A stretch of DNA of 64,000 nt, from contig JAQYVF010000012.1 in assembly GCA_030145625.1 (NCBI GenBank), forward strand, positions 1 to 64,000. Reading direction: 5' to 3'. The notes under the pieces are model-generated. The model was not told the DNA's origin, ran no database searches, and saw only the letters and a program-made list of their open reading frames with translations. Source of the stretch: Desulfocapsa sp. GTDB taxonomy: Bacteria; Desulfobacterota; Desulfobulbia; Desulfobulbales; Desulfocapsaceae. A program made the translations under genes and the position numbers. Shown here piece by piece: positions 1 to 64,000 of this stretch. Each line of letters opens with the position of its first letter. Positions within the stretch are counted from its first letter, which is position 1.

Positions 1-79
1 CATGTTGTCAGTGTCTGATAACCTGTGACAATCTAAATTAAAATACAATTTAGTCTTGTGTGATGCTGTGATAATAAGA

Positions 80-2668
80 ATGGATTCTCAAAATAAATCT
101 CTTGTCTTCTATAGTGCTATAGTCACTATCACAATCGCTTCCCTCGGTTTGTTTTCATATATTCCCGGATTCGGCCTTTGGGGGAGTTTGGGTCCTGATT
201 TTATACCAATGGCGCCAACTACGGCGATTTCTTTTATTCTTCTTGCTGTGTCTTCTCTACTCATTAAATCTAAAAGCTCAAACAAAACAGCTTCAGCATT
301 CGTTCTACTGTGTGTGGCGCTTGTGGCATTGTTTGGCTTACTCGAAGTCATTGGTCATTTTGTCAATAAAGACATTAGTCTCGAAGAAGCTTTTGTCCCC
401 AGCGTAGGTGAATTGCATGGTGTGCCAATTGCCAGAATGTCTCCAAGCACCGGATTATTTTTTTTCATTTCAGGAACAACCTTGCTGTTAATGTTTGCAG
501 TACCCCCTCAGCGAAAGAGAAATTTTCTCGTATCATGTTCAGGTTTTTTAAGTGTCGTGGTTTGTGCAAGTAGTCTTACATTTCTCTTGGGATATTTATA
601 TGGCACTCCTCTCCTTTATGGCCAGCACATTATCCCAATGGCGCTTACTACGGCGTTAGGTTTTTTCTTTTTATCTTTGATATTACTTGCAAGCCTGCCA
701 ACAAACTCTTTTCCCGTAAATTTACTTTATGGTGCTTCTACTCGAGCAAAACTGATGCGCGTTTTTCTCCCTGTAAGTCTATTGGCTGTTTTAATACAGG
801 GATCAGCTTCTTCGCTATTAGATCCCTCTATCGAGATAAACGATGCTCTCTTATCTGTAATTATAGCTCTCCTCGTAAGTATTATCACAACAATAGCTGT
901 TTCTAAAGTTGCTAAATTTATGGGAGGTCGGATTGACGGCATCGAGCAGGATCTTAGGAAAGCAAAGGTCGCTGTTGCTGGTTCAGAAAAAAAATACCGT
1001 TCTATGGTCGAACAGTCTCTCCTCGGTGTTTGTGTCATACAGGAAGAAAAATTAAAATATGTGAACCATCGGTTTTGTGAAATTTTCGGTTACTCAGAAA
1101 AAGAATTACTCGAAAGAATTACGCTACCGGAACTTATAATAATGGAAGACTGGGGACTGGTAAAAATAGAAACCCAACAAAGCTCATCAGGGGAAAGAAA
1201 TAGCCGCAACTATACTGTAAGGGGAAAACACAAAAACGGTTCTGTTATCTGGATTGAAATTTATGGTAGCAAGGTTGAATTTGAAGGAAAAACAGCTCTC
1301 AGTGGAGAGCTACTTGATATTACAGAACGTGTTTTGGCTACCGAGAAAAATAAAGAGCAAAGCATTTTGCTGGAAAACATGAGCCGGACTGGCAAAGTTG
1401 GCGGCTGGGAGCTTAACGTTTTAACCGGTAAACTAACGTGGACTAAAGAGACGGCAAGGATTCAGGATCTTGACCCAGACGCAGAAATAAATTTAGAAAA
1501 AGGACTTGATCAATACCAGGGAGAGGCGCGCAAGAAAATTGAATCGATCCTGGGACTTACCCTTAAGCAAGGTACACCTTACGACCTTGAAGTAGAGATT
1601 TTCACAACTAAAGGGAATCACAAATGGGTGCGAATAATTGGCCACCCCGAAAAACACGGCGAAAAGGTGGTGCGGATCAGAGGGATATTACAGGATATCA
1701 CAAGCCTCAAACAGAGGGAGGTCGAGTTGCGGAAAAGCGAGGAGCGGAACCGACTCATTCTGCAGACGGCCATGGACGGCTTCTGGCGAACGGATATGCA
1801 GAATCGACTGCTAGAGGTCAATAATACCTATTGTCAGATGAGTGGTTACACTGAACCGGAGCTACTGGGCATGAGCGTATCAGACCTGGAAGCAATCGAG
1901 ACACCCGGCGAAATCGACGCGCACTTTCAGAAGCTCATTGCGCAAGGAGAGGATCGTTTTGAATCCCGTTATCGCCGCAAGGATGGGAGCATTTTCGACG
2001 TGGAGATCAGCGGCCAATACCGGCCTGATGACGGCGGGCAGATGATATTTTTCCTGCGCGACATCACCGAGCGCAAGCGGGCAGAAGAGGAATTGCAAGA
2101 AAGTGAGGAGAGGTTTAGAAGTGTTTTTGATCAAGCGGCTGTGGGGGTGGCTCGACTGGCTCCGGATGGGACATGGCTGGAGGTCAATAATAAACTTTGT
2201 GATATTGTTGGGTATTCACGTGACGAATTCTTATCAAAAACATTTCAGGATATAACTCACCCGGATGATTTGCAAGTTGATCTCGATTACGTCAAGCAGC
2301 TTCTTAAGGATGAGATCAAAACCTATACTATGGAAAAGCGCTATTTAAAAAAGAATGGTGATACAGTCTGGATCAATCTTACAGCAAGTCTTACGAGAGA
2401 CACAAATAATGATGCTGATTCTTTTATTGCAGTAATTGAAGACATCACTAAGCGTAAGCAAACAGAAAAGGAACTAGAGAAATCCAGAGAGCATCTTGAG
2501 AGTCTGGTGGATGAACGCACGAGTGAACTACGAACTAAGATTGAAGAGTTGGAGCTTTTCAATACGTTCGCAGTTGATCGTGAAGAACAGATGATCAGTC
2601 TCAAGGAGGAGATCAATAGTCTGTTGTCGGAGCTGGAAAGGGAAGAAAAGTATACTGTTGTGAAGTGA
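80..2668 (+). CDS. Membrane-anchored multi-PAS sensor protein without kinase domain
   Basis: Predicted sensory protein of about 862 residues. The first ~290 residues are hydrophobic with several membrane segments and contain two similar motifs, IPMAPTTAISF and IPMALTTALGF, suggesting an internally duplicated membrane module. Four PAS domains follow (about 304-420, 433-555, 556-676, 677-800), then a charged coiled-coil tail ending EREEKYTVVK. No HisKA, HATPase, GGDEF or methyl-accepting domain is present, so it must pass its signal to a partner. The open frame can begin at a TTG at 56; I prefer the ATG at 80, which puts a short polar N-terminus before the first membrane segment, though neither has a good ribosome-binding site. 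The third PAS domain (about 1700-2095) is visibly more GC-rich than its surroundings. Ligand unknown. Confidence 0.85.
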   Translation: MDSQNKSLVFYSAIVTITIASLGLFSYIPGFGLWGSLGPDFIPMAPTTAISFILLAVSSLLIKSKSSNKTASAFVLLCVALVALFGLLEVIGHFVNKDISLEEAFVPSVGELHGVPIARMSPSTGLFFFISGTTLLLMFAVPPQRKRNFLVSCSGFLSVVVCASSLTFLLGYLYGTPLLYGQHIIPMALTTALGFFFLSLILLASLPTNSFPVNLLYGASTRAKLMRVFLPVSLLAVLIQGSASSLLDPSIEINDALLSVIIALLVSIITTIAVSKVAKFMGGRIDGIEQDLRKAKVAVAGSEKKYRSMVEQSLLGVCVIQEEKLKYVNHRFCEIFGYSEKELLERITLPELIIMEDWGLVKIETQQSSSGERNSRNYTVRGKHKNGSVIWIEIYGSKVEFEGKTALSGELLDITERVLATEKNKEQSILLENMSRTGKVGGWELNVLTGKLTWTKETARIQDLDPDAEINLEKGLDQYQGEARKKIESILGLTLKQGTPYDLEVEIFTTKGNHKWVRIIGHPEKHGEKVVRIRGILQDITSLKQREVELRKSEERNRLILQTAMDGFWRTDMQNRLLEVNNTYCQMSGYTEPELLGMSVSDLEAIETPGEIDAHFQKLIAQGEDRFESRYRRKDGSIFDVEISGQYRPDDGGQMIFFLRDITERKRAEEELQESEERFRSVFDQAAVGVARLAPDGTWLEVNNKLCDIVGYSRDEFLSKTFQDITHPDDLQVDLDYVKQLLKDEIKTYTMEKRYLKKNGDTVWINLTASLTRDTNNDADSFIAVIEDITKRKQTEKELEKSREHLESLVDERTSELRTKIEELELFNTFAVDREEQMISLKEEINSLLSELEREEKYTVVK
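2099..2668 (+). repeat. Long coding repeat, copy 1 (PAS domain plus tail)
   Basis: These 570 bases encode the last PAS domain and coiled-coil tail. They align without net length change to 7035-7604 and are highly similar at nucleotide level by eye. The last 231 bases (from 2438) also match 4276-4506. The similarity includes many synonymous positions, which points to recent duplication or gene conversion rather than only protein-level conservation. Confidence 0.85.
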
Positions 2669-2696
2669 CAAGTTCGGAGTTTTGAACGTAAGGTAA

Positions 2697-2822
2697 TACA
2701 AGAAGCATGAACAACTTATCAAATCTCTGGCACAAGCCCTCAGGGAAATGAGAACGGACGGCACTTATACTGAGATCAAAAACAGGGCGCTGTGGAGCTA
2801 TCTGCAAGAGGGCCATGACTGA
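2697..2822 (+). pseudogene. Remnant: C-terminus of a family-3-type solute-binding protein
   Basis: An open stretch of 41 codons directly after an in-frame TAA reads KKHEQLIKSLAQALREMRTD, then GTYTEIKNRALW, and ends in a TGA that overlaps the ATG of the next gene. The pattern of Leu-Ala-x-Ala-Leu-x-Glu-Met-x-x-Asp-Gly-Thr-Tyr is typical of the last helix of bacterial extracellular solute-binding proteins of family 3. No start codon or upstream body of such a protein is present. The rest was probably deleted or replaced when the preceding PAS gene or its tail was inserted. It is too short to be a functional binding protein. Confidence 0.65.
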
Positions 2823-4506
2823 TAATAAGCAAGAAATATATCCATTACTAAAGAGCACTCTGGCCAGAAAGTTTATTTTTTTTATACTGCTGTTCAGTTC
2901 GATAATTACCTTAATTGGCACTTCGTTACAGCTTTACCTGGATTATAGCAAAGATAAGAATAACATCCATAGCACTCTTAACCAGATCGAGACAACGCAC
3001 TTACAAAGCATTGCCAACAATCTATGGGTGTACGACCAGGAGCAGATTAGTGTTCAGTTGCTGGAGATCCTGTCTTTGCCAGACATCCAGTATATTGCGA
3101 TTTCTGCAGATGGTGAAGAGACAATCAGTGTCGGCACCCGAGAATCAACAAAGATCTTATCTCAAAAGTATCCCTTGACATATTCTTTCCGGGATAAGAA
3201 GGTCAGCCTTGGCAGCCTGCAAGTTGAAGCTACTCTGGACAACGCCTTTCAGCGGCTTCGCAGCCGTGTAGTTGTAATCCTATTGACCCAGGGGATCAAA
3301 ACGTTACTGGTTTCTTTGTTTATTCTCTTTGTTTTCTATTTGCTTGTCGGCCGTCATCTCATTCGTATAGCCAACTATTCAAAAAAGCTCGCTCTGGATC
3401 ACCTCGATAACCAGTTGGCCTTGGACCGATCGGTCTCAAAAAACAGAACAAATGACGAGCTTGAGACCTTGGTTATTTCTATAAATACAATGTGTAGCAA
3501 TTTACAGAACGATATCGCGGAAAGAAAAAAATACGAATCTGCCCTTCTGGAAAGTGAAGGGAAATTTAAGGCGATGGCTGAAACATCCCCGCTTGCGATA
3601 TACATGTCGGTCGGCATTGAGCAAAAAGCCGAATATGTAAACCCGACTTTTTTGAAACTATTCGGCTATTCGCTCGAAGAAGTTCCATCTGTTAAGCAAT
3701 TGTGGCCTCTGGCATTTCCCGATGAGAATTACCGCAAACAGATTTCAGAAGAATGGCAACTTAGGGTCGAGCGTGCCACCGAAAACAAATCGGAAATTGA
3801 ACCGATGGAGGCCGTTGTCACCTGCAAGGATGGTTCGCAAAAAACGATATCGTGGGGATTCAAGACTATTGGTGAGAAAAACTGGGCCGTTGGGCTTGAT
3901 TTGACCGAGCGCAAGTTAGCAGAAAGAAAATTAATGGCAAGTGAAGAAAACTTGCATCTCGTTATCGAGGCGTCTCCTATTGGAATTTGTACGGTTGACC
4001 AGCTTGGCGACTTTGTCACGACAAATCTGGCATATGAACAGATGGTGGGTTATTCCAAAGAAGAACTCAAGGGGCTTTCCTTTTTTGATGTGACGCATCC
4101 AGATGATCGCCCTAAGAACATAAAGCTCTTCCAGAACATGTTTTCTTTGAATGAGAAAAGATTTTCCATGGAGAAAAGATATGTTTGCAAGGACGGCGCG
4201 GTGATAGATGTGATCGTCAACGCTACTGGGATCATGGACGCTGAGGGAAATGCCAGATTCGGAACCGCATTCGTAGAAGACATCACTGAGCGTAAGCAAA
4301 CAGCAAAGGAACTGGAAAAATCAAGAAAGCACCTTGAGAGTCTGGTAGATGAACGCACGGGTGAACTGCAAAATAAGATTGACGAGTTGAGGCTTTTCAA
4401 TACGTTCGCAGTTGATCGTGAAGAACAGATGATCAGTCTCAAGGCGGAGATCAATAGTCTGTTGTCGGAGCTGGAAAGGGAAGAAAAATATACTGTTGTG
4501 AAGTGA
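2815..4506 (+). CDS. Membrane PAS sensor with periplasmic domain, no kinase domain
   Basis: 563-residue sensor. A membrane segment at about 17-41, a periplasmic region of ~115 residues, and a second membrane segment at about 158-182 give the usual extracytoplasmic sensor layout. A HAMP-like stretch (about 185-240) and two PAS domains (about 250-370 and 378-495) follow, then the same coiled-coil tail as the genes at 80 and 5589. No output domain is present. The start ATG overlaps the stop of the solute-binding-protein remnant by the pattern expected for translationally coupled genes. That suggests the ancestral pair was binding protein plus sensor; the present partner may be the binding protein encoded just downstream at 4559. 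Direct evidence for the interaction is lacking. Confidence 0.85.
   Translation: MTDNKQEIYPLLKSTLARKFIFFILLFSSIITLIGTSLQLYLDYSKDKNNIHSTLNQIETTHLQSIANNLWVYDQEQISVQLLEILSLPDIQYIAISADGEETISVGTRESTKILSQKYPLTYSFRDKKVSLGSLQVEATLDNAFQRLRSRVVVILLTQGIKTLLVSLFILFVFYLLVGRHLIRIANYSKKLALDHLDNQLALDRSVSKNRTNDELETLVISINTMCSNLQNDIAERKKYESALLESEGKFKAMAETSPLAIYMSVGIEQKAEYVNPTFLKLFGYSLEEVPSVKQLWPLAFPDENYRKQISEEWQLRVERATENKSEIEPMEAVVTCKDGSQKTISWGFKTIGEKNWAVGLDLTERKLAERKLMASEENLHLVIEASPIGICTVDQLGDFVTTNLAYEQMVGYSKEELKGLSFFDVTHPDDRPKNIKLFQNMFSLNEKRFSMEKRYVCKDGAVIDVIVNATGIMDAEGNARFGTAFVEDITERKQTAKELEKSRKHLESLVDERTGELQNKIDELRLFNTFAVDREEQMISLKAEINSLLSELEREEKYTVVK
4276..4506 (+). repeat. Tail repeat, copy 2 (231 bp)
   Basis: Encodes the coiled-coil tail of the preceding gene and closely matches 2438-2668 and 7374-7604, each 231 bases and ending at the stop codon. 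Similarity stops at or just after the stop codons, so the unit is the tail-coding segment itself. Confidence 0.85.
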
Positions 4507-4558
4507 GTTGGCTTTTAAGCACACCATTTATAACAACAAATTGTGTGGAGGAAAATGA

Positions 4559-5572
4559 ATGAATATTTCGATTTCATTAGCTTTTTTATTCTGTTTAACA
4601 GTAATGACCTCAGCACAGGCGGAATCCCGTAAAATTATAATTCTGGAAACCATGCCTGTCCCAGTTGTAACAGAACATTCCAAGGCGATAAAACAATCCC
4701 TAGCCGAACTTGCAGCGCAAAGTGGAGACACTTACGAGATTGAGATCCTTGAGGGTATGGGAGCAAAAGACAGGGCGGCTAAACTCCTCAAAAATTCTCT
4801 GGAAAAGAAGCGCCCCGATCTTGTTGTAACCATAGCAACCCTTGCAACACAGGCTGCAAAAGAAGTCCTTTCCGGTAGCAACATTCCTATCATTTTCTGC
4901 GTGGTTATTGATCCTATTGGGGCGGATATTATCAAAAAGGTAGGTGTTGCCAGCGGGACCAACATCACTGGGGTTGTTTATACCCAGCAACATAATATAA
5001 AGGTTGAGATGGTGATGCGCCTTTTGAGGCATACACACCGTGATTCGGTTCTAAAAATCGGTTTTATTAGTTCTGATTATCCATCATCTATAAGCGACTT
5101 TAGAGAGTTGGAAAAAATCTCCTCCTTGGTAGATAATTACGAATTTATCACTTACATTTATCCTTATAGACCAATACCAGAAGGACTTCCTGAAATGTAT
5201 GCGAACATGAGAAAAGGAATTGATTCGCTTAAGGATAAAGTTGATTTTTTCTGGGAAAGTTCTGGGCCAATGAGTGAGATAGTTGAGGCCTCGCAAATTC
5301 TTATCAACTCTGGGAAACCGATCATCTTAGGGTATACACCAAAAGCCGTTGAAAAGGGAATTTTGATGGCGGTTGTTACAGACTCTCAGGAGACTGGGCA
5401 GCAGGTTGTTGAAATGGCCGCTAAAGTTTTTAAAGGTACTGATGTGGGCACTCTTCCGGTTACTACTCCTCGGAAATTTAATCTTTATTTAAATATGAAA
5501 ACTGCGGAGAAATATGGACTGAAAATACCTTCTCACTTACTCATGATCGCAGGGGAAAATGTATTCCGCTAA
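4559..5572 (+). CDS. ABC-type periplasmic substrate-binding protein (ABC_sub_bind family)
   Basis: 337 residues with a Sec signal peptide (hydrophobic stretch ending near SAQAES). The body reads as the ABC_sub_bind family (Pfam PF04392), with the KRPDLVVTIATLATQAAKEV and IPIIFCVVIDPI segments typical of that fold. A GGAGGAAAATGA segment provides a good ribosome-binding site. No permease or ATPase gene is adjacent; the gene is enclosed by PAS-sensor genes. The likely role is ligand capture for a membrane sensor rather than transport, as known for other binding-protein/sensor pairs; this is inferred from context. The ligand cannot be told from sequence; related proteins bind amino acids or aromatic compounds. 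The 3' end overlaps the possible upstream start of the next gene. Confidence 0.85.
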   Translation: MNISISLAFLFCLTVMTSAQAESRKIIILETMPVPVVTEHSKAIKQSLAELAAQSGDTYEIEILEGMGAKDRAAKLLKNSLEKKRPDLVVTIATLATQAAKEVLSGSNIPIIFCVVIDPIGADIIKKVGVASGTNITGVVYTQQHNIKVEMVMRLLRHTHRDSVLKIGFISSDYPSSISDFRELEKISSLVDNYEFITYIYPYRPIPEGLPEMYANMRKGIDSLKDKVDFFWESSGPMSEIVEASQILINSGKPIILGYTPKAVEKGILMAVVTDSQETGQQVVEMAAKVFKGTDVGTLPVTTPRKFNLYLNMKTAEKYGLKIPSHLLMIAGENVFR

Positions 5573-5588
5573 AGAGGTCTTTCATAGT

Positions 5589-7604
5589 ATGAATTTCTTC
5601 AAACAAAAAACACATATTATCATTCTGTTAGCTGCATTAGCTATTTCAGGGGGGATGTTTCTGTATGGCAAGCGAATCTATAACGACTTGCTGCAATTAA
5701 GGGAATCAGAAATTGCCTTTTTTACCAAGAGTCGTGAGCTTGATACTTATTTCAGAGATTTCCAGCGATCCTTAGGTTTTGGAGGGTTCATTCATAATGT
5801 CAAGGAGTACATTGTCCACAGGTCCCCACCCCAGTTAGTTCTTCTTGATGCCAATGTTCAGGAACTTGAGACCGCCCATGCCTTCATCAAAGAACATCTT
5901 CAGGACCCTGAATCAGCTCATGCCATGGTAATGCTGGATCGTTTTGTTTTAGTCATCCGACAAAAACATGAACAGCTTATTAAACCTGAAAATCAACTTC
6001 TCGGGCCTACTGAATTAGATATTCTTTTAGATATTGAAACCCCGGAGATTCTTAGTGCCCTGGTCACACTCGAAAGCCTCAAAAACCGTCATTCCAAAGA
6101 AGCAATCCTCAAAATTCAAAACAGTATTGATACGTTTGTGTCACATTTGTTTCTTGCCATTGTTCTTCTTCCTTTAACCCTATTGATAGGTATTTATCTT
6201 ACATTACTTCTCAATCGAGAAATCCGGACAAAACAGCAGTTAGCTTCTGCAACAAAACTTTTACGCAATAATGAAGAAAAATTCCGAGCTCTTTTTGAGC
6301 AGGCTGGTGGCTATTGCATGATTATTGATCCTAATACTTCAGATGGTATACCTGTGATTGTTGATGCAAATAAAGCGGCTTGTTTTGCGCATGGCTACAC
6401 AAAGGAAGAGTTTGTTGGCATACCTGTTGCGAACATAGATGATGAAGAGGGAAAACGTTTGGTTAAAAAGAGAACAAGTGAAATTATGACAGGCAAACCG
6501 TTTTATTGTGAGAATGTACATGTTCGCAAGGATGGTACATCTTTCGATGTAGCAGTTAATGCAAAACGTATTGATATAGGAGATGAACCTCCATTAATTC
6601 TTACTACAGAATATGACATTACCGACCGTAAGAACTCTGAGGAGACAATAAAAACCGCATATAGCATGCTTAAAACAGCTGAAGAAATAGCTCATATTGG
6701 TAGTTGGGAATGGGATATACAAAAAGATAAATTTAATATGTCAGAAGAATGGCGTCAAATACATGGAGTTACAAACAAAATATTAACCATGACTGAATTG
6801 ATGTCAATTGCACATCCTGATGATGCAAAAGATATTGAGAATATTTTTAAAGATGCACTTGCTGGAGTGAGACCCTACGATTTAACTCATCGCATTATCC
6901 GTCAGGACAATGGAAAGGTGAGAGTAATATCTGCGAAAGGTCTTGTTAGCCGTGATAAAGAAGGAAAACCTTACAAGGTAATTGGTACCGCCCAAGACAT
7001 AACCGAGATTAAGCTGGCAGAAGAAGAATTAAAAGAAAGTGAGGAGAGATTTAGAGGCGTTTTTAATCAAGCGGCTGTTGGTGTGGCTCGACTGGCACTG
7101 GATGGAACATGGCTGGAAGTCAACAAAAAGCTTTGTGATATTGTGGGATATTCACATGAGGAACTCTTATCAAAAACATTCAAGGATATAACTCATCCTG
7201 ATGATTTACAAACTGATCTAAATTACGTCAATCAGCTTCTTAAAGATGAGATAAAAACCTATACTATGGAAAAGCGCTATTTAAAAAAGAATGGTGATAT
7301 GGTCTGGATCAATCTTACAGCAAGTCTTACGAGAGACATAAATAATGCTCCTGATTATTTTGTTGCAGTAATTGAAGACATCACTAAGCGTAAGCAAACA
7401 GAAAGGCAACTGGAAAATTACAGAGAACAGCTTGAGAGTCTGGTAGAGCAACGCACGAGTGAACTGCAAGATAAGATTGACGAGTTGGAGCTTTTCAATA
7501 CGTTCACAGTTGATCGTGAAGAACAGATGATCCTTCTCAAGGAGGAGATCAATAGTCTGTTGTCGGAGCTGGAAAGGGAAGAAAAATATACTGTTGTGAA
7601 GTGA
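5589..7604 (+). CDS. Membrane PAS sensor with helical periplasmic domain, no kinase domain
   Basis: About 671 residues: membrane segment near 8-27, a mostly helical periplasmic region, a second membrane segment near 193-215, then three PAS domains (about 232-350, 364-480, 486-600) and the shared coiled-coil tail. No kinase or other output domain. An upstream ATG at 5559 is in frame and would overlap the binding-protein gene by 14 bases; I choose 5589 because an AAAGAGGT sequence lies in front of it and the protein then begins with a short basic stretch before the membrane segment. The last PAS domain and tail are a near copy of the end of the first gene. Tight packing with the binding protein suggests co-transcription. 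Confidence 0.82.
   Translation: MNFFKQKTHIIILLAALAISGGMFLYGKRIYNDLLQLRESEIAFFTKSRELDTYFRDFQRSLGFGGFIHNVKEYIVHRSPPQLVLLDANVQELETAHAFIKEHLQDPESAHAMVMLDRFVLVIRQKHEQLIKPENQLLGPTELDILLDIETPEILSALVTLESLKNRHSKEAILKIQNSIDTFVSHLFLAIVLLPLTLLIGIYLTLLLNREIRTKQQLASATKLLRNNEEKFRALFEQAGGYCMIIDPNTSDGIPVIVDANKAACFAHGYTKEEFVGIPVANIDDEEGKRLVKKRTSEIMTGKPFYCENVHVRKDGTSFDVAVNAKRIDIGDEPPLILTTEYDITDRKNSEETIKTAYSMLKTAEEIAHIGSWEWDIQKDKFNMSEEWRQIHGVTNKILTMTELMSIAHPDDAKDIENIFKDALAGVRPYDLTHRIIRQDNGKVRVISAKGLVSRDKEGKPYKVIGTAQDITEIKLAEEELKESEERFRGVFNQAAVGVARLALDGTWLEVNKKLCDIVGYSHEELLSKTFKDITHPDDLQTDLNYVNQLLKDEIKTYTMEKRYLKKNGDMVWINLTASLTRDINNAPDYFVAVIEDITKRKQTERQLENYREQLESLVEQRTSELQDKIDELELFNTFTVDREEQMILLKEEINSLLSELEREEKYTVVK
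7035..7604 (+). repeat. Long coding repeat, copy 2 (PAS domain plus tail)
   Basis: Matches 2099-2668 over 570 bases without net indels; the terminal 231 bases also match 4276-4506. See the copy-1 entry for what the match implies. Confidence 0.85.
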
Positions 7605-7667
7605 GTTGGCTTTTCCAATTAATCAAGCAAGGATATTAGATATGAGCACCCATTTTCAGGCTTTATT

Positions 7668-10600
7668 ATGAACAATGATACTAATACATTTTTAAAAAGG
7701 AAGGTTTTTTTTGCATTTGCCCTTATTGCTTTTCTTTTTTGCCTCCTTGGAGCCATTTCTTTTATTGAAATCAATTCTCTTGGATCTCTGACAACCACTA
7801 TCTACAATCATCCTTTGAAAGTTTCAAATGCCGCACTCAGTGCAAGAACAAATATCATTTCCATGCACCGGGACATGAAAGATGTGGTATTGGCTGAAAA
7901 CCCTGAAACTCTTGAACAGACAATTAACAAAGTTAATGACGCAGAGAAGCGAGTCTTTGCCAATTTAGACACCGTTAAAGATTCAATTATTGGATCTGAA
8001 GGGCAATCACTGGAGAGAAGCTCAAGGGAAATGTTTCTCGCTTGGAGGCCAATTCGGACCGATGTCATTCGTCTTGTTAAAAATGGAGAGCTGAAGAAAG
8101 CTGCCATACTAACAAAAGGAATAGGAGCTGACCATGAGTTTCGTTTAGAGCAGCAAATGCTGACCATGGCTTCTTATGCTCAGAAAAAAGCTGATGGATT
8201 TATTCAACAATCCATACAAGCTGCGAAAATATTTTCAATTTTTACGATTATTGCTGTTGCCATCGGAACATTGATATCAATCCTGATTGCCTTTTTTACT
8301 TTTAGGCAGATAGCCTCGGCCTTTGCTCAACGCCTAAAGGCTGAGGAAGAAGCAGAGGCCATTTTTAACAACTCAGTGGACATAATGTGTGTCTCAACCC
8401 TTGAAGGAAAAATACTGAAGGTCAATCCTGCCTGGGAAACAATTCTAGGCTATAAAAAAGCTGAGATCCTTGAGCTGGGCTGGGAAAAACTTATCCATCC
8501 TGACGATATTGAACGTGTGAATAAAAAAGTAGATGAGCAGCTTGATGGTGGTTCAATAAAGCGTTTTATTGGTCGATATAAATGTAAGGACGGTACGTAT
8601 AAGACATTTGAGTGGAATGCAACTTCTTCAGGCGACCGGGTCTATGCGACCGCACGTGACATCACCGAGCGTCAGCAGGCGGAGGAGGCTCTCCGAAATA
8701 GCGAGGAACGCTTCCGAATATTGGTCGAACAGGCCCCGGACGCCATTGTTGTCTATGATATTGACTTGAAACGGCTTGTGGACGCCAACGCCAACGCGGA
8801 ACGGCTGTTTGGCTGCGGCCGCGATGAACTGCTGCAAGGAGGGCCTGAGCGGTTCTATGCACAGGACCAACCCGATGGTCACCTCATTTCCGAAAGTATG
8901 CAGGCGCATACTGCGCAGTTGATCGCTGGCCAACAGGTGATGTTCGAGCGCGCCATCCGGAGCATCGACGGCCGCGACCTTGTCTGCGAGGTGCGGCTGG
9001 CCCACCTGTCCGATTCAGATCGTCAGCTGGTCCGTGCGAGTTTTATTGACATCAGCGAACGTAAGGAAGCAGAAAAGACCCTGGGTAAATATAAAAAGAA
9101 TCTTGAGATTGTGATAGACAAACGCACGAACGAGCTGCAATACAAGATTGAGGAGTTGGAGAAAGAAAAAAAATCGTCTCATAAACAAGTTAAGGAGCTG
9201 GGCAAGACACGTCGGGCCATGCTGAATATAATGGAAGATCTAAAAAAGGCCAGGATGGAAGCTGAAAATGCCACCCAGGTCAAGGCTGATTTTCTGGCCA
9301 ACATGAGCCATGAAATCAGAACCCCCATGAATGCTATCATCGGTCTGTCCAACCTTGCCCTTGATACGGACTTGAATCCTAAGCAGCAAGATTATCTGAA
9401 GAAGATAGACCTGTCTGCCAAGTCACTTCTCACTGTCATAAACGATATCCTTGATTTTTCTAAAATTGAGGCTGGAAAGCTGGGGATGGAAGCCGTTGAT
9501 TTCCGGCTGGATGATGTGCTGGAAAGTGTTGGCGGCATGATCAATCTGACTGCCCATAAAAAGGGACTGGAATTGCTGATACACAATCCTTCTACCGTTC
9601 CTTTGTTGCTGCGGGGTGATCCTTTGCGCCTTGGCCAGATTTTGCTCAATATTGCAAATAATGCGGTTAAGTTCACGGAGCAGGGGATGGTCATTATCGC
9701 GGTTGAGCTTGTTAACAAGGGAAAAGAGAGTGCAAGACTCCGGTTCATTGTTAGTGACACTGGCATTGGGATGACGAAAGAAATGGCGGCAAAACTGTTT
9801 GAGCCCTTTTCCCAGGCGGACACCTCCACCACCAGGAAATATGGTGGGACCGGCCTTGGCCTTTCCATCTCAAAAATGCTGGTGGAGATGATGGGCGGTG
9901 AAATTACTGTGGACAGTGAACCCAACAAGGGCAGCAGCTTCAGCTTTACCGCTGTTTTTGACCTGCAGCCAGAAAAGGCGCAACAAGCGCTGCTGACAGC
10001 AAAAGAAATTATCGGGCTCAATGCCCTAATCGTTGATGATAGCGTTTCAGCTCAGAAAATTTTTATGGAAATGCTTACGTCTTTTGGCATAAGTGTGAAG
10101 GCGGTAGGAAGCGGCGAAGAAGGACTGGCAATGCTCAAAAAAGCTTCTGCAGAAGAGAACCCTTTTGACCTGGTGCTGATGGACTGGCAAATGCCAGAGA
10201 TGGACGGTCTGGAGGCAGCGCGCCGTATCAAAAGTGATGCGGCACTGCTCAAGACACCCACCATCATCATGGTAACCGCCTATGGATCCGAAGAAATACT
10301 GCAGCAGGCAAAAGCGATAGGGATTGAAGGGTATGTGACCAAACCGCTAACACCTTCGACCATGTTCGATAGCATTGTAGAGGTTTGTGGCATCCAGCCT
10401 GGTGCAGAGCACCTCGCTGATGTGACTGATACAGGGCATGGTGCTATCAGAGCCCAGCTGACAGGGATCCGGGGAGCCAGGGTTCTCCTGGCGGAAGACA
10501 ACAAGATCAACCAGCAGGTGGCCTTGGAACTCCTGGAGAAGCGGGGAATGATCGTTGAGGTGGCGAATAACGGCAAAGAGACAGTGGAAAAAGCGACTGA

Positions 10601-11507
10601 CCAGGAATTCGATCTTATCCTCATGGATATTCAGATGCCGGAAATGGATGGTATAGTTGCCACCAGGAAAATCCGCAGTCTCAAATCCAATGCTAAAAAT
10701 GTGCCCATTGTTGCCATGACAGCCCATGCCATGTCAGGAGACCGTGATAAGAGCATTGCTGCAGGCATGGATGATCATCTTACCAAACCGGTCAATCCTG
10801 AAGAACTGTCCGAATTCCTGGTAAAATGGATAAAGCCGGGAAAAAGGAAAAAGGTCGGAGGTAAAGGGCGTAAGACAGAGAAAGGAACTTACGGTTTTCC
10901 TGCGAACATCCCGGGTATTGATCTCGAAGCTGGGCTGAAAAACGTTGCGGACGACAAAAAACTCTACCTGAATCTTTTACAGGATTTTCAAAAAGAAAAT
11001 AAAAATTTCTCAGCTGATGTCCTGGAAGCTCTGAATAATGGTGATATTGAAACAGCCCGGAGACTGGCCCACACACTGAAAGGGACTTCCGGCACTATCG
11101 GGGCTAAGGAATTGCAGGAAAAGGCGTTGCAGTTGGAGACAGCCATCATGGAACGGACCGGAACTGTTCAGAGCCTATTGAAATATACATGGGGTTTATT
11201 GACGACAGTTATGAATGCTATTCATCAAGCTTTGCCTGTAGAGCAGGGAATGAGCACAATCCCTCCATCGTCTGAAAATGTTTTTGATAGAGAGACGCTC
11301 GCCCCCAAAATGACTGAGCTCAGAAAACTGCTGGAGATTAGTGATATGAATGCTGGAAAAGTTTTTCTTGAGTTTAAAGATGCCATGTATTTGCTGCTAC
11401 CCGAAGAAACGATTCGCCTGGCCAAGACCATAGAGTCGTTAAAATTCAAAGAATCCCTGAAAGAATTAGCTGCTATTGACGACCTATTAAATCATACAAC
11501 CATCTGA
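7668..11507 (+). CDS. BarA-like hybrid sensor histidine kinase (4HB-PAS-PAS-HK-REC-REC-Hpt)
   Basis: 1279 residues containing a complete phosphorelay. Two membrane segments (about 12-34 and 186-210) bracket a four-helix-bundle sensor region. Two PAS domains (about 228-340 and 345-465) are followed by a coiled coil, a HisKA domain with the phosphoacceptor His in [12 protein letters not shown] (about residue 548), a HATPase domain ([16 protein letters not shown]), two receiver domains ([13 protein letters not shown] and [13 protein letters not shown]) and an Hpt domain with [11 protein letters not shown]. It is the only gene in the block with a full set of phosphotransfer parts, so it may be the output for the three kinase-less sensors upstream; this is inferred. 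The second PAS domain (about 8630-9060) is strikingly GC-rich, suggesting a module acquired from elsewhere. Confidence 0.93.
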
Positions 11508-11654
11508 CATGGCTTTTTTACTTACGTGAGAAGATAGTCGAGAATAGTACAACGGAATTGTAGAATAAATCAGATGTGTTTGACTTTAAAAGCACGGTTC
11601 ATAATTTAGTAGCTATTAAGAAAGTGTTGGCGAATAAAACATAGGGGAACAATC

Positions 11655-12755
11655 TTGATGATAAAACAAAGGATTTTGGTAGTTGACGATACCTCATCAA
11701 ACATAAAAATTCTTCACGCGATTCTTCAAAATGAATTCGACGTAAGTGCAGTTGTCGATGGGCAAGAATGCTTAGACTTTCTTTCCAGCCAGCCTGTCCC
11801 CGATTTAATATTACTTGACGTTATGATGCCTGGGATGAACGGCTATGAAGTCTGCCGGCGCCTGAAGCAAAACCAAGCAACCAAGGACATCCCTGTTATT
11901 TTCGTTACTGCAATGGGTGAAGTAGAGGATGAAACCCATGGATTGGAACTCGGAGCAGTCGACTACATTACCAAACCGATACGTCCTCCAATTGTTCTGG
12001 CACGTGTAAAAAGCCACCTACTCATTAAAAACCAGCATGATCAGCTCAAAAAAAGTATCTCAATAATGGAACATGACTCTGAAATGATGCAACAAAAAGC
12101 AGATTTAGGAATCCAGGCAGGGGGATTGGCCCATGACATTAATAATATACTTGCTGCCTGTTTGTTTATTGAATTTCTTCCTGAACATCTACCTGAATCC
12201 ATTCCGGAGAAGACATTGGTGCAAGAAGATGCTGACAGTATTTTGAGAAGTCTTCAGCTTGGCTGTGAAATTTGTCAGGGGTATACGAGTTATCTGCGAG
12301 ATATAGGTTCACAAGCGAAAGCTCAGCCTGTCTTACCTCTTTTGCAACCCATAGATATGTATTCCAGGCAATTCAAAGGAAAAACAATAAAAAATTATTC
12401 TGAAAATCTGCCGTTATTATTCTGCAAAGGCTATCAGATCAAACGAGTTCTGGTAAATCTTTTTACTAATGCCTGCCAAGCCATTGAAAATCAGATCCAA
12501 CAAGTCATTACTATAAAAGTGTGGAGTGCAGAGGGTGAAATTTTCATTTCTATGCAAGATAATGGGCCGGGAATTCCAGCAGAGGTTGTACCTGATATAT
12601 TTAAAGAGCGCTTTACTACCAGAGAGAATGGAACAGGACTAGGGCTGTTTATAGTGAAAGAAATTATTGATAGCCATCACGGTACCATAAAAGTTGAGAC
12701 CAAAGAGGGAAAGGGGACGATTTTCACTCTCTCTTTGCCTGAATCAGGTGAATAG
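11655..12755 (+). CDS. Response regulator receiver-histidine kinase fusion
   Basis: 366 residues. An N-terminal receiver domain (ILVVDDTSSN, phosphoacceptor in LILLDVMMPGMNGYE, Lys in DYITKPI) is joined by a short helix to a histidine-kinase core with H-box GGLAHDINNILAA and an HATPase domain (NACQAIE, DNGPGIP, GTGLGLFIVKEI). This order, receiver first and kinase second, suggests a kinase whose activity is set by phosphorylation of its own receiver, plausibly by the hybrid kinase just upstream. An AGGGGAAC segment upstream is a reasonable ribosome-binding site. A 147-base gap separates it from the hybrid kinase, so it may have its own promoter. Confidence 0.9.
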   Translation: MMIKQRILVVDDTSSNIKILHAILQNEFDVSAVVDGQECLDFLSSQPVPDLILLDVMMPGMNGYEVCRRLKQNQATKDIPVIFVTAMGEVEDETHGLELGAVDYITKPIRPPIVLARVKSHLLIKNQHDQLKKSISIMEHDSEMMQQKADLGIQAGGLAHDINNILAACLFIEFLPEHLPESIPEKTLVQEDADSILRSLQLGCEICQGYTSYLRDIGSQAKAQPVLPLLQPIDMYSRQFKGKTIKNYSENLPLLFCKGYQIKRVLVNLFTNACQAIENQIQQVITIKVWSAEGEIFISMQDNGPGIPAEVVPDIFKERFTTRENGTGLGLFIVKEIIDSHHGTIKVETKEGKGTIFTLSLPESGE

Positions 12756-13259
12756 TATTTATTGGCAAGTTCATTTTGAAGCAGAGATGTTTTGGTAAGC
12801 ATTTGAAATTTACCATACACTTGTTGCAAAAGAAGAACTCAATAGACGGCTGAAGGCGAGAGGAGTCCTAAGTTTTTTCGGGGAAGATTACATTGAATTT
12901 TCCCAGACAGTTCAATATATTTCAAGGATTTGTTTGTTTAAACGTGTGTACGTGTACTTGTTTGGAAATGGCTACATGTCAAATTCCTTGCTGGGAAGAG
13001 AAGGCTCGGTTAATTTGATCTCGATAGAGTCCTGAAACAGAGATAGAAAGACTCATTTTTAGGCAAGCTACAAGAAACATTTTCTAATCACCACCAGTAC
13101 CCTCACCTCAACGGCACCAAATACTGGCTCGGGCCAAGCCAATATTTCATTTTTGTTTTTGAAAATATTTAGGAACCGCAAGGTTCCTAATCTACCCGGT
13201 GCAGAAAACCAATATTACAAAAAAACTGCCGGTCATAACCAAACAAAGGAGGAAAAGGA
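12756..13259. other. Intergenic region with a hairpin
   Basis: No gene is supported here. At 13169-13190 there is a perfect 9-bp stem, TTAGGAACC, closed by a GCAA tetraloop. It lacks a following T-run on the plus strand, so it is not a classical terminator for the upstream gene; a short A/T-rich stretch lies on its other side. The region just before 13260 holds a strong ribosome-binding site, AAAGGAGGAAAAGG, for the next gene. Confidence 0.5.
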
Positions 13260-13676
13260 ATGAAAAAAATCAATACATTAACATGGATGTGGCTGTTAAC
13301 TTTTGCATTTCTTGGTTTGGCAATCAGTCCTCCTAGCCAGGCTGGTCAATTTGTTGATCTAACCGGCAATTATTCTTGCGATGATGGAGGCACCTATTAC
13401 ATAAAAACCCATGGAGATGAAATTTTCTGGTACGGCAAAGGAAAAGGTTGGGCCAATGTTTTTTATGGTAAATTCGAAGCCCCTAACAAATATGTGGGGA
13501 GATGGGCTGATGTACCATCAGATATACTCAGAAATTTTGGATCTCTGACCATTCGAAGAGGACCGAACCCTCGTTATTTGTTTCTCGAATCGAAGACAGG
13601 TCCATTTAGCGGGAAAAAGTGGTCCAAAATTGACACCAAAATGAGGGTGCATAAGAAAAAAATAGAGGTAAAGTAA
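13260..13676 (+). CDS. Small secreted protein of unknown function
   Basis: 138 residues with a clear signal peptide (MKKI..., hydrophobic core, cleavage likely after SQA). The mature part of ~110 residues is rich in aromatic residues and glycine (DGGTYYI, FWYGKGKGWANVFYGKF) and looks like a small beta-sheet protein, perhaps lipocalin- or avidin-like. I do not recognise a family. A strong Shine-Dalgarno sequence immediately upstream supports the start. The basic C-terminus (VHKKKIEVK) is odd for a secreted protein. A separate promoter is likely because the flanking gaps are long. Confidence 0.75.
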   Translation: MKKINTLTWMWLLTFAFLGLAISPPSQAGQFVDLTGNYSCDDGGTYYIKTHGDEIFWYGKGKGWANVFYGKFEAPNKYVGRWADVPSDILRNFGSLTIRRGPNPRYLFLESKTGPFSGKKWSKIDTKMRVHKKKIEVK

Positions 13677-13730
13677 TGAATAGATGATCCAGGCATGTCT
13701 GTTCAAGTGTTTTAAATAATCGGGGACGGT

Positions 13731-13760
13731 GATAACTGCCGGTTTTCACCACCAGTTATC
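13731..13760. repeat. 8-bp inverted repeat upstream of the Cache-domain gene
   Basis: GATAACTG at 13731-13738 and CAGTTATC at 13753-13760 are perfect inverted repeats 38 bases before the chosen start of the next gene. This could be a stem-loop in the leader RNA or an operator; there is no T-run. Confidence 0.4.
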
Positions 13761-13797
13761 CATCCATTATGCCGATATTTTCCAAAGAAATGATCAT

Positions 13798-14664
13798 ATG
13801 ACTCCGCGCAAAAGAATTCTGTTATTAACATTGATAATGTCTTTACTCGTTCTTGTTGTACAAGCAATTACGATCAGCACCCTTTACAGGGCGTCAATCA
13901 AAGAAGAGACATCACGCCTCGAGGAAGCAGCAAAAAGCCAGGCACGCTTAATCGAAGCAATAGCTCGTTTTGACAAGATATACAGTAACGATTATCCGTA
14001 TGGAGCAAGACAAGCAACTCTAAGCCAAATTAAGGATGCACATTCTAAATACCATGGTTTTGGTAAAACCGGTGAATTCACACTCTCCACAAAAGAAAAC
14101 GATCAAATCGTCTTCCTATTAAGCCACCGTCATCAAGATCTCAATGAACCTAAACCAATTCCATGGAATTCTGAATTAGCCGAACCTATGCGATTGGCCC
14201 TATCTGGAAAATCTGGGATAATTATAGGCCAAGATTACCGAGGTGAAAAAGTACTTGCGGCATATGAACCAGTTGCTGAACTCAATATAGGCATTGTAGC
14301 AAAGATTGATTTATTAGAAATCAGATTACCATTTATTAAAGCTGCCGTTATTAGTGGAATTTCAGCTATAGTTTTCATTTTATTAGGAGTAGCCCTTTTC
14401 TTTAAAATAACGAACCCCATTTTAAAAGGACTCGAAAATAGTGTTGGAAAATTAGAGAAAGCCTTAAGTGAAGTAAAAACCCTTAGAGGGATCCTTCCAA
14501 TATGTTCATACTGCAAAAAAATCCGTGATGATGACGGGTACTGGAATCAGGTTGAAATTTATGTACAAAAACGATCTGATGCTGATTTCAGTCATGGCAT
14601 TTGCCCTGATTGCATGAAAGAACACTACAAAGATGAATATAAAGAAATCCTATACCAGGAATAA
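13798..14664 (+). CDS. Cache-type membrane protein with C-terminal CxxC-x29-CxxC module
   Basis: 288 residues from the ATG at 13798; an upstream in-frame GTG (13729) would add a polar extension before the first membrane segment and is less likely. A membrane segment near residues 8-28, an extracytoplasmic region of ~150 residues resembling a Cache/PDC ligand-binding domain (FGKTGEFTLSTKEND), and a second membrane segment are followed by a short coiled coil. The C-terminus reads CSYCKKIRDDDGYWNQ ... FSHGICPDC, a four-cysteine pattern likely to bind zinc or another metal. The same module ends the protein at 24230. I know this module from the C-termini of other delta-proteobacterial signalling proteins but not its function. 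No kinase or cyclase domain is present. Confidence 0.8.
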   Translation: MTPRKRILLLTLIMSLLVLVVQAITISTLYRASIKEETSRLEEAAKSQARLIEAIARFDKIYSNDYPYGARQATLSQIKDAHSKYHGFGKTGEFTLSTKENDQIVFLLSHRHQDLNEPKPIPWNSELAEPMRLALSGKSGIIIGQDYRGEKVLAAYEPVAELNIGIVAKIDLLEIRLPFIKAAVISGISAIVFILLGVALFFKITNPILKGLENSVGKLEKALSEVKTLRGILPICSYCKKIRDDDGYWNQVEIYVQKRSDADFSHGICPDCMKEHYKDEYKEILYQE

Positions 14665-14740
14665 CCCCTGCCAATTCTCAACGTTGATGCAATATTATTA
14701 ATTTTATGCCTACATAATGCATGAGAGGAGGAGTATCGAA

Positions 14741-15232
14741 ATGATTTTGAGGAACACCTTTGCACAGTTGCTTATTATCGGCCTAATACTATTTGAAACT
14801 GTAGCTTTTTGTGCAGAGCACCCAGAGTTAAAGGCCTTTCCTGAGCCTAAAGAAGGAATGGAACGATTTGCCATAACACTCCATCAAAAGGACAGGAACC
14901 AAGAAGCTTCCCTCAAAGTTGAAATCATTATCGGCAAAAACATGCTCACCGATGGCGTCAATCTTGTCAGACTCGGGAATACCATCGGAGCACATACACT
15001 GAAAGGATGGGGGTACACTTACTATGAAGTAACCGGATCTTCTGAAACGTTGAGTACCATGATGGCTGCTCCTGAAGGAGCCCTTATGGTTAATAAATTT
15101 CTGACCGCCTCCCCACTTCTTATTCCATACAACAGCCGTCTACCAATCGTTGTCTACGTTCCTGAAAATTACGAAGTGCAATATCGAATCTGGAAAGCAT
15201 CTGAATTTAACCTAAAAGCGGAAAAAAGGTAG
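14741..15232 (+). CDS. eco: Ecotin-like periplasmic serine protease inhibitor
   Basis: 163 residues from the ATG at 14741, preceded by GAGGAGGAG; an in-frame ATG at 14717 would include that site and is rejected. A signal peptide ends near FCAEHPEL. The mature part matches ecotin along its length: FPEPKEGMERFAI, LKVEIIIGKNM, LKGWGYTYYEV, the reactive loop STMMAAPEG with methionine at the inhibitory position, and LPIVVYVPENYEVQYRIWKA. E. coli ecotin forms a dimer and inhibits trypsin-fold proteases in the periplasm. Both cysteines of the single ecotin disulfide are replaced: VDCN by a Gly-containing segment and MMACPDG by MMAAPEG. The protein probably still folds, since the replacement is paired. 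Confidence 0.9.
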   Translation: MILRNTFAQLLIIGLILFETVAFCAEHPELKAFPEPKEGMERFAITLHQKDRNQEASLKVEIIIGKNMLTDGVNLVRLGNTIGAHTLKGWGYTYYEVTGSSETLSTMMAAPEGALMVNKFLTASPLLIPYNSRLPIVVYVPENYEVQYRIWKASEFNLKAEKR

Positions 15233-15241
15233 TTTGTATTT

Positions 15242-15351
15242 CATCTCGGTGTCATTCTCGTAAAGCTAGAATCTAGGAGATCTTGCCAAACACTCACCAT
15301 TCCCGCCTTGCGGGAATGACTTTGTGGCAAGGGAATAACTGTGGGATATCA
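15242..15351 (+). repeat. Dispersed repeat, left copy, flanking the ORP cluster
   Basis: Contains CATCTCGGTGTCATT and, after a spacer, GCGGGAATGACTTTGTGG followed by AAGGGAATAA and GATATCAA. The same arms occur in the opposite orientation at 21143-21213. Within this copy 15299-15317 is a hairpin with an 8-bp stem, ATTCCCGC, and a CTT loop. The two copies lie just outside the minus-strand gene block 15519-21026. Confidence 0.75.
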
Positions 15352-15518
15352 ACGCACTACTTGGTTTTTCTCTTGTTTTGCTGAGTTTAAATGCTAATCA
15401 TATAAAAAATATTCACGCTGATATTCATGTAGAATGAGGAACATTTGAAACGTCTTTTTTTATATCTGTTTCTACTGCCAGACAAACCCTTCCAGCAGTA
15501 GAAACAAACCACTGTTTC

Positions 15519-15878
15519 TTACCAATGTGCAAAGGCATTGGCAGAATTAGTGTAGCTGAAATTGCCGCTTAGAAATATATCAACGGCATCTTTTACCTTC
15601 CCTTCCATATCACTTACAACTTTAATCCCGGCAGCTTCGACCACATCAAATGCTTTAGGACCGCAATATCCCGTCAATAAAACTTTTGCTCCTCTCTCAC
15701 ACACATTGGAGGCAGCCTGAATGCCAGCCCCCTTAAAGGCTTTGGAATTATTGCTGTTGTCTATTACTTCAAAATCAAAGGTATCCGTATCAACTATCAG
15801 GATATAAGCAGCACGGCCAAAGCGTGGATCTACTTCACTTGTCAAATCAGTTCCTTTTGCAGAGACAGCTATTTTCAT
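15519..15878 (-). CDS. ORP/NifX-family protein (dinitrogenase Fe-Mo cofactor-binding fold)
   Basis: 119 residues of the NifX/NifB C-terminal fold (PF02579), close to the MTH1175-like and orange-protein type: MKIAVSAKG, VDPRFGRAAYI, GAGIQAASNV, LLTGYCGPKAFDV. Proteins of this fold bind metal-sulfur clusters; the Desulfovibrio orange protein carries a mixed molybdenum-copper sulfide cluster. It is the last gene of the minus-strand cluster, 54 bases after its neighbour. The company of two ferredoxin-MinD ATPases and a sigma-54 activator matches the published Desulfovibrio vulgaris orp locus, so an ORP role is likely, but the exact cofactor cannot be read from sequence. Confidence 0.88.
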   Translation of the reverse strand: MKIAVSAKGTDLTSEVDPRFGRAAYILIVDTDTFDFEVIDNSNNSKAFKGAGIQAASNVCERGAKVLLTGYCGPKAFDVVEAAGIKVVSDMEGKVKDAVDIFLSGNFSYTNSANAFAHW

Positions 15879-15932
15879 AATATACCTTTTTGAAAATGAG
15901 TTAGGGCCTGTCTATAAATAAACCGCCACTCG

Positions 15933-16310
15933 TTATTTTCCGCCGCCGCAGACATCATTCTCAGTGATCATCGGCAGGGTACCTGCAATAAAATCTTCGA
16001 CAATCGGTCTGATATCAGGTCGAACAGCATCATGATATACATCTATACCAACCTGTTTGAAACCATTGAGCGGGCGTAGCCCTATTCCACCAACCACAAG
16101 CGCATTCACCTTATTTTCTGCAAGCAGATTCACCGGCACCATACAGCCGCCCTGTACATGTTCTATGTTAGGCAATATTGTAATATCTTTGATTTTACCA
16201 TGCTCCAGGTCTACAAAGGTAAAGACATCACAATGACCAAAATGACCTGCACGTTTACCATCTAACCCACCATTACCCTCCGACGGGATTGCTACTCTTA
16301 CTTTCGACAT
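15933..16310 (-). CDS. NifX/ORP-family metal-cluster-binding protein
   Basis: 125 residues if started at the ATG at 16310 (MSKVRVAIPSEGNGGLDGKR); an in-frame start at 16391 exists but adds a His-rich segment unlike the family. The body has GHFGHCDVFTFVD, GGCMVPVNLL, ALVVGGIGLRPLNGF, typical of PF02579. It ends with a cysteine in NDVCGGGK. Within this cluster it probably binds the same or a precursor metal-sulfur cluster as its paralogues at 15519 and 19024. About 110 bases separate it from the ATPase gene upstream. Confidence 0.85.
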   Translation of the reverse strand: MSKVRVAIPSEGNGGLDGKRAGHFGHCDVFTFVDLEHGKIKDITILPNIEHVQGGCMVPVNLLAENKVNALVVGGIGLRPLNGFKQVGIDVYHDAVRPDIRPIVEDFIAGTLPMITENDVCGGGK

Positions 16311-16421
16311 GATACCTTTTTCTCCATTTATTGTGTTATGACCACCACCGAAACTCAGCTGGGCTTTTTTATGGTGCGCCATGTGCACCATTATTAGCTA
16401 AGGATGGGTGGTCATCAAATT

Positions 16422-17327
16422 TCATTTTATGGTTACTTTATAATCCATGCTTCCCAGCTTATTCATAAAAGGTGATTGCATGATTTTATTCCAAATATTC
16501 TGAACAGCAGTTAAGGTTTCGCCCTCTTTGCCGTATTCAAAAATATTCTTTCCCTGAACCATTGATTCAGTAAACTTAGGATCAAAGGGAATTCGACCGA
16601 GAAGAGTCATATTGCGCCCCTGTGCCTTCTCCTCAATGGACCTTGTCATTTCAATATTCAGGTCATACTTGTTAACAATGACCATTACATGAATTCTGAA
16701 ATAAGCTGCAAGATCTGCAACCCTGACCATGTCATGAAATCCTGACACAGTCGGTTCCACAACAATAACCAATACAGTTGCACCACTGATTGAAGCAATA
16801 ACCGGGCAGCCAATCCCAGGAGGCCCGTCTGTAAGAATAAAATCAAATCCTTTTTTTTCTGCCAGGATGCGTGCCTCTTTACGAATAAGACTAACAAGTT
16901 TTCCGGAGTTTTCTTCGGCTATTCCCAGTCTGGCATGAACCATCGGACCGAAACGGGTACTGGAGATGAACCACTCTCCACTTTTTTGAACAGGAAAGTT
17001 GATAGCATTTTCAGGACACATATCAACACAGACACCGCACCCCTCACACATTATGCTATCAACAACAAACGATTCATCAATTGCATTAAATCTACAGAGA
17101 TCTTTACATACACCACATTGGGTACAGCTATCAGCGCCTATTTCTGCAATACTGCCGCCCATAAAATCACAACGCTGTTTTATATCTGGGTGCAAAAGCA
17201 AATGAAGGTCTGCTGCGTCCACATCAGCATCACAAAGCACATTATTTTCTGCCAGCGAACAAAAAGCCGCAGTCAAGCTCGTCTTTCCTGTTCCCCCCTT
17301 CCCGCTGACAATTACCAGTTCTTGCAT
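16422..17327 (-). CDS. MinD/Mrp-type P-loop ATPase with inserted 2x[4Fe-4S] ferredoxin domain
   Basis: 301 residues. The deviant Walker A motif GKGGTGKTS opens the protein; a ferredoxin insert at about residues 60-115 has two cluster sites (CTQCGVCKDLC and CEGCGVCVDMCPENAI); the rest is the MinD fold (DGPPGIGCPVIASI). This is the family of the two ATPases of the D. vulgaris orange-protein complex (DVU2103/DVU2104 type). A likely role is ATP-dependent assembly or transfer of a metal-sulfur cluster to the NifX/ORP-like proteins encoded beside it. Its start codon overlaps the stop of the paralogue upstream by one base, which suggests translational coupling. Confidence 0.92.
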   Translation of the reverse strand: MQELVIVSGKGGTGKTSLTAAFCSLAENNVLCDADVDAADLHLLLHPDIKQRCDFMGGSIAEIGADSCTQCGVCKDLCRFNAIDESFVVDSIMCEGCGVCVDMCPENAINFPVQKSGEWFISSTRFGPMVHARLGIAEENSGKLVSLIRKEARILAEKKGFDFILTDGPPGIGCPVIASISGATVLVIVVEPTVSGFHDMVRVADLAAYFRIHVMVIVNKYDLNIEMTRSIEEKAQGRNMTLLGRIPFDPKFTESMVQGKNIFEYGKEGETLTAVQNIWNKIMQSPFMNKLGSMDYKVTIK

Positions 17328-18181
17328 TAGACTGTTTCCTTTAACCGTTCGAGATGCAGTTCTATATCTCTATATAATCTTAGAAATTTATCTTTCCATT
17401 CCGGCATTTCTTCAACAATGGATTTCCCACGGGAATAGGTTTCAGCTATTTTTCTATCAAACGGAATTTCCAGTAGTACAGAAATGTTCTGCCTTTCAGC
17501 ATATTCATACACTTTACGATCACCGATATCACATCGGTTGATCACGAGTCCTGCCGGGATACCAAGTAATTTCACAGCTTCCACTGCAAGCTGAAGATCA
17601 TACAGACCAAAAGGCGTTGGTTCCGTAACCATGAGAACAAAATCTGTCCCATTCATGGCTGCAATCACCGGACATGATGTCCCTGGAGGTGCATCAATGA
17701 TTGTAAGCTGATCTGGAAAGCTTGCTTCACGAACTTTCTTGATCATGGGTGGAGACATTGCCTCACCAATACGCAAACGCCCTTGAACAAAGCGAATGGA
17801 ATCCCGTTGACCATACTCAATCGTTCCCAGTTCTCTACCCGTTTCGCTTATGGCATTCTCAGGACAGACAACCATACAGCCACCACAACTATGACACAGA
17901 TCTCTAAAAACCATGACGTTGGTGCCAACCACAATGATGGCGCTGAATCGACAAATATCAGAACATTTTTTACAAAAAGTACACTTTGACTCATCTACTG
18001 AAGGAACAGAGGTAGTTACCAATTCTACCAGCTCTTTTTCAGGTTTAAGAAATAGATGGGCATTGGGCTCTTCAACATCGCAGTCAAGGAAAGTCAACTT
18101 CTCACCAAGAGCCAACGCCATATTGGTAGAGACCATAGTTTTACCTGTCCCTCCTTTACCGCTGGCGACACTGACAATCAT
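17327..18181 (-). CDS. MinD/Mrp-type P-loop ATPase with ferredoxin domain (paralogue)
   Basis: 284 residues, same architecture as the next gene: Walker A in GKGGTGKTM, ferredoxin insert with CTFCKKCSDIC and CHSCGGCMVVCPENAI, and DAPPGTSCPVIAAM. The two paralogues adjoin end to start and could form a heterodimer, as proposed for the orange-protein complex. The ATG overlaps the TGA of the receiver-like gene upstream (ATGA). Confidence 0.92.
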   Translation of the reverse strand: MIVSVASGKGGTGKTMVSTNMALALGEKLTFLDCDVEEPNAHLFLKPEKELVELVTTSVPSVDESKCTFCKKCSDICRFSAIIVVGTNVMVFRDLCHSCGGCMVVCPENAISETGRELGTIEYGQRDSIRFVQGRLRIGEAMSPPMIKKVREASFPDQLTIIDAPPGTSCPVIAAMNGTDFVLMVTEPTPFGLYDLQLAVEAVKLLGIPAGLVINRCDIGDRKVYEYAERQNISVLLEIPFDRKIAETYSRGKSIVEEMPEWKDKFLRLYRDIELHLERLKETV

Positions 18182-18582
18182 ATTGTTACCTCCTTGCTTT
18201 GAGGTAACCTCATCAAAGTGATAATCCTTTCCATCTTCTGCAACATCTCTTCAGCATCTGATTTCTGTGGCTCTAATGGAAGCTGCATAAGGACACCAAG
18301 CCCCTCCGTTTCCTCATGAAAATCTTCCGGCGACAGACTACTGACCAGGGCAGTATTGATAAGAGGATTGGCTTGAACAAGCATATTGACAAACTGAATG
18401 CCAATCATAGTATTAAGCTGTTCAGCTACAATGACTAAATCAAGACTTATCTCACTTGCAATCTTCAGTGCAGCATCTGTAGTTTGTGCTTCCAAAACAT
18501 TCACAGTTCCAGATTTAACAAAACTGTCCTTAACTGAAGCAAAGAGCGTTAATTTTTCGTATACCAACAGTATGGTCAACAT
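18178..18582 (-). CDS. Degenerate receiver-like protein of the ORP cluster
   Basis: 134 residues that read like a CheY-type fold (MLTILLVYEKLTLFASVKDSF at the start, LDLVIVAEQLNTMIG in the middle, TALVSSL, then a C-terminal helix) but without the acidic pair near the N-terminus and with no phosphoacceptor Asp-x-x-x-Pro-Gly motif. It is therefore unlikely to be phosphorylated in the usual way and may act as a protein adaptor. A GGAGAAAGG site precedes the ATG. It overlaps the first ATPase gene by four bases. Assignment to the receiver fold is by eye and only moderately secure. Confidence 0.7.
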   Translation of the reverse strand: MLTILLVYEKLTLFASVKDSFVKSGTVNVLEAQTTDAALKIASEISLDLVIVAEQLNTMIGIQFVNMLVQANPLINTALVSSLSPEDFHEETEGLGVLMQLPLEPQKSDAEEMLQKMERIITLMRLPQSKEVTI

Positions 18583-18593
18583 CCTTTCTCCGT

Positions 18594-18628
18594 AAAAAAT
18601 CCAGCCGTCTTTTATTGGACAGCTGGAT
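18594..18628 (-). terminator. Intrinsic terminator or attenuator inside the ORP operon
   Basis: On the minus strand ATCCAGCTGTC pairs with GACGGCTGGAT (one mismatch) around an 8-base loop and is followed by a run of T residues, the form of a Rho-independent terminator. It lies after the Gly-rich gene and only 12 bases before the start of the receiver-like gene, so transcription of the ATPase genes must read through it or start very close by. Confidence 0.75.
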
Positions 18629-18673
18629 CATCTTGTATCTTAAGGCTGCTGACGGTTCACAGCCGGATTTTAG

Positions 18674-18892
18674 TTAACTCGTCGTTTTTCTTCCCATCCC
18701 AGAACCCTGGCCGACACCTCTGCCTGATCCTCCGCGACGACGACACCCTGTTCCACCTCTGAAATCACCTGTCGACTGTTGCAATGATTCATTTTCATCA
18801 TTCGAGACTGTCTTGTTTTGCCCACAGACTCCTTTTTGGCCTCCCGATAGAGGTCCTTGTCCTAATGGTCCTTTTTTGTTTAAGCCAGGCAT
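18674..18892 (-). CDS. Small Gly-rich protein, DUF5320-like
   Basis: 72 residues beginning MPGLNKKGPLGQGPLSGG, the pattern of the small DUF5320-type proteins that accompany NifX/ORP-like genes in anaerobes, and ending in a Gly/Arg-rich segment (GCRRRGGSGRGVGQGSGMG). Function unknown; these proteins are usually found only next to NifX-like genes and ferredoxin-MinD ATPases, which is the context here. It lies 131 bases downstream of the first operon gene. Confidence 0.75.
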   Translation of the reverse strand: MPGLNKKGPLGQGPLSGGQKGVCGQNKTVSNDENESLQQSTGDFRGGTGCRRRGGSGRGVGQGSGMGRKTTS

Positions 18893-19023
18893 TTATTATC
18901 CTCCAGATTCTCTTATTAACAAGGCGGCTCAACCTGTTCTTTTCTGAACCGTCTCCCTGTATCGAAATCAATACATTCAATGAATAATATTTCTACAGGA
19001 GTTGTCAGTTTGACCAAACACAC

Positions 19024-19446
19024 TTAACCGCGACTCCCGACAATCCTTTTATCAGTGGCAATATTGTTCATTTCAGACCGGTTACGAATTTTTCCTCTAC
19101 AGCAAATAGTCTTACCGCACCCAGGCATTATCATTTCCGTCCAAACAGGTTCTTTTTTGGTGAAATTCTTAAGAACTTGCTGAACATCACCAGCTATAAA
19201 AGAGATCAACTCAAACCCTGCTGATTCAAGAAGAGTTGCAGGACCCTCCGATACCGCACCACAAATGATGATATCCACTTTCTGTATCTTCAACATATCA
19301 GCAAGCTTCGACACCATCTCTGGGTCAAACTTTTGGTAACTGGTATCAATGACCCGTGCATTTTTAATCTCTGCGATTAACAGATTCCTGGCAGAATCAA
19401 AGACAGGAGAGACTCGATCTTCCCATACTGTAACCGCAACTTTCAT
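19024..19446 (-). CDS. NifX/ORP-family protein with Cys-rich tail, first gene of the operon
   Basis: 140 residues from the ATG at 19446 (MKVAVTVWEDRVSPVFDSAR); an upstream in-frame start at 19473 would lie at about the predicted transcription start and is rejected. It has the PF02579 fold (VDIIICGAVSEGPATLLESAGFEL in pieces) and a C-terminal extension with PGCGKTICCRGK, a likely metal-binding segment. It is the gene nearest to the sigma-54 promoter at 19481-19495. It is probably a carrier or regulator for the cluster bound by the smaller paralogues. Confidence 0.83.
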   Translation of the reverse strand: MKVAVTVWEDRVSPVFDSARNLLIAEIKNARVIDTSYQKFDPEMVSKLADMLKIQKVDIIICGAVSEGPATLLESAGFELISFIAGDVQQVLKNFTKKEPVWTEMIMPGCGKTICCRGKIRNRSEMNNIATDKRIVGSRG

Positions 19447-19480
19447 GGCTGAACCTTTTGCTTCCATACACAATTACTTA

Positions 19481-19495
19481 GCAACTGGTATGCCA
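19481..19495 (-). promoter_or_regulatory. Sigma-54 (-24/-12) promoter of the ORP operon
   Basis: On the minus strand TGGCAT-ACCAG-TTGC has the GG and GC dinucleotides separated by exactly 10 bases and is followed by T, matching the consensus TGGCAC-N5-TTGC with one change. It is 35 bases upstream of the ATG at 19446, and a sigma-54 activator gene with a palindrome below it lies upstream. Confidence 0.85.
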
Positions 19496-19599
19496 CATTC
19501 AGAAAAACAAAGAACAACAATTATTATGGTGAAATATCGGGATATTAAAAAATGCGAAGAAAGAATGGAGAGGATCAACAGCAAGCAGACAATAGCGTT

Positions 19600-19623
19600 T
19601 TTGCAACGGTATACCGTTGCAAA
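19600..19623. promoter_or_regulatory. 24-bp perfect palindrome, probable activator-binding site
   Basis: The half-site TTTGCAACGGTA is followed directly by its reverse complement. It lies about 118 bp upstream of the -24 element on the minus strand, the usual distance for an enhancer bound by a sigma-54 activator, and 36 bp downstream of the activator gene's stop codon. The activator has a Fis-type helix-turn-helix, which binds such symmetric sites. Confidence 0.82.
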
Positions 19624-19658
19624 CGGTCGCAGCAATGCTACCTTACGTGACGTTGAGA

Positions 19659-21026
19659 TTACGAAGAACGACCGTCAATTTCAGGAAGATCGATATGGAA
19701 TTTTTTGATTTTTCGAAACAAGGTGCTCTTATGTATACCCAGCTCTTTAGCGGTTGCGACTCTGTTGAAGCCATTGCGTTGCAAAGCTGAAAAAATAATT
19801 TCAGCTTCTGTCGATTGAACAGCAGATTGGATAGAAAAATAATCTTTTTTTACTGGAGTCAAACAAGGTTCCAGATGAGCCGGTAAATGATGAACTCCAA
19901 TCCGTCCCTGCGAACAGAGTACAAATGCATGCTCGATAATATTTTCCAATTCTCTTATATTACCAGGGTATTCATGCTGCATCAGTAGTTCAAGCGCCTG
20001 GTCATCAATACCGGCTATTGTTTTACCGCGCACTCGGTTCATCTTAGCAATAAAACGCTCAATAAGTAACGGTATGTCTTCTTTCCGATCTCGTAGAGCA
20101 GGCAACTGCACCCTTACTATATTAATACGATAAAAGAGATCACGACGAAATCCACCCTCCTCTACCTGCAGAGAAAGATCTCTGTTTGTTGCTGCTATAA
20201 TACGAACATCTGCTATCTGTTTTTCAACGCTCCCCAGTGGCTGAAATTCTTTTTCCTCAAGAACACGGAGCAGTTTTACCTGGAATGCCGGACTGGTTTC
20301 CTCCAATTCATCAAAAAGAATAGTGCCACCAGAGGCAGCATTGAAATATCCTGGTTTATCCTTTGTGGCATTGGTGAAAGCACCGGCCTTATAGCCAAAC
20401 AGCTCAGATTCCAGCAGGGTATCAGGTAGAGCTCCACAGTTAATGCCAACAAAAGATGATTTTTTTCTCAATGAAAGATCGTGTATGGCCCTTGCCAACA
20501 CTTCCTTACCTGTTCCGGTTTCTCCCTCTATAAGCACAGTACTGTCACTCTCTGCAATCTGCGGCAGAATTGCAAATATCTTCTGCATTGATTTGCTGCG
20601 ACTGACCATATCACCCTGGCGGAAATTGCCACTGAGTTCACGACGCAACTCCTCAACAACGGAATTATCGCGAAAGGTTTCAACGCCTCCAAGGATTTCC
20701 CCTTCTTCATTTTTTAAAAGGGAGGTGGAAACAGCAATAGGGATTCGCTGCTTATCACTGTTGATGATATAGGTTGATGTACTGACAAAGGATTTACCGA
20801 CTTTCATCGTCCTTTTCAGAGCGCAGTCTCCCTCACACATGTTAGAGCGAAAGACTTCCCAGCAATATCTGCCAATGGCCTCTTCTCTTTGGATACCGGT
20901 TATTTCTTCCGCTGCACGGTTGAAAGATGTAATGCGCCATTTATGATTCACAGTGAACACACCATCTGAAATACTTTCCAGTATGGTTTCTGTAGCCTTT
21001 GCGCTCACCCTACTTTTCTTTTTCAT
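19659..21026 (-). CDS. Sigma-54-dependent transcriptional activator (PAS-AAA-HTH), likely ORP regulator
   Basis: 455 residues. An N-terminal PAS domain (about 12-120) carries three cysteines in CWEVFRSNMCEGDCALKR, a pattern that could sense redox state or bind a metal centre. The AAA+ domain has Walker A GETGTGKEV, Walker B ILFDE, the sigma-54 contact loop as GAFTNA instead of GAFTGA, and an arginine-finger region. A Fis-type helix-turn-helix ends the protein (RVATAKELGIHKSTLFRKIK). It lies directly upstream of, and on the same strand as, the ORP operon; in D. vulgaris the orp operons are controlled by sigma-54 and a cognate regulator (DVU2106). By analogy it activates the promoter at 19481-19495 from the palindrome at 19600-19623. 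Confidence 0.93.
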   Translation of the reverse strand: MKKKSRVSAKATETILESISDGVFTVNHKWRITSFNRAAEEITGIQREEAIGRYCWEVFRSNMCEGDCALKRTMKVGKSFVSTSTYIINSDKQRIPIAVSTSLLKNEEGEILGGVETFRDNSVVEELRRELSGNFRQGDMVSRSKSMQKIFAILPQIAESDSTVLIEGETGTGKEVLARAIHDLSLRKKSSFVGINCGALPDTLLESELFGYKAGAFTNATKDKPGYFNAASGGTILFDELEETSPAFQVKLLRVLEEKEFQPLGSVEKQIADVRIIAATNRDLSLQVEEGGFRRDLFYRINIVRVQLPALRDRKEDIPLLIERFIAKMNRVRGKTIAGIDDQALELLMQHEYPGNIRELENIIEHAFVLCSQGRIGVHHLPAHLEPCLTPVKKDYFSIQSAVQSTEAEIIFSALQRNGFNRVATAKELGIHKSTLFRKIKKFHIDLPEIDGRSS

Positions 21027-21142
21027 TCAATTTCAGAGTGTTATTTGAATATGACAATATATACGACGCTGGATACGATCAACAAATAATTTTATGTTTA
21101 CCATTCAAACTCAGCCAAACTAGAAGTAATCCAGGTCGCACA

Positions 21143-21213
21143 TTGATATCTCACAATTATTCCCTTACCACAAAGTCATTCCCGCCTTGTATCCGGGTAA
21201 TGACACCGAGATG
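21143..21213 (-). repeat. Dispersed repeat, right copy, flanking the ORP cluster
   Basis: On the minus strand this reads CATCTCGGTGTCATT, a short spacer, then GCGGGAATGACTTTGTGG, AAGGGAATAA and GATATCAA, matching the repeat at 15242-15351 in opposite orientation and lacking most of its central spacer. The remaining bases between the activator gene and the ilv leader hold no gene. Confidence 0.75.
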
Positions 21214-21420
21214 AGCTGAAGATTAGTGGCAATCAACAAACTATTTTATACCACTTTTTTTCAATTCGTTAAAGGTGGAGAAAACAGTTCCAGCAAGAAG
21301 ACAGAAATATAAGAATGTTTTTCTGGAGCAATGAGGCATAAAAAACATGGCATGTTCCGATAAGGCCCAAACAAACGATTGTTATCAACCATGATGGTTA
21401 ATTCACATTTGACTTATTTA

Positions 21421-21451
21421 TTGACATTGTATTTAAAATAGAACATATATT
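21421..21451 (+). promoter_or_regulatory. Candidate sigma-70 promoter of ilvBN
   Basis: TTGACA at 21421-21426 is a perfect -35 match; an A/T-rich -10 (TATATT at 21446-21451, 19-bp spacing, or overlapping hexamers at 17-18 bp) follows. It is 44 bases upstream of the leader peptide ATG. The -35 is convincing, the -10 less so. Confidence 0.5.
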
Positions 21452-21494
21452 TACTAATCGCAGTCCAAAAAGAATCTTAAAAAATAATTAAACG

Positions 21495-21596
21495 ATGAAT
21501 TCCCAAGCTCTCCAACTGACCACTATTACTCCCATTACAATCACTCTTGTAAGTGTCGTGGTAGTGGTGTGCGTAAACCAAGGGGAAGCGCCTTAG
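21495..21596 (+). CDS. ilvBN leader peptide (attenuation peptide)
   Basis: A 33-codon frame from ATG to TAG. It is rich in Thr, Ile and Leu (TTITPITITL) and then has a run of five consecutive Val codons (SVVVVVCV), ending NQGEAP. Runs of branched-chain codons just before a terminator are the mark of the ilv attenuators; the E. coli ivbL leader has the same layout and also ends in a short Ala-Pro. The attenuator hairpin starts 30 bases after the stop codon and the ilvB ATG follows 55 bases after the end of the T-run. No strong ribosome-binding site is visible. Ribosome stalling at the Val codons would leave AGGGGG at 21595-21600 free to pair with CCCCT at 21627-21631 and so block the terminator. 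Confidence 0.88.
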   Translation: MNSQALQLTTITPITITLVSVVVVVCVNQGEAP

Positions 21597-21625
21597 GGGG
21601 AATTAATCGAATATATATTCATTCA

Positions 21626-21663
21626 ACCCCTGTCGGCGTAATAGCCGGCGGGGGTTTTTTTTT
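21626..21663 (+). terminator. ilvBN attenuator (Rho-independent terminator)
   Basis: ACCCCTGTCGGC pairs with GCCGGCGGGGGT (12 bp with two G-U pairs) around a GTAATA loop, followed by nine T residues. It lies between the Val-rich leader peptide and ilvB, where an attenuator is expected. Confidence 0.92.
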
Positions 21664-21718
21664 GCCTTATTTTCACACAGAGGGAAAACAAATCAACCAA
21701 AGCAGGAGGGACAAAACA

Positions 21719-23404
21719 ATGTACAAGATGAACGGGGCGCAAGTAATTATCAAACTTTTAGAACGGTATGGAATTCATACCATTGCCGGAATACCAGGGG
21801 GATCCAACCTGCCATTGTATGACGCGTTGTCCCAAAGCACAAAAATCACCCACATATTAGCTCGCCATGAACAGGGCGCTGGTTTTATTGCCCAAGGTAT
21901 AGCTCGCTCAAGTGGAAAACCGGCAGTGTGTTTAGCCACCTCAGGACCAGGTGCTACAAATATCCTTACGGCCATAGCTGATGCAAAACTTGATTCAATT
22001 CCTATTATTTGCATAACCGGTCAGGTTCCACAAGCCATGATCGGAACCGATGCCTTTCAGGAAGTAGACACATATGGAATGAGTATCCCCATTTGCAAAC
22101 ATAATTTTCTGGTACGAACAGCCCAAGAGCTTTTAACTGTAATCCCCTATGCATTTCGCATTGCAACCGAGGGACGGCCTGGACCTGTTCTTATAGATAT
22201 ACCTAAGGATGTCCAACTTGAGATTGTAGAATTCGACAATTGGCCTGAAGCAGCAAAACCACAGCTCCAAACGTCACATACAGAAAGCGATATTCAGCAG
22301 GCTGCTATGATGATCAATGCAGCAAAGAAGCCAATACTGTATCTCGGAGGCGGTATCATTCATGCTGATGCAAGTAACATCGCTATCAAAGTAGCAGAAA
22401 AAAACTCCCTGCCAACAACCATGACTCTGCTTGGACTCGGCTCCATTCCAACAGACCATCCACTGTCTCTGGGTATGTTAGGAATGCATGCTGCACGATA
22501 TACCAATCTGGCCATTGAGGAATGTGATCTACTCATTGTTGCCGGAGCCAGGTTTGATGATCGTGCAACCGGTAAAATCTCAGAATTTTGCCCTGGGGCA
22601 AAAGTTATTCACATCGATATTGACCCTGGGGAAATGGATAAATTGAAAACAGCTCATGTAAAGCTGGTTGGTGATGTTGCTATGATTCTCGAAGAACTGC
22701 TGGTGGTTATAGAACAACGTAAACGAAGCGAATGGCTGGCAAGAGTGGAAGCACTGAAAAAAGAGCACCCTTTCATCATCCCCGGCGCTGAAGATCCGCT
22801 TATGCCTTATGGTCTGATCAGGAAAATTGCAGAGTGTGTTGATGACAATGCAATTATTGCGACTGATGTCGGGAAACATCAAATGTGGGTTGCCCAAGCC
22901 TATCCTTTCCGAAGAACGCGCCAATTACTTACTTCCGGTGGTCTCGGTACAATGGGGTTTGGCTTACCTGCCGCCATTGGTGCATCTCTTGCCCATCCGC
23001 AAAGAACTGTTATTTGTTTCAGCGGGGACGGCAGTATTCTGATGAATATTCAGGAATTGGCAACCGCTGTAGAACATAAGGTGAATCTGAAGTTGATTCT
23101 TTTAAACAACACATCGCTGGGCCTGGTACACCAGCAGCAGGACTTGTTTTTTGGTAAACGCTACTTTGCCTCTGAGTACCAAAATCACGTTGATTTTGTA
23201 ACCATTGCCAGGGGCTTCGGAATGAAGGCTTTTGATCTTGGGGAAAGCGATACCCCTATTGCCACCCTGACTGAAGCAATCCAATCAGAGGGGCCATGCC
23301 TTATTCATCTCTCCATTAAAAGAAATGAAGACGTTTACCCGATGGTGCCGCCTGGGGCATCAAACAAAGAAATGATAGGGGGAACTCAAAATGCAATCAA
23401 TTAA
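21719..23404 (+). CDS. ilvB: Acetolactate synthase large subunit
   Basis: 561 residues from the ATG at 21719, preceded by AGCAGGAGGG; the open frame extends upstream through the leader but that part is non-coding. The enzyme joins two pyruvates (or pyruvate and 2-oxobutyrate) in the first common step of valine, leucine and isoleucine synthesis, using thiamine diphosphate. Catalytic Glu in RHEQGAGF, SGPGATN, and the thiamine-binding motif GDGSILMN...NNTS are present. Long identical stretches to the enteric IlvB type (DALSQSTKITHILARHEQG, GTDAFQEVDTYG) stand out. Stop and ilvN start overlap by 14 bases. Expression is expected to respond to charged tRNA-Val through the leader. Confidence 0.95.
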   Translation: MYKMNGAQVIIKLLERYGIHTIAGIPGGSNLPLYDALSQSTKITHILARHEQGAGFIAQGIARSSGKPAVCLATSGPGATNILTAIADAKLDSIPIICITGQVPQAMIGTDAFQEVDTYGMSIPICKHNFLVRTAQELLTVIPYAFRIATEGRPGPVLIDIPKDVQLEIVEFDNWPEAAKPQLQTSHTESDIQQAAMMINAAKKPILYLGGGIIHADASNIAIKVAEKNSLPTTMTLLGLGSIPTDHPLSLGMLGMHAARYTNLAIEECDLLIVAGARFDDRATGKISEFCPGAKVIHIDIDPGEMDKLKTAHVKLVGDVAMILEELLVVIEQRKRSEWLARVEALKKEHPFIIPGAEDPLMPYGLIRKIAECVDDNAIIATDVGKHQMWVAQAYPFRRTRQLLTSGGLGTMGFGLPAAIGASLAHPQRTVICFSGDGSILMNIQELATAVEHKVNLKLILLNNTSLGLVHQQQDLFFGKRYFASEYQNHVDFVTIARGFGMKAFDLGESDTPIATLTEAIQSEGPCLIHLSIKRNEDVYPMVPPGASNKEMIGGTQNAIN

Positions 23405-23711
23405 AAGATGTCACCTCTCCGCTGACACAGATAACTCAAAGCAAGTGGTTTTGAAATTAACAGTCAACAATCACCCTGGAGTCATGTCCCATATCTGCAG
23501 TCTTTTTTCACGCCGAGTATACAATATGGATGGATTTTTGTGTATGCCTACTGCTGATGAAGAAAACAGCAGAATATGGCTATTGGTGAATAATAATAGT
23601 CAGTTGGAGCAGATCATTAAACAATTGCAGAAATTGGAAGATGTTCACACAGTATGTGACCATAATGGTGGACATGAAATCTTTCTGCGATTGGAAGATT
23701 ATTTCAACTAG
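23391..23711 (+). CDS. ilvN: Acetolactate synthase regulatory subunit (short IlvN type)
   Basis: 106 residues consisting essentially of one ACT domain (LKLTVNNHPGVMSHICSLFSRR, YNMDGFLCMP, RIWLLVNNNSQLEQIIKQL). It lacks the C-terminal domain of the ~160-residue IlvH type, so it belongs with the short enteric IlvN. It binds the large subunit and mediates feedback inhibition by valine. The overlap with ilvB implies translational coupling. Confidence 0.93.
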   Translation: MQSIKRCHLSADTDNSKQVVLKLTVNNHPGVMSHICSLFSRRVYNMDGFLCMPTADEENSRIWLLVNNNSQLEQIIKQLQKLEDVHTVCDHNGGHEIFLRLEDYFN

Positions 23712-23728
23712 GTTTGATATACTCGTAA

Positions 23729-23896
23729 GGGTACCTTGAAAAATTAGAATTTTCGTTCAAAATCGAGGCATGAGGAAAATTTTACCGTAGGCGCCCCGCA
23801 GGAAGTGCCCTTGGGGTGCATATATATGATATTCCGTGGGTGAAATTTTTCTCATAACGAAGAGTTTGGGCGAAAAGGCAATTTTGCAAGGTGGCC
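23729..23896 (+). repeat. MITE-like fold-back element, copy 1 (168 bp)
   Basis: Begins GGGTACCTTGAAAAATT and ends AATTTTGCAAGGTGGCC; the ends are imperfect inverted repeats extending inward for about 45 bases. Closely similar to 47514-47692 and 50070-50258 but about 20 bases shorter because part of the central hairpin is missing. No open frame of useful size. Confidence 0.88.
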
Positions 23897-24229
23897 TTAA
23901 ATTATACGGAGTGAAACTCATTACTGTCACCAATCCTTTCTCCCTGATTGTATGATCGGAATGTTAGTTTCTGGAGTCAGACTTTCTGTGAAATTTCTCT
24001 ATGCTCGAGTGATTCTTCAACGTGTCCAAGTAATTGCGTCCGAGGCCCGATTTAGCTGCCTGTGCAGCATACCTGCTCAATCAGATTTGTACGTATGCTG
24101 CACATAAACTTCAAATCAGATTTATTTATTCTTGCGAATTTATCAAAATTGCAGCAAAGTTATGTCAAAGTCCGACAGGCTTTAGATACAGATACTCATA
24201 CATTGAGCTGAAAAGAAAGGATAATTAAC
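23897..24229. other. Intergenic region with a perfect 12-bp inverted repeat
   Basis: TGTGCAGCATAC at 24061-24072 and its reverse complement at 24093-24104 form a stem with a 20-base loop; AATCAGATTT occurs in the loop and again just after the stem. There is no T-run, so a terminator is unlikely. An AAAGGA sequence precedes the next start. A 64-codon open frame across this region has no supporting features and is not called. Confidence 0.55.
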
Positions 24230-24646
24230 ATGAAAGCACCAGGAAAATATTTTGTCTCAAAGCGAGTAATCGCTAATGAAATAATAGCCTTTATACTCAT
24301 AATACTCTTCATCTGGGTTGATGAAGTGATGGATATTCCTTATTTGCTCTTCGGGGCAGAAGCAACCCTGGTAAACTGGAGAGAATCGCTGTTTGAAAGT
24401 GTAAGTGTTCTAATTCTTGGTGTAATAATAGTCAGCTACACACATATGATATTCAAAAGAATGAAATACCTTGAGGGATTTCTGTCAATATGCGCTTCTT
24501 GTAAAAAAATCAGGGATGAAAAAGGAAACTGGCATCCAATTGAATCATATATTCATGCAAGGACAGAAGCAAAATTCAGCCATGGGATTTGTCCGGAATG
24601 TGCAGAAGAACTGTACCCGGAATTCAACCCATATAAGAAAGTTTGA
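24230..24646 (+). CDS. Small two-membrane-segment protein with CxxC-x29-CxxC module
   Basis: 138 residues: two membrane segments (about 17-34 and 57-78) joined by a short loop, then a cytoplasmic tail CASCKKIRDEKGNWHP ... FSHGICPEC matching the tail of the protein at 13798 in spacing and in the invariant CKKIRD, W and FSHGICP residues. It has essentially no other domain, so the cysteine module is the functional part. A metal-binding or redox-sensing role for a membrane-tethered module is an inference. A hairpin (CCAACAG, CGCA loop) at 24652-24669 follows the stop codon but lacks a T-run. Confidence 0.78.
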   Translation: MKAPGKYFVSKRVIANEIIAFILIILFIWVDEVMDIPYLLFGAEATLVNWRESLFESVSVLILGVIIVSYTHMIFKRMKYLEGFLSICASCKKIRDEKGNWHPIESYIHARTEAKFSHGICPECAEELYPEFNPYKKV

Positions 24647-24723
24647 TCATACCAACAGCGCACTGTTGGCGACTATTCAACAATGAGATGTTCACTCTAT
24701 ACGGGACAGCTGTTTAAGTTACG

Positions 24724-25674
24724 CTAAAATACCGGATTATAATCAAAAAAGTGTCTGGTTGTCAGATTACGATAGGTCCTGGTTTCGCTCCTGGCGACAA
24801 AGGAGTGAGTGACGGCTCCTGTTGCTGTAAACCTGACACCTTCTAAAAATTCACCATCTGTTACTCCCGTTGCCGCAAACGAGATCTTACGGGAGTTTAT
24901 CAGATCTTCCACTCTGAAAACCTTGTCTAAATCTTGAATGCCATGATCCATGGCCTCTTGCCGATGCGAGTCATTATCGTAAGATATTTTCCCTTCCATA
25001 TAACCGCCAAGGCAACTTATGGCAGCAGCAACTACTGTTCCTTCAGGGGCATACCCATACCCAATATAAATATCAGCCTTTTCTCCGCTGATGGCAGCAA
25101 GACACCCTGATATTTCACCTTCTTCTATCAGTTTTATTCGTGCGCCACAACTTCTCACCTCATTTATCAAATCCTGATGCCGCTTCCGGTTTAAGATACA
25201 GACTGTCACATTATCTGTATATTTTCTTAAAACCCTGGCCACCCGTTTGACATTAGCCGCAGGTGACTGATTGATGTCAATGACCTCACCACCCACTTCA
25301 GGACCGACAACCATTTTATACATCCGCAGATTAGGAATTGACTGGATTGACCCATCTTCTGTAATGACCGTGTAAGAAGTGGCATTATTTCGACCGTCTG
25401 CTGCAGCATGTTGGGCCTCAAGAGCAACAATCATCAGATCCATATCCGGGCCACCTTCACCAAGTGTATTCGGAAATTTACATATCTCTTTACGACCGGT
25501 AAAACGATCGTTAATCACAGTCCCGTTAATCATCAACCTGTTTAGGGTCTTGACAATAGCCTTTCTTGCCTGGTTCAAGATGTCATCATGATTTCCAAGC
25601 CCCTGGATCCTGGCAGCAGTAAGTGCAGCCATCTCGGTGGCTCTGACAATTTCCATTCCATAGTTAATATTCAT
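24724..25674 (-). CDS. GlpX-like (class II FBPase family) protein with altered active site
   Basis: 316 residues that align with GlpX along most of their length: EIVRATEMAALTAARIQGLG, NGTVI, VVGPEVGGEVIDI, YGYAPEGTVVAAAI, SFAATGVTDGEFLEGV. Compared from memory with E. coli GlpX, the metal site is largely gone: the Asp of TADGAA corresponds to Leu, the GEGE glutamate to Arg (NDRFTG in place of GEGEID), and DPIEGT has become VALEAQ, keeping only its Glu. The substrate tyrosine near DMYMEK is also changed. It may be inactive as a phosphatase, bind a different sugar phosphate, or be regulatory. A class III FBPase gene follows 132 bases upstream on the same strand. Confidence 0.82.
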   Translation of the reverse strand: MNINYGMEIVRATEMAALTAARIQGLGNHDDILNQARKAIVKTLNRLMINGTVINDRFTGRKEICKFPNTLGEGGPDMDLMIVALEAQHAAADGRNNATSYTVITEDGSIQSIPNLRMYKMVVGPEVGGEVIDINQSPAANVKRVARVLRKYTDNVTVCILNRKRHQDLINEVRSCGARIKLIEEGEISGCLAAISGEKADIYIGYGYAPEGTVVAAAISCLGGYMEGKISYDNDSHRQEAMDHGIQDLDKVFRVEDLINSRKISFAATGVTDGEFLEGVRFTATGAVTHSFVARSETRTYRNLTTRHFFDYNPVF

Positions 25675-25806
25675 GATTCAATCCGATATAACATTTTCAT
25701 AACGTAATGAGATAAGATCAAAAACTTAGACCCAGGAAGAAACAAAATTCCTCTAAGTCATTTCCAGCAAAGAATCTGCAAACAACAAAAAACAATTCCC
25801 TACCAG

Positions 25807-27618
25807 TTAACTCGGTTCACAGGTCAACTCTCGAATCCTTTGCAACAAAGCGTTACTCTGTCGTCTCAACATGACACCCTTTGCTGTGTCTTTAACCTTC
25901 ATTGGCTGTCTGAATTCATCGATCAGTTCAATATCAAGGGGGGCCGACTCCAACTTCTTGGTTGCCTCCTCCATTTCTTCCGGAGTGGGCAGGATAATAC
26001 CGAAAAGCTGATATGGGGTATGAACCAGAGCATGTCCGCGATTATAATAGGCTGCGGCAAAGCCTCCATCCACATTAATTGCCACACCATCAGTTGAAGC
26101 CATTTGATTCCCTTTCAGATAGTCGACAGGGGTATGGCCAAAGACTACTCGCTGAATGCCGAATTCATCCTTTAACTTCTGTTTGAATTCCTCGGTCTGC
26201 AGATTTTTCTTCCAATAGAGGGTACGCTCAGTGTGACTTTCCTTATCAAAGAGGAAATAGCGTTCAAAGGTCTTCATCGCGTGTTTGCCAAAAAATGGGG
26301 ATTTAGGCCCGCACCAGAGATAAAAAAACAGGGCCTGATCCTCTGCCTCTTGCGGCTCTCCCTTTATGTATCTGGCACCAACGCGCTCTATTGTTTCCTG
26401 AACAAAATCAAGTAATTCCCTGCCCTCTCGGCCAAGAAACTCTTCAAACTCGCCATCTTCTCCTGAGGGAACCAGCGCATGAATATTGAGACTGTTGTTA
26501 TGGATATGATACGTCTTCCCTTTTTTAAAAAAATAGTTAAGCAGCCTTTTAATTTTGCTGTTCCTGGTAAACTGAAGGGTAAGATCATCTATAACCTCCT
26601 GCTCTTCCTCTGTCAGTTTTGTCGGATCATCCAGGTCAATGGTCGGAAAATGGGTATCATTAAGCCCTGCCGTGTCTCCTTTTTTCAGCATTGCACATAG
26701 ACGCTCAAGCCATAGCCTGGAATCCATCTCATATTCAGGGAATTTTTTAATGGTCTGCTCTTCAAGCTTAAACTGGATGACCGCCAGGGCTTTTTCCATA
26801 CTTTTGCCCTTTCCTGTTTTTGCCTTGAATTTGCCTGTTATTTTTTCAACAGGATATTTTTTTTCAGCAAATGCCGCCAATTTTGAACTGTCAAAGTTGA
26901 GACGTCCCATCAGTTCAAAGTGATCATAACGGCAGGTGATGCGCATGGCCTCAGCCACCAATGATTGATTGCCAGAGACTGCTCCCATCCACAAAATATC
27001 ATGATTGCCAAACACATAATCAACCACATCCCGGTAGGCCGAAGAAGAAAGGATACGGATAATTTTGTCAGGTTGCGCGCCACGATCAAAGATATCACCC
27101 AATACAAGAATACGATCAAGTAAGATTTTGCTAATGCTGTGGGCCAAATGAGAGATCAATCTTTCTGAAAGCACTTTTTCTTCAAAGACATGATCCGGTA
27201 CAGGAAGCCCTGAAATCAATCGCTTAATAGTATTGCGAAACTCCGCTGGAAATATATTTTTGCTCCGATGCCTGATATTGGCTAAACGGTATTTTAATAT
27301 CTCAACCAGACAAAAGATCACATCCTGTGTGTCCATCAAGATATGATCTTCGACAATGTACTGTTTCTTGCGGATAATCTGAGTAAGATATTGAATTTTA
27401 TCGACACTGAAGGTATTGGGAAGGGCTTCACGGCAGGTCTGATACAACATCCCGAAACGACCGCGGAGGATAGCCATGAAACGATCCCCCTCACCATGCA
27501 AATCACTGATCCACAACGTTACAGGAATGTTGGAGTTAAGCTCATTCTCAATATCCAACAACTGCTGAGCCAGTTTATCCAGCTCACTCGTTTTCAGGCG
27601 AAAACTATTTTCCTTCAT
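25807..27618 (-). CDS. fbp: Fructose-1,6-bisphosphatase class III
   Basis: 603 residues of the class III (Bacillus-type, PF06874) FBPase family, which hydrolyses fructose 1,6-bisphosphate in gluconeogenesis and has a metallophosphoesterase core. Metal-binding motifs are present in order: [10 protein letters not shown] (about residue 42), [14 protein letters not shown] (about 172), [10 protein letters not shown] (about 205), and [13 protein letters not shown] near the C-terminus. Class III enzymes are typical of Firmicutes and some anaerobic Proteobacteria. Given the damaged GlpX paralogue next door, this is likely the working FBPase. Confidence 0.93.
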
Positions 27619-27687
27619 TCTGCTCTCTCTTCCTCAGGCTAAAATTGGAATAAAAAAATAAGAGGTCGTCGATTCGCATCGGCTATT

Positions 27688-29211
27688 TCAGAATTTTTTC
27701 CAACTCCGCACCAGCTCCACAAGAGTCCTCACTCCGGTACCGGATGGCCCTTTAGGAATATAGGATTTTTGGGTGAAATCCCATGCCGTACCTGCAATGT
27801 CCATATGAGCCCACGGGGTGTCGCCAACAAATTTCTGCAGATACGCTGCTGCCGTAATCGTACCGGCAGGCCGCCCCCCGGTATTCTTAATGTCTGCCAC
27901 ATCAGATTTAATCTGTTCAACATATTCCTTATCCAAAGGAAGCTGCCAGAGAGGTTCACCGCTGCGTTCTCCTGCAGTAAGGAGACGATTAATGAGATCC
28001 TGATTGTTGCCAAGAAGTCCGGTGCGGTGATGACCCAGGCCCAGAATAACAGCTCCGGTTAATGTTGCCAGATCAACCACACAGGCTGGTTGATACTTCT
28101 CAATTCCATAGGCCAGGGCATCTGCGAGGATGAGTCGTCCCTCGGCATCGGTGTTAATGATCTCTGAAGTAGTACCACCATAATGTTTTACGATATCGCC
28201 GGGTTTCAAAGCGGAACTGCCTGACATGTTATCAGTGGAAGGAATAATGGCCACGACGTTCACTTTGGGTTTTTCGGCACCTACAACCTGCATCATGGAA
28301 AGCACTGCAGCACCACCGCACATATCATACTTCATATCCTGCATACCTGCAGACGGCTTCAGGCTGACACCTCCGGAATCAAAGGTCAGCCCCTTTCCGA
28401 CAAGGAGTATGGTCTGAGCCTTTTCCGATGCATGATATTCAAGGATAACCATTTTCGGTGGTTCGGCAGAACCCTGATTAACACCAAGGATCCCACCCAT
28501 TTTCAACTTTTTCATATCTTGCTTATCCAAGACAGTGCACTGCATCTTGTGTTTCTTGGAAAGAGTCTGGGCATATTCGGCAAAACTTGTCGGCGTCCAC
28601 CCATTTCCTGGTTCGTTGGCCATATCTCTTGCCTTACGTCCCGCTAAAGCGGCATGCTTTCCTTGAAGCATGGCTTGGCGTAAGTCCTTCCCGCTCCCTG
28701 AAGCCCTAACCTGGATCTCTTTGATAGTCAAAAAAGCAGGATCTTTCTTGTCAGGCTTTTTGTATTTCAAGAAACGATAATCTCCAAGCAGAATGCCCTC
28801 TACGAGACATTCCAACACCTCTTCTTCCTTCAGACCAACCACCTCTGGGATACAGAGAAAAAGCTTTTCCGCCTTCAACTCAGCAGCCTTTGCGGCAATG
28901 GTTCCCCCACAACAGCGACATCGTTCACGCGCTGCACTGAGCTTATCGCCATCCTGTTTACCGATACCTATCAAAAGCAATCGCTTAGCTGACAATTTCT
29001 GTTTTCCTGAGACCGGTGGATAGAGAAGCAGAGAATCGCCTTCGCTTCCCTTAAAATCACCTAAAGATATTGCCTTTTTCAACTCTTTTTCAACAGGAGC
29101 CCACCCCTCTTTCACCTTATCTTTTTTATCTTGCTCAAAACAGCAAACGAGTAAATCACCCGAAAATATTTCTGGTTTTTTTTGGGTCAAAATCAATTTA
29201 GTAGATATCAT
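27688..29211 (-). CDS. pepA: Leucyl (cytosol) aminopeptidase, family M17
   Basis: 507 residues. The C-terminal catalytic domain has the M17 signature NTDAEGRLILADAL and the metal and substrate residues in VGKGLTFDSGGVSLKPS; the N-terminal domain is the usual M17 macro-like fold. It removes N-terminal amino acids from peptides and uses two metal ions. It lies 69 bases upstream of fbp on the same strand and may be co-transcribed with it. Confidence 0.95.
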   Translation of the reverse strand: MISTKLILTQKKPEIFSGDLLVCCFEQDKKDKVKEGWAPVEKELKKAISLGDFKGSEGDSLLLYPPVSGKQKLSAKRLLLIGIGKQDGDKLSAARERCRCCGGTIAAKAAELKAEKLFLCIPEVVGLKEEEVLECLVEGILLGDYRFLKYKKPDKKDPAFLTIKEIQVRASGSGKDLRQAMLQGKHAALAGRKARDMANEPGNGWTPTSFAEYAQTLSKKHKMQCTVLDKQDMKKLKMGGILGVNQGSAEPPKMVILEYHASEKAQTILLVGKGLTFDSGGVSLKPSAGMQDMKYDMCGGAAVLSMMQVVGAEKPKVNVVAIIPSTDNMSGSSALKPGDIVKHYGGTTSEIINTDAEGRLILADALAYGIEKYQPACVVDLATLTGAVILGLGHHRTGLLGNNQDLINRLLTAGERSGEPLWQLPLDKEYVEQIKSDVADIKNTGGRPAGTITAAAYLQKFVGDTPWAHMDIAGTAWDFTQKSYIPKGPSGTGVRTLVELVRSWKKF

Positions 29212-29405
29212 TCAGTTACCTCCAGCAACTTTCAGGTATGGTCAATAGAAATGAAGCGATCTCTCACTACACCACTCACTATAGCCGTTCACATCTGTTT
29301 GGCAAAGAAGTAAAATAACGGTATAGTTACTCTAATCATCAAAATTACAGTCGATGCCATTTGTTTTTTCATTATCCACTCACGCCCCAGCACAAGGAGA
29401 AGATT

Positions 29406-30452
29406 TTGACCAGCACACTTATCCTTTCAGTGACTCTAGCAGTGACCCTATCCGCCTTCTGCTCGATTCTGGAAGCTGTTCTCTATTCTATTTCAAACAG
29501 CCAAATTGAGATGCTGAAAAAGGCAGGGCACACCTCTGCTGCACGCCTGCAAACATTACGCGAAGACATCGATGAATCAATCACTGCCATTCTTACCCTA
29601 AATACAATCGCCAACACTCTTGGTGCGGCAGTGGCAGGGGCAGCAGCAGCCGTTGTTTTCGGTAAAGATAATCTCTTTGCCTTTTCGGCAGCTTTTACCC
29701 TTGTAATCCTTCTCTTTTCAGAAATTGTACCCAAAACTATCGGTGTAAGCTATGCGGTGGCACTGGCACCCTACATTGCCTTTCCTCTGCACTGGATGAT
29801 CATCATACTTAAACCCATAGTCTGGCTCTGTCAGATAATGACTAGATTAATCCCTCAACCCAAGGATACAGACAGTATTTCCGCTGAAGAACTGCAAACC
29901 ATTGCAGCACTCTCCAGACAGGCAGGTCATATCGAAGCAGACCAGGAACGGGTAATCAGTAATATCCTTAAACTTAACACCAGAAGTGTTCGTGATGTCA
30001 TGACTCCGAGAACCGTCACCGTCTCACTCAATGAGGAAATGTCCATTGCAGAAGCCATGAGAAACGAAGCAAAACTCTCCAGTCACAGTCGGGTGCCGGT
30101 TTACAAAGACGAACCGAACAACGTAACAGGAATCATTCTTCGTAAAGATGTACTGTTAGCTGCGGCCGAGCAGAAACATTCCCTTTCCCTGGCTCAACTC
30201 ATGTCATCAGCCCACTTCGTCGCCGAAACATCCCCTCTCAATCGTGTCCTCATAGAATTCTTCGACCTGAGGCAACACCTCTTTGTTGTAGTCGATGAAT
30301 ACGGTGCCGTAACCGGTGTTATTTCCATGGAAGATATCTTAGAAGAAATCGTAGGCAGGGAAATCATGGATGAATCAGACAGGACAACGAATATGAGAGA
30401 GCTTGCCAGAAAGATGAATCGAGAAATACTAAGTAAAGGCAGAAAAAAATAA
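29406..30452 (+). CDS. CNNM/DUF21 membrane protein with CBS pair
   Basis: About 348 residues from a TTG at 29406, chosen because AAGGAG lies eight bases upstream and the protein then starts right before the first membrane segment; the open frame extends back to 29361. An N-terminal DUF21 region with about four membrane segments (SAFCSILEAVLYSISNSQIE, then LFSEIVPKTIGV) is followed by two CBS domains (VRDVMTPRTVTV and LIEFFDLRQHLFVVVDEYG). Proteins of this family (CorC/YfjD, CNNM) move or regulate magnesium or other divalent cations. The C-terminal CorC_HlyC domain is missing. mgtE lies close by. Confidence 0.9.
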   Translation: MTSTLILSVTLAVTLSAFCSILEAVLYSISNSQIEMLKKAGHTSAARLQTLREDIDESITAILTLNTIANTLGAAVAGAAAAVVFGKDNLFAFSAAFTLVILLFSEIVPKTIGVSYAVALAPYIAFPLHWMIIILKPIVWLCQIMTRLIPQPKDTDSISAEELQTIAALSRQAGHIEADQERVISNILKLNTRSVRDVMTPRTVTVSLNEEMSIAEAMRNEAKLSSHSRVPVYKDEPNNVTGIILRKDVLLAAAEQKHSLSLAQLMSSAHFVAETSPLNRVLIEFFDLRQHLFVVVDEYGAVTGVISMEDILEEIVGREIMDESDRTTNMRELARKMNREILSKGRKK

Positions 30453-30472
30453 CATCCTTTGCCGTGTAGATA

Positions 30473-31585
30473 TCAGTTATCGAGGGCAGCCAGGCGAAGT
30501 TGAATTTCCATGCTTTGTCCGTCTCGAAGAATGGTGAGAGAGACCTCCTCACCCACTTTAAAGCGCTCAAGTTCCGTGCGGACATCATCATATGAACGAA
30601 CACCCTGACCGTTCACCTTGGTGATAATATCACCTAGAACAACCTCGTTGCCAAACTGCCTGGTGGGTCTCAATCCAGCCTTGTGAGCAGGCCCGCCGGG
30701 TTCCACCCCCAGTATCAGCACACCTTCCACCCCTAAACGTTTGACCAGTCGTGCATCAGCCAAGGATGCGGCAATGCCAGGCTTTATGAGTTTTCCACTG
30801 CGAATAAGCTGAGGGATTACTTTATTGACCTCCTGCACGGGTACGGCAAAACCGATTCCGGCATAGGCCCCGGAGGGACTGAAAATGGCAGTATTGACTC
30901 CAATCAATCTTCCGGCACTGTCCAGGAGCGGCCCTCCGGAATTCCCGGGATTAATTGCCGCATCGGTCTGAATCATATTACGAATCATTCGACCGGTAAT
31001 GGATTTGATCTCTCTGCCAAGAGCGGAAATAATTCCTGAGGTAATGGTTTGATCAAGACCAAAAGGATTGCCAATGGCAAACACCTTTTGTCCTACCAGC
31101 AGTTCATCAGATTCGCCCACGGGAATAGGTTGCAGCAACCTGGTCGGCGCATCAATCTGAAGTACGGCAAGATCCTTATCTGGAGCAGCACCTATCAAAA
31201 CAGCTTTCCAGCTGCTATGGTCTGCCATGGTCACTTCGATCCTGCCTGCATCGCTGATGACATGATAATTAGTGACGATACGCCCCGTATTGTCCCAAAC
31301 AAATCCTGACCCCGTACCCTGGGGAATTTCCACGGCATTGAGGGAAAACAGATTCCTGCGTAGAGCAATGCTGGTAATATAAACCACCGAAGGAGAGACA
31401 TTTTTAAAGAGTTCGATGGTATTTTGTTCATCTGCAGCAAGATCACCTCTTGCTGTAACAGCCCTGGGTACAGCGGTAGAATCAAGACCTCTGTTATCCA
31501 GTGGTTTGAACAGCAGCCAGAAAGCGAGAAACAGCAGAACAAGTATGGCAATAGGAGAAATTTTATTGGAAGAAGGATGTGACAT
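30473..31585 (-). CDS. HtrA/DegS-type membrane-anchored serine protease with PDZ domain
   Basis: About 370 residues; one N-terminal membrane segment (PIAILVLLFLAFWLLF) anchors a periplasmic trypsin-like domain with catalytic His in TNYHVISDA, Asp in DKDLAVLQID and Ser in NPGNSGGPLLD, followed by a single PDZ domain (about 280-365). One PDZ domain and an uncleaved anchor resemble DegS, a stress sensor, more than DegP. An in-frame TTG lies nine bases upstream of the chosen ATG at 31585. It is 18 bases downstream of mgtE and probably in the same transcript. Confidence 0.92.
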   Translation of the reverse strand: MSHPSSNKISPIAILVLLFLAFWLLFKPLDNRGLDSTAVPRAVTARGDLAADEQNTIELFKNVSPSVVYITSIALRRNLFSLNAVEIPQGTGSGFVWDNTGRIVTNYHVISDAGRIEVTMADHSSWKAVLIGAAPDKDLAVLQIDAPTRLLQPIPVGESDELLVGQKVFAIGNPFGLDQTITSGIISALGREIKSITGRMIRNMIQTDAAINPGNSGGPLLDSAGRLIGVNTAIFSPSGAYAGIGFAVPVQEVNKVIPQLIRSGKLIKPGIAASLADARLVKRLGVEGVLILGVEPGGPAHKAGLRPTRQFGNEVVLGDIITKVNGQGVRSYDDVRTELERFKVGEEVSLTILRDGQSMEIQLRLAALDN

Positions 31586-31603
31586 AACGAGCAAAAAAAC
31601 GAT

Positions 31604-32986
31604 TTAGAGATTGAGGAAAAACTTGGCAATCATAAAATAAGCCAGGACCCCGAGGATATCAATAGAAGTGGTGACAAATGGCCCTGTGGCGATTGCCGCA
31701 TCGATATCAAAACGTTTAAGAACCAGAGGTATCATGGTGCCGACGGTAGCAGCCATGACCATACAAAAGAAAATGGAAAGACCCACAACGACACCAAGGA
31801 GCTTTGGTTCGGCATAGCCAAAGTAGGCCAAGACTCCCAGGAATCCACCATACAACACGCCAAGAATCACTCCAACCCGCATCTCTTTAAAGACTAGTTT
31901 AAAGAAATCATCCATATTGATGCGACCGGTGGCTATTCCTCGGACGACGATGGTGGAAGATTGAGTTGCAATATTTCCACCCATGCCCATTACTATAGGA
32001 ATAAAAGCGGCAAGGGCAAGCACCTTGCTCAGTTCCTCTTCAAAAGAACCAATGATCAACAGCGCCATGACACCACCAAGCCATGAGGCAAAAAGCCAGG
32101 GAGCGCGGAGCATGGCATTTTCCGTGGTGGACTTTAAGAGAATTTCTCTGTCTTTACCAGCACCGGCCATTTGCAGGAAATCCTCAGTAGCCTCTTCCCT
32201 TATTACATCAATGATATCGTCTACTGTTACAATTCCTATAAGGATATAACTGGAATCAACAACAGGGACAGCCAGGATGTTATACTGGGAAATAACATGG
32301 GCAACCTCTTCCTGATCCATATCGGTGGTGACCGCAATCACATTGGTCCGCATGATATTTTTCAACTGCCTGTGCGGTGGATTTGTCAGCAATTCACGCA
32401 GCGAGACAACTCCTGCCAGCTTACCATCACCAAAAGTGATATAAAGATAGAAGACCATCTTCTTTTCTTCGCTGCGTTTCTGTACCTTGGCAATGGCTTC
32501 ACCAACACTTAACTCTTCATTAAGATACATGAAATCCGGCGACATAATACCACCGGCTGTTTCCGGATGATATTGGAGGAGTTCATCGACCTCTTCCCGA
32601 TCCGCCTTTTCCATATGCTTGCGGATGTTAGTTGCAAAATCATCAGGAAGAGCTTCAATGAGATCGACCGCATTGTTCGAAGCCATCTTGCTTAACACAT
32701 CGGCCATGAACATGGGCGTGAGACTCTCCACCAGGGTGACCATGATGGACTCGTCAAGTTCACTGAGAAATTCACCTACCTGACTGGTTTGAGCCAGGAT
32801 ACTGAAGACCTCGTCACGTTCCTGCTCAGAAAGGTGTCTGAAGACCCAGGCCATATCCGCCGGATGGGTTTTGACTATCAGCTTGAGGAGATTATCAGTG
32901 GCATTGCGACGGTTCAACCTTCGAATCATATCGAGGAGTACCATTCCTTCGTTACCGATAAGTTCCTTTTTTTCTATATATCCCAT
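31604..32986 (-). CDS. mgtE: Magnesium transporter MgtE
   Basis: About 460 residues in the MgtE order: N-terminal superhelical domain (VDLIEALPDDFATNIRKHM), CBS pair (PETAGGIMSPDFM; VIAVTTDMDQEEVAHVISQY), connecting helix and five membrane segments with the pore region PIVMGMGGNIATQSSTI. The family forms dimeric Mg2+ channels gated by magnesium binding to the cytosolic domains. The ATG at 32986 is chosen over a TTG six bases upstream. Confidence 0.95.
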   Translation of the reverse strand: MGYIEKKELIGNEGMVLLDMIRRLNRRNATDNLLKLIVKTHPADMAWVFRHLSEQERDEVFSILAQTSQVGEFLSELDESIMVTLVESLTPMFMADVLSKMASNNAVDLIEALPDDFATNIRKHMEKADREEVDELLQYHPETAGGIMSPDFMYLNEELSVGEAIAKVQKRSEEKKMVFYLYITFGDGKLAGVVSLRELLTNPPHRQLKNIMRTNVIAVTTDMDQEEVAHVISQYNILAVPVVDSSYILIGIVTVDDIIDVIREEATEDFLQMAGAGKDREILLKSTTENAMLRAPWLFASWLGGVMALLIIGSFEEELSKVLALAAFIPIVMGMGGNIATQSSTIVVRGIATGRINMDDFFKLVFKEMRVGVILGVLYGGFLGVLAYFGYAEPKLLGVVVGLSIFFCMVMAATVGTMIPLVLKRFDIDAAIATGPFVTTSIDILGVLAYFMIAKFFLNL

Positions 32987-33144
32987 AGCCAATCACCAAT
33001 TTAACGAATGCGATTCAGAGTCCCATGGATCAGATGCATGAGCTTGACTTACTTAACGATAAACAGTACATGATACAACCTGTAAGTCGATTTCGTCAAT
33101 TTGAATTAATCATATCTCTGCTTTTCTCCTCATTTCCATTTTCC

Positions 33145-34347
33145 ATGACCAAACAAACGCTTTCTCCCAAAGACATCGAGGAACTCTTTAACCAGGCCTG
33201 TCTGCTCCATGAACAAGGAGCAATTGGTGAGGCAGTTAAAGAATATAAGAATCTGCTCTCCATCTTGCCCGATTTTCCCCAACTCCACTTCAACTGTGGA
33301 CTTGCCCTCTATGACCAGCAACAGTACCAGGAAGCGGAAGAACATTACCGTATTGCCGCTACCCTCCATCCAGAGGACCCGGATATTCATTATAATCGCG
33401 GACTCAACTTCCGACGCCTTGATCAAATTCAGGATGCCGCCGACTCCTTTGAGTACGCTTTTCAGTTAGGCGATCATGACTTGGACACCCTTTACAACCT
33501 GGGACTCTGCTATCAGGATCTGGCCAAATTCTCTCAAGCCGAACTGCTCTACGATTCCATCCTGGAAAAGGATGCGAAGCACACCTCCACGCTCAACAAT
33601 TATGCCTACCTCTGTCACAAGACCGGTGACATCAAAAAAGCTGAAGAACTCTATCGACGCCTTCTTGCCCTGAATCCTGAACATCAGGCCGCCAGGCATA
33701 TGCTTGATTCTCTTTCCGGGATAACTCCCGACACCGCCCCACTGGATTATGTTGAAGCTGTATTCGATAACTATGCGCAAAATTTTGAGCACAGCCTGGT
33801 CGAAGAACTGGCCTACAAAACTCCTCAAACAATTTGGAAAAGGTACTGTTCTTTGTTTCCTCACGACCAGCGAGATCTTTGTCTTGATCTTGGCTGCGGA
33901 ACAGGTTTAGCCGGTGAACAATTTTCACCATGCTGCAGACGTATTGTCGGAGTTGATATCTCTCAGAAAATGCTCACTATTGCCGCAGAAAAGCATCTTT
34001 ACGACGATCTGTTAAAAAGCGACATCGTCAAATATCTCAGCGAAACCCGAGACTCTCCGGATCTTATAGTGGCTGCCGACGTTTTCACCTATTTAGGTGA
34101 CCTTACGGATATATTTCAAACATGCTTCCAGGTGATAAAAGAGAAAGGTCTGTTTTTATTTTCCGTGGAAGAATCAAACAGCAATAATTTCAAACTCAAA
34201 AAGACAGGCCGTTTTGGTCATTCATCCGACTATATCCAAGACCTCAGTCAAAAAACAGGATGGACTCTTCGCGACCAGCACCTTTCCAACCTGCGACAAG
34301 AAAATGGAAAATGGATCACAGGAAACATCTTTATTTTAGAAAAGTAG
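33145..34347 (+). CDS. TPR-repeat SAM-dependent methyltransferase
   Basis: About 400 residues from the ATG at 33145. About five tetratricopeptide repeats (residues 5-185; for example LYNLGLCYQDLAKFSQAELLY) precede a class I methyltransferase domain with the SAM-binding motif CLDLGCGTGLAGE and the acidic loop VGVDISQKM. The frame could begin at 33025, but that adds a segment without family support; neither start has a clear ribosome-binding site. Such fusions are common in Proteobacteria; the methylated substrate is unknown. Confidence 0.83.
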   Translation: MTKQTLSPKDIEELFNQACLLHEQGAIGEAVKEYKNLLSILPDFPQLHFNCGLALYDQQQYQEAEEHYRIAATLHPEDPDIHYNRGLNFRRLDQIQDAADSFEYAFQLGDHDLDTLYNLGLCYQDLAKFSQAELLYDSILEKDAKHTSTLNNYAYLCHKTGDIKKAEELYRRLLALNPEHQAARHMLDSLSGITPDTAPLDYVEAVFDNYAQNFEHSLVEELAYKTPQTIWKRYCSLFPHDQRDLCLDLGCGTGLAGEQFSPCCRRIVGVDISQKMLTIAAEKHLYDDLLKSDIVKYLSETRDSPDLIVAADVFTYLGDLTDIFQTCFQVIKEKGLFLFSVEESNSNNFKLKKTGRFGHSSDYIQDLSQKTGWTLRDQHLSNLRQENGKWITGNIFILEK

Positions 34348-34401
34348 AGCGGTTCGCCTGGAAAAAGCTATACGCTCTAAAACGAAAAATAACAAATGGC
34401 C

Positions 34402-34602
34402 TCACTGAAAAAATCCACTGCGCTGAACAAACCAGCAGATCATCAGTCCGGAAGACATAGCAAGCAGGCCGAGCATGCGAAGATGCTCCGACTTCATTTC
34501 ACTGACCTTTTTCAGCCACTCACGCATGGAATCGGGAAATGCCACATAGGGCATGCCTTCCAGTATCAAGACCATTCCCACCAACAGAAATAATATTTTC
34601 AT
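34402..34602 (-). CDS. DUF2065 (YjeT-like) small membrane protein
   Basis: 66 residues from the ATG at 34602: two membrane segments (ILFLLVGMVLILEGMPYVAF and LRMLGLLAMSSGLMICWFV) joined by a short basic-acidic loop, the pattern of the YjeT/DUF2065 family often found near hflKC or purA in other bacteria. The frame extends to 34680 but a GGGA site sits before 34602. Function unknown. It is convergent with the methyltransferase gene; a 7-bp inverted repeat (TAGAGCG) lies between them. Confidence 0.78.
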   Translation of the reverse strand: MKILFLLVGMVLILEGMPYVAFPDSMREWLKKVSEMKSEHLRMLGLLAMSSGLMICWFVQRSGFFQ

Positions 34603-34750
34603 ATCCCTTTTCCCCATCAATCTGTTATTATAGAACAAGAAGTGGAGATAAAGAATTCTTCTGCGCCCCCCCTCTTGCATTTTTACAAAACACTTACTAA
34701 GATGCTATGATTTTTCTAAACCTCTTTCGATCAGCAAATACAATAAAAAA

Positions 34751-35806
34751 ATGAGCTCAGCAAAACAATCAAAATATAGTGAAGCCGGTGTCGACATAGA
34801 CAAAGGCAACAGTTTTGTCGAAGGCATCAAAGATATCGTCAGTTCCACCCATCAGCGTGGAGTTCTTAACGATATCGGGGGGTTTTCCAGCCTCTTTGCC
34901 ATAGACACCAACACCTACAAAAATCCCGTTCTGGTGACATCCACGGACGGTGTCGGCACAAAGCTGGTCATTGCCCAACTTTGCAACAAGCATGATACCA
35001 TAGGCATCGACCTGGTAGCCATGTGCGTTAACGACATCATTGTAGGTGGAGCCAAGCCTCTCTGTTTCCTGGACTATTTTTCAGTCGGCAAACTGGAACT
35101 GGATGTAGCCACTGAAGTGGTTAAAGGTATTGCTGAAGGATGCAGGCAATCTAAATGTTCCTTAGTAGGCGGTGAAACTGCTGAAATGCCAGGACTTTAC
35201 AAAGCCGGAGATTATGATCTCGCCGGATTTGTGGTTGGTATTGGTGATCGCGACAAGATTATCGACGGTTCCGGTATCAAGGTTGGTAATAAAATTATCG
35301 GGTTAAAATCTTCCGGCCTCCATTCCAATGGATTCTCCTTAGTCCGCAAAATATGTTTCCAGGATCATGACCTGAGTGTTGACCAGTACATAGATGAACT
35401 TGGATGTACACTGGGTGAAGAACTGCTCAAGCCCACCAAAATCTATGTTCAATCTGTACTTGGGGTACTCAAACATTATAAACTCAACGGCATGGTTCAC
35501 AACACCGGTGGAGGATTTATTGACAATATCCCCCGGATCCTGCCTAAAGGCTGTAAGGCTGAAATTAACTGCGATCGCTGGCAGCCCCTCCCCATCTTCG
35601 ACTTTCTTGCTACCAAAGGAGAAGTCCCCATAAACGAGATGTATCGCACATTTAATATGGGAATCGGACTCATGGTTATTGTCGATGACACTTCCGTAGG
35701 CGACATTATTCACCACTTCCAAGCCATGGGAGAAGAGGCTGCAATTATCGGAGAAATCACCGCCTATCGTGAAGAAGATGGAGAACAGGTACACCTGAAT
35801 TTTTAA
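34751..35806 (+). CDS. purM: Phosphoribosylformylglycinamidine cyclo-ligase
   Basis: 351 residues, full length for PurM, which closes the imidazole ring to form aminoimidazole ribonucleotide in purine synthesis using ATP. Family motifs: YSEAGVDIDKGNSFV at the N-terminus, TDGVGTKLVIA, GAKPLCFLDYFSVG, GGETAEMPG, LKSSGLHSNGFSLVRK and MVHNTGGGFIDNIPR. A bidirectional terminator follows about 100 bases downstream. Confidence 0.96.
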   Translation: MSSAKQSKYSEAGVDIDKGNSFVEGIKDIVSSTHQRGVLNDIGGFSSLFAIDTNTYKNPVLVTSTDGVGTKLVIAQLCNKHDTIGIDLVAMCVNDIIVGGAKPLCFLDYFSVGKLELDVATEVVKGIAEGCRQSKCSLVGGETAEMPGLYKAGDYDLAGFVVGIGDRDKIIDGSGIKVGNKIIGLKSSGLHSNGFSLVRKICFQDHDLSVDQYIDELGCTLGEELLKPTKIYVQSVLGVLKHYKLNGMVHNTGGGFIDNIPRILPKGCKAEINCDRWQPLPIFDFLATKGEVPINEMYRTFNMGIGLMVIVDDTSVGDIIHHFQAMGEEAAIIGEITAYREEDGEQVHLNF

Positions 35807-35838
35807 CTCGTTAACAAAAGAGTTTTCAAAATCGAGAG

Positions 35839-35898
35839 GTAACTATTCAGTTACAGAGCGATTGTTCGCCAGTTATTAGGCATTAGCTGAATAGTTAC
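35839..35898. repeat. 12-bp inverted repeat downstream of purM
   Basis: GTAACTATTCAG (35839-35850) and CTGAATAGTTAC (35887-35898) are perfect inverted repeats with a 36-base loop, directly in front of the purM/mog terminator. Its role is unclear; it may protect the mRNA end or be a fragment of a dispersed repeat. Confidence 0.55.
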
Positions 35899-35910
35899 AC
35901 CGTGAGAAAC

Positions 35911-35948
35911 AAAAAAGGCGTTTGGTTTAAAACCATACGCCTTTTTTT
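35911..35948. terminator. Bidirectional terminator between purM and mog
   Basis: AAAAAAGGCGT pairs with ACGCCTTTTTTT, with an additional inner stem of TGGTTT and AAACCA. A run of seven T residues follows on the plus strand and six on the minus strand, so it can end both convergent transcripts. Confidence 0.9.
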
Positions 35949-36008
35949 GTTTATAGTATTCCCCTATTACATTTCAAAGTTTTCTTTTCATTTTAAGACT
36001 CGCTGCCC

Positions 36009-36515
36009 TCAAGACCCACAATCACTGGTCCCACCCTGAATTTTATCAAGACCGTGGGCAAGGGCAGGAAGAAGCACCTCTATATTCTCCCTGGCTGCTT
36101 TTTTGCTTCCGGGAAGGTTGATAATCAAGCTCATACCACGAATCCCTGCCATTCCCCTGGAGAGCACTGCATTTGGCGTCTTTTTCAGACTTGCTGCCCG
36201 CATGGCCTCTGCCATGCCGGGGATATCTTTCTCAATAACCTTCAGCATAGCTTCAGGTGTTACATCAGTGGGTGCGACGCCTGTACCGCCCGTGGTGACA
36301 ATAAGATCAATCTTTTCTTCATCCACCCAGGAGATCAATTTTTCTACTATCAGGTCAACCTGGTCCGGAATAATAGCATATGCTTTGGAGGTATACCCCT
36401 GTTGTACCAGGAGCTCTTGAAGAAAGGGACCACTGGTATCTTCCCGTTCCCCGCGAGCCCCTTTATCGCTCATGGTCAGTACCCCAAAGCAAAAACGACT
36501 GGCATCTATATCCAT
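36009..36515 (-). CDS. mog: Molybdopterin adenylyltransferase, MogA/MoaB family
   Basis: 168 residues with the family motifs GVLTMSDKGARGEREDTSGP, TTGGTGVAPTDVTPEA and PGSKKAARENIEVLLPAL. It adenylates molybdopterin before metal insertion. Molybdenum or tungsten enzymes such as formate dehydrogenase and other oxidoreductases are common in this type of anaerobe. The gene starts 14 bases after the EF-G-like gene and is probably co-transcribed with it. Confidence 0.92.
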   Translation of the reverse strand: MDIDASRFCFGVLTMSDKGARGEREDTSGPFLQELLVQQGYTSKAYAIIPDQVDLIVEKLISWVDEEKIDLIVTTGGTGVAPTDVTPEAMLKVIEKDIPGMAEAMRAASLKKTPNAVLSRGMAGIRGMSLIINLPGSKKAARENIEVLLPALAHGLDKIQGGTSDCGS

Positions 36516-36529
36516 AATGCTCCCGATCC

Positions 36530-38590
36530 TTATTCAGCCTGAAAATCGGCTACTATTTTTTCAGCAACCTGGGCCGGAACCTCTTCATAATGAGAAAAAA
36601 CAGTGGTAAAGGTGCCTAACCCTCCGGTCATTGCAGTCAGTTCTGTGGCATAGCGCAGAACCTCTGCCATGGGGACCTGGGCATTGATCACTTCTCGTCC
36701 CTGATCGGCATCCATGCCCATGACTTTACCACGCCTGGAGTTAAGGTCCCCCATAATATCGCCCACATGCTCTTTACCAACCTTTATGGTCATATTCATA
36801 TAGGGCTCCAGAAGGATCAATCCGGCGTCCTGGGTCCCCTTTTTGAAGGCCAGTGATCCGGCAATTTTAAAAGCCATCTCTGACGAGTCAACGGTATGAT
36901 AAGAGCCATCAACCAGAGCAATTTTGATATCTACCATCGGATAGCCGGCCAAAACGCCTTTTTCCATGGCCTCAATGATACCTTTTTCAACAGCGGGACG
37001 ATATTGCTGTGGAATAACGCCACCAACAATCTTGTCCTCAAACTCAAAACCGTCACCATGGGGAAGCGGACTGATTTCAATGGTACAGTCACCAAACTGT
37101 CCTCGCCCACCACTCTGTTTCTTGTGTTTGCCCTGTACCCGGATACTACCCTTGATGGTCTCCTTGTAAGGAACTTTGGGCAGGGAAAGATTCATTTCAA
37201 CGCCGAACTTCCTCTTGATCCTGGAACCGACAACCTCAAGATGTACCTGGCCAACTCCTGAAAGAAGGATTTCCCCAGTCTGCTGCTCTCTGGTGAGTCG
37301 CAGAGTAAGATCCTCATCAAGCATTCTGGTAATGGAAGAAAAGAGTTTCTCTTCATCGCCCTTACTACCGGTTACCGCGTAGGAAATGACCGGTTCCATC
37401 ACGTTAAGATCGTCATAAATGATCGGGGCAGAGGTATCACAGAGGGTGTCCCCGGTGGTGGTTTCTTTGAGTTTAGCAACAGCAACTATCATACCGGGGC
37501 CGGCACTTTCTATAGGTCGCTGTTCCTTGCCTTCCGGAATGAAAAGATGCCCAAATCGCTCATCATTTTCTTTACTGGAGTTATAAAATGAATCACCGGA
37601 TAGCGTTCCTGAATAAATACGAAAAATAGTCAGACGACCGGCATAGGGATCAGCCATCGTTTTAAAGACCCGTGCTGAAAATTTTTCATCAGCCGATGGC
37701 ATTCTTTCCACAAGTTCCCCTGCTGGATCCACGCCGACCATTGCCGGTCTATCTCCAGGAGAAGGAAGAAGATCATTGATTGTATCAAGAAGTGCTGCAG
37801 TTCCATAATTGTTGGTGGCAGCGCCTATGCAAATGGGGACAAGGTTTCCGTCAGAAACACCTTTTTTCAAACCATTTTTCAGATCATCTAAGGAGAGTTC
37901 ACCGTCTTCCAGAAATTTCTCAATCAGCTCATCATCTGTCTCAGCCACATTTTCCATCAGGCTTTCCCGATAGGTAGTGACGCTGTCAGCAAGTTCTTCA
38001 GGTACATCAGTTTCAATTAGGGCCCCACTTCCCTTTTCATCAAAGAGATATGCCTTCCCGCTCATGATATCTACCAATCCACGGAAATTTTCCTCTTCGC
38101 CAATGGGAATATGAAGAACGACTGGATTTAAGGGAAGGGATTCGGCAATCTGGCCAATGGTCCGCTCAAAGTCGGCTCGTTCACGGTCCAGTTTGTTGAT
38201 CATGATAAGGGAAGGCAGAGATTTCTCAGCAATAAAATCAGCAAATTTTATTGTCTGCCCTTTTACTCCAAGAACTGCGCCTATGATGAAAACAGCCGCA
38301 TCAACGACCTGTGTAGCAATAAACGTTTCGTTAATAAAATTATCGTCACCCGGAGTATCCATGAGAAAGACATCATGCTTTTTCCAGGTGTAATTATGAA
38401 AGGAAGTATTTATGGAAACGTTACGATGTATCTCTTCCTCTTCAAAATCGAGTGCCGAACTTCCCTCATCTACCTTACCCAAGCGTTTGATTTTACCGGC
38501 TGTATACAGCATGGCTTCCGCCAAAGAGGTTTTCCCACAACCTCCGTGTCCAATGATCGCTATGTTTCTCAGCTTACTGAAATCCTGCAT
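36530..38590 (-). CDS. Elongation factor G-like GTPase (EF-G2 type)
   Basis: 686 residues with all EF-G domains. The P-loop is GHGGCGKTSLAEAML and the base-recognition motif NKLDRE, unlike GHVDAGKTT and NKMDR of canonical EF-G, which places it with the EF-G-like proteins (FusA2/EF-G2 type) that accompany a canonical fusA elsewhere. The domain IV/V region has GGRGQFGDCTIEI and RRGKVMGMDADQG. Role in translation or ribosome recycling is uncertain. Most of the 337-base gap upstream is non-coding. Confidence 0.93.
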   Translation of the reverse strand: MQDFSKLRNIAIIGHGGCGKTSLAEAMLYTAGKIKRLGKVDEGSSALDFEEEEIHRNVSINTSFHNYTWKKHDVFLMDTPGDDNFINETFIATQVVDAAVFIIGAVLGVKGQTIKFADFIAEKSLPSLIMINKLDRERADFERTIGQIAESLPLNPVVLHIPIGEEENFRGLVDIMSGKAYLFDEKGSGALIETDVPEELADSVTTYRESLMENVAETDDELIEKFLEDGELSLDDLKNGLKKGVSDGNLVPICIGAATNNYGTAALLDTINDLLPSPGDRPAMVGVDPAGELVERMPSADEKFSARVFKTMADPYAGRLTIFRIYSGTLSGDSFYNSSKENDERFGHLFIPEGKEQRPIESAGPGMIVAVAKLKETTTGDTLCDTSAPIIYDDLNVMEPVISYAVTGSKGDEEKLFSSITRMLDEDLTLRLTREQQTGEILLSGVGQVHLEVVGSRIKRKFGVEMNLSLPKVPYKETIKGSIRVQGKHKKQSGGRGQFGDCTIEISPLPHGDGFEFEDKIVGGVIPQQYRPAVEKGIIEAMEKGVLAGYPMVDIKIALVDGSYHTVDSSEMAFKIAGSLAFKKGTQDAGLILLEPYMNMTIKVGKEHVGDIMGDLNSRRGKVMGMDADQGREVINAQVPMAEVLRYATELTAMTGGLGTFTTVFSHYEEVPAQVAEKIVADFQAE

Positions 38591-38927
38591 GCATACCTCC
38601 TTATAGAAAACGGTTGTGCCATACTTTTATCGATACAAACTGCAGATTCATATAAATCAGAGGGACGATTTGCATAATGCTCCTATCTATCGTCGAGCAA
38701 TGAACCATTATTCATATATTCAATAATTCCCCTGAAAGTCAAGCGTGTTCGATAATATACGGAACATTCTCGAGAATCTCGGGAGAAAGAACAGGATGAC
38801 AAAAAAGAAGAGGGGTTTCAGTGGCAAATCCCCACCAAAACCTGTATACTTGACAGGTTCATCTGTTGACTCCACAATATTGGCCTAGTAGAAACTTTCT
38901 TTTTTTGTAATTCTTACCGGATCACCA
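38591..38927. other. Divergent intergenic region with candidate murJ promoter
   Basis: The gap separates the EF-G-like gene from murJ. TTGACA at 38850-38855 and CACAAT at 38873-38878 (17-bp spacing) could be the murJ promoter; the -35 overlaps the right half of an inverted repeat, AACCTGT at 38839-38845 and ACAGGTT at 38853-38859, a possible operator. No gene is seen. Confidence 0.5.
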
Positions 38928-40514
38928 GTGAAGAAAAGAGCTCAGCAGAGTGAAAAAATAGCAAAATCGGCGGGTACCGTCTCCATTGCCGTAATGTGCA
39001 GCCGTGTTCTCGGCCTGGTCAGGGAACAGATCTTTGCTGCAATGTTCGGCGCCGGACTTGCCTACGACGCCTTTGTCGTCGCCTTTCGTGTCCCCAATCT
39101 CCTCCGCGATCTTTTTGCAGAAGGTGCCCTGTCAGCTGCCTTCATCACAGTCTTTACAGACTATGATACCAACAGGACAAAAGAAGAGACTTGGATGCTG
39201 GCCTCCAATGTCCTTGTTTTCTTCGGCATCCTGCTCTCACTGATCAGCCTCTGTATCATCTTTTTTGCTGATCCTCTGGTCAGCCTCTTGGCTCATAACT
39301 TCTCAGAAACTCAAGGAAAAATAGAACTCACCATCCTGCTGTCAAGGATCATGACCCCATTCCTGATCTTTATTTCACTATCTGCAGTGGTCATGGGAAT
39401 TCTCAACTCCAGGGGAAAATTTTTCGTCCCGGCCATAGCCTCTGCCTTTTTTAACCTGGGCTCCATTGTCTGCGGGGTCAGCCTGGCTTTTATCCTCCCC
39501 CGATACGGACACCCTGCAATAGTAGGAATGGCCATCGGAACCCTGCTTGGCGGCTTGTTGCAGCTGGCTGTACAGTTACCCACTCTTACTAAACTCGGTT
39601 TTCGCTTTACCCCTCGCCTGCACTTGAAGGACCCTGGTCTTAAACGTATCATCACCCTGATGATTCCTGCAGTAATCGGTCTCTCCCCAACTCAGATTAA
39701 TATCTTTATCAATACCAGTTTCGCCTCTTCCTGTGCCGAAGGTTCCGTATCCTGGCTAAACTACGCCTTCCGTCTGGTCCAACTTCCCATTGGCCTTTTT
39801 GGAGTAGCACTCTCCATTGCCGCCATGCCTGTTCTTGCCAAACATGCCGCCAAAAAAGATATTTCAGGAATGAAGGAGACCATGGTCTCTTCCCTCACCA
39901 TGGTCTTCAGCCTCACCATTCCAGCAACCCTCGGCCTCATACTTCTCTCGGAACCTGTTATCCGTATTATCTTTGAACGGGGTGCCTTTACAGGCTTTGA
40001 CACCATTGCAACCGCAAATACCCTCACCTTATACGCCATTGGCCTTTTTGCCTATTCAGCAAACAAGATCCTGGTACCCGTTTTCTATGCCCTGGAAGAC
40101 ACTAAATATCCCCTGTTCGCCGCCTTTTTAGCGGTCGGCAGCAATATCCTCATCATCAACCTGACCATCGCCTCCTTTCAGCACCTGGCCATTGCCCTCT
40201 CCACCTCCTGCTCCATGGTGCTTAATTTCATTTTTCTAAGCATAGTTCTTTACTGGAAGATAGGTGGTTTCTCCGTTTCCTATCTGCTCAAGGGACTCAT
40301 CAAGATAGGGATTGCAGGAACGGCAATGACCGCCTTTCTCCTCCTGGGCAGAATTCTCTTAGCAGACTGGCTTAACGGTACCCTTTTCCAGGAATGCTGT
40401 TCGCTCCTCCTCCTGATCATCTCGGCAGCCGGGCTATACGGGCTACTCCTGCATACGCTTAAACTCGAGGAACTCACAGCTCTCACCAGCAAAATGAAAG
40501 CTAAATTCAGCTAA
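38928..40514 (+). CDS. murJ: Lipid II flippase MurJ (MviN)
   Basis: 528 residues with about 14 membrane segments, starting at a GTG. Family motifs: AKSAGTVSIAVMCSRVLGLVREQIFA at the N-terminus in pieces, FRVPNLLRDLFAEGALSAAF, VSWLNYAFRLVQLPIGLFGVALS and RGAFTGFDT. MurJ flips the peptidoglycan precursor lipid II across the inner membrane. A terminator follows at 40681. Confidence 0.96.
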   Translation: MKKRAQQSEKIAKSAGTVSIAVMCSRVLGLVREQIFAAMFGAGLAYDAFVVAFRVPNLLRDLFAEGALSAAFITVFTDYDTNRTKEETWMLASNVLVFFGILLSLISLCIIFFADPLVSLLAHNFSETQGKIELTILLSRIMTPFLIFISLSAVVMGILNSRGKFFVPAIASAFFNLGSIVCGVSLAFILPRYGHPAIVGMAIGTLLGGLLQLAVQLPTLTKLGFRFTPRLHLKDPGLKRIITLMIPAVIGLSPTQINIFINTSFASSCAEGSVSWLNYAFRLVQLPIGLFGVALSIAAMPVLAKHAAKKDISGMKETMVSSLTMVFSLTIPATLGLILLSEPVIRIIFERGAFTGFDTIATANTLTLYAIGLFAYSANKILVPVFYALEDTKYPLFAAFLAVGSNILIINLTIASFQHLAIALSTSCSMVLNFIFLSIVLYWKIGGFSVSYLLKGLIKIGIAGTAMTAFLLLGRILLADWLNGTLFQECCSLLLLIISAAGLYGLLLHTLKLEELTALTSKMKAKFS

Positions 40515-40680
40515 CAGATAGATACCGTCGACACTATCATGATTTATAGACTGGAAAGATGTGAATGAAAGAAAGGGAGCGTTACTCAAAGAACAGATTC
40601 GTCCACGAACAGGACTTTATGCAGCCCACTTGTCTGGTTGATTAGTGCAGGGAAAAGATTACCCGCGGCTGAAGTCGATC

Positions 40681-40713
40681 CAAGAATCAGAGAACCGCTG
40701 ATTCTTGTTTTTT
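40681..40713 (+). terminator. Rho-independent terminator after murJ
   Basis: CAAGAATCAG and CTGATTCTTG form a perfect 10-bp stem around a 7-base loop, followed by six T residues. It ends murJ; the convergent gene's stop lies two bases beyond. Confidence 0.92.
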
Positions 40714-40714
40714 A

Positions 40715-41761
40715 TCAATAATTACGATCAACCGCGTCAAAGAACAAGGCAGCCCTGTCGGATGCTTCTTCCAGGGAACTGCTATTCTGTACTGCTGATG
40801 CAAGATGATGCCCGAAACAAAAGTTTTGCGCATAATAAGCGGTAAATTGTTTCAAGCGTCCCAGCCTCCTTTCCGGCCGGAAACGTTCACGTAACAGAGC
40901 AATAAAACGAAAATAAATTACTCGCTTCGACGGCCCAGTATCAATATCGGCCCCGTAGAGCGAGCGGGCAATATCAGCAAAAAGCCAAGGTTTGCGCACC
41001 GCCCCCCTTCCTATCATAAGCCCATCGGCAGCGGACTGCTCAAGACACTTACGGGCATCCTCAACCGTAAAGATACCGCCGTTAGCAATTACCGGTACCC
41101 CCACTGCAGCTTTCACCTTCCCAATCCAGTCCCAACGCGCCTTTCTGCAGAATTTCTCCCCTTGCAGACGTCCATGTACCGTGAGCAGATCAATCCCCTC
41201 ACCTTCCAACATTTTGCAAAAAGAGAGTAACTCTTTTTCATCCAATTTTTTGCCTAGACGAATTTTTGCACTGATAGGGAGAGTGGTTGCCTTCCTCAAA
41301 CACGCTACGGTCCTCTGAATAACATTTTTTGGCATATAGGCTCCTGCCCCCTGCTTACGTAATGCAGGAGCAGGACAGCCAAGATTCAGGTCTATCCCCT
41401 GAGCATTGAGAGACTGGAGACGGTCGATGGCCGGAAGAATATCCTGCCCGGGAACTACAAAAATTTGATAGAAGAAAGGAGATTCAGCAGCTGTTCGACA
41501 GAGCAAGGGGGAAACGGTCTCGTTTTCGATGGGTAATCTGGTCACTGACAACATTTCACTGAAGAACAGTCCTACTCCTCCCAATTCAAGGATCAGGAGA
41601 CGTAATGCACTGTGCGAGAGCCCAACCATCGGAGCCAATGCCAGTGGAGGAGTGCAGTTCAATATATTCCCGGTTGTATCTTTACCGATAAGCAGTGACG
41701 GTACCGAAAGAACACTTCTCTTTTTATCCTCCAGTGGAGAAAAGACCTCTGTTGCAGACAT
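40715..41761 (-). CDS. tRNA-dihydrouridine synthase (Dus family)
   Basis: 348 residues with the FMN-binding TIM barrel of Dus enzymes: ALAPMVGLSHSALRLL, DLNLGCPAPALRKQGAGAYM with the catalytic Cys, ISAKIRLG, LTVHGRLQGEKF, VIANGGIFTVEDARK and GLMIGRGAVRKPWLF. It reduces uridines in tRNA. Whether it is DusA, B or C type is not decided here. Its start overlaps the stop of the HEAT/PilZ gene (TGATG), indicating coupling. Confidence 0.92.
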   Translation of the reverse strand: MSATEVFSPLEDKKRSVLSVPSLLIGKDTTGNILNCTPPLALAPMVGLSHSALRLLILELGGVGLFFSEMLSVTRLPIENETVSPLLCRTAAESPFFYQIFVVPGQDILPAIDRLQSLNAQGIDLNLGCPAPALRKQGAGAYMPKNVIQRTVACLRKATTLPISAKIRLGKKLDEKELLSFCKMLEGEGIDLLTVHGRLQGEKFCRKARWDWIGKVKAAVGVPVIANGGIFTVEDARKCLEQSAADGLMIGRGAVRKPWLFADIARSLYGADIDTGPSKRVIYFRFIALLRERFRPERRLGRLKQFTAYYAQNFCFGHHLASAVQNSSSLEEASDRAALFFDAVDRNY

Positions 41762-44142
41762 CAGGACTTATCTTTGTACATGCGTACAACCTGTTTTATC
41801 GTACCGCTATCTATAATGTCCTTAAACTGGACGTGAACTGAATAATCACTCTCAACATATTGCTGAAAACGAACTGCAACGATATGCCCAAAACAGTTTA
41901 CAACATCTCCCTGGTCAAGGGTGATACTCGTCCTGATCTTCCTCCCGAGTAGGAGTCTGGCATTTTCCTTACGAGAAATACGAATAAAAAATGAAAGTCC
42001 ACCTGTGGAAATATCTGCAAGTTCTCCCTTAAAACTACGTTTCCCTGGATTACCATACTCATCAAGCAAGGTATGCTTCACAAGCAATGACAGAGGATAT
42101 CGTGCTGCCTGCCTGCGATCCTCTCCTGACATCTTTATCAATTCCGGCACAGTATCCAATCGAGTACAGTAATCGTGCAGACAGGATTCCAAACCTGGAA
42201 ACTGTTCCAGCAATTCAAGAAATTTTTCCCTTTCCAATACATGCACCTGGGTCTTCGTGAGTGCCGTCAGGGTTACAGTCCAAACAGATACGTTAAAAAA
42301 TGGAGAGGCGCCAATGATTTCACCCGGGTTTATTCTTTTGAGAAAGATTTCATCCCTTCCCCGCCTGCAGGAGAGTCTGACCTGGCCTGTATTAATAAAA
42401 TAAAGACTGGATTGTGCCATTCCCTGCTCAACGATGATATCATCTGGTGAATAGTTTTTCTCTTGGAAGATATAATAGAGGGCATTAAACTCCTCAGTTG
42501 TCAGAGCATCATACAGATCTTGCCAGATACTGAGGTGCTGACTGGAAATTGCGGAAGAACGCTCTTCTTCAATCAACTCTCCCGCTCTTATTACCTCTGT
42601 CAAAGCATTGGGATCGACCTCTAATATTCTATCCCTTAACATTTCAGCACTGTCAAAATCCTTCTCTTTGGCCGCCTCTATACTTTTTTCGTAGAGTAAA
42701 AGGCTGGCTTCGCTGACCTGTCCCTTGCCGAGTAGGATAGTGACCTCTTCATTTACTCGCTGCAGATTTCTTTTTGCAAGATCTCTGCTGACAGGTTCGT
42801 TGTCAAAAGAGACTACCTCCTCCATTTCCTCCTCAACCACCTCTAGCTGCTCTTCGACTTCATCCATCCCAAAACGGGGATTAAGGATATGTAAGGTTTG
42901 CCTGGCCACCTCAACAACCGAATCTGAGCTGGGGTCATAAAGGTCTTTACGCTCTTCAATGAGCATATTGAGAAGATTGACGGACCTGATAGAATTGCTT
43001 AAACGAAGATTGACAATAATCTTTTTCAGCAGCTCATCACGTATATGTGGAGCAAAAGAATCGCGACTGGCAAAAAGATCAAGAAAGACTTCAGAGGTGT
43101 CCCCACCGCCCAATTGACCCAGTTGAACAACAAGCTGTCCTTTCAACTCATCACTTACAAGGGGTAGCGCAGCGAGGAGATAGTCTTTCTTATTTTCACC
43201 GGCCACCTCCCGAATACAGTCAATAACCTGCTGCTGTACACGAATATCCTTATGTTCAAGGCAGGGCATGACCAGAGGAATTAATTCCGGATCATTCATT
43301 GCCGAAATCATAAGAATAATATTGCGAATGCCATACCAGGGAAGTTCTTTTTTCAAATACTCTTTCAGAACAGATACAGCCACATATCCGGTTGCAGGAA
43401 CAAGACCGATTAATCGAAATCGATCTTCCTTTTCTTGGCAGGAAAGTAAATGCTCCAAAAGGTGCATTGCAGCCTTACGGCCAAGGTGGATTAAAATTTT
43501 CTCCGCATTTTCTCGACGTTCCCCTCTTCCACGCAGGCAGACCAGGGTCAATTCCTCAAGAATATAATCAGCAGCCATTGCCTCCTGAGCCCTGCTCACC
43601 ACGCTTCTGATGGCATTGCTCTTATTCAAACGTCCAGATTGAATCTGGTAAAAAGTCTCTAGAAGATAATCACACTCTTTCCATCGCCCCTCCTGCAACA
43701 TTCTGATACCATTTTCCTGTAATTGGCGACAAACAGTGTTACAGGAGGAGAGGAAGGTGCTTTCGACGCGAAGCCAGCGAACAAGAATTTTAGTTACCTC
43801 ATCCATAAGACCGCACTGATCAGTATGAAAGAGCAATTCTGAACAAAGACTAAGGGCCATGACGGCTCGTTCACGAAGCTCAGGTTTCTCACTACAGGCA
43901 GATTCGCCGAGTTTATCAAAAAGCAGTTTCACATGATCGCGATCATTTGCTCGACAGAGTTCCTCGATAATTTGGGGAAGTTTTTCCAGAAACTCATTAT
44001 TCAGCAGCACCATACTCTGTCCCTGTTCAAGATCAGAGATAAGTTTGGATAACCGACGCTGAACCCTGATTTTTTCCTGCTGTTTCAACAGAGATTTGGC
44101 TTTCTCTTGGGCAGCTTTTTGTTTTTTTTTGTTAATTTCCAT
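41761..44142 (-). CDS. HEAT-repeat protein with cyclic-nucleotide-binding and PilZ domains
   Basis: About 793 residues from the ATG at 44142 (MEINKKKQKAAQEKAKS). A coiled coil and a long helical HEAT-like repeat region (about 30-430) are followed by a cyclic-nucleotide-binding domain at about 540-655 (FQEKNYSPDDIIVEQGMAQS, GQVRLSCRRGRD, ALTKTQVHVLEREKFLELL) and a C-terminal PilZ domain (RRQAARYPLSLLVKH; DISTGGLSF), which binds c-di-GMP in other proteins. The combination suggests integration of two second messengers on a protein scaffold. A REC-GAF-cyclase gene lies about 4 kb away (48153). The frame extends to 44184 but without family support. Confidence 0.85.
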   Translation of the reverse strand: MEINKKKQKAAQEKAKSLLKQQEKIRVQRRLSKLISDLEQGQSMVLLNNEFLEKLPQIIEELCRANDRDHVKLLFDKLGESACSEKPELRERAVMALSLCSELLFHTDQCGLMDEVTKILVRWLRVESTFLSSCNTVCRQLQENGIRMLQEGRWKECDYLLETFYQIQSGRLNKSNAIRSVVSRAQEAMAADYILEELTLVCLRGRGERRENAEKILIHLGRKAAMHLLEHLLSCQEKEDRFRLIGLVPATGYVAVSVLKEYLKKELPWYGIRNIILMISAMNDPELIPLVMPCLEHKDIRVQQQVIDCIREVAGENKKDYLLAALPLVSDELKGQLVVQLGQLGGGDTSEVFLDLFASRDSFAPHIRDELLKKIIVNLRLSNSIRSVNLLNMLIEERKDLYDPSSDSVVEVARQTLHILNPRFGMDEVEEQLEVVEEEMEEVVSFDNEPVSRDLAKRNLQRVNEEVTILLGKGQVSEASLLLYEKSIEAAKEKDFDSAEMLRDRILEVDPNALTEVIRAGELIEEERSSAISSQHLSIWQDLYDALTTEEFNALYYIFQEKNYSPDDIIVEQGMAQSSLYFINTGQVRLSCRRGRDEIFLKRINPGEIIGASPFFNVSVWTVTLTALTKTQVHVLEREKFLELLEQFPGLESCLHDYCTRLDTVPELIKMSGEDRRQAARYPLSLLVKHTLLDEYGNPGKRSFKGELADISTGGLSFFIRISRKENARLLLGRKIRTSITLDQGDVVNCFGHIVAVRFQQYVESDYSVHVQFKDIIDSGTIKQVVRMYKDKS

Positions 44143-44302
44143 AAGTACGAACAGATCCAAGGCAAACAACAATTCAATGACCAACCATTTCGAAACAGAT
44201 TCTCAACAAAAAAAATGAGGGAAAACCTATTTTCAGATGAATTAACTAATCGTTATTATCAGTGTATCTTGCAAGAAAATAAAGAAAAAAAGAAGTCAAC
44301 TC

Positions 44303-44869
44303 TCAATTACAACACCTTTTTCCTTGAAGTAAAGATTTTTGTTTCTCCTTCAAGACATTGACATCCACTGATTCGACTGCCATCAAAAGCTCTTCATATT
44401 GTTCCTCAGAGCCGGGATAGCCATGTTCAGCAGCCAATCCCAGCCAGGCCAGAGCAATGATGTGATCCTGCACCACCCCTTTCCCTTCTCTATACAGTCG
44501 TGCAAGAAAAAACTGCGCTGACGGCCAATCCTGCCGCGCTGCACAATCATACCAGCAGGCTGCTTTGTCATAATCCTGACCTACACCATTCCCATTTTCA
44601 AATTTTATTCCGAGATAGAGACACGCTCCTGCTACATTTGCACGACCCGCTTTTTCGAACCAGATTATAGATTGTTTCTGATCACGCCCAAGTTCTTCAT
44701 TTCCATACTCATAGAGAAGTGCAAGAGCAAACTGAGATTCACCGTCACCTGCTTCAGCAAATTGTTTAACGTCGGAGATAAAACTGCCTGCAGCGTAGGA
44801 TGTTTGCAATGGCAACATTGTCACAGCAAAAGATAAAAAGAGCGTTACAAGGATAAATAGTCGGCTCAT
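44303..44869 (-). CDS. Exported Sel1-repeat protein
   Basis: 188 residues with a signal peptide (cleavage near SYAA) and about three Sel1 repeats (GESQFALALLYEYGNEELGRD, ACLYLGIKFENGNGVGQDYD, AQFFLARLYREGKGVVQD in pieces). Sel1 repeats mediate protein contacts. The C-terminus carries a Cys pair (GKRCCN). No specific partner can be named. Confidence 0.85.
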   Translation of the reverse strand: MSRLFILVTLFLSFAVTMLPLQTSYAAGSFISDVKQFAEAGDGESQFALALLYEYGNEELGRDQKQSIIWFEKAGRANVAGACLYLGIKFENGNGVGQDYDKAACWYDCAARQDWPSAQFFLARLYREGKGVVQDHIIALAWLGLAAEHGYPGSEEQYEELLMAVESVDVNVLKEKQKSLLQGKRCCN

Positions 44870-44912
44870 TACTTATTCACAACTTCAAGAGATAATATAT
44901 TTTACTTCTCCA

Positions 44913-44956
44913 CAAAAAAAAACAGCCGCTGTCTCTCAGGGAAGAGATAGCGGCTG
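44913..44956 (-). terminator. Rho-independent terminator of the lipoprotein gene
   Basis: CAGCCGCT-G-TCTC pairs with GAGA-T-AGCGGCTG around an 8-base loop; on the minus strand nine T residues follow. It lies 57 bases beyond the stop of the gene at 45014. Confidence 0.92.
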
Positions 44957-45013
44957 AAAAAATACTGCAACAGAATGAAATCCAGTTCATTTCCTGCAAA
45001 AAAACTTTCAAAA

Positions 45014-45514
45014 TTATTGGATGGGTTCACCGAAGGCATTTAAAGACTTAGATGCAGCAACATCCACAGTGACATACATGGATACAGTTGTATCAGAAAG
45101 AGGACCTTTATTTTCAATATTTATCATGCAGGTCCTGTTAGGCTTAGTAAAGGCAAGAATAACATTTTGATAGGATACCTCGCCAACCAGTTTCCATTTA
45201 TTTTTTTTCATGGAAGCAATAATAAATTCTTTCAATGAAATTATTTCCACCCTTCCAGAATAGTAGAGTATCCCTCCCCTGAAGGAATCTGTTGATATTG
45301 TCATGCTTTTCTTGGCATCATTTTTCATATCCGATGGCAATTCAATATCATTAAAATTTGCTACAGTACTGGTTACTGACGGAAGATCTTCAATAGATGC
45401 ATCAATGGGAGCCGTGTTTGTTGTTGTACCCGGTATACAGCCACTCAGCATAACAAGCCAAATAGCTATCGAACAAAAAACAACCCTTCGTTTCAATAAA
45501 AAAACATCCTTCAT
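45014..45514 (-). CDS. Putative lipoprotein of unknown function
   Basis: 166 residues with a lipoprotein signal peptide: basic N-terminus, hydrophobic stretch and lipobox LSGC. The mature part has a conserved-looking core (FNDIELPSDMK, SFRGGILYYSGRVEI, NKWKLVGEVSY, AFTKPNRTCMINI). I recognise similar uncharacterised lipoproteins from delta-proteobacteria but no function. It is monocistronic: a terminator follows and a long gap precedes it. Confidence 0.8.
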   Translation of the reverse strand: MKDVFLLKRRVVFCSIAIWLVMLSGCIPGTTTNTAPIDASIEDLPSVTSTVANFNDIELPSDMKNDAKKSMTISTDSFRGGILYYSGRVEIISLKEFIIASMKKNKWKLVGEVSYQNVILAFTKPNRTCMINIENKGPLSDTTVSMYVTVDVAASKSLNAFGEPIQ

Positions 45515-45796
45515 TGTGCTTTCTCCATCTCTTTAAATAGTTAATAATTCTCAAACGCTAAAGATGATTTTCCAGTATCCTCTTGAGAGATGCAAACACC
45601 TCAATACTGACTGCTTCCCTTGGAGATAATTTCTGAAATAAAAGTTATGACCATAAAAAAACAAAATTTACCTTAAAGATTCTCAAAATAAAAAGAATTG
45701 CCTCTTCAAAACAGGAACAAAAAAAGAATCGTCATTACCAGTAGATAGTTCAGGCTACATTATTTGTCGAGTCTTTTTTCACTTTTACATTGCCCC

Positions 45797-47248
45797 TCAG
45801 GATAGACCTCCAACACACATATATTTTATCTCAAGATATTCATCGATACCATACATGGAGCCCTCTCTTCCATTTCCCGATTCTTTCATCCCGCCAAAAG
45901 GTGCTGATTCTGAAGAAAGAACTCCGGTATTCACACCAACCATGCCATATTCCAAGGCCTCTGTAATTCTCCAGCAACGAGCCATATCGCGACTGTAGAA
46001 ATAAGACGCCAAGCCATATTGAGAATCATTGGCCATGGCTATAGCCTCTTCTTCTTTTCGAAAAACAAAGAGCGGTGCCACAGGACCAAAGGTCTCTTCC
46101 CTGGCAATTATCATATCACTGGTCACATCCAAAAGGATGGTGGGTTCAAAAAAGAATCCCGTATCCCCCGATCGTTTACCTCCGACAACAAGCCTTGCCC
46201 CCTTGTCACAGGCATCCCTGATCTGCTCTTCAACCTTGAGAACAGCATTCATATCTATCAGCGGTCCCTGGTTCACATCAGCCTGAAATCCTGAACCGGT
46301 GCGCAACTGAGATTCAACTGCAGCAGCTAATTTTTCTGCAAAGGATTCATACACACCCTCCTGGACAATGAAACGATTGGCGCAAACACAGGTCTGGCCA
46401 GCGTTTCTATACTTTGAAGCCATGGCACCAGCTACCGCTTCATCAATATCTGCATCGTCAAAAACGATAAATGGGGCATGACCACCAAGTTCCAAAGAAA
46501 CCTGTTTGACCGTATCACTGCAGGCAGCCATCAGTTTTTTTCCTACTGGGGTGGAACCTGTAAAGCTCAACTTCCGTACAATAGGATTCGAGGTTAATTC
46601 GGCACCGATCTCTGGTGCCGGTCCAGTGAGTACATTAAATACTCCCGGAGGAATTCCGGCACGATGGGCAAGCTCAGCCAAAGCAAGGGCTGAAAAAGGA
46701 GTCTGGGCAGCCGGTTTTACAACTACAGTACAACCCGCCGCAAGGGCAGGTGCTGCTTTCCTGGTAATCATAGCAGAAGGGAAATTCCAGGGAGTAATCG
46801 CCGCGCAAACCCCAACGGGCTCTTTGAGAACCACAATCCGTTTGTCTTTTTGTGCCATGGGAATGGTATCGCCATAAACCCTTTTGGCCTCTTCGGCAAA
46901 CCATTCAACATAGGCCGCACCGTACAAGACCTCCCCCTCTGCCTCTGCAATAGGTTTTCCCTGTTCAGAGGTCATGATAATGGCGAGATCTTTTTTATGA
47001 CTGACAATAAGCTCAAACCATTTTTTCAAATACCCGGAACGTTCCTTGGCTGTCAGGCTTCTCCAGGCCGGATAAGCCCGCTCTGCTGCCAGGATGGCCT
47101 CACGTGTCTCCAAAGTTCCAAGTGAAGGAACAGCGCCAAGGACACTATTATCCGCTGGATTTGACACCTCAATTTTCTTCTCAGAACTTATCCACTTGCC
47201 ATCGACATAGCATTCCTGTCTGAAAAGAGCAGGATCTTGTACCTTCAT
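45797..47248 (-). CDS. gabD: Succinate-semialdehyde dehydrogenase (NAD(P)+) family
   Basis: About 483 residues from the ATG at 47248, preceded by TGAGGTG. Aldehyde dehydrogenase motifs: TPWNFPSAMITRKAAPAL, VVVKPA, catalytic Glu in LELGGHAPFIVF, catalytic Cys in NAGQTCVCANRF, and FGGMKESGNGREG near the C-terminus, which together fit the GabD type that oxidises succinate semialdehyde to succinate. Other short aldehydes are possible substrates. No neighbouring aminotransferase supports a GABA pathway. The frame could extend to 47263. Confidence 0.88.
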   Translation of the reverse strand: MKVQDPALFRQECYVDGKWISSEKKIEVSNPADNSVLGAVPSLGTLETREAILAAERAYPAWRSLTAKERSGYLKKWFELIVSHKKDLAIIMTSEQGKPIAEAEGEVLYGAAYVEWFAEEAKRVYGDTIPMAQKDKRIVVLKEPVGVCAAITPWNFPSAMITRKAAPALAAGCTVVVKPAAQTPFSALALAELAHRAGIPPGVFNVLTGPAPEIGAELTSNPIVRKLSFTGSTPVGKKLMAACSDTVKQVSLELGGHAPFIVFDDADIDEAVAGAMASKYRNAGQTCVCANRFIVQEGVYESFAEKLAAAVESQLRTGSGFQADVNQGPLIDMNAVLKVEEQIRDACDKGARLVVGGKRSGDTGFFFEPTILLDVTSDMIIAREETFGPVAPLFVFRKEEEAIAMANDSQYGLASYFYSRDMARCWRITEALEYGMVGVNTGVLSSESAPFGGMKESGNGREGSMYGIDEYLEIKYMCVGGLS

Positions 47249-47513
47249 CTTACACCTCAACAAAAAAACAGATCAAAAAAAGACTTAATTTCAATTCACT
47301 ACCGGACAATCTTCAAACACAATACCCACTCTTCCCAGTACTCCCTGCCGGCAATGCACACACAAGAAGTTTATAAATCATCTAACACCGTTACACCAAG
47401 CTTTTTTTCATTTTAACCTATTAGCCTTTCACTCTCGACAGGGATGGCTGCGTAGTCTACAATAGAGTTACAATTGATTTCCATGCAAAATTAACAAAAT
47501 AAAGGGTACCTTG
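47249..47513. other. Intergenic region upstream of the second fold-back element
   Basis: A/T-rich and non-coding; together with the fold-back element and the 86 bases after it, it makes a 530-base gene-free stretch between two divergent genes. No hairpin or promoter stands out. Confidence 0.5.
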
Positions 47514-47692
47514 AAAAATTAGAATTTTCGTTCAAAATCGAGGCGTGAGAAAAATTTTACCACAGGTGCCCTGCAAGAATCACCCTAACTACGGGTACAA
47601 GTACCCTTAGGGTGCATATAACTGATATTCCGAGGATAAAACTTCACTCATAACGAAGAGTTTGGGCGAAAAGGCAATTTTGCATGGTGGCC
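47514..47692 (+). repeat. MITE-like fold-back element, copy 2 (179 bp)
   Basis: Same ends as the copy at 23729 (GGGTACCTTGAAAAATT, and GGTGGCC at the right). The centre folds on itself: CACCCTAA pairs with TTAGGGTG, and inside it GGGTAC pairs with GTACCC. Nearly identical to copy 3 at 50070. Confidence 0.9.
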
Positions 47693-47778
47693 TAAAGACG
47701 TGTGGAGTCTATCTACCGAAGAGAGAAGAGGATTGATAAACCACGTTAGAATATTCATGATAACAACGGAACAATAAC

Positions 47779-48036
47779 TTGGCTGCACAAAATAAAGATA
47801 TTCATTCGGCACAGGAGCAAACACCTGTTTTCATATCTCGTGAACCTATTCGACTTGGTCAGTTTTTAAAGCTGGCCAATAGTGTACAGGATGGATTAGA
47901 GGCAAAGATACGAATAGCCAACGGTGATGTCCAGGTCAACGGCCAAGAAGAGATGCAGCGGGGTAAAAAATTGGTCCATGGCGATGTGGTAAAAATAGAC
48001 AACCTTCTCCTGCGGGTAACAGCAATGGAGAAATAG
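47779..48036 (+). CDS. S4-domain RNA-binding protein (YaaA/RlbA type)
   Basis: 85 residues, TTG start, nearly all one S4 domain (RLGQFLKLANSVQDGLEAKI, IANGDVQVNGQEEMQRGKKL, DVVKI). Small stand-alone S4 proteins of this type bind RNA, often ribosomal. A GGAA sequence precedes the start at acceptable distance. The gene lies directly after the fold-back element, which may have moved into its upstream region. Confidence 0.85.
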   Translation: MAAQNKDIHSAQEQTPVFISREPIRLGQFLKLANSVQDGLEAKIRIANGDVQVNGQEEMQRGKKLVHGDVVKIDNLLLRVTAMEK

Positions 48037-48114
48037 CCAAGGTCACTCGTTCATCAAATGAACTTCACAGAACAGCTTGAACGATTCGTTTTGCGTCAAA
48101 AGAGATCGGGGATG

Positions 48115-48145
48115 GTTCAACATCTGTGCTTCGCAGATCTTGAAC
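48115..48145 (+). terminator. Possible terminator hairpin after the S4 gene
   Basis: GTTCAA-c-ATCTG pairs with CAGAT-c-TTGAAC. A T-run begins only 11 bases further on (48156), so it is a weak terminator candidate. Confidence 0.35.
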
Positions 48146-48152
48146 GGTAACC

Positions 48153-49724
48153 CTATTTTTTTAAAGCACCACCTATATCATCCAAGTGGATCGAATAGAG
48201 CTTTGTGACCTTTTCCAACCCCCGGAGCTGCCTGGCTTTTTCTTCCTGTATTGGAAAAGAACCCGTGACATCTTTGTACACCGACTCAGTGATCAGAATC
48301 TGTCCGGATTCAGTCTCGGAAGCCAGCCGTTGAGCAATATTTACATCAGTTCCGATAACAGTGTAATCCAACCGTCTGAAAGAACCAACATTTCCATGAA
48401 AAACCTCTCCCCGGCTGATTCCTATCCCCAGGCCTAACTGTTCAAAGATATCTGATTTCTGAAACCATTTGTGCCGTAACTGATCAAACCCTTGGGAAAG
48501 TTCAATGGCTGTAGACACAGCAGCATCAGAAGGATCTTTTAGAGTTACTGGGGCACCATAGGCAACGAGCGCGGCATCACCCATAAATTTATCCAGCGTT
48601 CCTCTCCAGGAAAAAACAATTTCCGAGAAGAGATCGAAGAATTCAGTAAGAAAGAGTCTGAGTTCCTGGTGCGACAGATGCTGTACGGCCAGAGTGAAAT
48701 TTCTAATATCGGCAAAAAGAATTGTAATTTCTTTGACGCCACCTATTTCCATGGGATTTTTCGTAGAGCTCAACAATATTTCAGCAACCTCCGGAGCAAC
48801 ATACTGCTCAAAAAGGGCTTTAGTCCGGGCGTTTTGTTCACGCTCTTCCATGTAGGCGACATTTTGAATAGCCATAACTGCCTGCCCACAGATTACTGAC
48901 AGCATCTCAATATCAGACTGACTATATTCCACATCCTTAGTGGTCTGACTGATATTGAGAACGCCAAGCACCTTTCTTCTCCCCAAAAGAGGAAAAGAGA
49001 TAGAGGCAGTAACGTCATCCCGATGCAGATACTCTTTAAATGGTGATTGAGCCTGAGTCTGTTTATTCAAAATAACAGGTTTCCCATGCGCATAGACCCA
49101 ACCTGCAATTTTTTCACCGGGTTTTACAACAACAGAGGAAGCCAGCTCTAAATCCATCCCCCTGGATGCCACCACCTTTAAACAGTTATCCTCTTCCACA
49201 AACATCATCAGCGAAGCAGAAGGGACACTGATCTGCATACAGACAGTCTCCAGCAGTTCCTCGTAAACCTCCTGGTAAGAAGCCGCAGAAAGAAATTTTT
49301 CACCAAGTTTATACAATGGGAGCAATGTTTTCAGGCGGGTATTTTCCTCACGAAGGTGGGCAAGAGCGACGGCTTCCTGAACAGCCTTGACCAGCTCCTC
49401 TGTATCAAGAGGTTTATCCAAAACACGGCTAAAGCCCTTGTTCATCGCTTCAACGATCATATCTACATTGGCATGACCGGTAACAAGAATCCCTATGATC
49501 CCGGGATTTGTCTGCCGAATTATATCAAATGTTTCCATGCCACTCATGCCGGGAAGCATGGCATCCACAATGGCCAGGTCAAAATGGGATTCCATTGCAA
49601 TTTCAACGGCTTGCTCTCCGCTGTATGCACAGACCACATCATGACCAATATCGCCAAGAGCGATTCTACTCATATCGGCAATAAATGCCTCATCGTCTAC
49701 AACTAGGATTTTATTTGCAACCAT
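48153..49724 (-). CDS. Response regulator with GAF and class III nucleotide cyclase domains
   Basis: 523 residues: receiver domain (ILVVDDEAFIADMS; phosphoacceptor in LAIVDAMLPGMSG), GAF domain (about 145-290) and a class III adenylate/guanylate cyclase domain (ILFADIRNFT with the metal-binding Asp, DKFMGDAALVAYGAP, GIGISRGEVFHGNVGS, YTVIGTDVNIAQRL). It should make cAMP or cGMP in response to phosphorylation and a GAF ligand. The cyclic-nucleotide-binding HEAT/PilZ protein at 41761 is a plausible receiver of that signal; this link is an inference from proximity and domain content. No kinase gene adjoins. Confidence 0.93.
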   Translation of the reverse strand: MVANKILVVDDEAFIADMSRIALGDIGHDVVCAYSGEQAVEIAMESHFDLAIVDAMLPGMSGMETFDIIRQTNPGIIGILVTGHANVDMIVEAMNKGFSRVLDKPLDTEELVKAVQEAVALAHLREENTRLKTLLPLYKLGEKFLSAASYQEVYEELLETVCMQISVPSASLMMFVEEDNCLKVVASRGMDLELASSVVVKPGEKIAGWVYAHGKPVILNKQTQAQSPFKEYLHRDDVTASISFPLLGRRKVLGVLNISQTTKDVEYSQSDIEMLSVICGQAVMAIQNVAYMEEREQNARTKALFEQYVAPEVAEILLSSTKNPMEIGGVKEITILFADIRNFTLAVQHLSHQELRLFLTEFFDLFSEIVFSWRGTLDKFMGDAALVAYGAPVTLKDPSDAAVSTAIELSQGFDQLRHKWFQKSDIFEQLGLGIGISRGEVFHGNVGSFRRLDYTVIGTDVNIAQRLASETESGQILITESVYKDVTGSFPIQEEKARQLRGLEKVTKLYSIHLDDIGGALKK

Positions 49725-50340
49725 CGACTATTCTTTGTCTCTCAACTAGATAAGGTATCTTAAGAATTTGCAGACAATAAGCAGTACCGCAAGAAAGTGT
49801 AACAAAAGAATAGTACCATTGAGTTTCTCTGGTTTCAAGAGATAGCCTTTACCTTTTCCTATTATTTTCATTATAATAAAAAAACAAGTGCCATTTACTG
49901 CCTTATTAAGTAATTTTCTTGCTTTTTATGATAAAAAATTAAAAATAAACTATTCAAGACTCCATGGAAGACAGCTACTATGAAGAACTTCGTTCCTCCC
50001 AAGGAAGTAATGGAAAAAGCCCTGACAGGGGCAGAAAACAATACATACTCTAAGTCGCTGCAAACAGAAGGGTACCTTGAAAAATTAGAATTTTCGTTCA
50101 AAATCGAGGCATGAGAGAAATTTTACCGCAGGTACCCTGCAAGAATCACCCTAACTACGGGTACAAGTACCCTTGGGGTGCATATAGTTGATATTCCGAG
50201 GATATAAATTTTCTCATGACGAAGAGTTTGGGCGAAAAGGCAATTTTGCAAGGTGGCCAGAAGTTGCTTTCTGCTCACAACTGAACCAACCCAGGTAATC
50301 CCTTCCCCACTGTTTTGCACTATTCTTACTACCGGTAACT
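49725..50340. other. Intergenic region containing the third fold-back element
   Basis: Apart from the element at 50070-50258 this 616-base gap is A/T-rich and without a supported gene. An open frame on the minus strand across the element's left end is ascribed to the repeat. Confidence 0.55.
50070..50258 (+). repeat. MITE-like fold-back element, copy 3 (189 bp)
   Basis: GGGTACCTTGAAAAATT at the left and CAATTTTGCAAGGTGGCC at the right form the outer inverted repeat, which continues inward (TTTTCGTTCAAAATC against TTTTCGCCCAAACTC on the other strand). The centre has the same nested hairpin as copy 2. It lies 83 bases before rarA. Confidence 0.9.
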
Positions 50341-51681
50341 ATGCAGAATACGAAAAACAACCAAGCCCCCCTTGCAGAACGGATGCGCCCGCAATCCCTC
50401 CATGAATTCATTGGCCAGGAAAAACTGCTGGGAAAAGGAAAACTTCTGGATAGCATGCTGGAGTCAGGCATACTTCCTTCTCTCATCCTCTGGGGTCCAC
50501 CGGGAACCGGAAAAACAACGCTTGCCAGAATTCTGGCAAGATCTACATCAGCTGATTTTGTTTATTTTTCGGCAGTTCTTTCCGGAGTGAAAGAGGTAAG
50601 AAAGATCGTTGAGCAGGCAGGACAACTCAGAGACAAAGAAAATAAAGGAACCATTTTCTTCATTGATGAGATCCACCGGTTCAACAAAAGTCAACAAGAT
50701 GCATTTCTTCCCCATGTGGAAAACGGACTTTTCACCTTAATTGGTGCCACTACGGAAAACCCTTCTTTCCAGGTAATTGCACCTCTTCTCTCAAGGTGCC
50801 GGGTCCTTGTCCTCACCCCTCTCTCGCCTGACAGCCTTCACACCATATTACATAGGGCTCTGGTTGATAGTAACAATGGCCTGGGAACCCATAAACTGAC
50901 TCTTGATGAGAAGGGCCTCGGACTCCTCGTTGCATTGGCTGACGGTGATGCCAGAAAGGGACTAAACACCCTCGAAATCGCAGCAACTATTGCACATCAC
51001 CGTTTAAAGACAAATAGTGACCTAAAAAAAACCATCTCCCTGGATGATATAAGAGAAGCCAGCCAACAGACGACCCTGCGTTACGATAAAGATGGAGAAG
51101 AACATTACAATCTGATTTCAGCCCTGCACAAAAGCCTTCGTGATTCCGATCCTGACGGCAGCCTGTACTGGCTCTACCGCATGCTTGCTTCCGGTGAGGA
51201 TCCACTCTATATCTGTCGAAGACTGATTCGCTTTGCATCTGAGGATATCGGTCTTGCTGACCCCCAGGCCTTGATCCACACAATATCCTGCAGGGACGCA
51301 TATCATAGCCTGGGACTCCCTGAAGGCGGATTAGCCATCGCTCAGGCTGTTGTCTATCTGGCCACGGCCCCCAAAAGCAATAGTCTCTACAAAAGCGAAA
51401 AAGAAGTAAAACAAACCATTGGCCGCAGTGGTTCACTTCCTGTCCCTCTTCATCTGCGCAATGCCCCCACCACCTTGATGAAAAAACTTGACTACGGCAA
51501 AGGCTATAAGTATGCACATGATGCGAAACAGTCACTGGTTGACCAGGAACATCTTCCCCAGGAACTCAAGGGAGAGCGTTTTTATTCTCCCACAACCCGA
51601 GGGTATGAGGCCCTTATCAAAGACCGCCTAGACAAATGGCGAGTCATTCTTCAACAGAGAAAAAACAATGCAAAGCCATAA
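50341..51681 (+). CDS. rarA: Replication-associated recombination protein A (RarA/MgsA)
   Basis: 446 residues, AAA+ ATPase of the RarA family: LRPQ-like N-terminus (LAERMRPQSLHEFIGQ), Walker A WGPPGTGKTTLARI, Walker B FIDEIHRFNKSQQDAFL, sensor 1 GATTENPSF, and the C-terminal tetramerisation region (ALHKSLRDSDPDGSLYWLYR). It acts at stalled replication forks. The last 14 bases overlap the start of the cytochrome gene. Confidence 0.95.
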   Translation: MQNTKNNQAPLAERMRPQSLHEFIGQEKLLGKGKLLDSMLESGILPSLILWGPPGTGKTTLARILARSTSADFVYFSAVLSGVKEVRKIVEQAGQLRDKENKGTIFFIDEIHRFNKSQQDAFLPHVENGLFTLIGATTENPSFQVIAPLLSRCRVLVLTPLSPDSLHTILHRALVDSNNGLGTHKLTLDEKGLGLLVALADGDARKGLNTLEIAATIAHHRLKTNSDLKKTISLDDIREASQQTTLRYDKDGEEHYNLISALHKSLRDSDPDGSLYWLYRMLASGEDPLYICRRLIRFASEDIGLADPQALIHTISCRDAYHSLGLPEGGLAIAQAVVYLATAPKSNSLYKSEKEVKQTIGRSGSLPVPLHLRNAPTTLMKKLDYGKGYKYAHDAKQSLVDQEHLPQELKGERFYSPTTRGYEALIKDRLDKWRVILQQRKNNAKP

Positions 51682-53284
51682 ACTCTATTTTCCGGGGAAA
51701 CTCCTGTTTTGGGGGCTACCGCTCTTCTTTTTTTTTAGTTTGAGCAGCACCCTTCACGGTGCCTCCTCAACACCTGCTCTCCTCTTCTTTTCTGACAACG
51801 TCCAGGGCGAAACAGAACCGTGCGGCTGAAAATCCAAACAGTTGGGCGGTCTGTCCAAAAAAATATTTCAGATTGAATCTCTCACTGATCAACACAAAGA
51901 AGATAAACTTCTACTCGATTCCGGCAATCTTCTTTTCAAACGCCCAAGCGTTGCCGCAGGTCCGAGTCAGGAGCGACTCACGGCACAAACCATTATGCAG
52001 ATTTATCAAAATATCGGCTATGATGCTGTGGGAATCGGTCCACTGGATATGGCTGCGGGTATTGATTTTCTACAGACTGAAGCAACTAAAGACTTCCCCT
52101 GGATTTCAGCCAACATCTTAGATGATCATGGTCAACCACTCTTTCCTCAATGGATCAACAAAGAAGTACAGGGCGTACAGGTGATAATTACTGCTCTTTC
52201 CGCTCCGCCGAAAAATATTTCCCCTGCCGTAAAAGTTGCTCCATGGGAATCCATCCTGCCTGAGCTCATGCCGCGACTCACTAAAGAGAGCAAAACCCCC
52301 TTCATCATTCTTCTCTCCACTCTCTCCACAGAAGAAAACCGTCTTATTGCTGAACAGTATCCAACCATCAACCTCCTGTTAGGTGCAAATCAACATCAAA
52401 GGAACGCATCCCCACGACTCATTAACAATACCCTTGTGACTCAAACGGAAAAGCAGGGACAATATCAAGGACTCCTGGAAATTAATTTTGGTAAACAGCG
52501 GAGCTGGGGACAAAACAGGGAAAAACAAATTGCGGATCTGCAAAACAGGTTAGGTTCACTGAACTGGCAACTTCAACGACTGGAAAAAAAATCAGCAAAG
52601 AGTGCATCCAAAGAAAAATACTCCAGGACCATCGAACGATTACACAAAGATCGGGAAGAGATAACCGCCAAGATCACCTCATTACAAGAAGCTATGGCAC
52701 AGGAGCAATCTTCCGACATACTCACCGATCAATATAAATACCGCTTTATTGGTCTGAAAAAGAATCTGCCCAATGATGCCAACACCGAAAAGATTCTTCA
52801 AAACCTCAACCAACGAATCAGACAGCTCCACAAAAGGCCGCGCAAATCCCAGAACACAGCGAACAGCAAGGCACCCTTTGCTCCAGGACATGACCTCGTT
52901 GGATTCCGGGTATGCGAAAGTTGTCATCCCACCCAGACAGAATTCTGGCAAACCACACAGCACGCAAATGCGTATACAACTCTGGCAAAAAAAGAGAAAA
53001 ATCTGGATCTTGAATGTCTTCCCTGTCATGTGACAAGAAATCTGTTCAGCACCAATCACCAAGATCTCTCAAAAGAGACCCTCCTTTCTTTGCCAAGGGA
53101 GTTACAATCAGTTGGCTGTGAAAACTGTCATGGGTCAGGAAAAAAACACAGTATCGACCCGGAACGATTTAAAATGATACGCTTACCCGGGAAAAACATC
53201 TGCCTCATCTGTCACACGCCTGAACATGACGACAATTTTGAATACGAAACAAAAATTGTTCCGATCTCCTGTCCGGCAGAATAA
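51668..53284 (+). CDS. Putative selenocysteine-containing UshA-like/tetraheme cytochrome c
   Basis: Read from the ATG at 51668 the frame encodes a signal peptide (about residues 11-33) and then LLFFSDNVQGETEPCG, meets UGA at 51827-51829, and continues KSKQLGGLSKK for another 484 codons. Related exported proteins have a Cys where the UGA stands (PCGC-x4-LGGL), so the UGA probably encodes selenocysteine (codon 54) in a CGU motif. A SECIS-like hairpin follows. After the phosphoesterase-like N-terminal part (about 40-230) comes a coiled coil and four CxxCH heme motifs (CESCH, CLPCH, CENCH, CLICH), so the protein is likely a periplasmic or surface tetraheme cytochrome. If the UGA were a stop, the downstream part would lack an export signal, which hemes require. 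The start overlaps rarA. Confidence 0.8.
51830..51858 (+). promoter_or_regulatory. SECIS-like hairpin after the in-frame UGA
   Basis: TTGGGC (51842-51847) pairs with GTCCAA (51853-51858), leaving the loop GGTCT (51848-51852). The loop begins 18 bases after the UGA, the same distance and the same GGUCU as in E. coli fdhF mRNA, which SelB recognises. A caveat is that the loop also encodes the Gly-Leu of a conserved LGGL motif. Confidence 0.72.
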
Positions 53285-53290
53285 ATAACA

Positions 53291-53328
53291 AAAAAAAAGG
53301 TGTCTTTGGAAAAATCCAAAGACACCTT
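53291..53328 (-). terminator. Terminator between the cytochrome gene and ppaC
   Basis: AAGGTGTCTTTGGA and TCCAAAGACACCTT make a perfect 14-bp stem with an AAAA loop. On the minus strand it is followed by a long T-run, so it chiefly ends ppaC; it may also end the convergent cytochrome transcript. Confidence 0.92.
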
Positions 53329-53368
53329 CTATAAATAGCTATCTGAAAAATATCAGATCAAACCATCC

Positions 53369-54298
53369 TTAGCAGCCAAAAGCTTTCTGCAGATTAGGAA
53401 CGGTCTGTTTTTTACGGCTCATCATGCCGTCAACCCACATGGAAATACCGTCGAGTTTTCCATCGAAAGCACCTTCGATAAGAGCTGCGTCATCAGAGAT
53501 AACGACCAGGTCGGTACCTTCTTTGACAACATCGGTGAGCATAAGAAGAACAGTGTGACGTCCGTCAGCCTTAACTTCTTTCATGGCACCAATGAGATCG
53601 TCACGAATAGCAGCGACCTGATCAAGGGTAGCAAGCTCAAGCTGTCCAACACCAACTTTATTTCCCTTCATATCGAAGTCTTTGTAGTCACGGAAAAGCA
53701 GGTCTTTTGCAGGAACGCCGGCAACTGAAGATTTGGCCTTCAGCATATCCATGAACAGGCTGTCTGTATCATCAACACCAGCGATGGTTTTGAGATCGGC
53801 AACGGCAGCTTTGTCATCGTCGGTACAGGTGGGAGACTTGAAGTTTACTGTATCGGAAAGAATCGCGCTGAGCATTCCGCCGGCCACATCTTTAGGAATA
53901 GCAACACCGGCATCTTTAAACATCTTGTTAAGTACGGTTCCGGTGCAGCCAACAGGCTCGGCACGGAAGAAGATGGGCTGATTGGTGGTAACGTCACCAA
54001 TTTTATGATGGTCTACTATGGAAACCACCTCAGCCTCAGTGATACCTGCAGGACCCTGTCCGATATCGCTGAAATCTACCAGGGCAACGGTCTTGCCAGC
54101 TACATCATTCATCTCTTCAGGAGCGGTCAGACCGAAACGCTCAAGAACTACGGTAGACTCAGGATTGAGCTTATCAAGTGAAGTCTGCATACAAGCTTTT
54201 GCATCCTGTCCCTGAGCATTAAGAAGAGTTGCGAGACCAATGGCTGCGGTAACTGAATCTGTATCAGGATTTGAGTGACCTGTTACGTAAATTGTCAT
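53369..54298 (-). CDS. ppaC: Manganese-dependent inorganic pyrophosphatase (family II)
   Basis: 309 residues of the DHH superfamily: GHSNPDTDSVTAAIGLA, VDFSD, the DHH motif in VSIVDHHKIGDV, and the C-terminal DHHA2 domain ending SRKKQTVPNLQKAF. It hydrolyses pyrophosphate in the cytoplasm and is soluble, single-domain, without the CBS insert seen in some clostridial forms. In sulfate reducers it would pull sulfate activation forward; that link is general knowledge, not shown here. Confidence 0.96.
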   Translation of the reverse strand: MTIYVTGHSNPDTDSVTAAIGLATLLNAQGQDAKACMQTSLDKLNPESTVVLERFGLTAPEEMNDVAGKTVALVDFSDIGQGPAGITEAEVVSIVDHHKIGDVTTNQPIFFRAEPVGCTGTVLNKMFKDAGVAIPKDVAGGMLSAILSDTVNFKSPTCTDDDKAAVADLKTIAGVDDTDSLFMDMLKAKSSVAGVPAKDLLFRDYKDFDMKGNKVGVGQLELATLDQVAAIRDDLIGAMKEVKADGRHTVLLMLTDVVKEGTDLVVISDDAALIEGAFDGKLDGISMWVDGMMSRKKQTVPNLQKAFGC

Positions 54299-54738
54299 GA
54301 CGTTTTCCTCCGTAGACTATTTATTATGTTTTGCTCGTCCCTGAAGGGGCTTCCTATATAGAGAACAAGCAGTTTCTACAAATCTTAAATTGTCAGGAAC
54401 AATAGTGCTTTAGCGAGAACGAGTCAAGAAGAAAAAAACGGCACACCGCTTGATTGCAAAAAGAAATGAATTAGAGCTAACAGCCTTGAAAATTTACCTT
54501 ATTTCCTTTGTCGACCATACTTCTCAACATCATCCAAGTAAGTTTTTCGACCTGTTAGAGAATTCATCATTCATTTTTTTTGAAGCCTGCAAGCATCATC
54601 ACCATCTCTGCTGCCTTACCTGAAAACGGATCAAATTCCCCCGTGACTTTAAACAAAAGCTGCTGTATATTGGCAGATAATCAAATGTTATGAACATCTT
54701 CTTTTTCTTTTTCTTTTTCTTTTGCTCAATGGTTTCAA
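54299..54738. other. Intergenic region with a CTTTTT repeat tract
   Basis: Between divergent ppaC and the gene at 54739. From 54701 there are three perfect CTTTTT units and a partial fourth, ending 15 bases before the next ATG, where a ribosome-binding site would be expected but is not seen. Otherwise A/T-rich and without a gene. Confidence 0.5.
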
Positions 54739-55782
54739 ATGCCTCTTGACGACGACAAAAGCCATAGTTCATCCTCGTCCAAAAAATCATCCAACTTTCT
54801 TCCTGCTCTTATAATTTTTCTCGTTTTTGTCACCATCGGAGGTTTCCTTTTTTATTTTCAATCGGGGACAGATTTATCCACCCCAGACACACCGGACCCT
54901 CATGCCCAAAACGATAGTTCTCTCTTAGAAAAACCTGCTGTCACCAGGAACACTGCTACAACCCTCCCCGCCACAAAAGCCCCTGCCGACAATTCCAAGA
55001 AACTGAAATCAGAATCAATTATCCATACACAGCTTCCTGATGTTGAAAGAGAACAAAATGAAATATCCATAACTCAGGCGCCTGTACCCGAAGCCGTAAA
55101 AATAGTACAAAATCCTATCATTCTTCCATTACCGGAAGCCCCTGATGGAAAGCTACTATCGCAATGTGAGAAAACCACCGAGGATATCAATCAGTTTTAT
55201 CACCATCTTGATCAGCAGCAATATATGACGAATTACCACTTGACCACATCGAGTAAGATCCATTTTACTGCTCTCATCGATAAGCTGCTGGCCAACCCTC
55301 CTCAAGTAACCAGAGAAACAGATGATCTCTATACAATATTAAAAAACACTGCTCACTTCTTCAGGATTTCAGGAAAGGACAATATCCTGATGCTGAAAGG
55401 CATTCTCGACAGTGAAAGAAGTCTCCTTGAAGCTATCCTAGCAGATTACTATTTCCTCATCTCTTCACCTGATTGCAACGACACTCCATATGTCTTGAAC
55501 ATTGATCAAGATGCACTTTACGAATATGCCTGCTTTTTTCTCAATACAATGGGTGGCAGACTCTATCTCTTCAGAAGAGATTCTCTTTCTCGTATGGTTG
55601 TCACCTATTATGCTATTTCGATCATTAATCTGGCAAACGATCAGAATAATAATCGACATGGAATCGATCTAAAGCCTGCCATTGACATGCTCATTGCTGA
55701 AATGGAAGCGGGAGGCTCCACCCTAAAAAAACAAGATTCTTATCTTGACACACTCTATACGCTCAAAGAAAGGTATCAATAG
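54739..55782 (+). CDS. Membrane-anchored protein of unknown function
   Basis: 347 residues: a Ser-rich polar N-terminus ([12 protein letters not shown]), one membrane segment (about 21-40), a long Pro/Thr/Ala-rich linker (to about 130) and a helical extracytoplasmic domain of ~210 residues ([40 protein letters not shown]). No family recognised. The layout suits a cell-envelope protein reaching across the periplasm. The start has no clear ribosome-binding site, so translation may begin elsewhere in the first few codons. Confidence 0.75.
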
Positions 55783-55841
55783 GTCTACGATTCTTTCTAC
55801 CTGACTCACCAATCTCTCTTATTTTGCCTCGGAGGAAAATT

Positions 55842-56852
55842 ATGCATTCCTGGTATGTCGCCGTAAATGGCCAACAACAGGGTCCTTTTGACCAACAACA
55901 GATCCAGCAGGGATTTAAAACCGGTCAATATACTCTTAACACCCTGGTCTGGAGAGATGGTCTTGGCGACTGGACAGCAATTGCTCAAATTCCCGAATTG
56001 CAACATCACTCTGCTGCCATGGTTCCTCCCCCGCCAACATCATCATCAGGTATGCAGGCACACGAGATCGATTATGAAATATTCGGCAGCGAAATGCAGT
56101 TTGTAGAAATAGAATTGGATCCGCAGGAAAGTGCAGTCGCCGAGGCCGGAGCAATGATGTATATGTCCAATGCGATTCAGATGGAGACTGTGTTCGGTGA
56201 CGGCAGTCATGCCTCTGAACGAGGCGGATTTATGGACAAGATGCTTGGGGCCGGAAAACGATTAATCACTGGTGAAAGTCTCTTTACCACTGTTTTCACG
56301 TTCATGGGTCAGGGCAAGGGAAAGGTCGCCTTTGCTTCTCCCTACCCTGGAAAAATCATTCCCCTTGATTTAAAAGACTATGGTGGAAAACTCATTTGCC
56401 AAAAAGATGCCTTTCTCTGTGCGGCCAAAGGCGTATCTCTAGGAGTTGCCTTTCAGCAAAAAATAGGCACAGCCCTTTTTGGCGGAGAAGGGTTTGTCAT
56501 GCAGAAGTTGGAAGGGAATGGGTTGACTTTTGTTCATGCCGGAGGCACTATCGTGGAAAAGGAACTCGCTGCCGGCGAGACCCTTCGTGTAGATACCGGC
56601 TGCCTTGTTGCCCTGACTCAAACCGTAGAGTATAATATAGAATTTGTAGGGGGAGTGAAATCTGCCATTTTTGGTGGTGAAGGATTTTTCTTTGCCACCC
56701 TGACCGGTCCAGGACATGTCTGGTTACAGTCATTGCCATTCTCCCGACTGGCAGGAAAGATTCACGCAGCTGCTCCACAAAATAATGCAGGGTTTTCTAC
56801 ACAAGGGGAAGGTTCTGTTTTAGGTGAGATTGGAAACCTGTTCCAAAAATAA
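55842..56852 (+). CDS. GYF_2 and AIM24/TIGR00266-type fusion protein
   Basis: 336 residues from the ATG at 55842, preceded by CGGAGG; an in-frame TTG at 55824 would contain that site. A GYF_2 domain (DUF4339; [20 protein letters not shown], residues 1-55) is joined by a short linker to an AIM24-like beta-sheet domain (about 75-320) with the repeated pattern seen in this family ([54 protein letters not shown]). GYF_2 domains bind membranes or proteins in other bacteria. The biochemical role of bacterial AIM24-like proteins is unknown. Confidence 0.88.
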
Positions 56853-57108
56853 CTTATGGGTAACTTGAAAAAAATATCCAGATTTACCTACTTAAAAGAA
56901 ATCTCTCCAGACAATATTTGATTTTTTCGGCTATCATTAGTATGATTAATTATCATGGTCTAATTAGGAAAAGACAATTTTCAGTTTCCGCCTTACAGAT
57001 GCTGGAATCGCTACCGTAAACGGAAACACTAAAGATATTATTCTTCTTGTTGTAAAAAACAAGAGATCAATACTAACATACTAAATTTACTTGATTTTTA
57101 TTAGGACT

Positions 57109-57879
57109 ATGCCAGCTGCCATCCAACCATACATTACCCAAACATACACTGGCAGCCAGAACTCTCAGCTTTCTCTTGGAGTCGAAAAGCCTGTAAGCAG
57201 ACAAGGCTCAGCCGTTTCAACACCCCAGGACAATGACTCCATCACACTCTCTGCTGAAGGACAAAAACTCTCCCGCAACTCCTCAACCACTCCTGTTACT
57301 GAAAAGGATGCAAACCAAACCAGTAGTGAAAAAATAGGATTTGCCCAACAAGCTCTGACAGAAGAACAACTCAGGCAGATTTCTGAATTAAAAAGAAGAG
57401 ATACCGAAGTAAAGACTCACGAACAGGCACATCTTGCAGCAGCAGGCCAGTACGCAGCAGGTGGGGCCTCCTTTTCTTACAAGGCCGGCCCTGATGGAAA
57501 GCGCTATGCAACAGGCGGCGAGGTACCCATTGATATTGGCAAAGAGAGTAGTCCTGAAGCCACTATCCTAAAAATGCGCACAGTCAAACGTGCTGCCCTG
57601 GCTCCTGCAAACCCATCATCAGCCGACCGCAGCATCGCAGCCCAGGCGACCGCCAAAGAATCCCAGGCCATGAAAGAAATCCTGAACAATACAGGAGAAG
57701 AATCATCCCAAGAACCTCTTTCTGCAACTGACCAAGATGACAACAGTGACAGGACAGGGAATTCTGGGAATGCGTCATCTGGCACTCAGAATAAAAGATC
57801 ACCAATAGCTTCGATATCTGAATTAACGCGTAGAACCATGAATACTGCGTATCAGAACATGGCTGCCATGGCCGCCTGA
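57109..57879 (+). CDS. SprA-family putative metalloprotease
   Basis: 256 residues from the ATG at 57109, preceded by TTAGGA. A low-complexity, Ser/Thr/Gln-rich N-terminal half is followed by a zinc-protease-like motif, VKTHEQAHLAAAGQYAAGG, then GPDGKRYATGGEVPIDIG, characteristic of the SprA-related/CJM1_0395 putative metalloproteases. HEQAH may supply the zinc ligands and catalytic Glu. No signal peptide is evident. Activity has not been shown for most members. Confidence 0.83.
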   Translation: MPAAIQPYITQTYTGSQNSQLSLGVEKPVSRQGSAVSTPQDNDSITLSAEGQKLSRNSSTTPVTEKDANQTSSEKIGFAQQALTEEQLRQISELKRRDTEVKTHEQAHLAAAGQYAAGGASFSYKAGPDGKRYATGGEVPIDIGKESSPEATILKMRTVKRAALAPANPSSADRSIAAQATAKESQAMKEILNNTGEESSQEPLSATDQDDNSDRTGNSGNASSGTQNKRSPIASISELTRRTMNTAYQNMAAMAA

Positions 57880-57932
57880 TTCTTCTTATCAGTTTTTCCC
57901 ATCTAACCAATCTTCTCCCCTGGCAACAAGCA

Positions 57933-59243
57933 ATGCAACAGGAACAATTCAACAAACAGCTTTTTGAATTTCTCCACCAATCTCCAACCCCCTTCCATGC
58001 TGCCGAGTATCTTGCTGATCATTTTCATCAGGTCGGTTTCCAACGTCTCCTGGAATCAGAAATATGGGAAACCGAAGCCGGCAAGGGATATTACTGTATT
58101 CGTGATAACGGAACCCTTCTTGCTTTCAAGCTCGCTGCTGATCCTTGTGAGATCACTCCATGGAGAATGACGGGTGCACATACTGACAGCCCGGCCCTGC
58201 AAATCAAACCTCTTCCGGACAGGAGTGGCAATTCATATACCCAACTTGGTATCGAGATATATGGAGGCCCCTTACTTTCCACCTGGTTCGATCGCGACCT
58301 GGGGATAGGAGGCAGAGTCACAATCATCGACGAAAACGACACCATCAAGATTCGCCTCCTGGATTTCCAAAGGCCGGTTGTCACGATCCCAAGCCTTGCC
58401 ATCCACCTTGACAGGAAAGTAAACGAAGAACGTACAATCGACAGGCAGAAACACCTCTACCCTCTCTTAGGCCAGTCTCTTGACAATGAAGATTCTCCTT
58501 TCAGTGCTATCATTCACCAACAGATACAAAAACAATACCCTGACCTCTCATTCCGAGAGCTATTAGGTTTTGATCTTTTCTGCTACGACACACAAGCCCC
58601 TGCTTTTCTTGGGATGAGAGAGGAATTTATATCTGCCAGCCGTCTCGACAACCTGGTAAGCTGTTTTATCGGAGCCCAGGCACTGCTTCAAGACAAACTA
58701 TCAGACAATTGCCTTCTCCTGTGCAGTAACCATGAAGAAATCGGTTCTTCAAGTGTTGCTGGAGCCCATGGTAATTTTCTCCGCACCACGCTTGAACGTT
58801 TGCTTCCAGACGCTCCTTCCCGTCAGATAATCTTAAACCGTTCTTTTTTGATCTCCCTTGACAATGCCCACGGAGTACATCCCAATTTTGTTGAGAAACA
58901 TGACCCTCAGCACCTCCCTCTGTTAAACCATGGACCGGTAATCAAATATAACGCCAGTCAACGCTACGCGACAACAGGACGCTCGTCTGCCCTGTACAAG
59001 ACATTGGCCCAGGAAGTCGGAGTCTCACCACAGGAATTTGTCATGAAAAACGATATGGCCTGCGGCAGTACTATCGGTCCCATTACTGCAACCGACCTGG
59101 GGGTACAAACTGTAGACCTTGGTATTCCAAGCCTTGCCATGCATTCCATTCGTGAAACTACTGGAAGCAAGGATCCATACCTGCTTTTCAAAACCATTGC
59201 CCATTTTTACAACCGTTCACAACTTCCACAGTACGAGACATAA
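57933..59243 (+). CDS. apeB: M18-family aminopeptidase (aspartyl aminopeptidase-like)
   Basis: 436 residues with M18 metal-binding motifs: GAHTDSPALQIKP, HEEIGSSSVAGAHG, and DMACGSTIGPITA near the C-terminus. These zinc enzymes remove N-terminal residues, usually acidic ones, in the cytoplasm. It starts 54 bases after the preceding gene and may share its transcript. Confidence 0.94.
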   Translation: MQQEQFNKQLFEFLHQSPTPFHAAEYLADHFHQVGFQRLLESEIWETEAGKGYYCIRDNGTLLAFKLAADPCEITPWRMTGAHTDSPALQIKPLPDRSGNSYTQLGIEIYGGPLLSTWFDRDLGIGGRVTIIDENDTIKIRLLDFQRPVVTIPSLAIHLDRKVNEERTIDRQKHLYPLLGQSLDNEDSPFSAIIHQQIQKQYPDLSFRELLGFDLFCYDTQAPAFLGMREEFISASRLDNLVSCFIGAQALLQDKLSDNCLLLCSNHEEIGSSSVAGAHGNFLRTTLERLLPDAPSRQIILNRSFLISLDNAHGVHPNFVEKHDPQHLPLLNHGPVIKYNASQRYATTGRSSALYKTLAQEVGVSPQEFVMKNDMACGSTIGPITATDLGVQTVDLGIPSLAMHSIRETTGSKDPYLLFKTIAHFYNRSQLPQYET

Positions 59244-59371
59244 CCTAACTGAACCACTCAATTTTCCATAAGGAGAACAAGTGCCTTAATCGTCGACAAT
59301 ACCACTCGAAACTCTATTGTTTTTTTATTTCATTTCAAAACAATGTTAAAAATATATTCGTAAGACACTCA

Positions 59372-60019
59372 ATGCTCCGATTTCTTTTTATACTCGTAAT
59401 ACTTCTCTCGTATGGCTGCCTTCTCCCCTCTGATGAGAGTAATGCTGCCCCGCTGCAACACGCTCTTGATAAATATAAAAACACCGGAGTCACACGTCAG
59501 TCCCTCAAACGCTTAGCCCCTTACAATCGTCTCATTAATTACTACTCCCAATTTACTTTTTTTCGTCCACGCCATAAAGTCAGCCCCGACTTTATCAGGG
59601 CCTTGATTCTTGCTGAATCGAGTGCTGATCCTCGTGCAGTTTCACCTAAGAATGCCATGGGCTTAGGACAGATCATTTATTCCACAGGAAAACAGGCAGC
59701 AAAAGAACTCTCCTGTTCAAAATTCAAATTTCGACATGTCAGCCGGGAAACCCTTGCCCACCTAAAGAAAGAAGACCTTTTTGACCCTGCTGTTAATATT
59801 CTTCTTACCTGTTATCTTATCTCAAAATACAATTATAAATTTAACGGCAGACTGGAATTGGTCTTGTCCGCATGGAATGCCGGGGAAAATCTTGACATTC
59901 TGACAAAAGGTCGCCCAGCCCCCTACCAGGAAACGCACAACCTCATCGGCAAAGTAAACGCCTACTATATCGATCTAATACAAAAACGTAATCGGACATC
60001 TACCTACCGCAAACAATAG
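59372..60019 (+). CDS. Exported lytic transglycosylase (SLT-like)
   Basis: 215 residues with a hydrophobic signal sequence (LFILVILLSYGCLLPS; a lipobox-like Cys is present but the match is imperfect). The lysozyme-like fold shows FIRALILAESSADPRAVSPKNAMGLGQ in pieces, with the catalytic Glu in LAESSADP, and the AWNAGE motif. It cleaves peptidoglycan glycan strands. No specialised secretion cluster adjoins, so a housekeeping role is likely. Confidence 0.88.
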   Translation: MLRFLFILVILLSYGCLLPSDESNAAPLQHALDKYKNTGVTRQSLKRLAPYNRLINYYSQFTFFRPRHKVSPDFIRALILAESSADPRAVSPKNAMGLGQIIYSTGKQAAKELSCSKFKFRHVSRETLAHLKKEDLFDPAVNILLTCYLISKYNYKFNGRLELVLSAWNAGENLDILTKGRPAPYQETHNLIGKVNAYYIDLIQKRNRTSTYRKQ

Positions 60020-60493
60020 TATCGTCCTCCTCCCTCCCTTACTTTCGATATTGTAAAAATCTTTTCCCCAATTCCCGGCTATCCCACCTTGCCACCATTC
60101 GATATTATTTCTCATTCCTATGTGACTCTTTTTGTATAAAAATATAGCACTACTATCACTTTTAACCTCTCGCGACTGGAACAAGTTCTAACTAACTCCT
60201 CCTGCAATCGAGAAACCATTTTTTAACACACAATAATTTCTCATAAATCAAAAAGGAATTCATTATCGTAACAAACTATTTGACCTTCCTTTACATACAT
60301 GACAAACTTAATATAAGTTTATTAAACGTTATGTATAATTAACGTTTGTCATTTCGAGAGAGGAGCTGCTGTCCTGACTCAGAATACTTAACCTGAAAAT
60401 ATTTTATTTCGCACTCGTCAAAATAAAATATTTCCTCTTTGTCACCAGTGACAGCAAAAAAGATCAACTGAATATTATCACAAGGAGAGCCCT
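60020..60493. other. Intergenic region upstream of the TolC gene
   Basis: Gene-free and A/T-rich. It contains the inverted-repeat promoter element at 60300-60351 and a ribosome-binding site, AAGGAG, just before the TolC-family start. Confidence 0.6.
60300..60351 (+). promoter_or_regulatory. Candidate TolC promoter overlapped by inverted repeats
   Basis: TGACAAAC at 60300-60307 and GTTTGTCA at 60344-60351 are perfect inverted repeats, extended by similar flanks (TTAATAT against GTTAATTAT). Nested within them AAACGTTA (60324-60331) and TAACGTTT (60340-60347) also pair and surround a consensus -10, TATAAT, at 60334-60339. The -35 is poor. A dimeric repressor or activator would fit such an arrangement. 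Confidence 0.5.
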
Positions 60494-61855
60494 ATGAAAT
60501 GGTCAACACTTTCCAGTGCTGTTGCGGTTGGAGGTATACTATTTTTAGGCAATTACTGCCTTCAGGCCGAAACACTTACAGAAGCCGTCGACGAAGTTAT
60601 CCAGACCAATCCTGAAATTCGTACAATCGCTCATAATCGCCTGGCAAGAGACCAGGAAGTAAGGCAAGCTCGATCCGGCTATATGCCCAAATTTGATGTT
60701 ATTGCCGGAATCGGCGCCCAGGAAATTTACGAACCCGAAGATAACAGCCTTACCCCCAGCCAGGTCCAACTCAGTCTGAGACAAAACCTCTTCACCGGTT
60801 TTGCCGACATGAATGAGATAGATAGACAAGAAGCAAGGGTTCGTTCGGCTGCCTATCGCCTGCAAGGGACTACCGAGAATTTAGCTCTGAGAACCTCAAA
60901 GGTATATCTTGATGTCCTCAGACAACAAGAGCTCCTTGCTTTATCTCAGCAAAATCTTGAGACCCATCAGCGAATTTCAGACCAAATTGCCCTGCGCAGT
61001 GATTCCGGAATCGGCAGTAGAGCAGACAGTGAACAAGCATTGGGACGTGTAGCCCTTGCCCAGGCCAATGTAGTCGTAGCCCAGACGAACCTCATTGATG
61101 CAAAAAGTAATTACCTTTCAGTAGTAGGACACTTACCTGGTGAACTGAAAAGGCCCATATTACCCAATGAACTGATGCCGGAGTCTCTGGAGCAAGCCGA
61201 AGAGATTGCCATAGAAAAACACCCAACCCTCAAATCAGCACAAGCCGACATCGAAGCAAGACGAGAGCAATATGAAGTAGCAAAAGCCCCGTATATGCCA
61301 ATTATTGATATTGAAGTAGACCAGACTTGGGAAGAAGACTATGACCGCCTCGAAGGACGGGACGAAGATCTCACTGCCATGATCAGGCTCCGCTACAATC
61401 TCTTTCAGGGCTTCAAAGACAAAGCCCGCAGAGTGGAAACAGCAGAGCAGATAACTGAAGCACAAGAAATCCGCAACAATACCCACAGGCAGGTTATTGA
61501 GTCTATAAGGCTTTCCTGGATGGCCCTCCAGGCTGTCATGGAAAGCGTACAATATCGTGAAGAAAGGGTAAAAGCCACCTATTCTACGGCTGAAGCCTAT
61601 ACCAAGCAATTTAATCTTGGCAAACGAACGCTGCTTGACGTTCTTGATACAGAAGCAGAGTTGATTAATGCCAAGAAAGATCTGGTCAACACCCAGTATG
61701 ACGGCCTCTATTCACAATATCGTATTCTCAACGGAACAGGCCAAATCGTTGCCGGGCTTTCTCTGGAAATGCCGGAAGAGAGTCGTGTCGACAACAACGA
61801 GCAAGAGGAACGTACCCCCATCGAGCCTGAAGCTGTGACCGCACAAGTCGAATAG
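60494..61855 (+). CDS. TolC-family outer membrane channel (type I secretion)
   Basis: 453 residues with a signal peptide (cleavage near CLQAE) and the two-fold repeated TolC architecture: LTEAVDEVIQTNPEIRTIAH, QVQLSLRQNLFTG, AYRLQ; then EEIAIEKHPTLKSAQADIEA, MIRLRYNLFQGF and QFNLGKRTLLDVLDTEAELI. It forms the outer-membrane exit of a type I secretion system. With LapG and LapD directly downstream it is probably the LapE-like channel for a large adhesin; the ATPase, membrane-fusion protein and adhesin are not in the window. Confidence 0.92.
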   Translation: MKWSTLSSAVAVGGILFLGNYCLQAETLTEAVDEVIQTNPEIRTIAHNRLARDQEVRQARSGYMPKFDVIAGIGAQEIYEPEDNSLTPSQVQLSLRQNLFTGFADMNEIDRQEARVRSAAYRLQGTTENLALRTSKVYLDVLRQQELLALSQQNLETHQRISDQIALRSDSGIGSRADSEQALGRVALAQANVVVAQTNLIDAKSNYLSVVGHLPGELKRPILPNELMPESLEQAEEIAIEKHPTLKSAQADIEARREQYEVAKAPYMPIIDIEVDQTWEEDYDRLEGRDEDLTAMIRLRYNLFQGFKDKARRVETAEQITEAQEIRNNTHRQVIESIRLSWMALQAVMESVQYREERVKATYSTAEAYTKQFNLGKRTLLDVLDTEAELINAKKDLVNTQYDGLYSQYRILNGTGQIVAGLSLEMPEESRVDNNEQEERTPIEPEAVTAQVE

Positions 61856-61880
61856 TTTCCATTGTATTTCCGCTCCTGAA

Positions 61881-61926
61881 AACGGGACAGAACTTCTCCT
61901 TTCTGTCCCGTTTTTTCGTTAGCAGT
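61881..61926 (+). terminator. Rho-independent terminator after the TolC gene
   Basis: AACGGGACAGA pairs with TCTGTCCCGTT (11 bp) around a 20-base loop, followed by T residues to 61926. It separates the TolC transcript from lapG. Confidence 0.9.
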
Positions 61927-62208
61927 TCTTCCCTGTTTTTCTTCCAGGAATTCTGCAATTTCAGATTGTCACAGCTCTTCAAGTCAACACCTCTCTCTCC
62001 CCTGGAAAATCCTCCCAGAACAACCCCTTTCCCTTCCACATCTTAACCTATGATTCCAGATAGTTTCATACTCATTCCAATATACTTCAATTTATTCTAA
62101 AATCTCCTTCAGTTTTCAATTTTAGCGACTACAATAAGTTGCAGAGTTAAGGCAATTTTACAATCATCCGGGTTTTCCCCCTTATATTATGCTAATTTTT
62201 GTTTCTGA
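61927..62208. other. Intergenic region before lapG
   Basis: With the terminator it makes a 353-base gene-free gap; T/C-rich, no clear promoter or ribosome-binding site seen. Confidence 0.45.
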
Positions 62209-62922
62209 ATGGCAGCAGATTTGACTTTACTATCTGGTCGCATATTTTATCTTACTAGTTCGCTGCGATGGACTTTTTTCGTCCTCTTTTTTTTCATGTC
62301 GACAAATGCTACCGTCACGTGCACAGCCTTGGCGAGCAGCAATTTCACATTGGACCAATCCGTACTCAATGCTACCGAACAGAAATATGGAACTAAGGCT
62401 GTCAAACGGCTTCTTGCCTGGCAGGATCTCATTCGCAATAACCAATCAATCAACGAATCCAAGAAGCTGGAAAAAGTAAATCGCTTTTTAAATTCTGTTG
62501 ATTTTGTCGACGATGCAATACACTGGAATAAAGAGGATTACTGGGCGACTCCTGTAGAGTTTCTTGCCAGTAACGGTGGTGACTGTGAAGATTTCTCCCT
62601 GGCAAAATACTTTACCTTAAAGGCCCTTGGCGTATCAGAAAAGAAACTTAATCTCACGTATGTCAAGGCCGTGAAACTGAATCAGGCCCACATGGTCCTC
62701 ACCTATTATTCCTCTCCAGCTGCAGAACCATTAGTCCTTGACAACTTGGTTCAGGATATCCGCCCTGCATCTCAAAGGAAAGATCTTGTACCGGTGTACA
62801 GCTTCAATGGATTAGGCCTGTGGATAGCCAAGGAAAGAGGGCGCGGACAGATGGTTGGTTCCAGTGACAGATTAACAAAATGGCAAGGCGTTCTCCAACG
62901 TATGCCTGACGGACTTCAATAA
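62209..62922 (+). CDS. lapG: LapG-type periplasmic cysteine protease (BTLCP)
   Basis: 237 residues with an N-terminal membrane/signal segment (about 20-41) and the bacterial transglutaminase-like cysteine protease fold. The catalytic triad is visible: Cys in GGDCEDFSLAKY, His in QAHMVLTYY and Asp in LVLDNLV. LapG cuts the N-terminus of large surface adhesins and so releases them; it is held inactive by c-di-GMP-bound LapD. The start may lie at a later Met because no ribosome-binding site precedes 62209. lapD follows after 16 bases. Confidence 0.93.
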   Translation: MAADLTLLSGRIFYLTSSLRWTFFVLFFFMSTNATVTCTALASSNFTLDQSVLNATEQKYGTKAVKRLLAWQDLIRNNQSINESKKLEKVNRFLNSVDFVDDAIHWNKEDYWATPVEFLASNGGDCEDFSLAKYFTLKALGVSEKKLNLTYVKAVKLNQAHMVLTYYSSPAAEPLVLDNLVQDIRPASQRKDLVPVYSFNGLGLWIAKERGRGQMVGSSDRLTKWQGVLQRMPDGLQ

Positions 62923-62938
62923 TTTTAAGGTAGTTTCT

Positions 62939-64000
62939 ATGACCCTTTACAGACAACTCCTGATTTTCATGCTGTCACTCTTCTTTGTTCTCTATATCGG
63001 AACATGGTATGCCAAGTTACAGTCCACTCGTAATTTCCTAATCAATCAACTTGCATCCCACGCTCAGGATACGGCCACGTCGCTAGGCCTATCCATCTCC
63101 CCACATATAGCAGCCGATGACATGGTGACCGTAGAAACCATGATCAGTGCAGTGTTTGACCGTGGCTATTACCGGATAATCAAACTGCAGGACATAGAAA
63201 AAAACCTGCGATATGAACAAACACTGCAAATCAAAATTCAAGGAGTCCCTTCCTGGTTTATCCGTATGATCCCCCTGGAGGCTCCCGGAGCGGATGCCAT
63301 GGTCATGTCCGGCTGGAATCAGGCAGGAACCATTTACGTTGAAAGTCATACCGGGTATGCCTACAAGACACTCTGGGACACCACCATGAAAACGGCCATC
63401 TGTTTTTTGGTAGCAGGCATAACCGTAATGATTCTGGGCTCCATTGGTATCGCCATCCTGCTCCGCCCCTTACGTCGCGTGGAACAGCAGGCTGAAGCCC
63501 TTTGCCGCAAGAAATACCAGATTCAAGATCCACTGCCCAAGACAAGAGAACTGAGGCAGGTTGTCTCAACTATGAACAAAATGACCCTAAAGGTCAAAAG
63601 CATGTTTGAGGAACAGGCAGCAATTGCCGAGAAATTCAGGAAGAACGCCTACAGTGACCCCTTGACCGGCCTTGGCAACCGAAGATACATTGAAGGCCAG
63701 GTAACGGCCCGTGTTGATCGTAAGGGAGTAATTCTCAAAGGTGCATTTCTTCTGGTGCAGATCCACAACCTCCAACAACTCAATCAGGACAAGGGGTTTC
63801 AGGCTGGCGACAAACTGGTCACAAGAGCTGCTGAAATCTTGTGTGACGCAACCACCAGAACCGTGACCAACAGTGCCATAGCCAGGCTTACCGGTGGTGA
63901 TTTCGTTATTTTCTTACCGGATGTAGCCATGGAAGATGCTGAACATGTTGCGAAAACTGTCACCAGAGACTTTTCCAGATTGGCCGATGAACAGCTTGGT
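62939..64000 (+). CDS. lapD: LapD-type c-di-GMP receptor, partial (cut by window end)
   Basis: The frame is open from the ATG at 62939 (TAAGG site upstream) to the window end, 354 codons. A membrane segment (about 8-28), a LapD/MoxY-type periplasmic domain (about 29-150), a second membrane segment (about 152-176), HAMP and a GGDEF-fold domain (SDPLTGLGNRRYIEG) are present. The active-site motif is degenerate, TGGDFV instead of GGDEF, as in LapD, which binds c-di-GMP through a degenerate EAL domain that would lie beyond the window. It would hold LapG at the inner membrane and free it when c-di-GMP falls. Confidence 0.92.
   Translation, partial: MTLYRQLLIFMLSLFFVLYIGTWYAKLQSTRNFLINQLASHAQDTATSLGLSISPHIAADDMVTVETMISAVFDRGYYRIIKLQDIEKNLRYEQTLQIKIQGVPSWFIRMIPLEAPGADAMVMSGWNQAGTIYVESHTGYAYKTLWDTTMKTAICFLVAGITVMILGSIGIAILLRPLRRVEQQAEALCRKKYQIQDPLPKTRELRQVVSTMNKMTLKVKSMFEEQAAIAEKFRKNAYSDPLTGLGNRRYIEGQVTARVDRKGVILKGAFLLVQIHNLQQLNQDKGFQAGDKLVTRAAEILCDATTRTVTNSAIARLTGGDFVIFLPDVAMEDAEHVAKTVTRDFSRLADEQLG

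Follow-up and report, generated by a model that had tools for sequence, protein, structure and literature searches.

Background

Selenoproteins with an UshA-like domain have already been catalogued in bacteria. A 2008 survey of 20 marine samples listed an UshA-like CxU protein (COG0737) with 76 selenoprotein sequences and 92 Cys homologues (PMC2398784). An UshA-like CxU protein is found again in the list of PMC9312934, UshA is named in PMC7435645 too, and the table of a 2026 review gives the NCBIfam family NF041198 as a CxU selenoprotein and a further family, NF049981, with the motif CxxU (PMC13188914). UshA is absent from the passages of PMC5029168 and PMC8318568 consulted here. The UshA-like CxU entries of PMC2398784 and PMC9312934 are very likely the same family as NF041198. 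In the portions of PMC13188914, PMC9312934 and PMC2398784 consulted, no function is given for UshA-like selenoproteins, and we recognised no functional study of the family in the literature searched, although one may exist. The relevant passage of the 2008 survey keeps the UshA-like protein, as it does SelD and FdhA, separate from the families in which a Cys-based redox motif is conserved, although the survey's table lists the motif as CxU (PMC2398784).

Selenocysteine (Sec) next to multiheme chemistry is not new in itself either. The multiheme selenoproteins ExtKL and an octaheme cytochrome family are entered in the review table just mentioned (PMC13188914), and the PDB contains a multiheme cytochrome c selenoprotein, MccSep (9wt8). 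Here we describe a gene with an in-frame UGA in a 64,000-nt stretch of Desulfocapsa sp. DNA (assembly GCA_030145625.1, contig JAQYVF010000012.1, positions 1 to 64,000), hereafter called the window. The protein is a member of the already catalogued exported family: it shares with NF041198 the full-model sequence, the PCGU motif, the UshA-like domain, the heme tail and the UGA position, and we found no essential difference that would make it other than an ordinary member. NF049981 is likewise a selenoprotein family with an UshA-like domain, with CxxU in place of PCGU. ExtKL (NF040886) and MccSep have in common with the window protein the pairing of Sec with multiheme c-type chemistry, and MccSep matches it over a short heme stretch only (E 0.009). 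Cytochrome c554 (1bvb; PF13435) resembles its C-terminal sequence, whereas the window protein fuses this c554-like part to an UshA-like domain. UshA, CD73 and SoxB share its N-terminal fold and differ from it in the residues at the ligand places, mostly changed here, in the Sec and in the C-terminal heme motifs. A sequence-only reading of the locus had expected Sec beside multiheme chemistry in an UshA-like protein to be unusual. That expectation does not hold, given that the family is catalogued and that ExtKL, the octaheme family and MccSep are known.

Results and discussion

Gene, product and family membership

The coding sequence lies on the forward strand at 51668..53284, from an ATG at 51668 to a TAA at 53282-53284, and specifies 538 amino acids with a single in-frame TGA at 51827-51829 (codon 54). 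Read through this codon, the joined protein matches NF041198 (UshA_like_PCGU, "UshA-like (seleno)protein") at 514 bits (cut-off 275), and the match covers positions 7-519 of the 519-position model. The same model matches all 46 aligned proteins (the window protein and 45 homologues) at E <=1e-10, and its cut-off is passed in 54 of 296 genomes drawn evenly from the phylum and in 0 of 14 control genomes. Two other assignments were tried and rejected, namely UshA-like selenoprotein family 2 (NF049981; 35.1 bits, cut-off 140) and SoxB proper (TIGR04486; 30.8 bits, cut-off 550).

A probable signal peptide occupies about residues 1-33 (51668..51766), where the N-terminus is hydrophobic and the structural model has a low-confidence helix at 10-26. 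The PCG(U/C) motif follows it. The sequence around the UGA reads ETEPCG(UGA)KSKQLGGL, PCGU being residues 51-54, and in alignment A1 C52 is conserved in at least 90% of sequences, with G53 and Sec/Cys54 invariant. The motif falls within an UshA/5'-nucleotidase/SoxB-fold domain (about residues 34-280; 51767..52507), after which comes a mainly helical stretch (52517..52834) modelled with helices at 284-311, 315-349 and 371-389 and a strand at 354-362. A cytochrome c554-like domain closes the protein (about residues 410-527; 52895..53248) and contains four CxxCH heme motifs, recognised as sequence motifs at residues 416-420 (52913..52927), 450-454 (53015..53029), 484-488 (53117..53131) and 512-516 (53201..53215). 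All of these features are on the forward strand, and the frame with one UGA, the hydrophobic N-terminus, ETEPCG, LGGL and the four CxxCH motifs were found just as the sequence-only reading had described them.

The C-terminal part matches Cytochrome_C554 (PF13435) at 45.8 bits, against a gathering cut-off of 20.8. Among solved multiheme proteins its best match is 6i5b, which is uncharacterized (E 3e-27), and c554 (1bvb) is matched at E 1.7e-15. Export and the attachment of four c-type hemes are predicted from these motifs. The heme domain is absent from the short homologues L062 and L065-L068, in which the gene order is the same and no CxxCH occurs on the same strand within 3 kb downstream; these are five of the seven short homologues examined, the others being L023, with too little sequence, and L024, with a CxxCH directly past the stop. 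In L024 (G051:C40) a TAG stands ahead of the heme domain and another heme-domain piece lies about 2.7 kb on; this domain is probably interrupted or decaying.

Gene surroundings

The selenoprotein gene sits between a rarA-like gene, whose 3' end it overlaps by 14 bases, and a convergent Mn-pyrophosphatase gene, with no adjoining cytochrome genes. An inverted repeat at 53292-53330, between the two convergent genes, looks by eye like a two-way terminator. An Rfam scan of 51600-53400 returned seven matches, none of which reached its gathering score.

Gene contexts were hand-picked for contig span and variety. Of 41 contexts (the window and 40 hand-picked homologous loci), 31 had a Mn-dependent pyrophosphatase gene close by and 23 a rarA-like gene, a neighbourhood that looks like inherited gene order and not a functional unit. 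In 20 hand-picked distant contexts, a 9-CxxCH cytochrome with a b561-type domain was nearby in nine, and a 16-CxxCH cytochrome with a NapC/NrfH-like start in seven (CxxCH motifs counted in three members of each cytochrome family, domains scanned in one member each). These multiheme neighbours favour an electron-transfer role in those distant genomes. At L125, L126 and L127, in three distant genomes, a tandem pair of UshA-like genes, each with a UGA, is found between members of the 9-CxxCH and 16-CxxCH cytochrome families.

Selenocysteine and cysteine at codon 54

Matches to the protein at E <=0.001 were obtained in 84 of 96 genomes (its own and relatives), some of them covering the heme domain alone, and a related-locus search of the genome contigs returned two close relatives only. 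In 52 distinct sequences, the window's included, codon 54 is TGA in 49 and TGC in three. Identical proteins were counted once in this set; the Cys loci were fetched deliberately, so the ratio 49:3 is no frequency, and the search pattern allowed UGA or Cys only, so that other residues at codon 54 were not countable. Left out of the set were L016, a motif-less fragment, and L058, a Cys locus that the pattern missed. At the Sec codon, Cys is found as PCGC in L055-L057 and as SCGC in L058; the sequence-only reading had taken the UGA to replace the second Cys of a PCGC motif, and the homologue search with the joined protein bears this out for some homologues. The homologues run through the UGA instead of ending there, and its recurrence in 49 of the 52 distinct sequences means that it is no sequencing error.

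A wider set holds 75 Sec genes and 12 Cys genes. Ten of 51 loci examined for it had no motif by the pattern (L108, L146, L148, L149, L151, L152, L155, L159, L160 and L161). Among these ten, L146 has ENCGC, L161 has PCPGU, several have altered motifs such as PCGTC, and L159 resembles an ordinary 5'-nucleotidase. Variants CGGU, RGGU and CGSU, with one additional residue ahead of Sec, were seen in L065, L066 and L068, and L066 is without the first Cys of the motif.

The genome contains the machinery that the sequence-only reading had proposed to look for (selA, selB, selC and selD). A selA gene is present and cut by a contig end; tRNA-Sec was found at 73.4 bits (cut-off 47) with the anticodon UCA, and selB at 374 bits (cut-off 242). 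There are two selD genes (L048 and L049), both above the family cut-off and each with one active-site UGA, in SGUAAK and CGUAAK. Since the tRNA-Sec, selB and selD searches each gave matches at E <=0.001 in all 14 control genomes, weak matches are unspecific, and only those above the cut-off were used.

The SECIS hairpin

A candidate bacterial SECIS hairpin lies at 51842..51858 on the forward strand (TTGGGC-GGTCT-GTCCAA), with the 6-bp stem, GGUCU loop (51848-51852) and 18-nt spacing from UGA to loop that had been described from the sequence. The published bSECIS model places the loop 16-37 nt past the UGA, sets an energy limit of -7.5 kcal/mol and, by its own description, does not fit all genes (PMC13188914, section 5). 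The loop of the window hairpin falls within that range and has a G in its first two positions; the 39 nt folded here reach -6.4 kcal/mol, short of the published limit, and in the 49 Sec sequences the corresponding 39 nt fold at -5.1 to -14.4 kcal/mol.

Constraint on synonymous codons was scored, ignoring kinship, as shared-codon excess in the 244 codon columns where 20 or more of the 49 Sec sequences carry the majority residue. The four highest columns are residues 60-63 (GGC, GGT, CTG and TCC), which run from the end of the 5' stem through the loop and over most of the 3' stem; the near-invariant Gly47 in the same set uses GGC 19, GGA 9, GGG 9 and GGT 10 times. In the 52-sequence set, all 49 Sec genes form the inner five base pairs and none of the three Cys genes does. 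The two positions of the outer stem pair change together, T being matched by A and C by G (46 of the 49 sequences, the three with a 5' A being left out; Fisher p 0.0006, ignoring kinship).

The exact register of the inner five base pairs is kept in 3 of 26 further non-duplicate Sec loci and lost in 23; by eye, the stem in distant Sec loci is often displaced by one or two bases around a longer loop. With the register left free, in a test devised after these shifts were seen and ignoring kinship, 71 of the 75 Sec genes could form at least 5 bp at the SECIS position. Synonymous shuffling gave an expectation of 23.3 such genes and a highest value of 34 in 300 replicates. The Cys genes gave no excess (3 of 12 against 2.9 expected). 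A plain energy test, again ignoring kinship, was weaker than the register-free test, with a mean z of -1.18 in the 75 Sec genes and -0.40 in the 12 Cys genes, and p <=0.05 in 18 and none of them, respectively. The sequence-only reading had cautioned that GGUCU also encodes the Gly-Leu of a conserved motif; the excess of pairing in Sec but not in Cys genes answers that caveat.

Fold of the N-terminal domain

An AlphaFold2 model of the protein has a mean pLDDT of 84.8 and a pTM of 0.80. The best Foldseek matches of the N-terminal domain to 5'-nucleotidases reach E 8e-16, and SoxB is matched at E 4e-14. In VIA-align, the 50 matches listed align over about 270 residues with Z between 27 and 31, and the values are about 30 to UshA, CD73 and SoxB alike (30.1 for SoxB 2wdc). 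As modelled, this domain folds like the 5'-nucleotidases and SoxB.

Alternative explanations

If the UGA were a true stop, the locus would encode a short exported peptide and a separate cytochrome ORF, or it would be a decaying gene. A TTG-started ORF does follow the UGA (51842-53284), and the window hairpin is by itself weakly unusual, with 12% of synonymous shuffles reaching 6 bp and 5.5% reaching its energy. However, that ORF carries the heme motifs and yet starts without a hydrophobic N-terminus, and a stop is further contradicted by TGA in 49 of 52 distinct sequences with Cys in the rest and by a synonymous constraint that is highest at the hairpin codons. We consider the chance of a true stop negligible. 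We are instead highly confident in the prediction, made from sequence comparison, that UGA 54 is read as Sec with the help of SelB, tRNA-Sec and the hairpin that follows it; the selenoprotein interpretation proposed earlier gains support from the machinery, the Sec/Cys exchange, NF041198 membership and the constraint on the SECIS codons.

With Sec inserted, the domain could still be an UshA-like metal-dependent phosphohydrolase in which Sec serves as an extra ligand or nucleophile, and the 5'-nucleotidase fold at Z of about 30 fits such an enzyme. We take the metal-ligand places of 5'-nucleotidases to be Asp-x-His, GD, GNH, His and GHxH. The window protein has N44, Q46, N87, P125-L126 and S217 at the aligned places, if those ligand identities are right. 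Of 46 sequences, 19 have Asp at column 44 and six have His at column 46, but only three have Asp at column 87 and none has His at column 217. Most of the ligand places being changed, the N-terminal domain is probably no longer a phosphohydrolase, and retention of that activity seems to us quite improbable. Less improbable, though still unlikely, is a SoxB-like enzyme of sulfur compounds, in which Sec54 would carry or cleave a sulfur substrate and the hemes would accept electrons, an idea that overlaps with the explanation we prefer below. SoxB aligns about as well as UshA, its model matches 12 of the 46 sequences at E <=1e-10, and the lineage looks like sulfur-metabolising Desulfobulbales, which is a guess. 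Against this, the window protein scores 30.8 bits where SoxB requires 550, UshA and CD73 fit equally well, and the recurring neighbours that were named, a minority of all neighbours, include no sox genes.

Proposed mechanism

We propose that the product is an exported protein of the NF041198 family in which the hairpin, SelB and tRNA-Sec would have UGA 54 decoded as Sec. Cys52-Gly-Sec54 would then do redox chemistry, either by forming a reversible selenenylsulfide or by attack of Sec on a periplasmic substrate, and would exchange electrons with the heme domain and with partner multiheme cytochromes. We infer such coupling of redox chemistry at Cys52-Gly-Sec54 to the hemes with a confidence somewhat short of even. 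Several observations speak against parts of it. Judged by sequence, the heme-free homologues speak against a strict coupling of Sec to heme, and L066, lacking the first motif Cys, against a universal selenenylsulfide. The passage of PMC2398784 that sets the UshA-like proteins apart from Cys-redox families speaks against a thiol-type redox role, and the non-cytochrome neighbours of the window gene speak against the redox reading as such.

A more far-reaching reading, which we put forward tentatively and with rather more doubt than belief, is that a metallophosphatase fold, its metal site lost, has turned into a redox enzyme. Its Cys-Gly-Sec pair, which would lie near the old active site, would pass electrons to or from the fused four-heme domain and, in other genera, to or from the 9- and 16-heme membrane-linked cytochromes encoded nearby; the substrate may be a sulfur compound.

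Conclusions

Correct annotation of the window gene requires readthrough of its UGA. For the family, our analysis adds evidence for the SECIS element at the RNA level, in the form of synonymous constraint, a contrast between Sec and Cys genes and some co-variation. The changed phosphatase ligand places and, in distant genera, the multiheme neighbours make periplasmic electron transfer a better place to look for its role than nucleotide hydrolysis.
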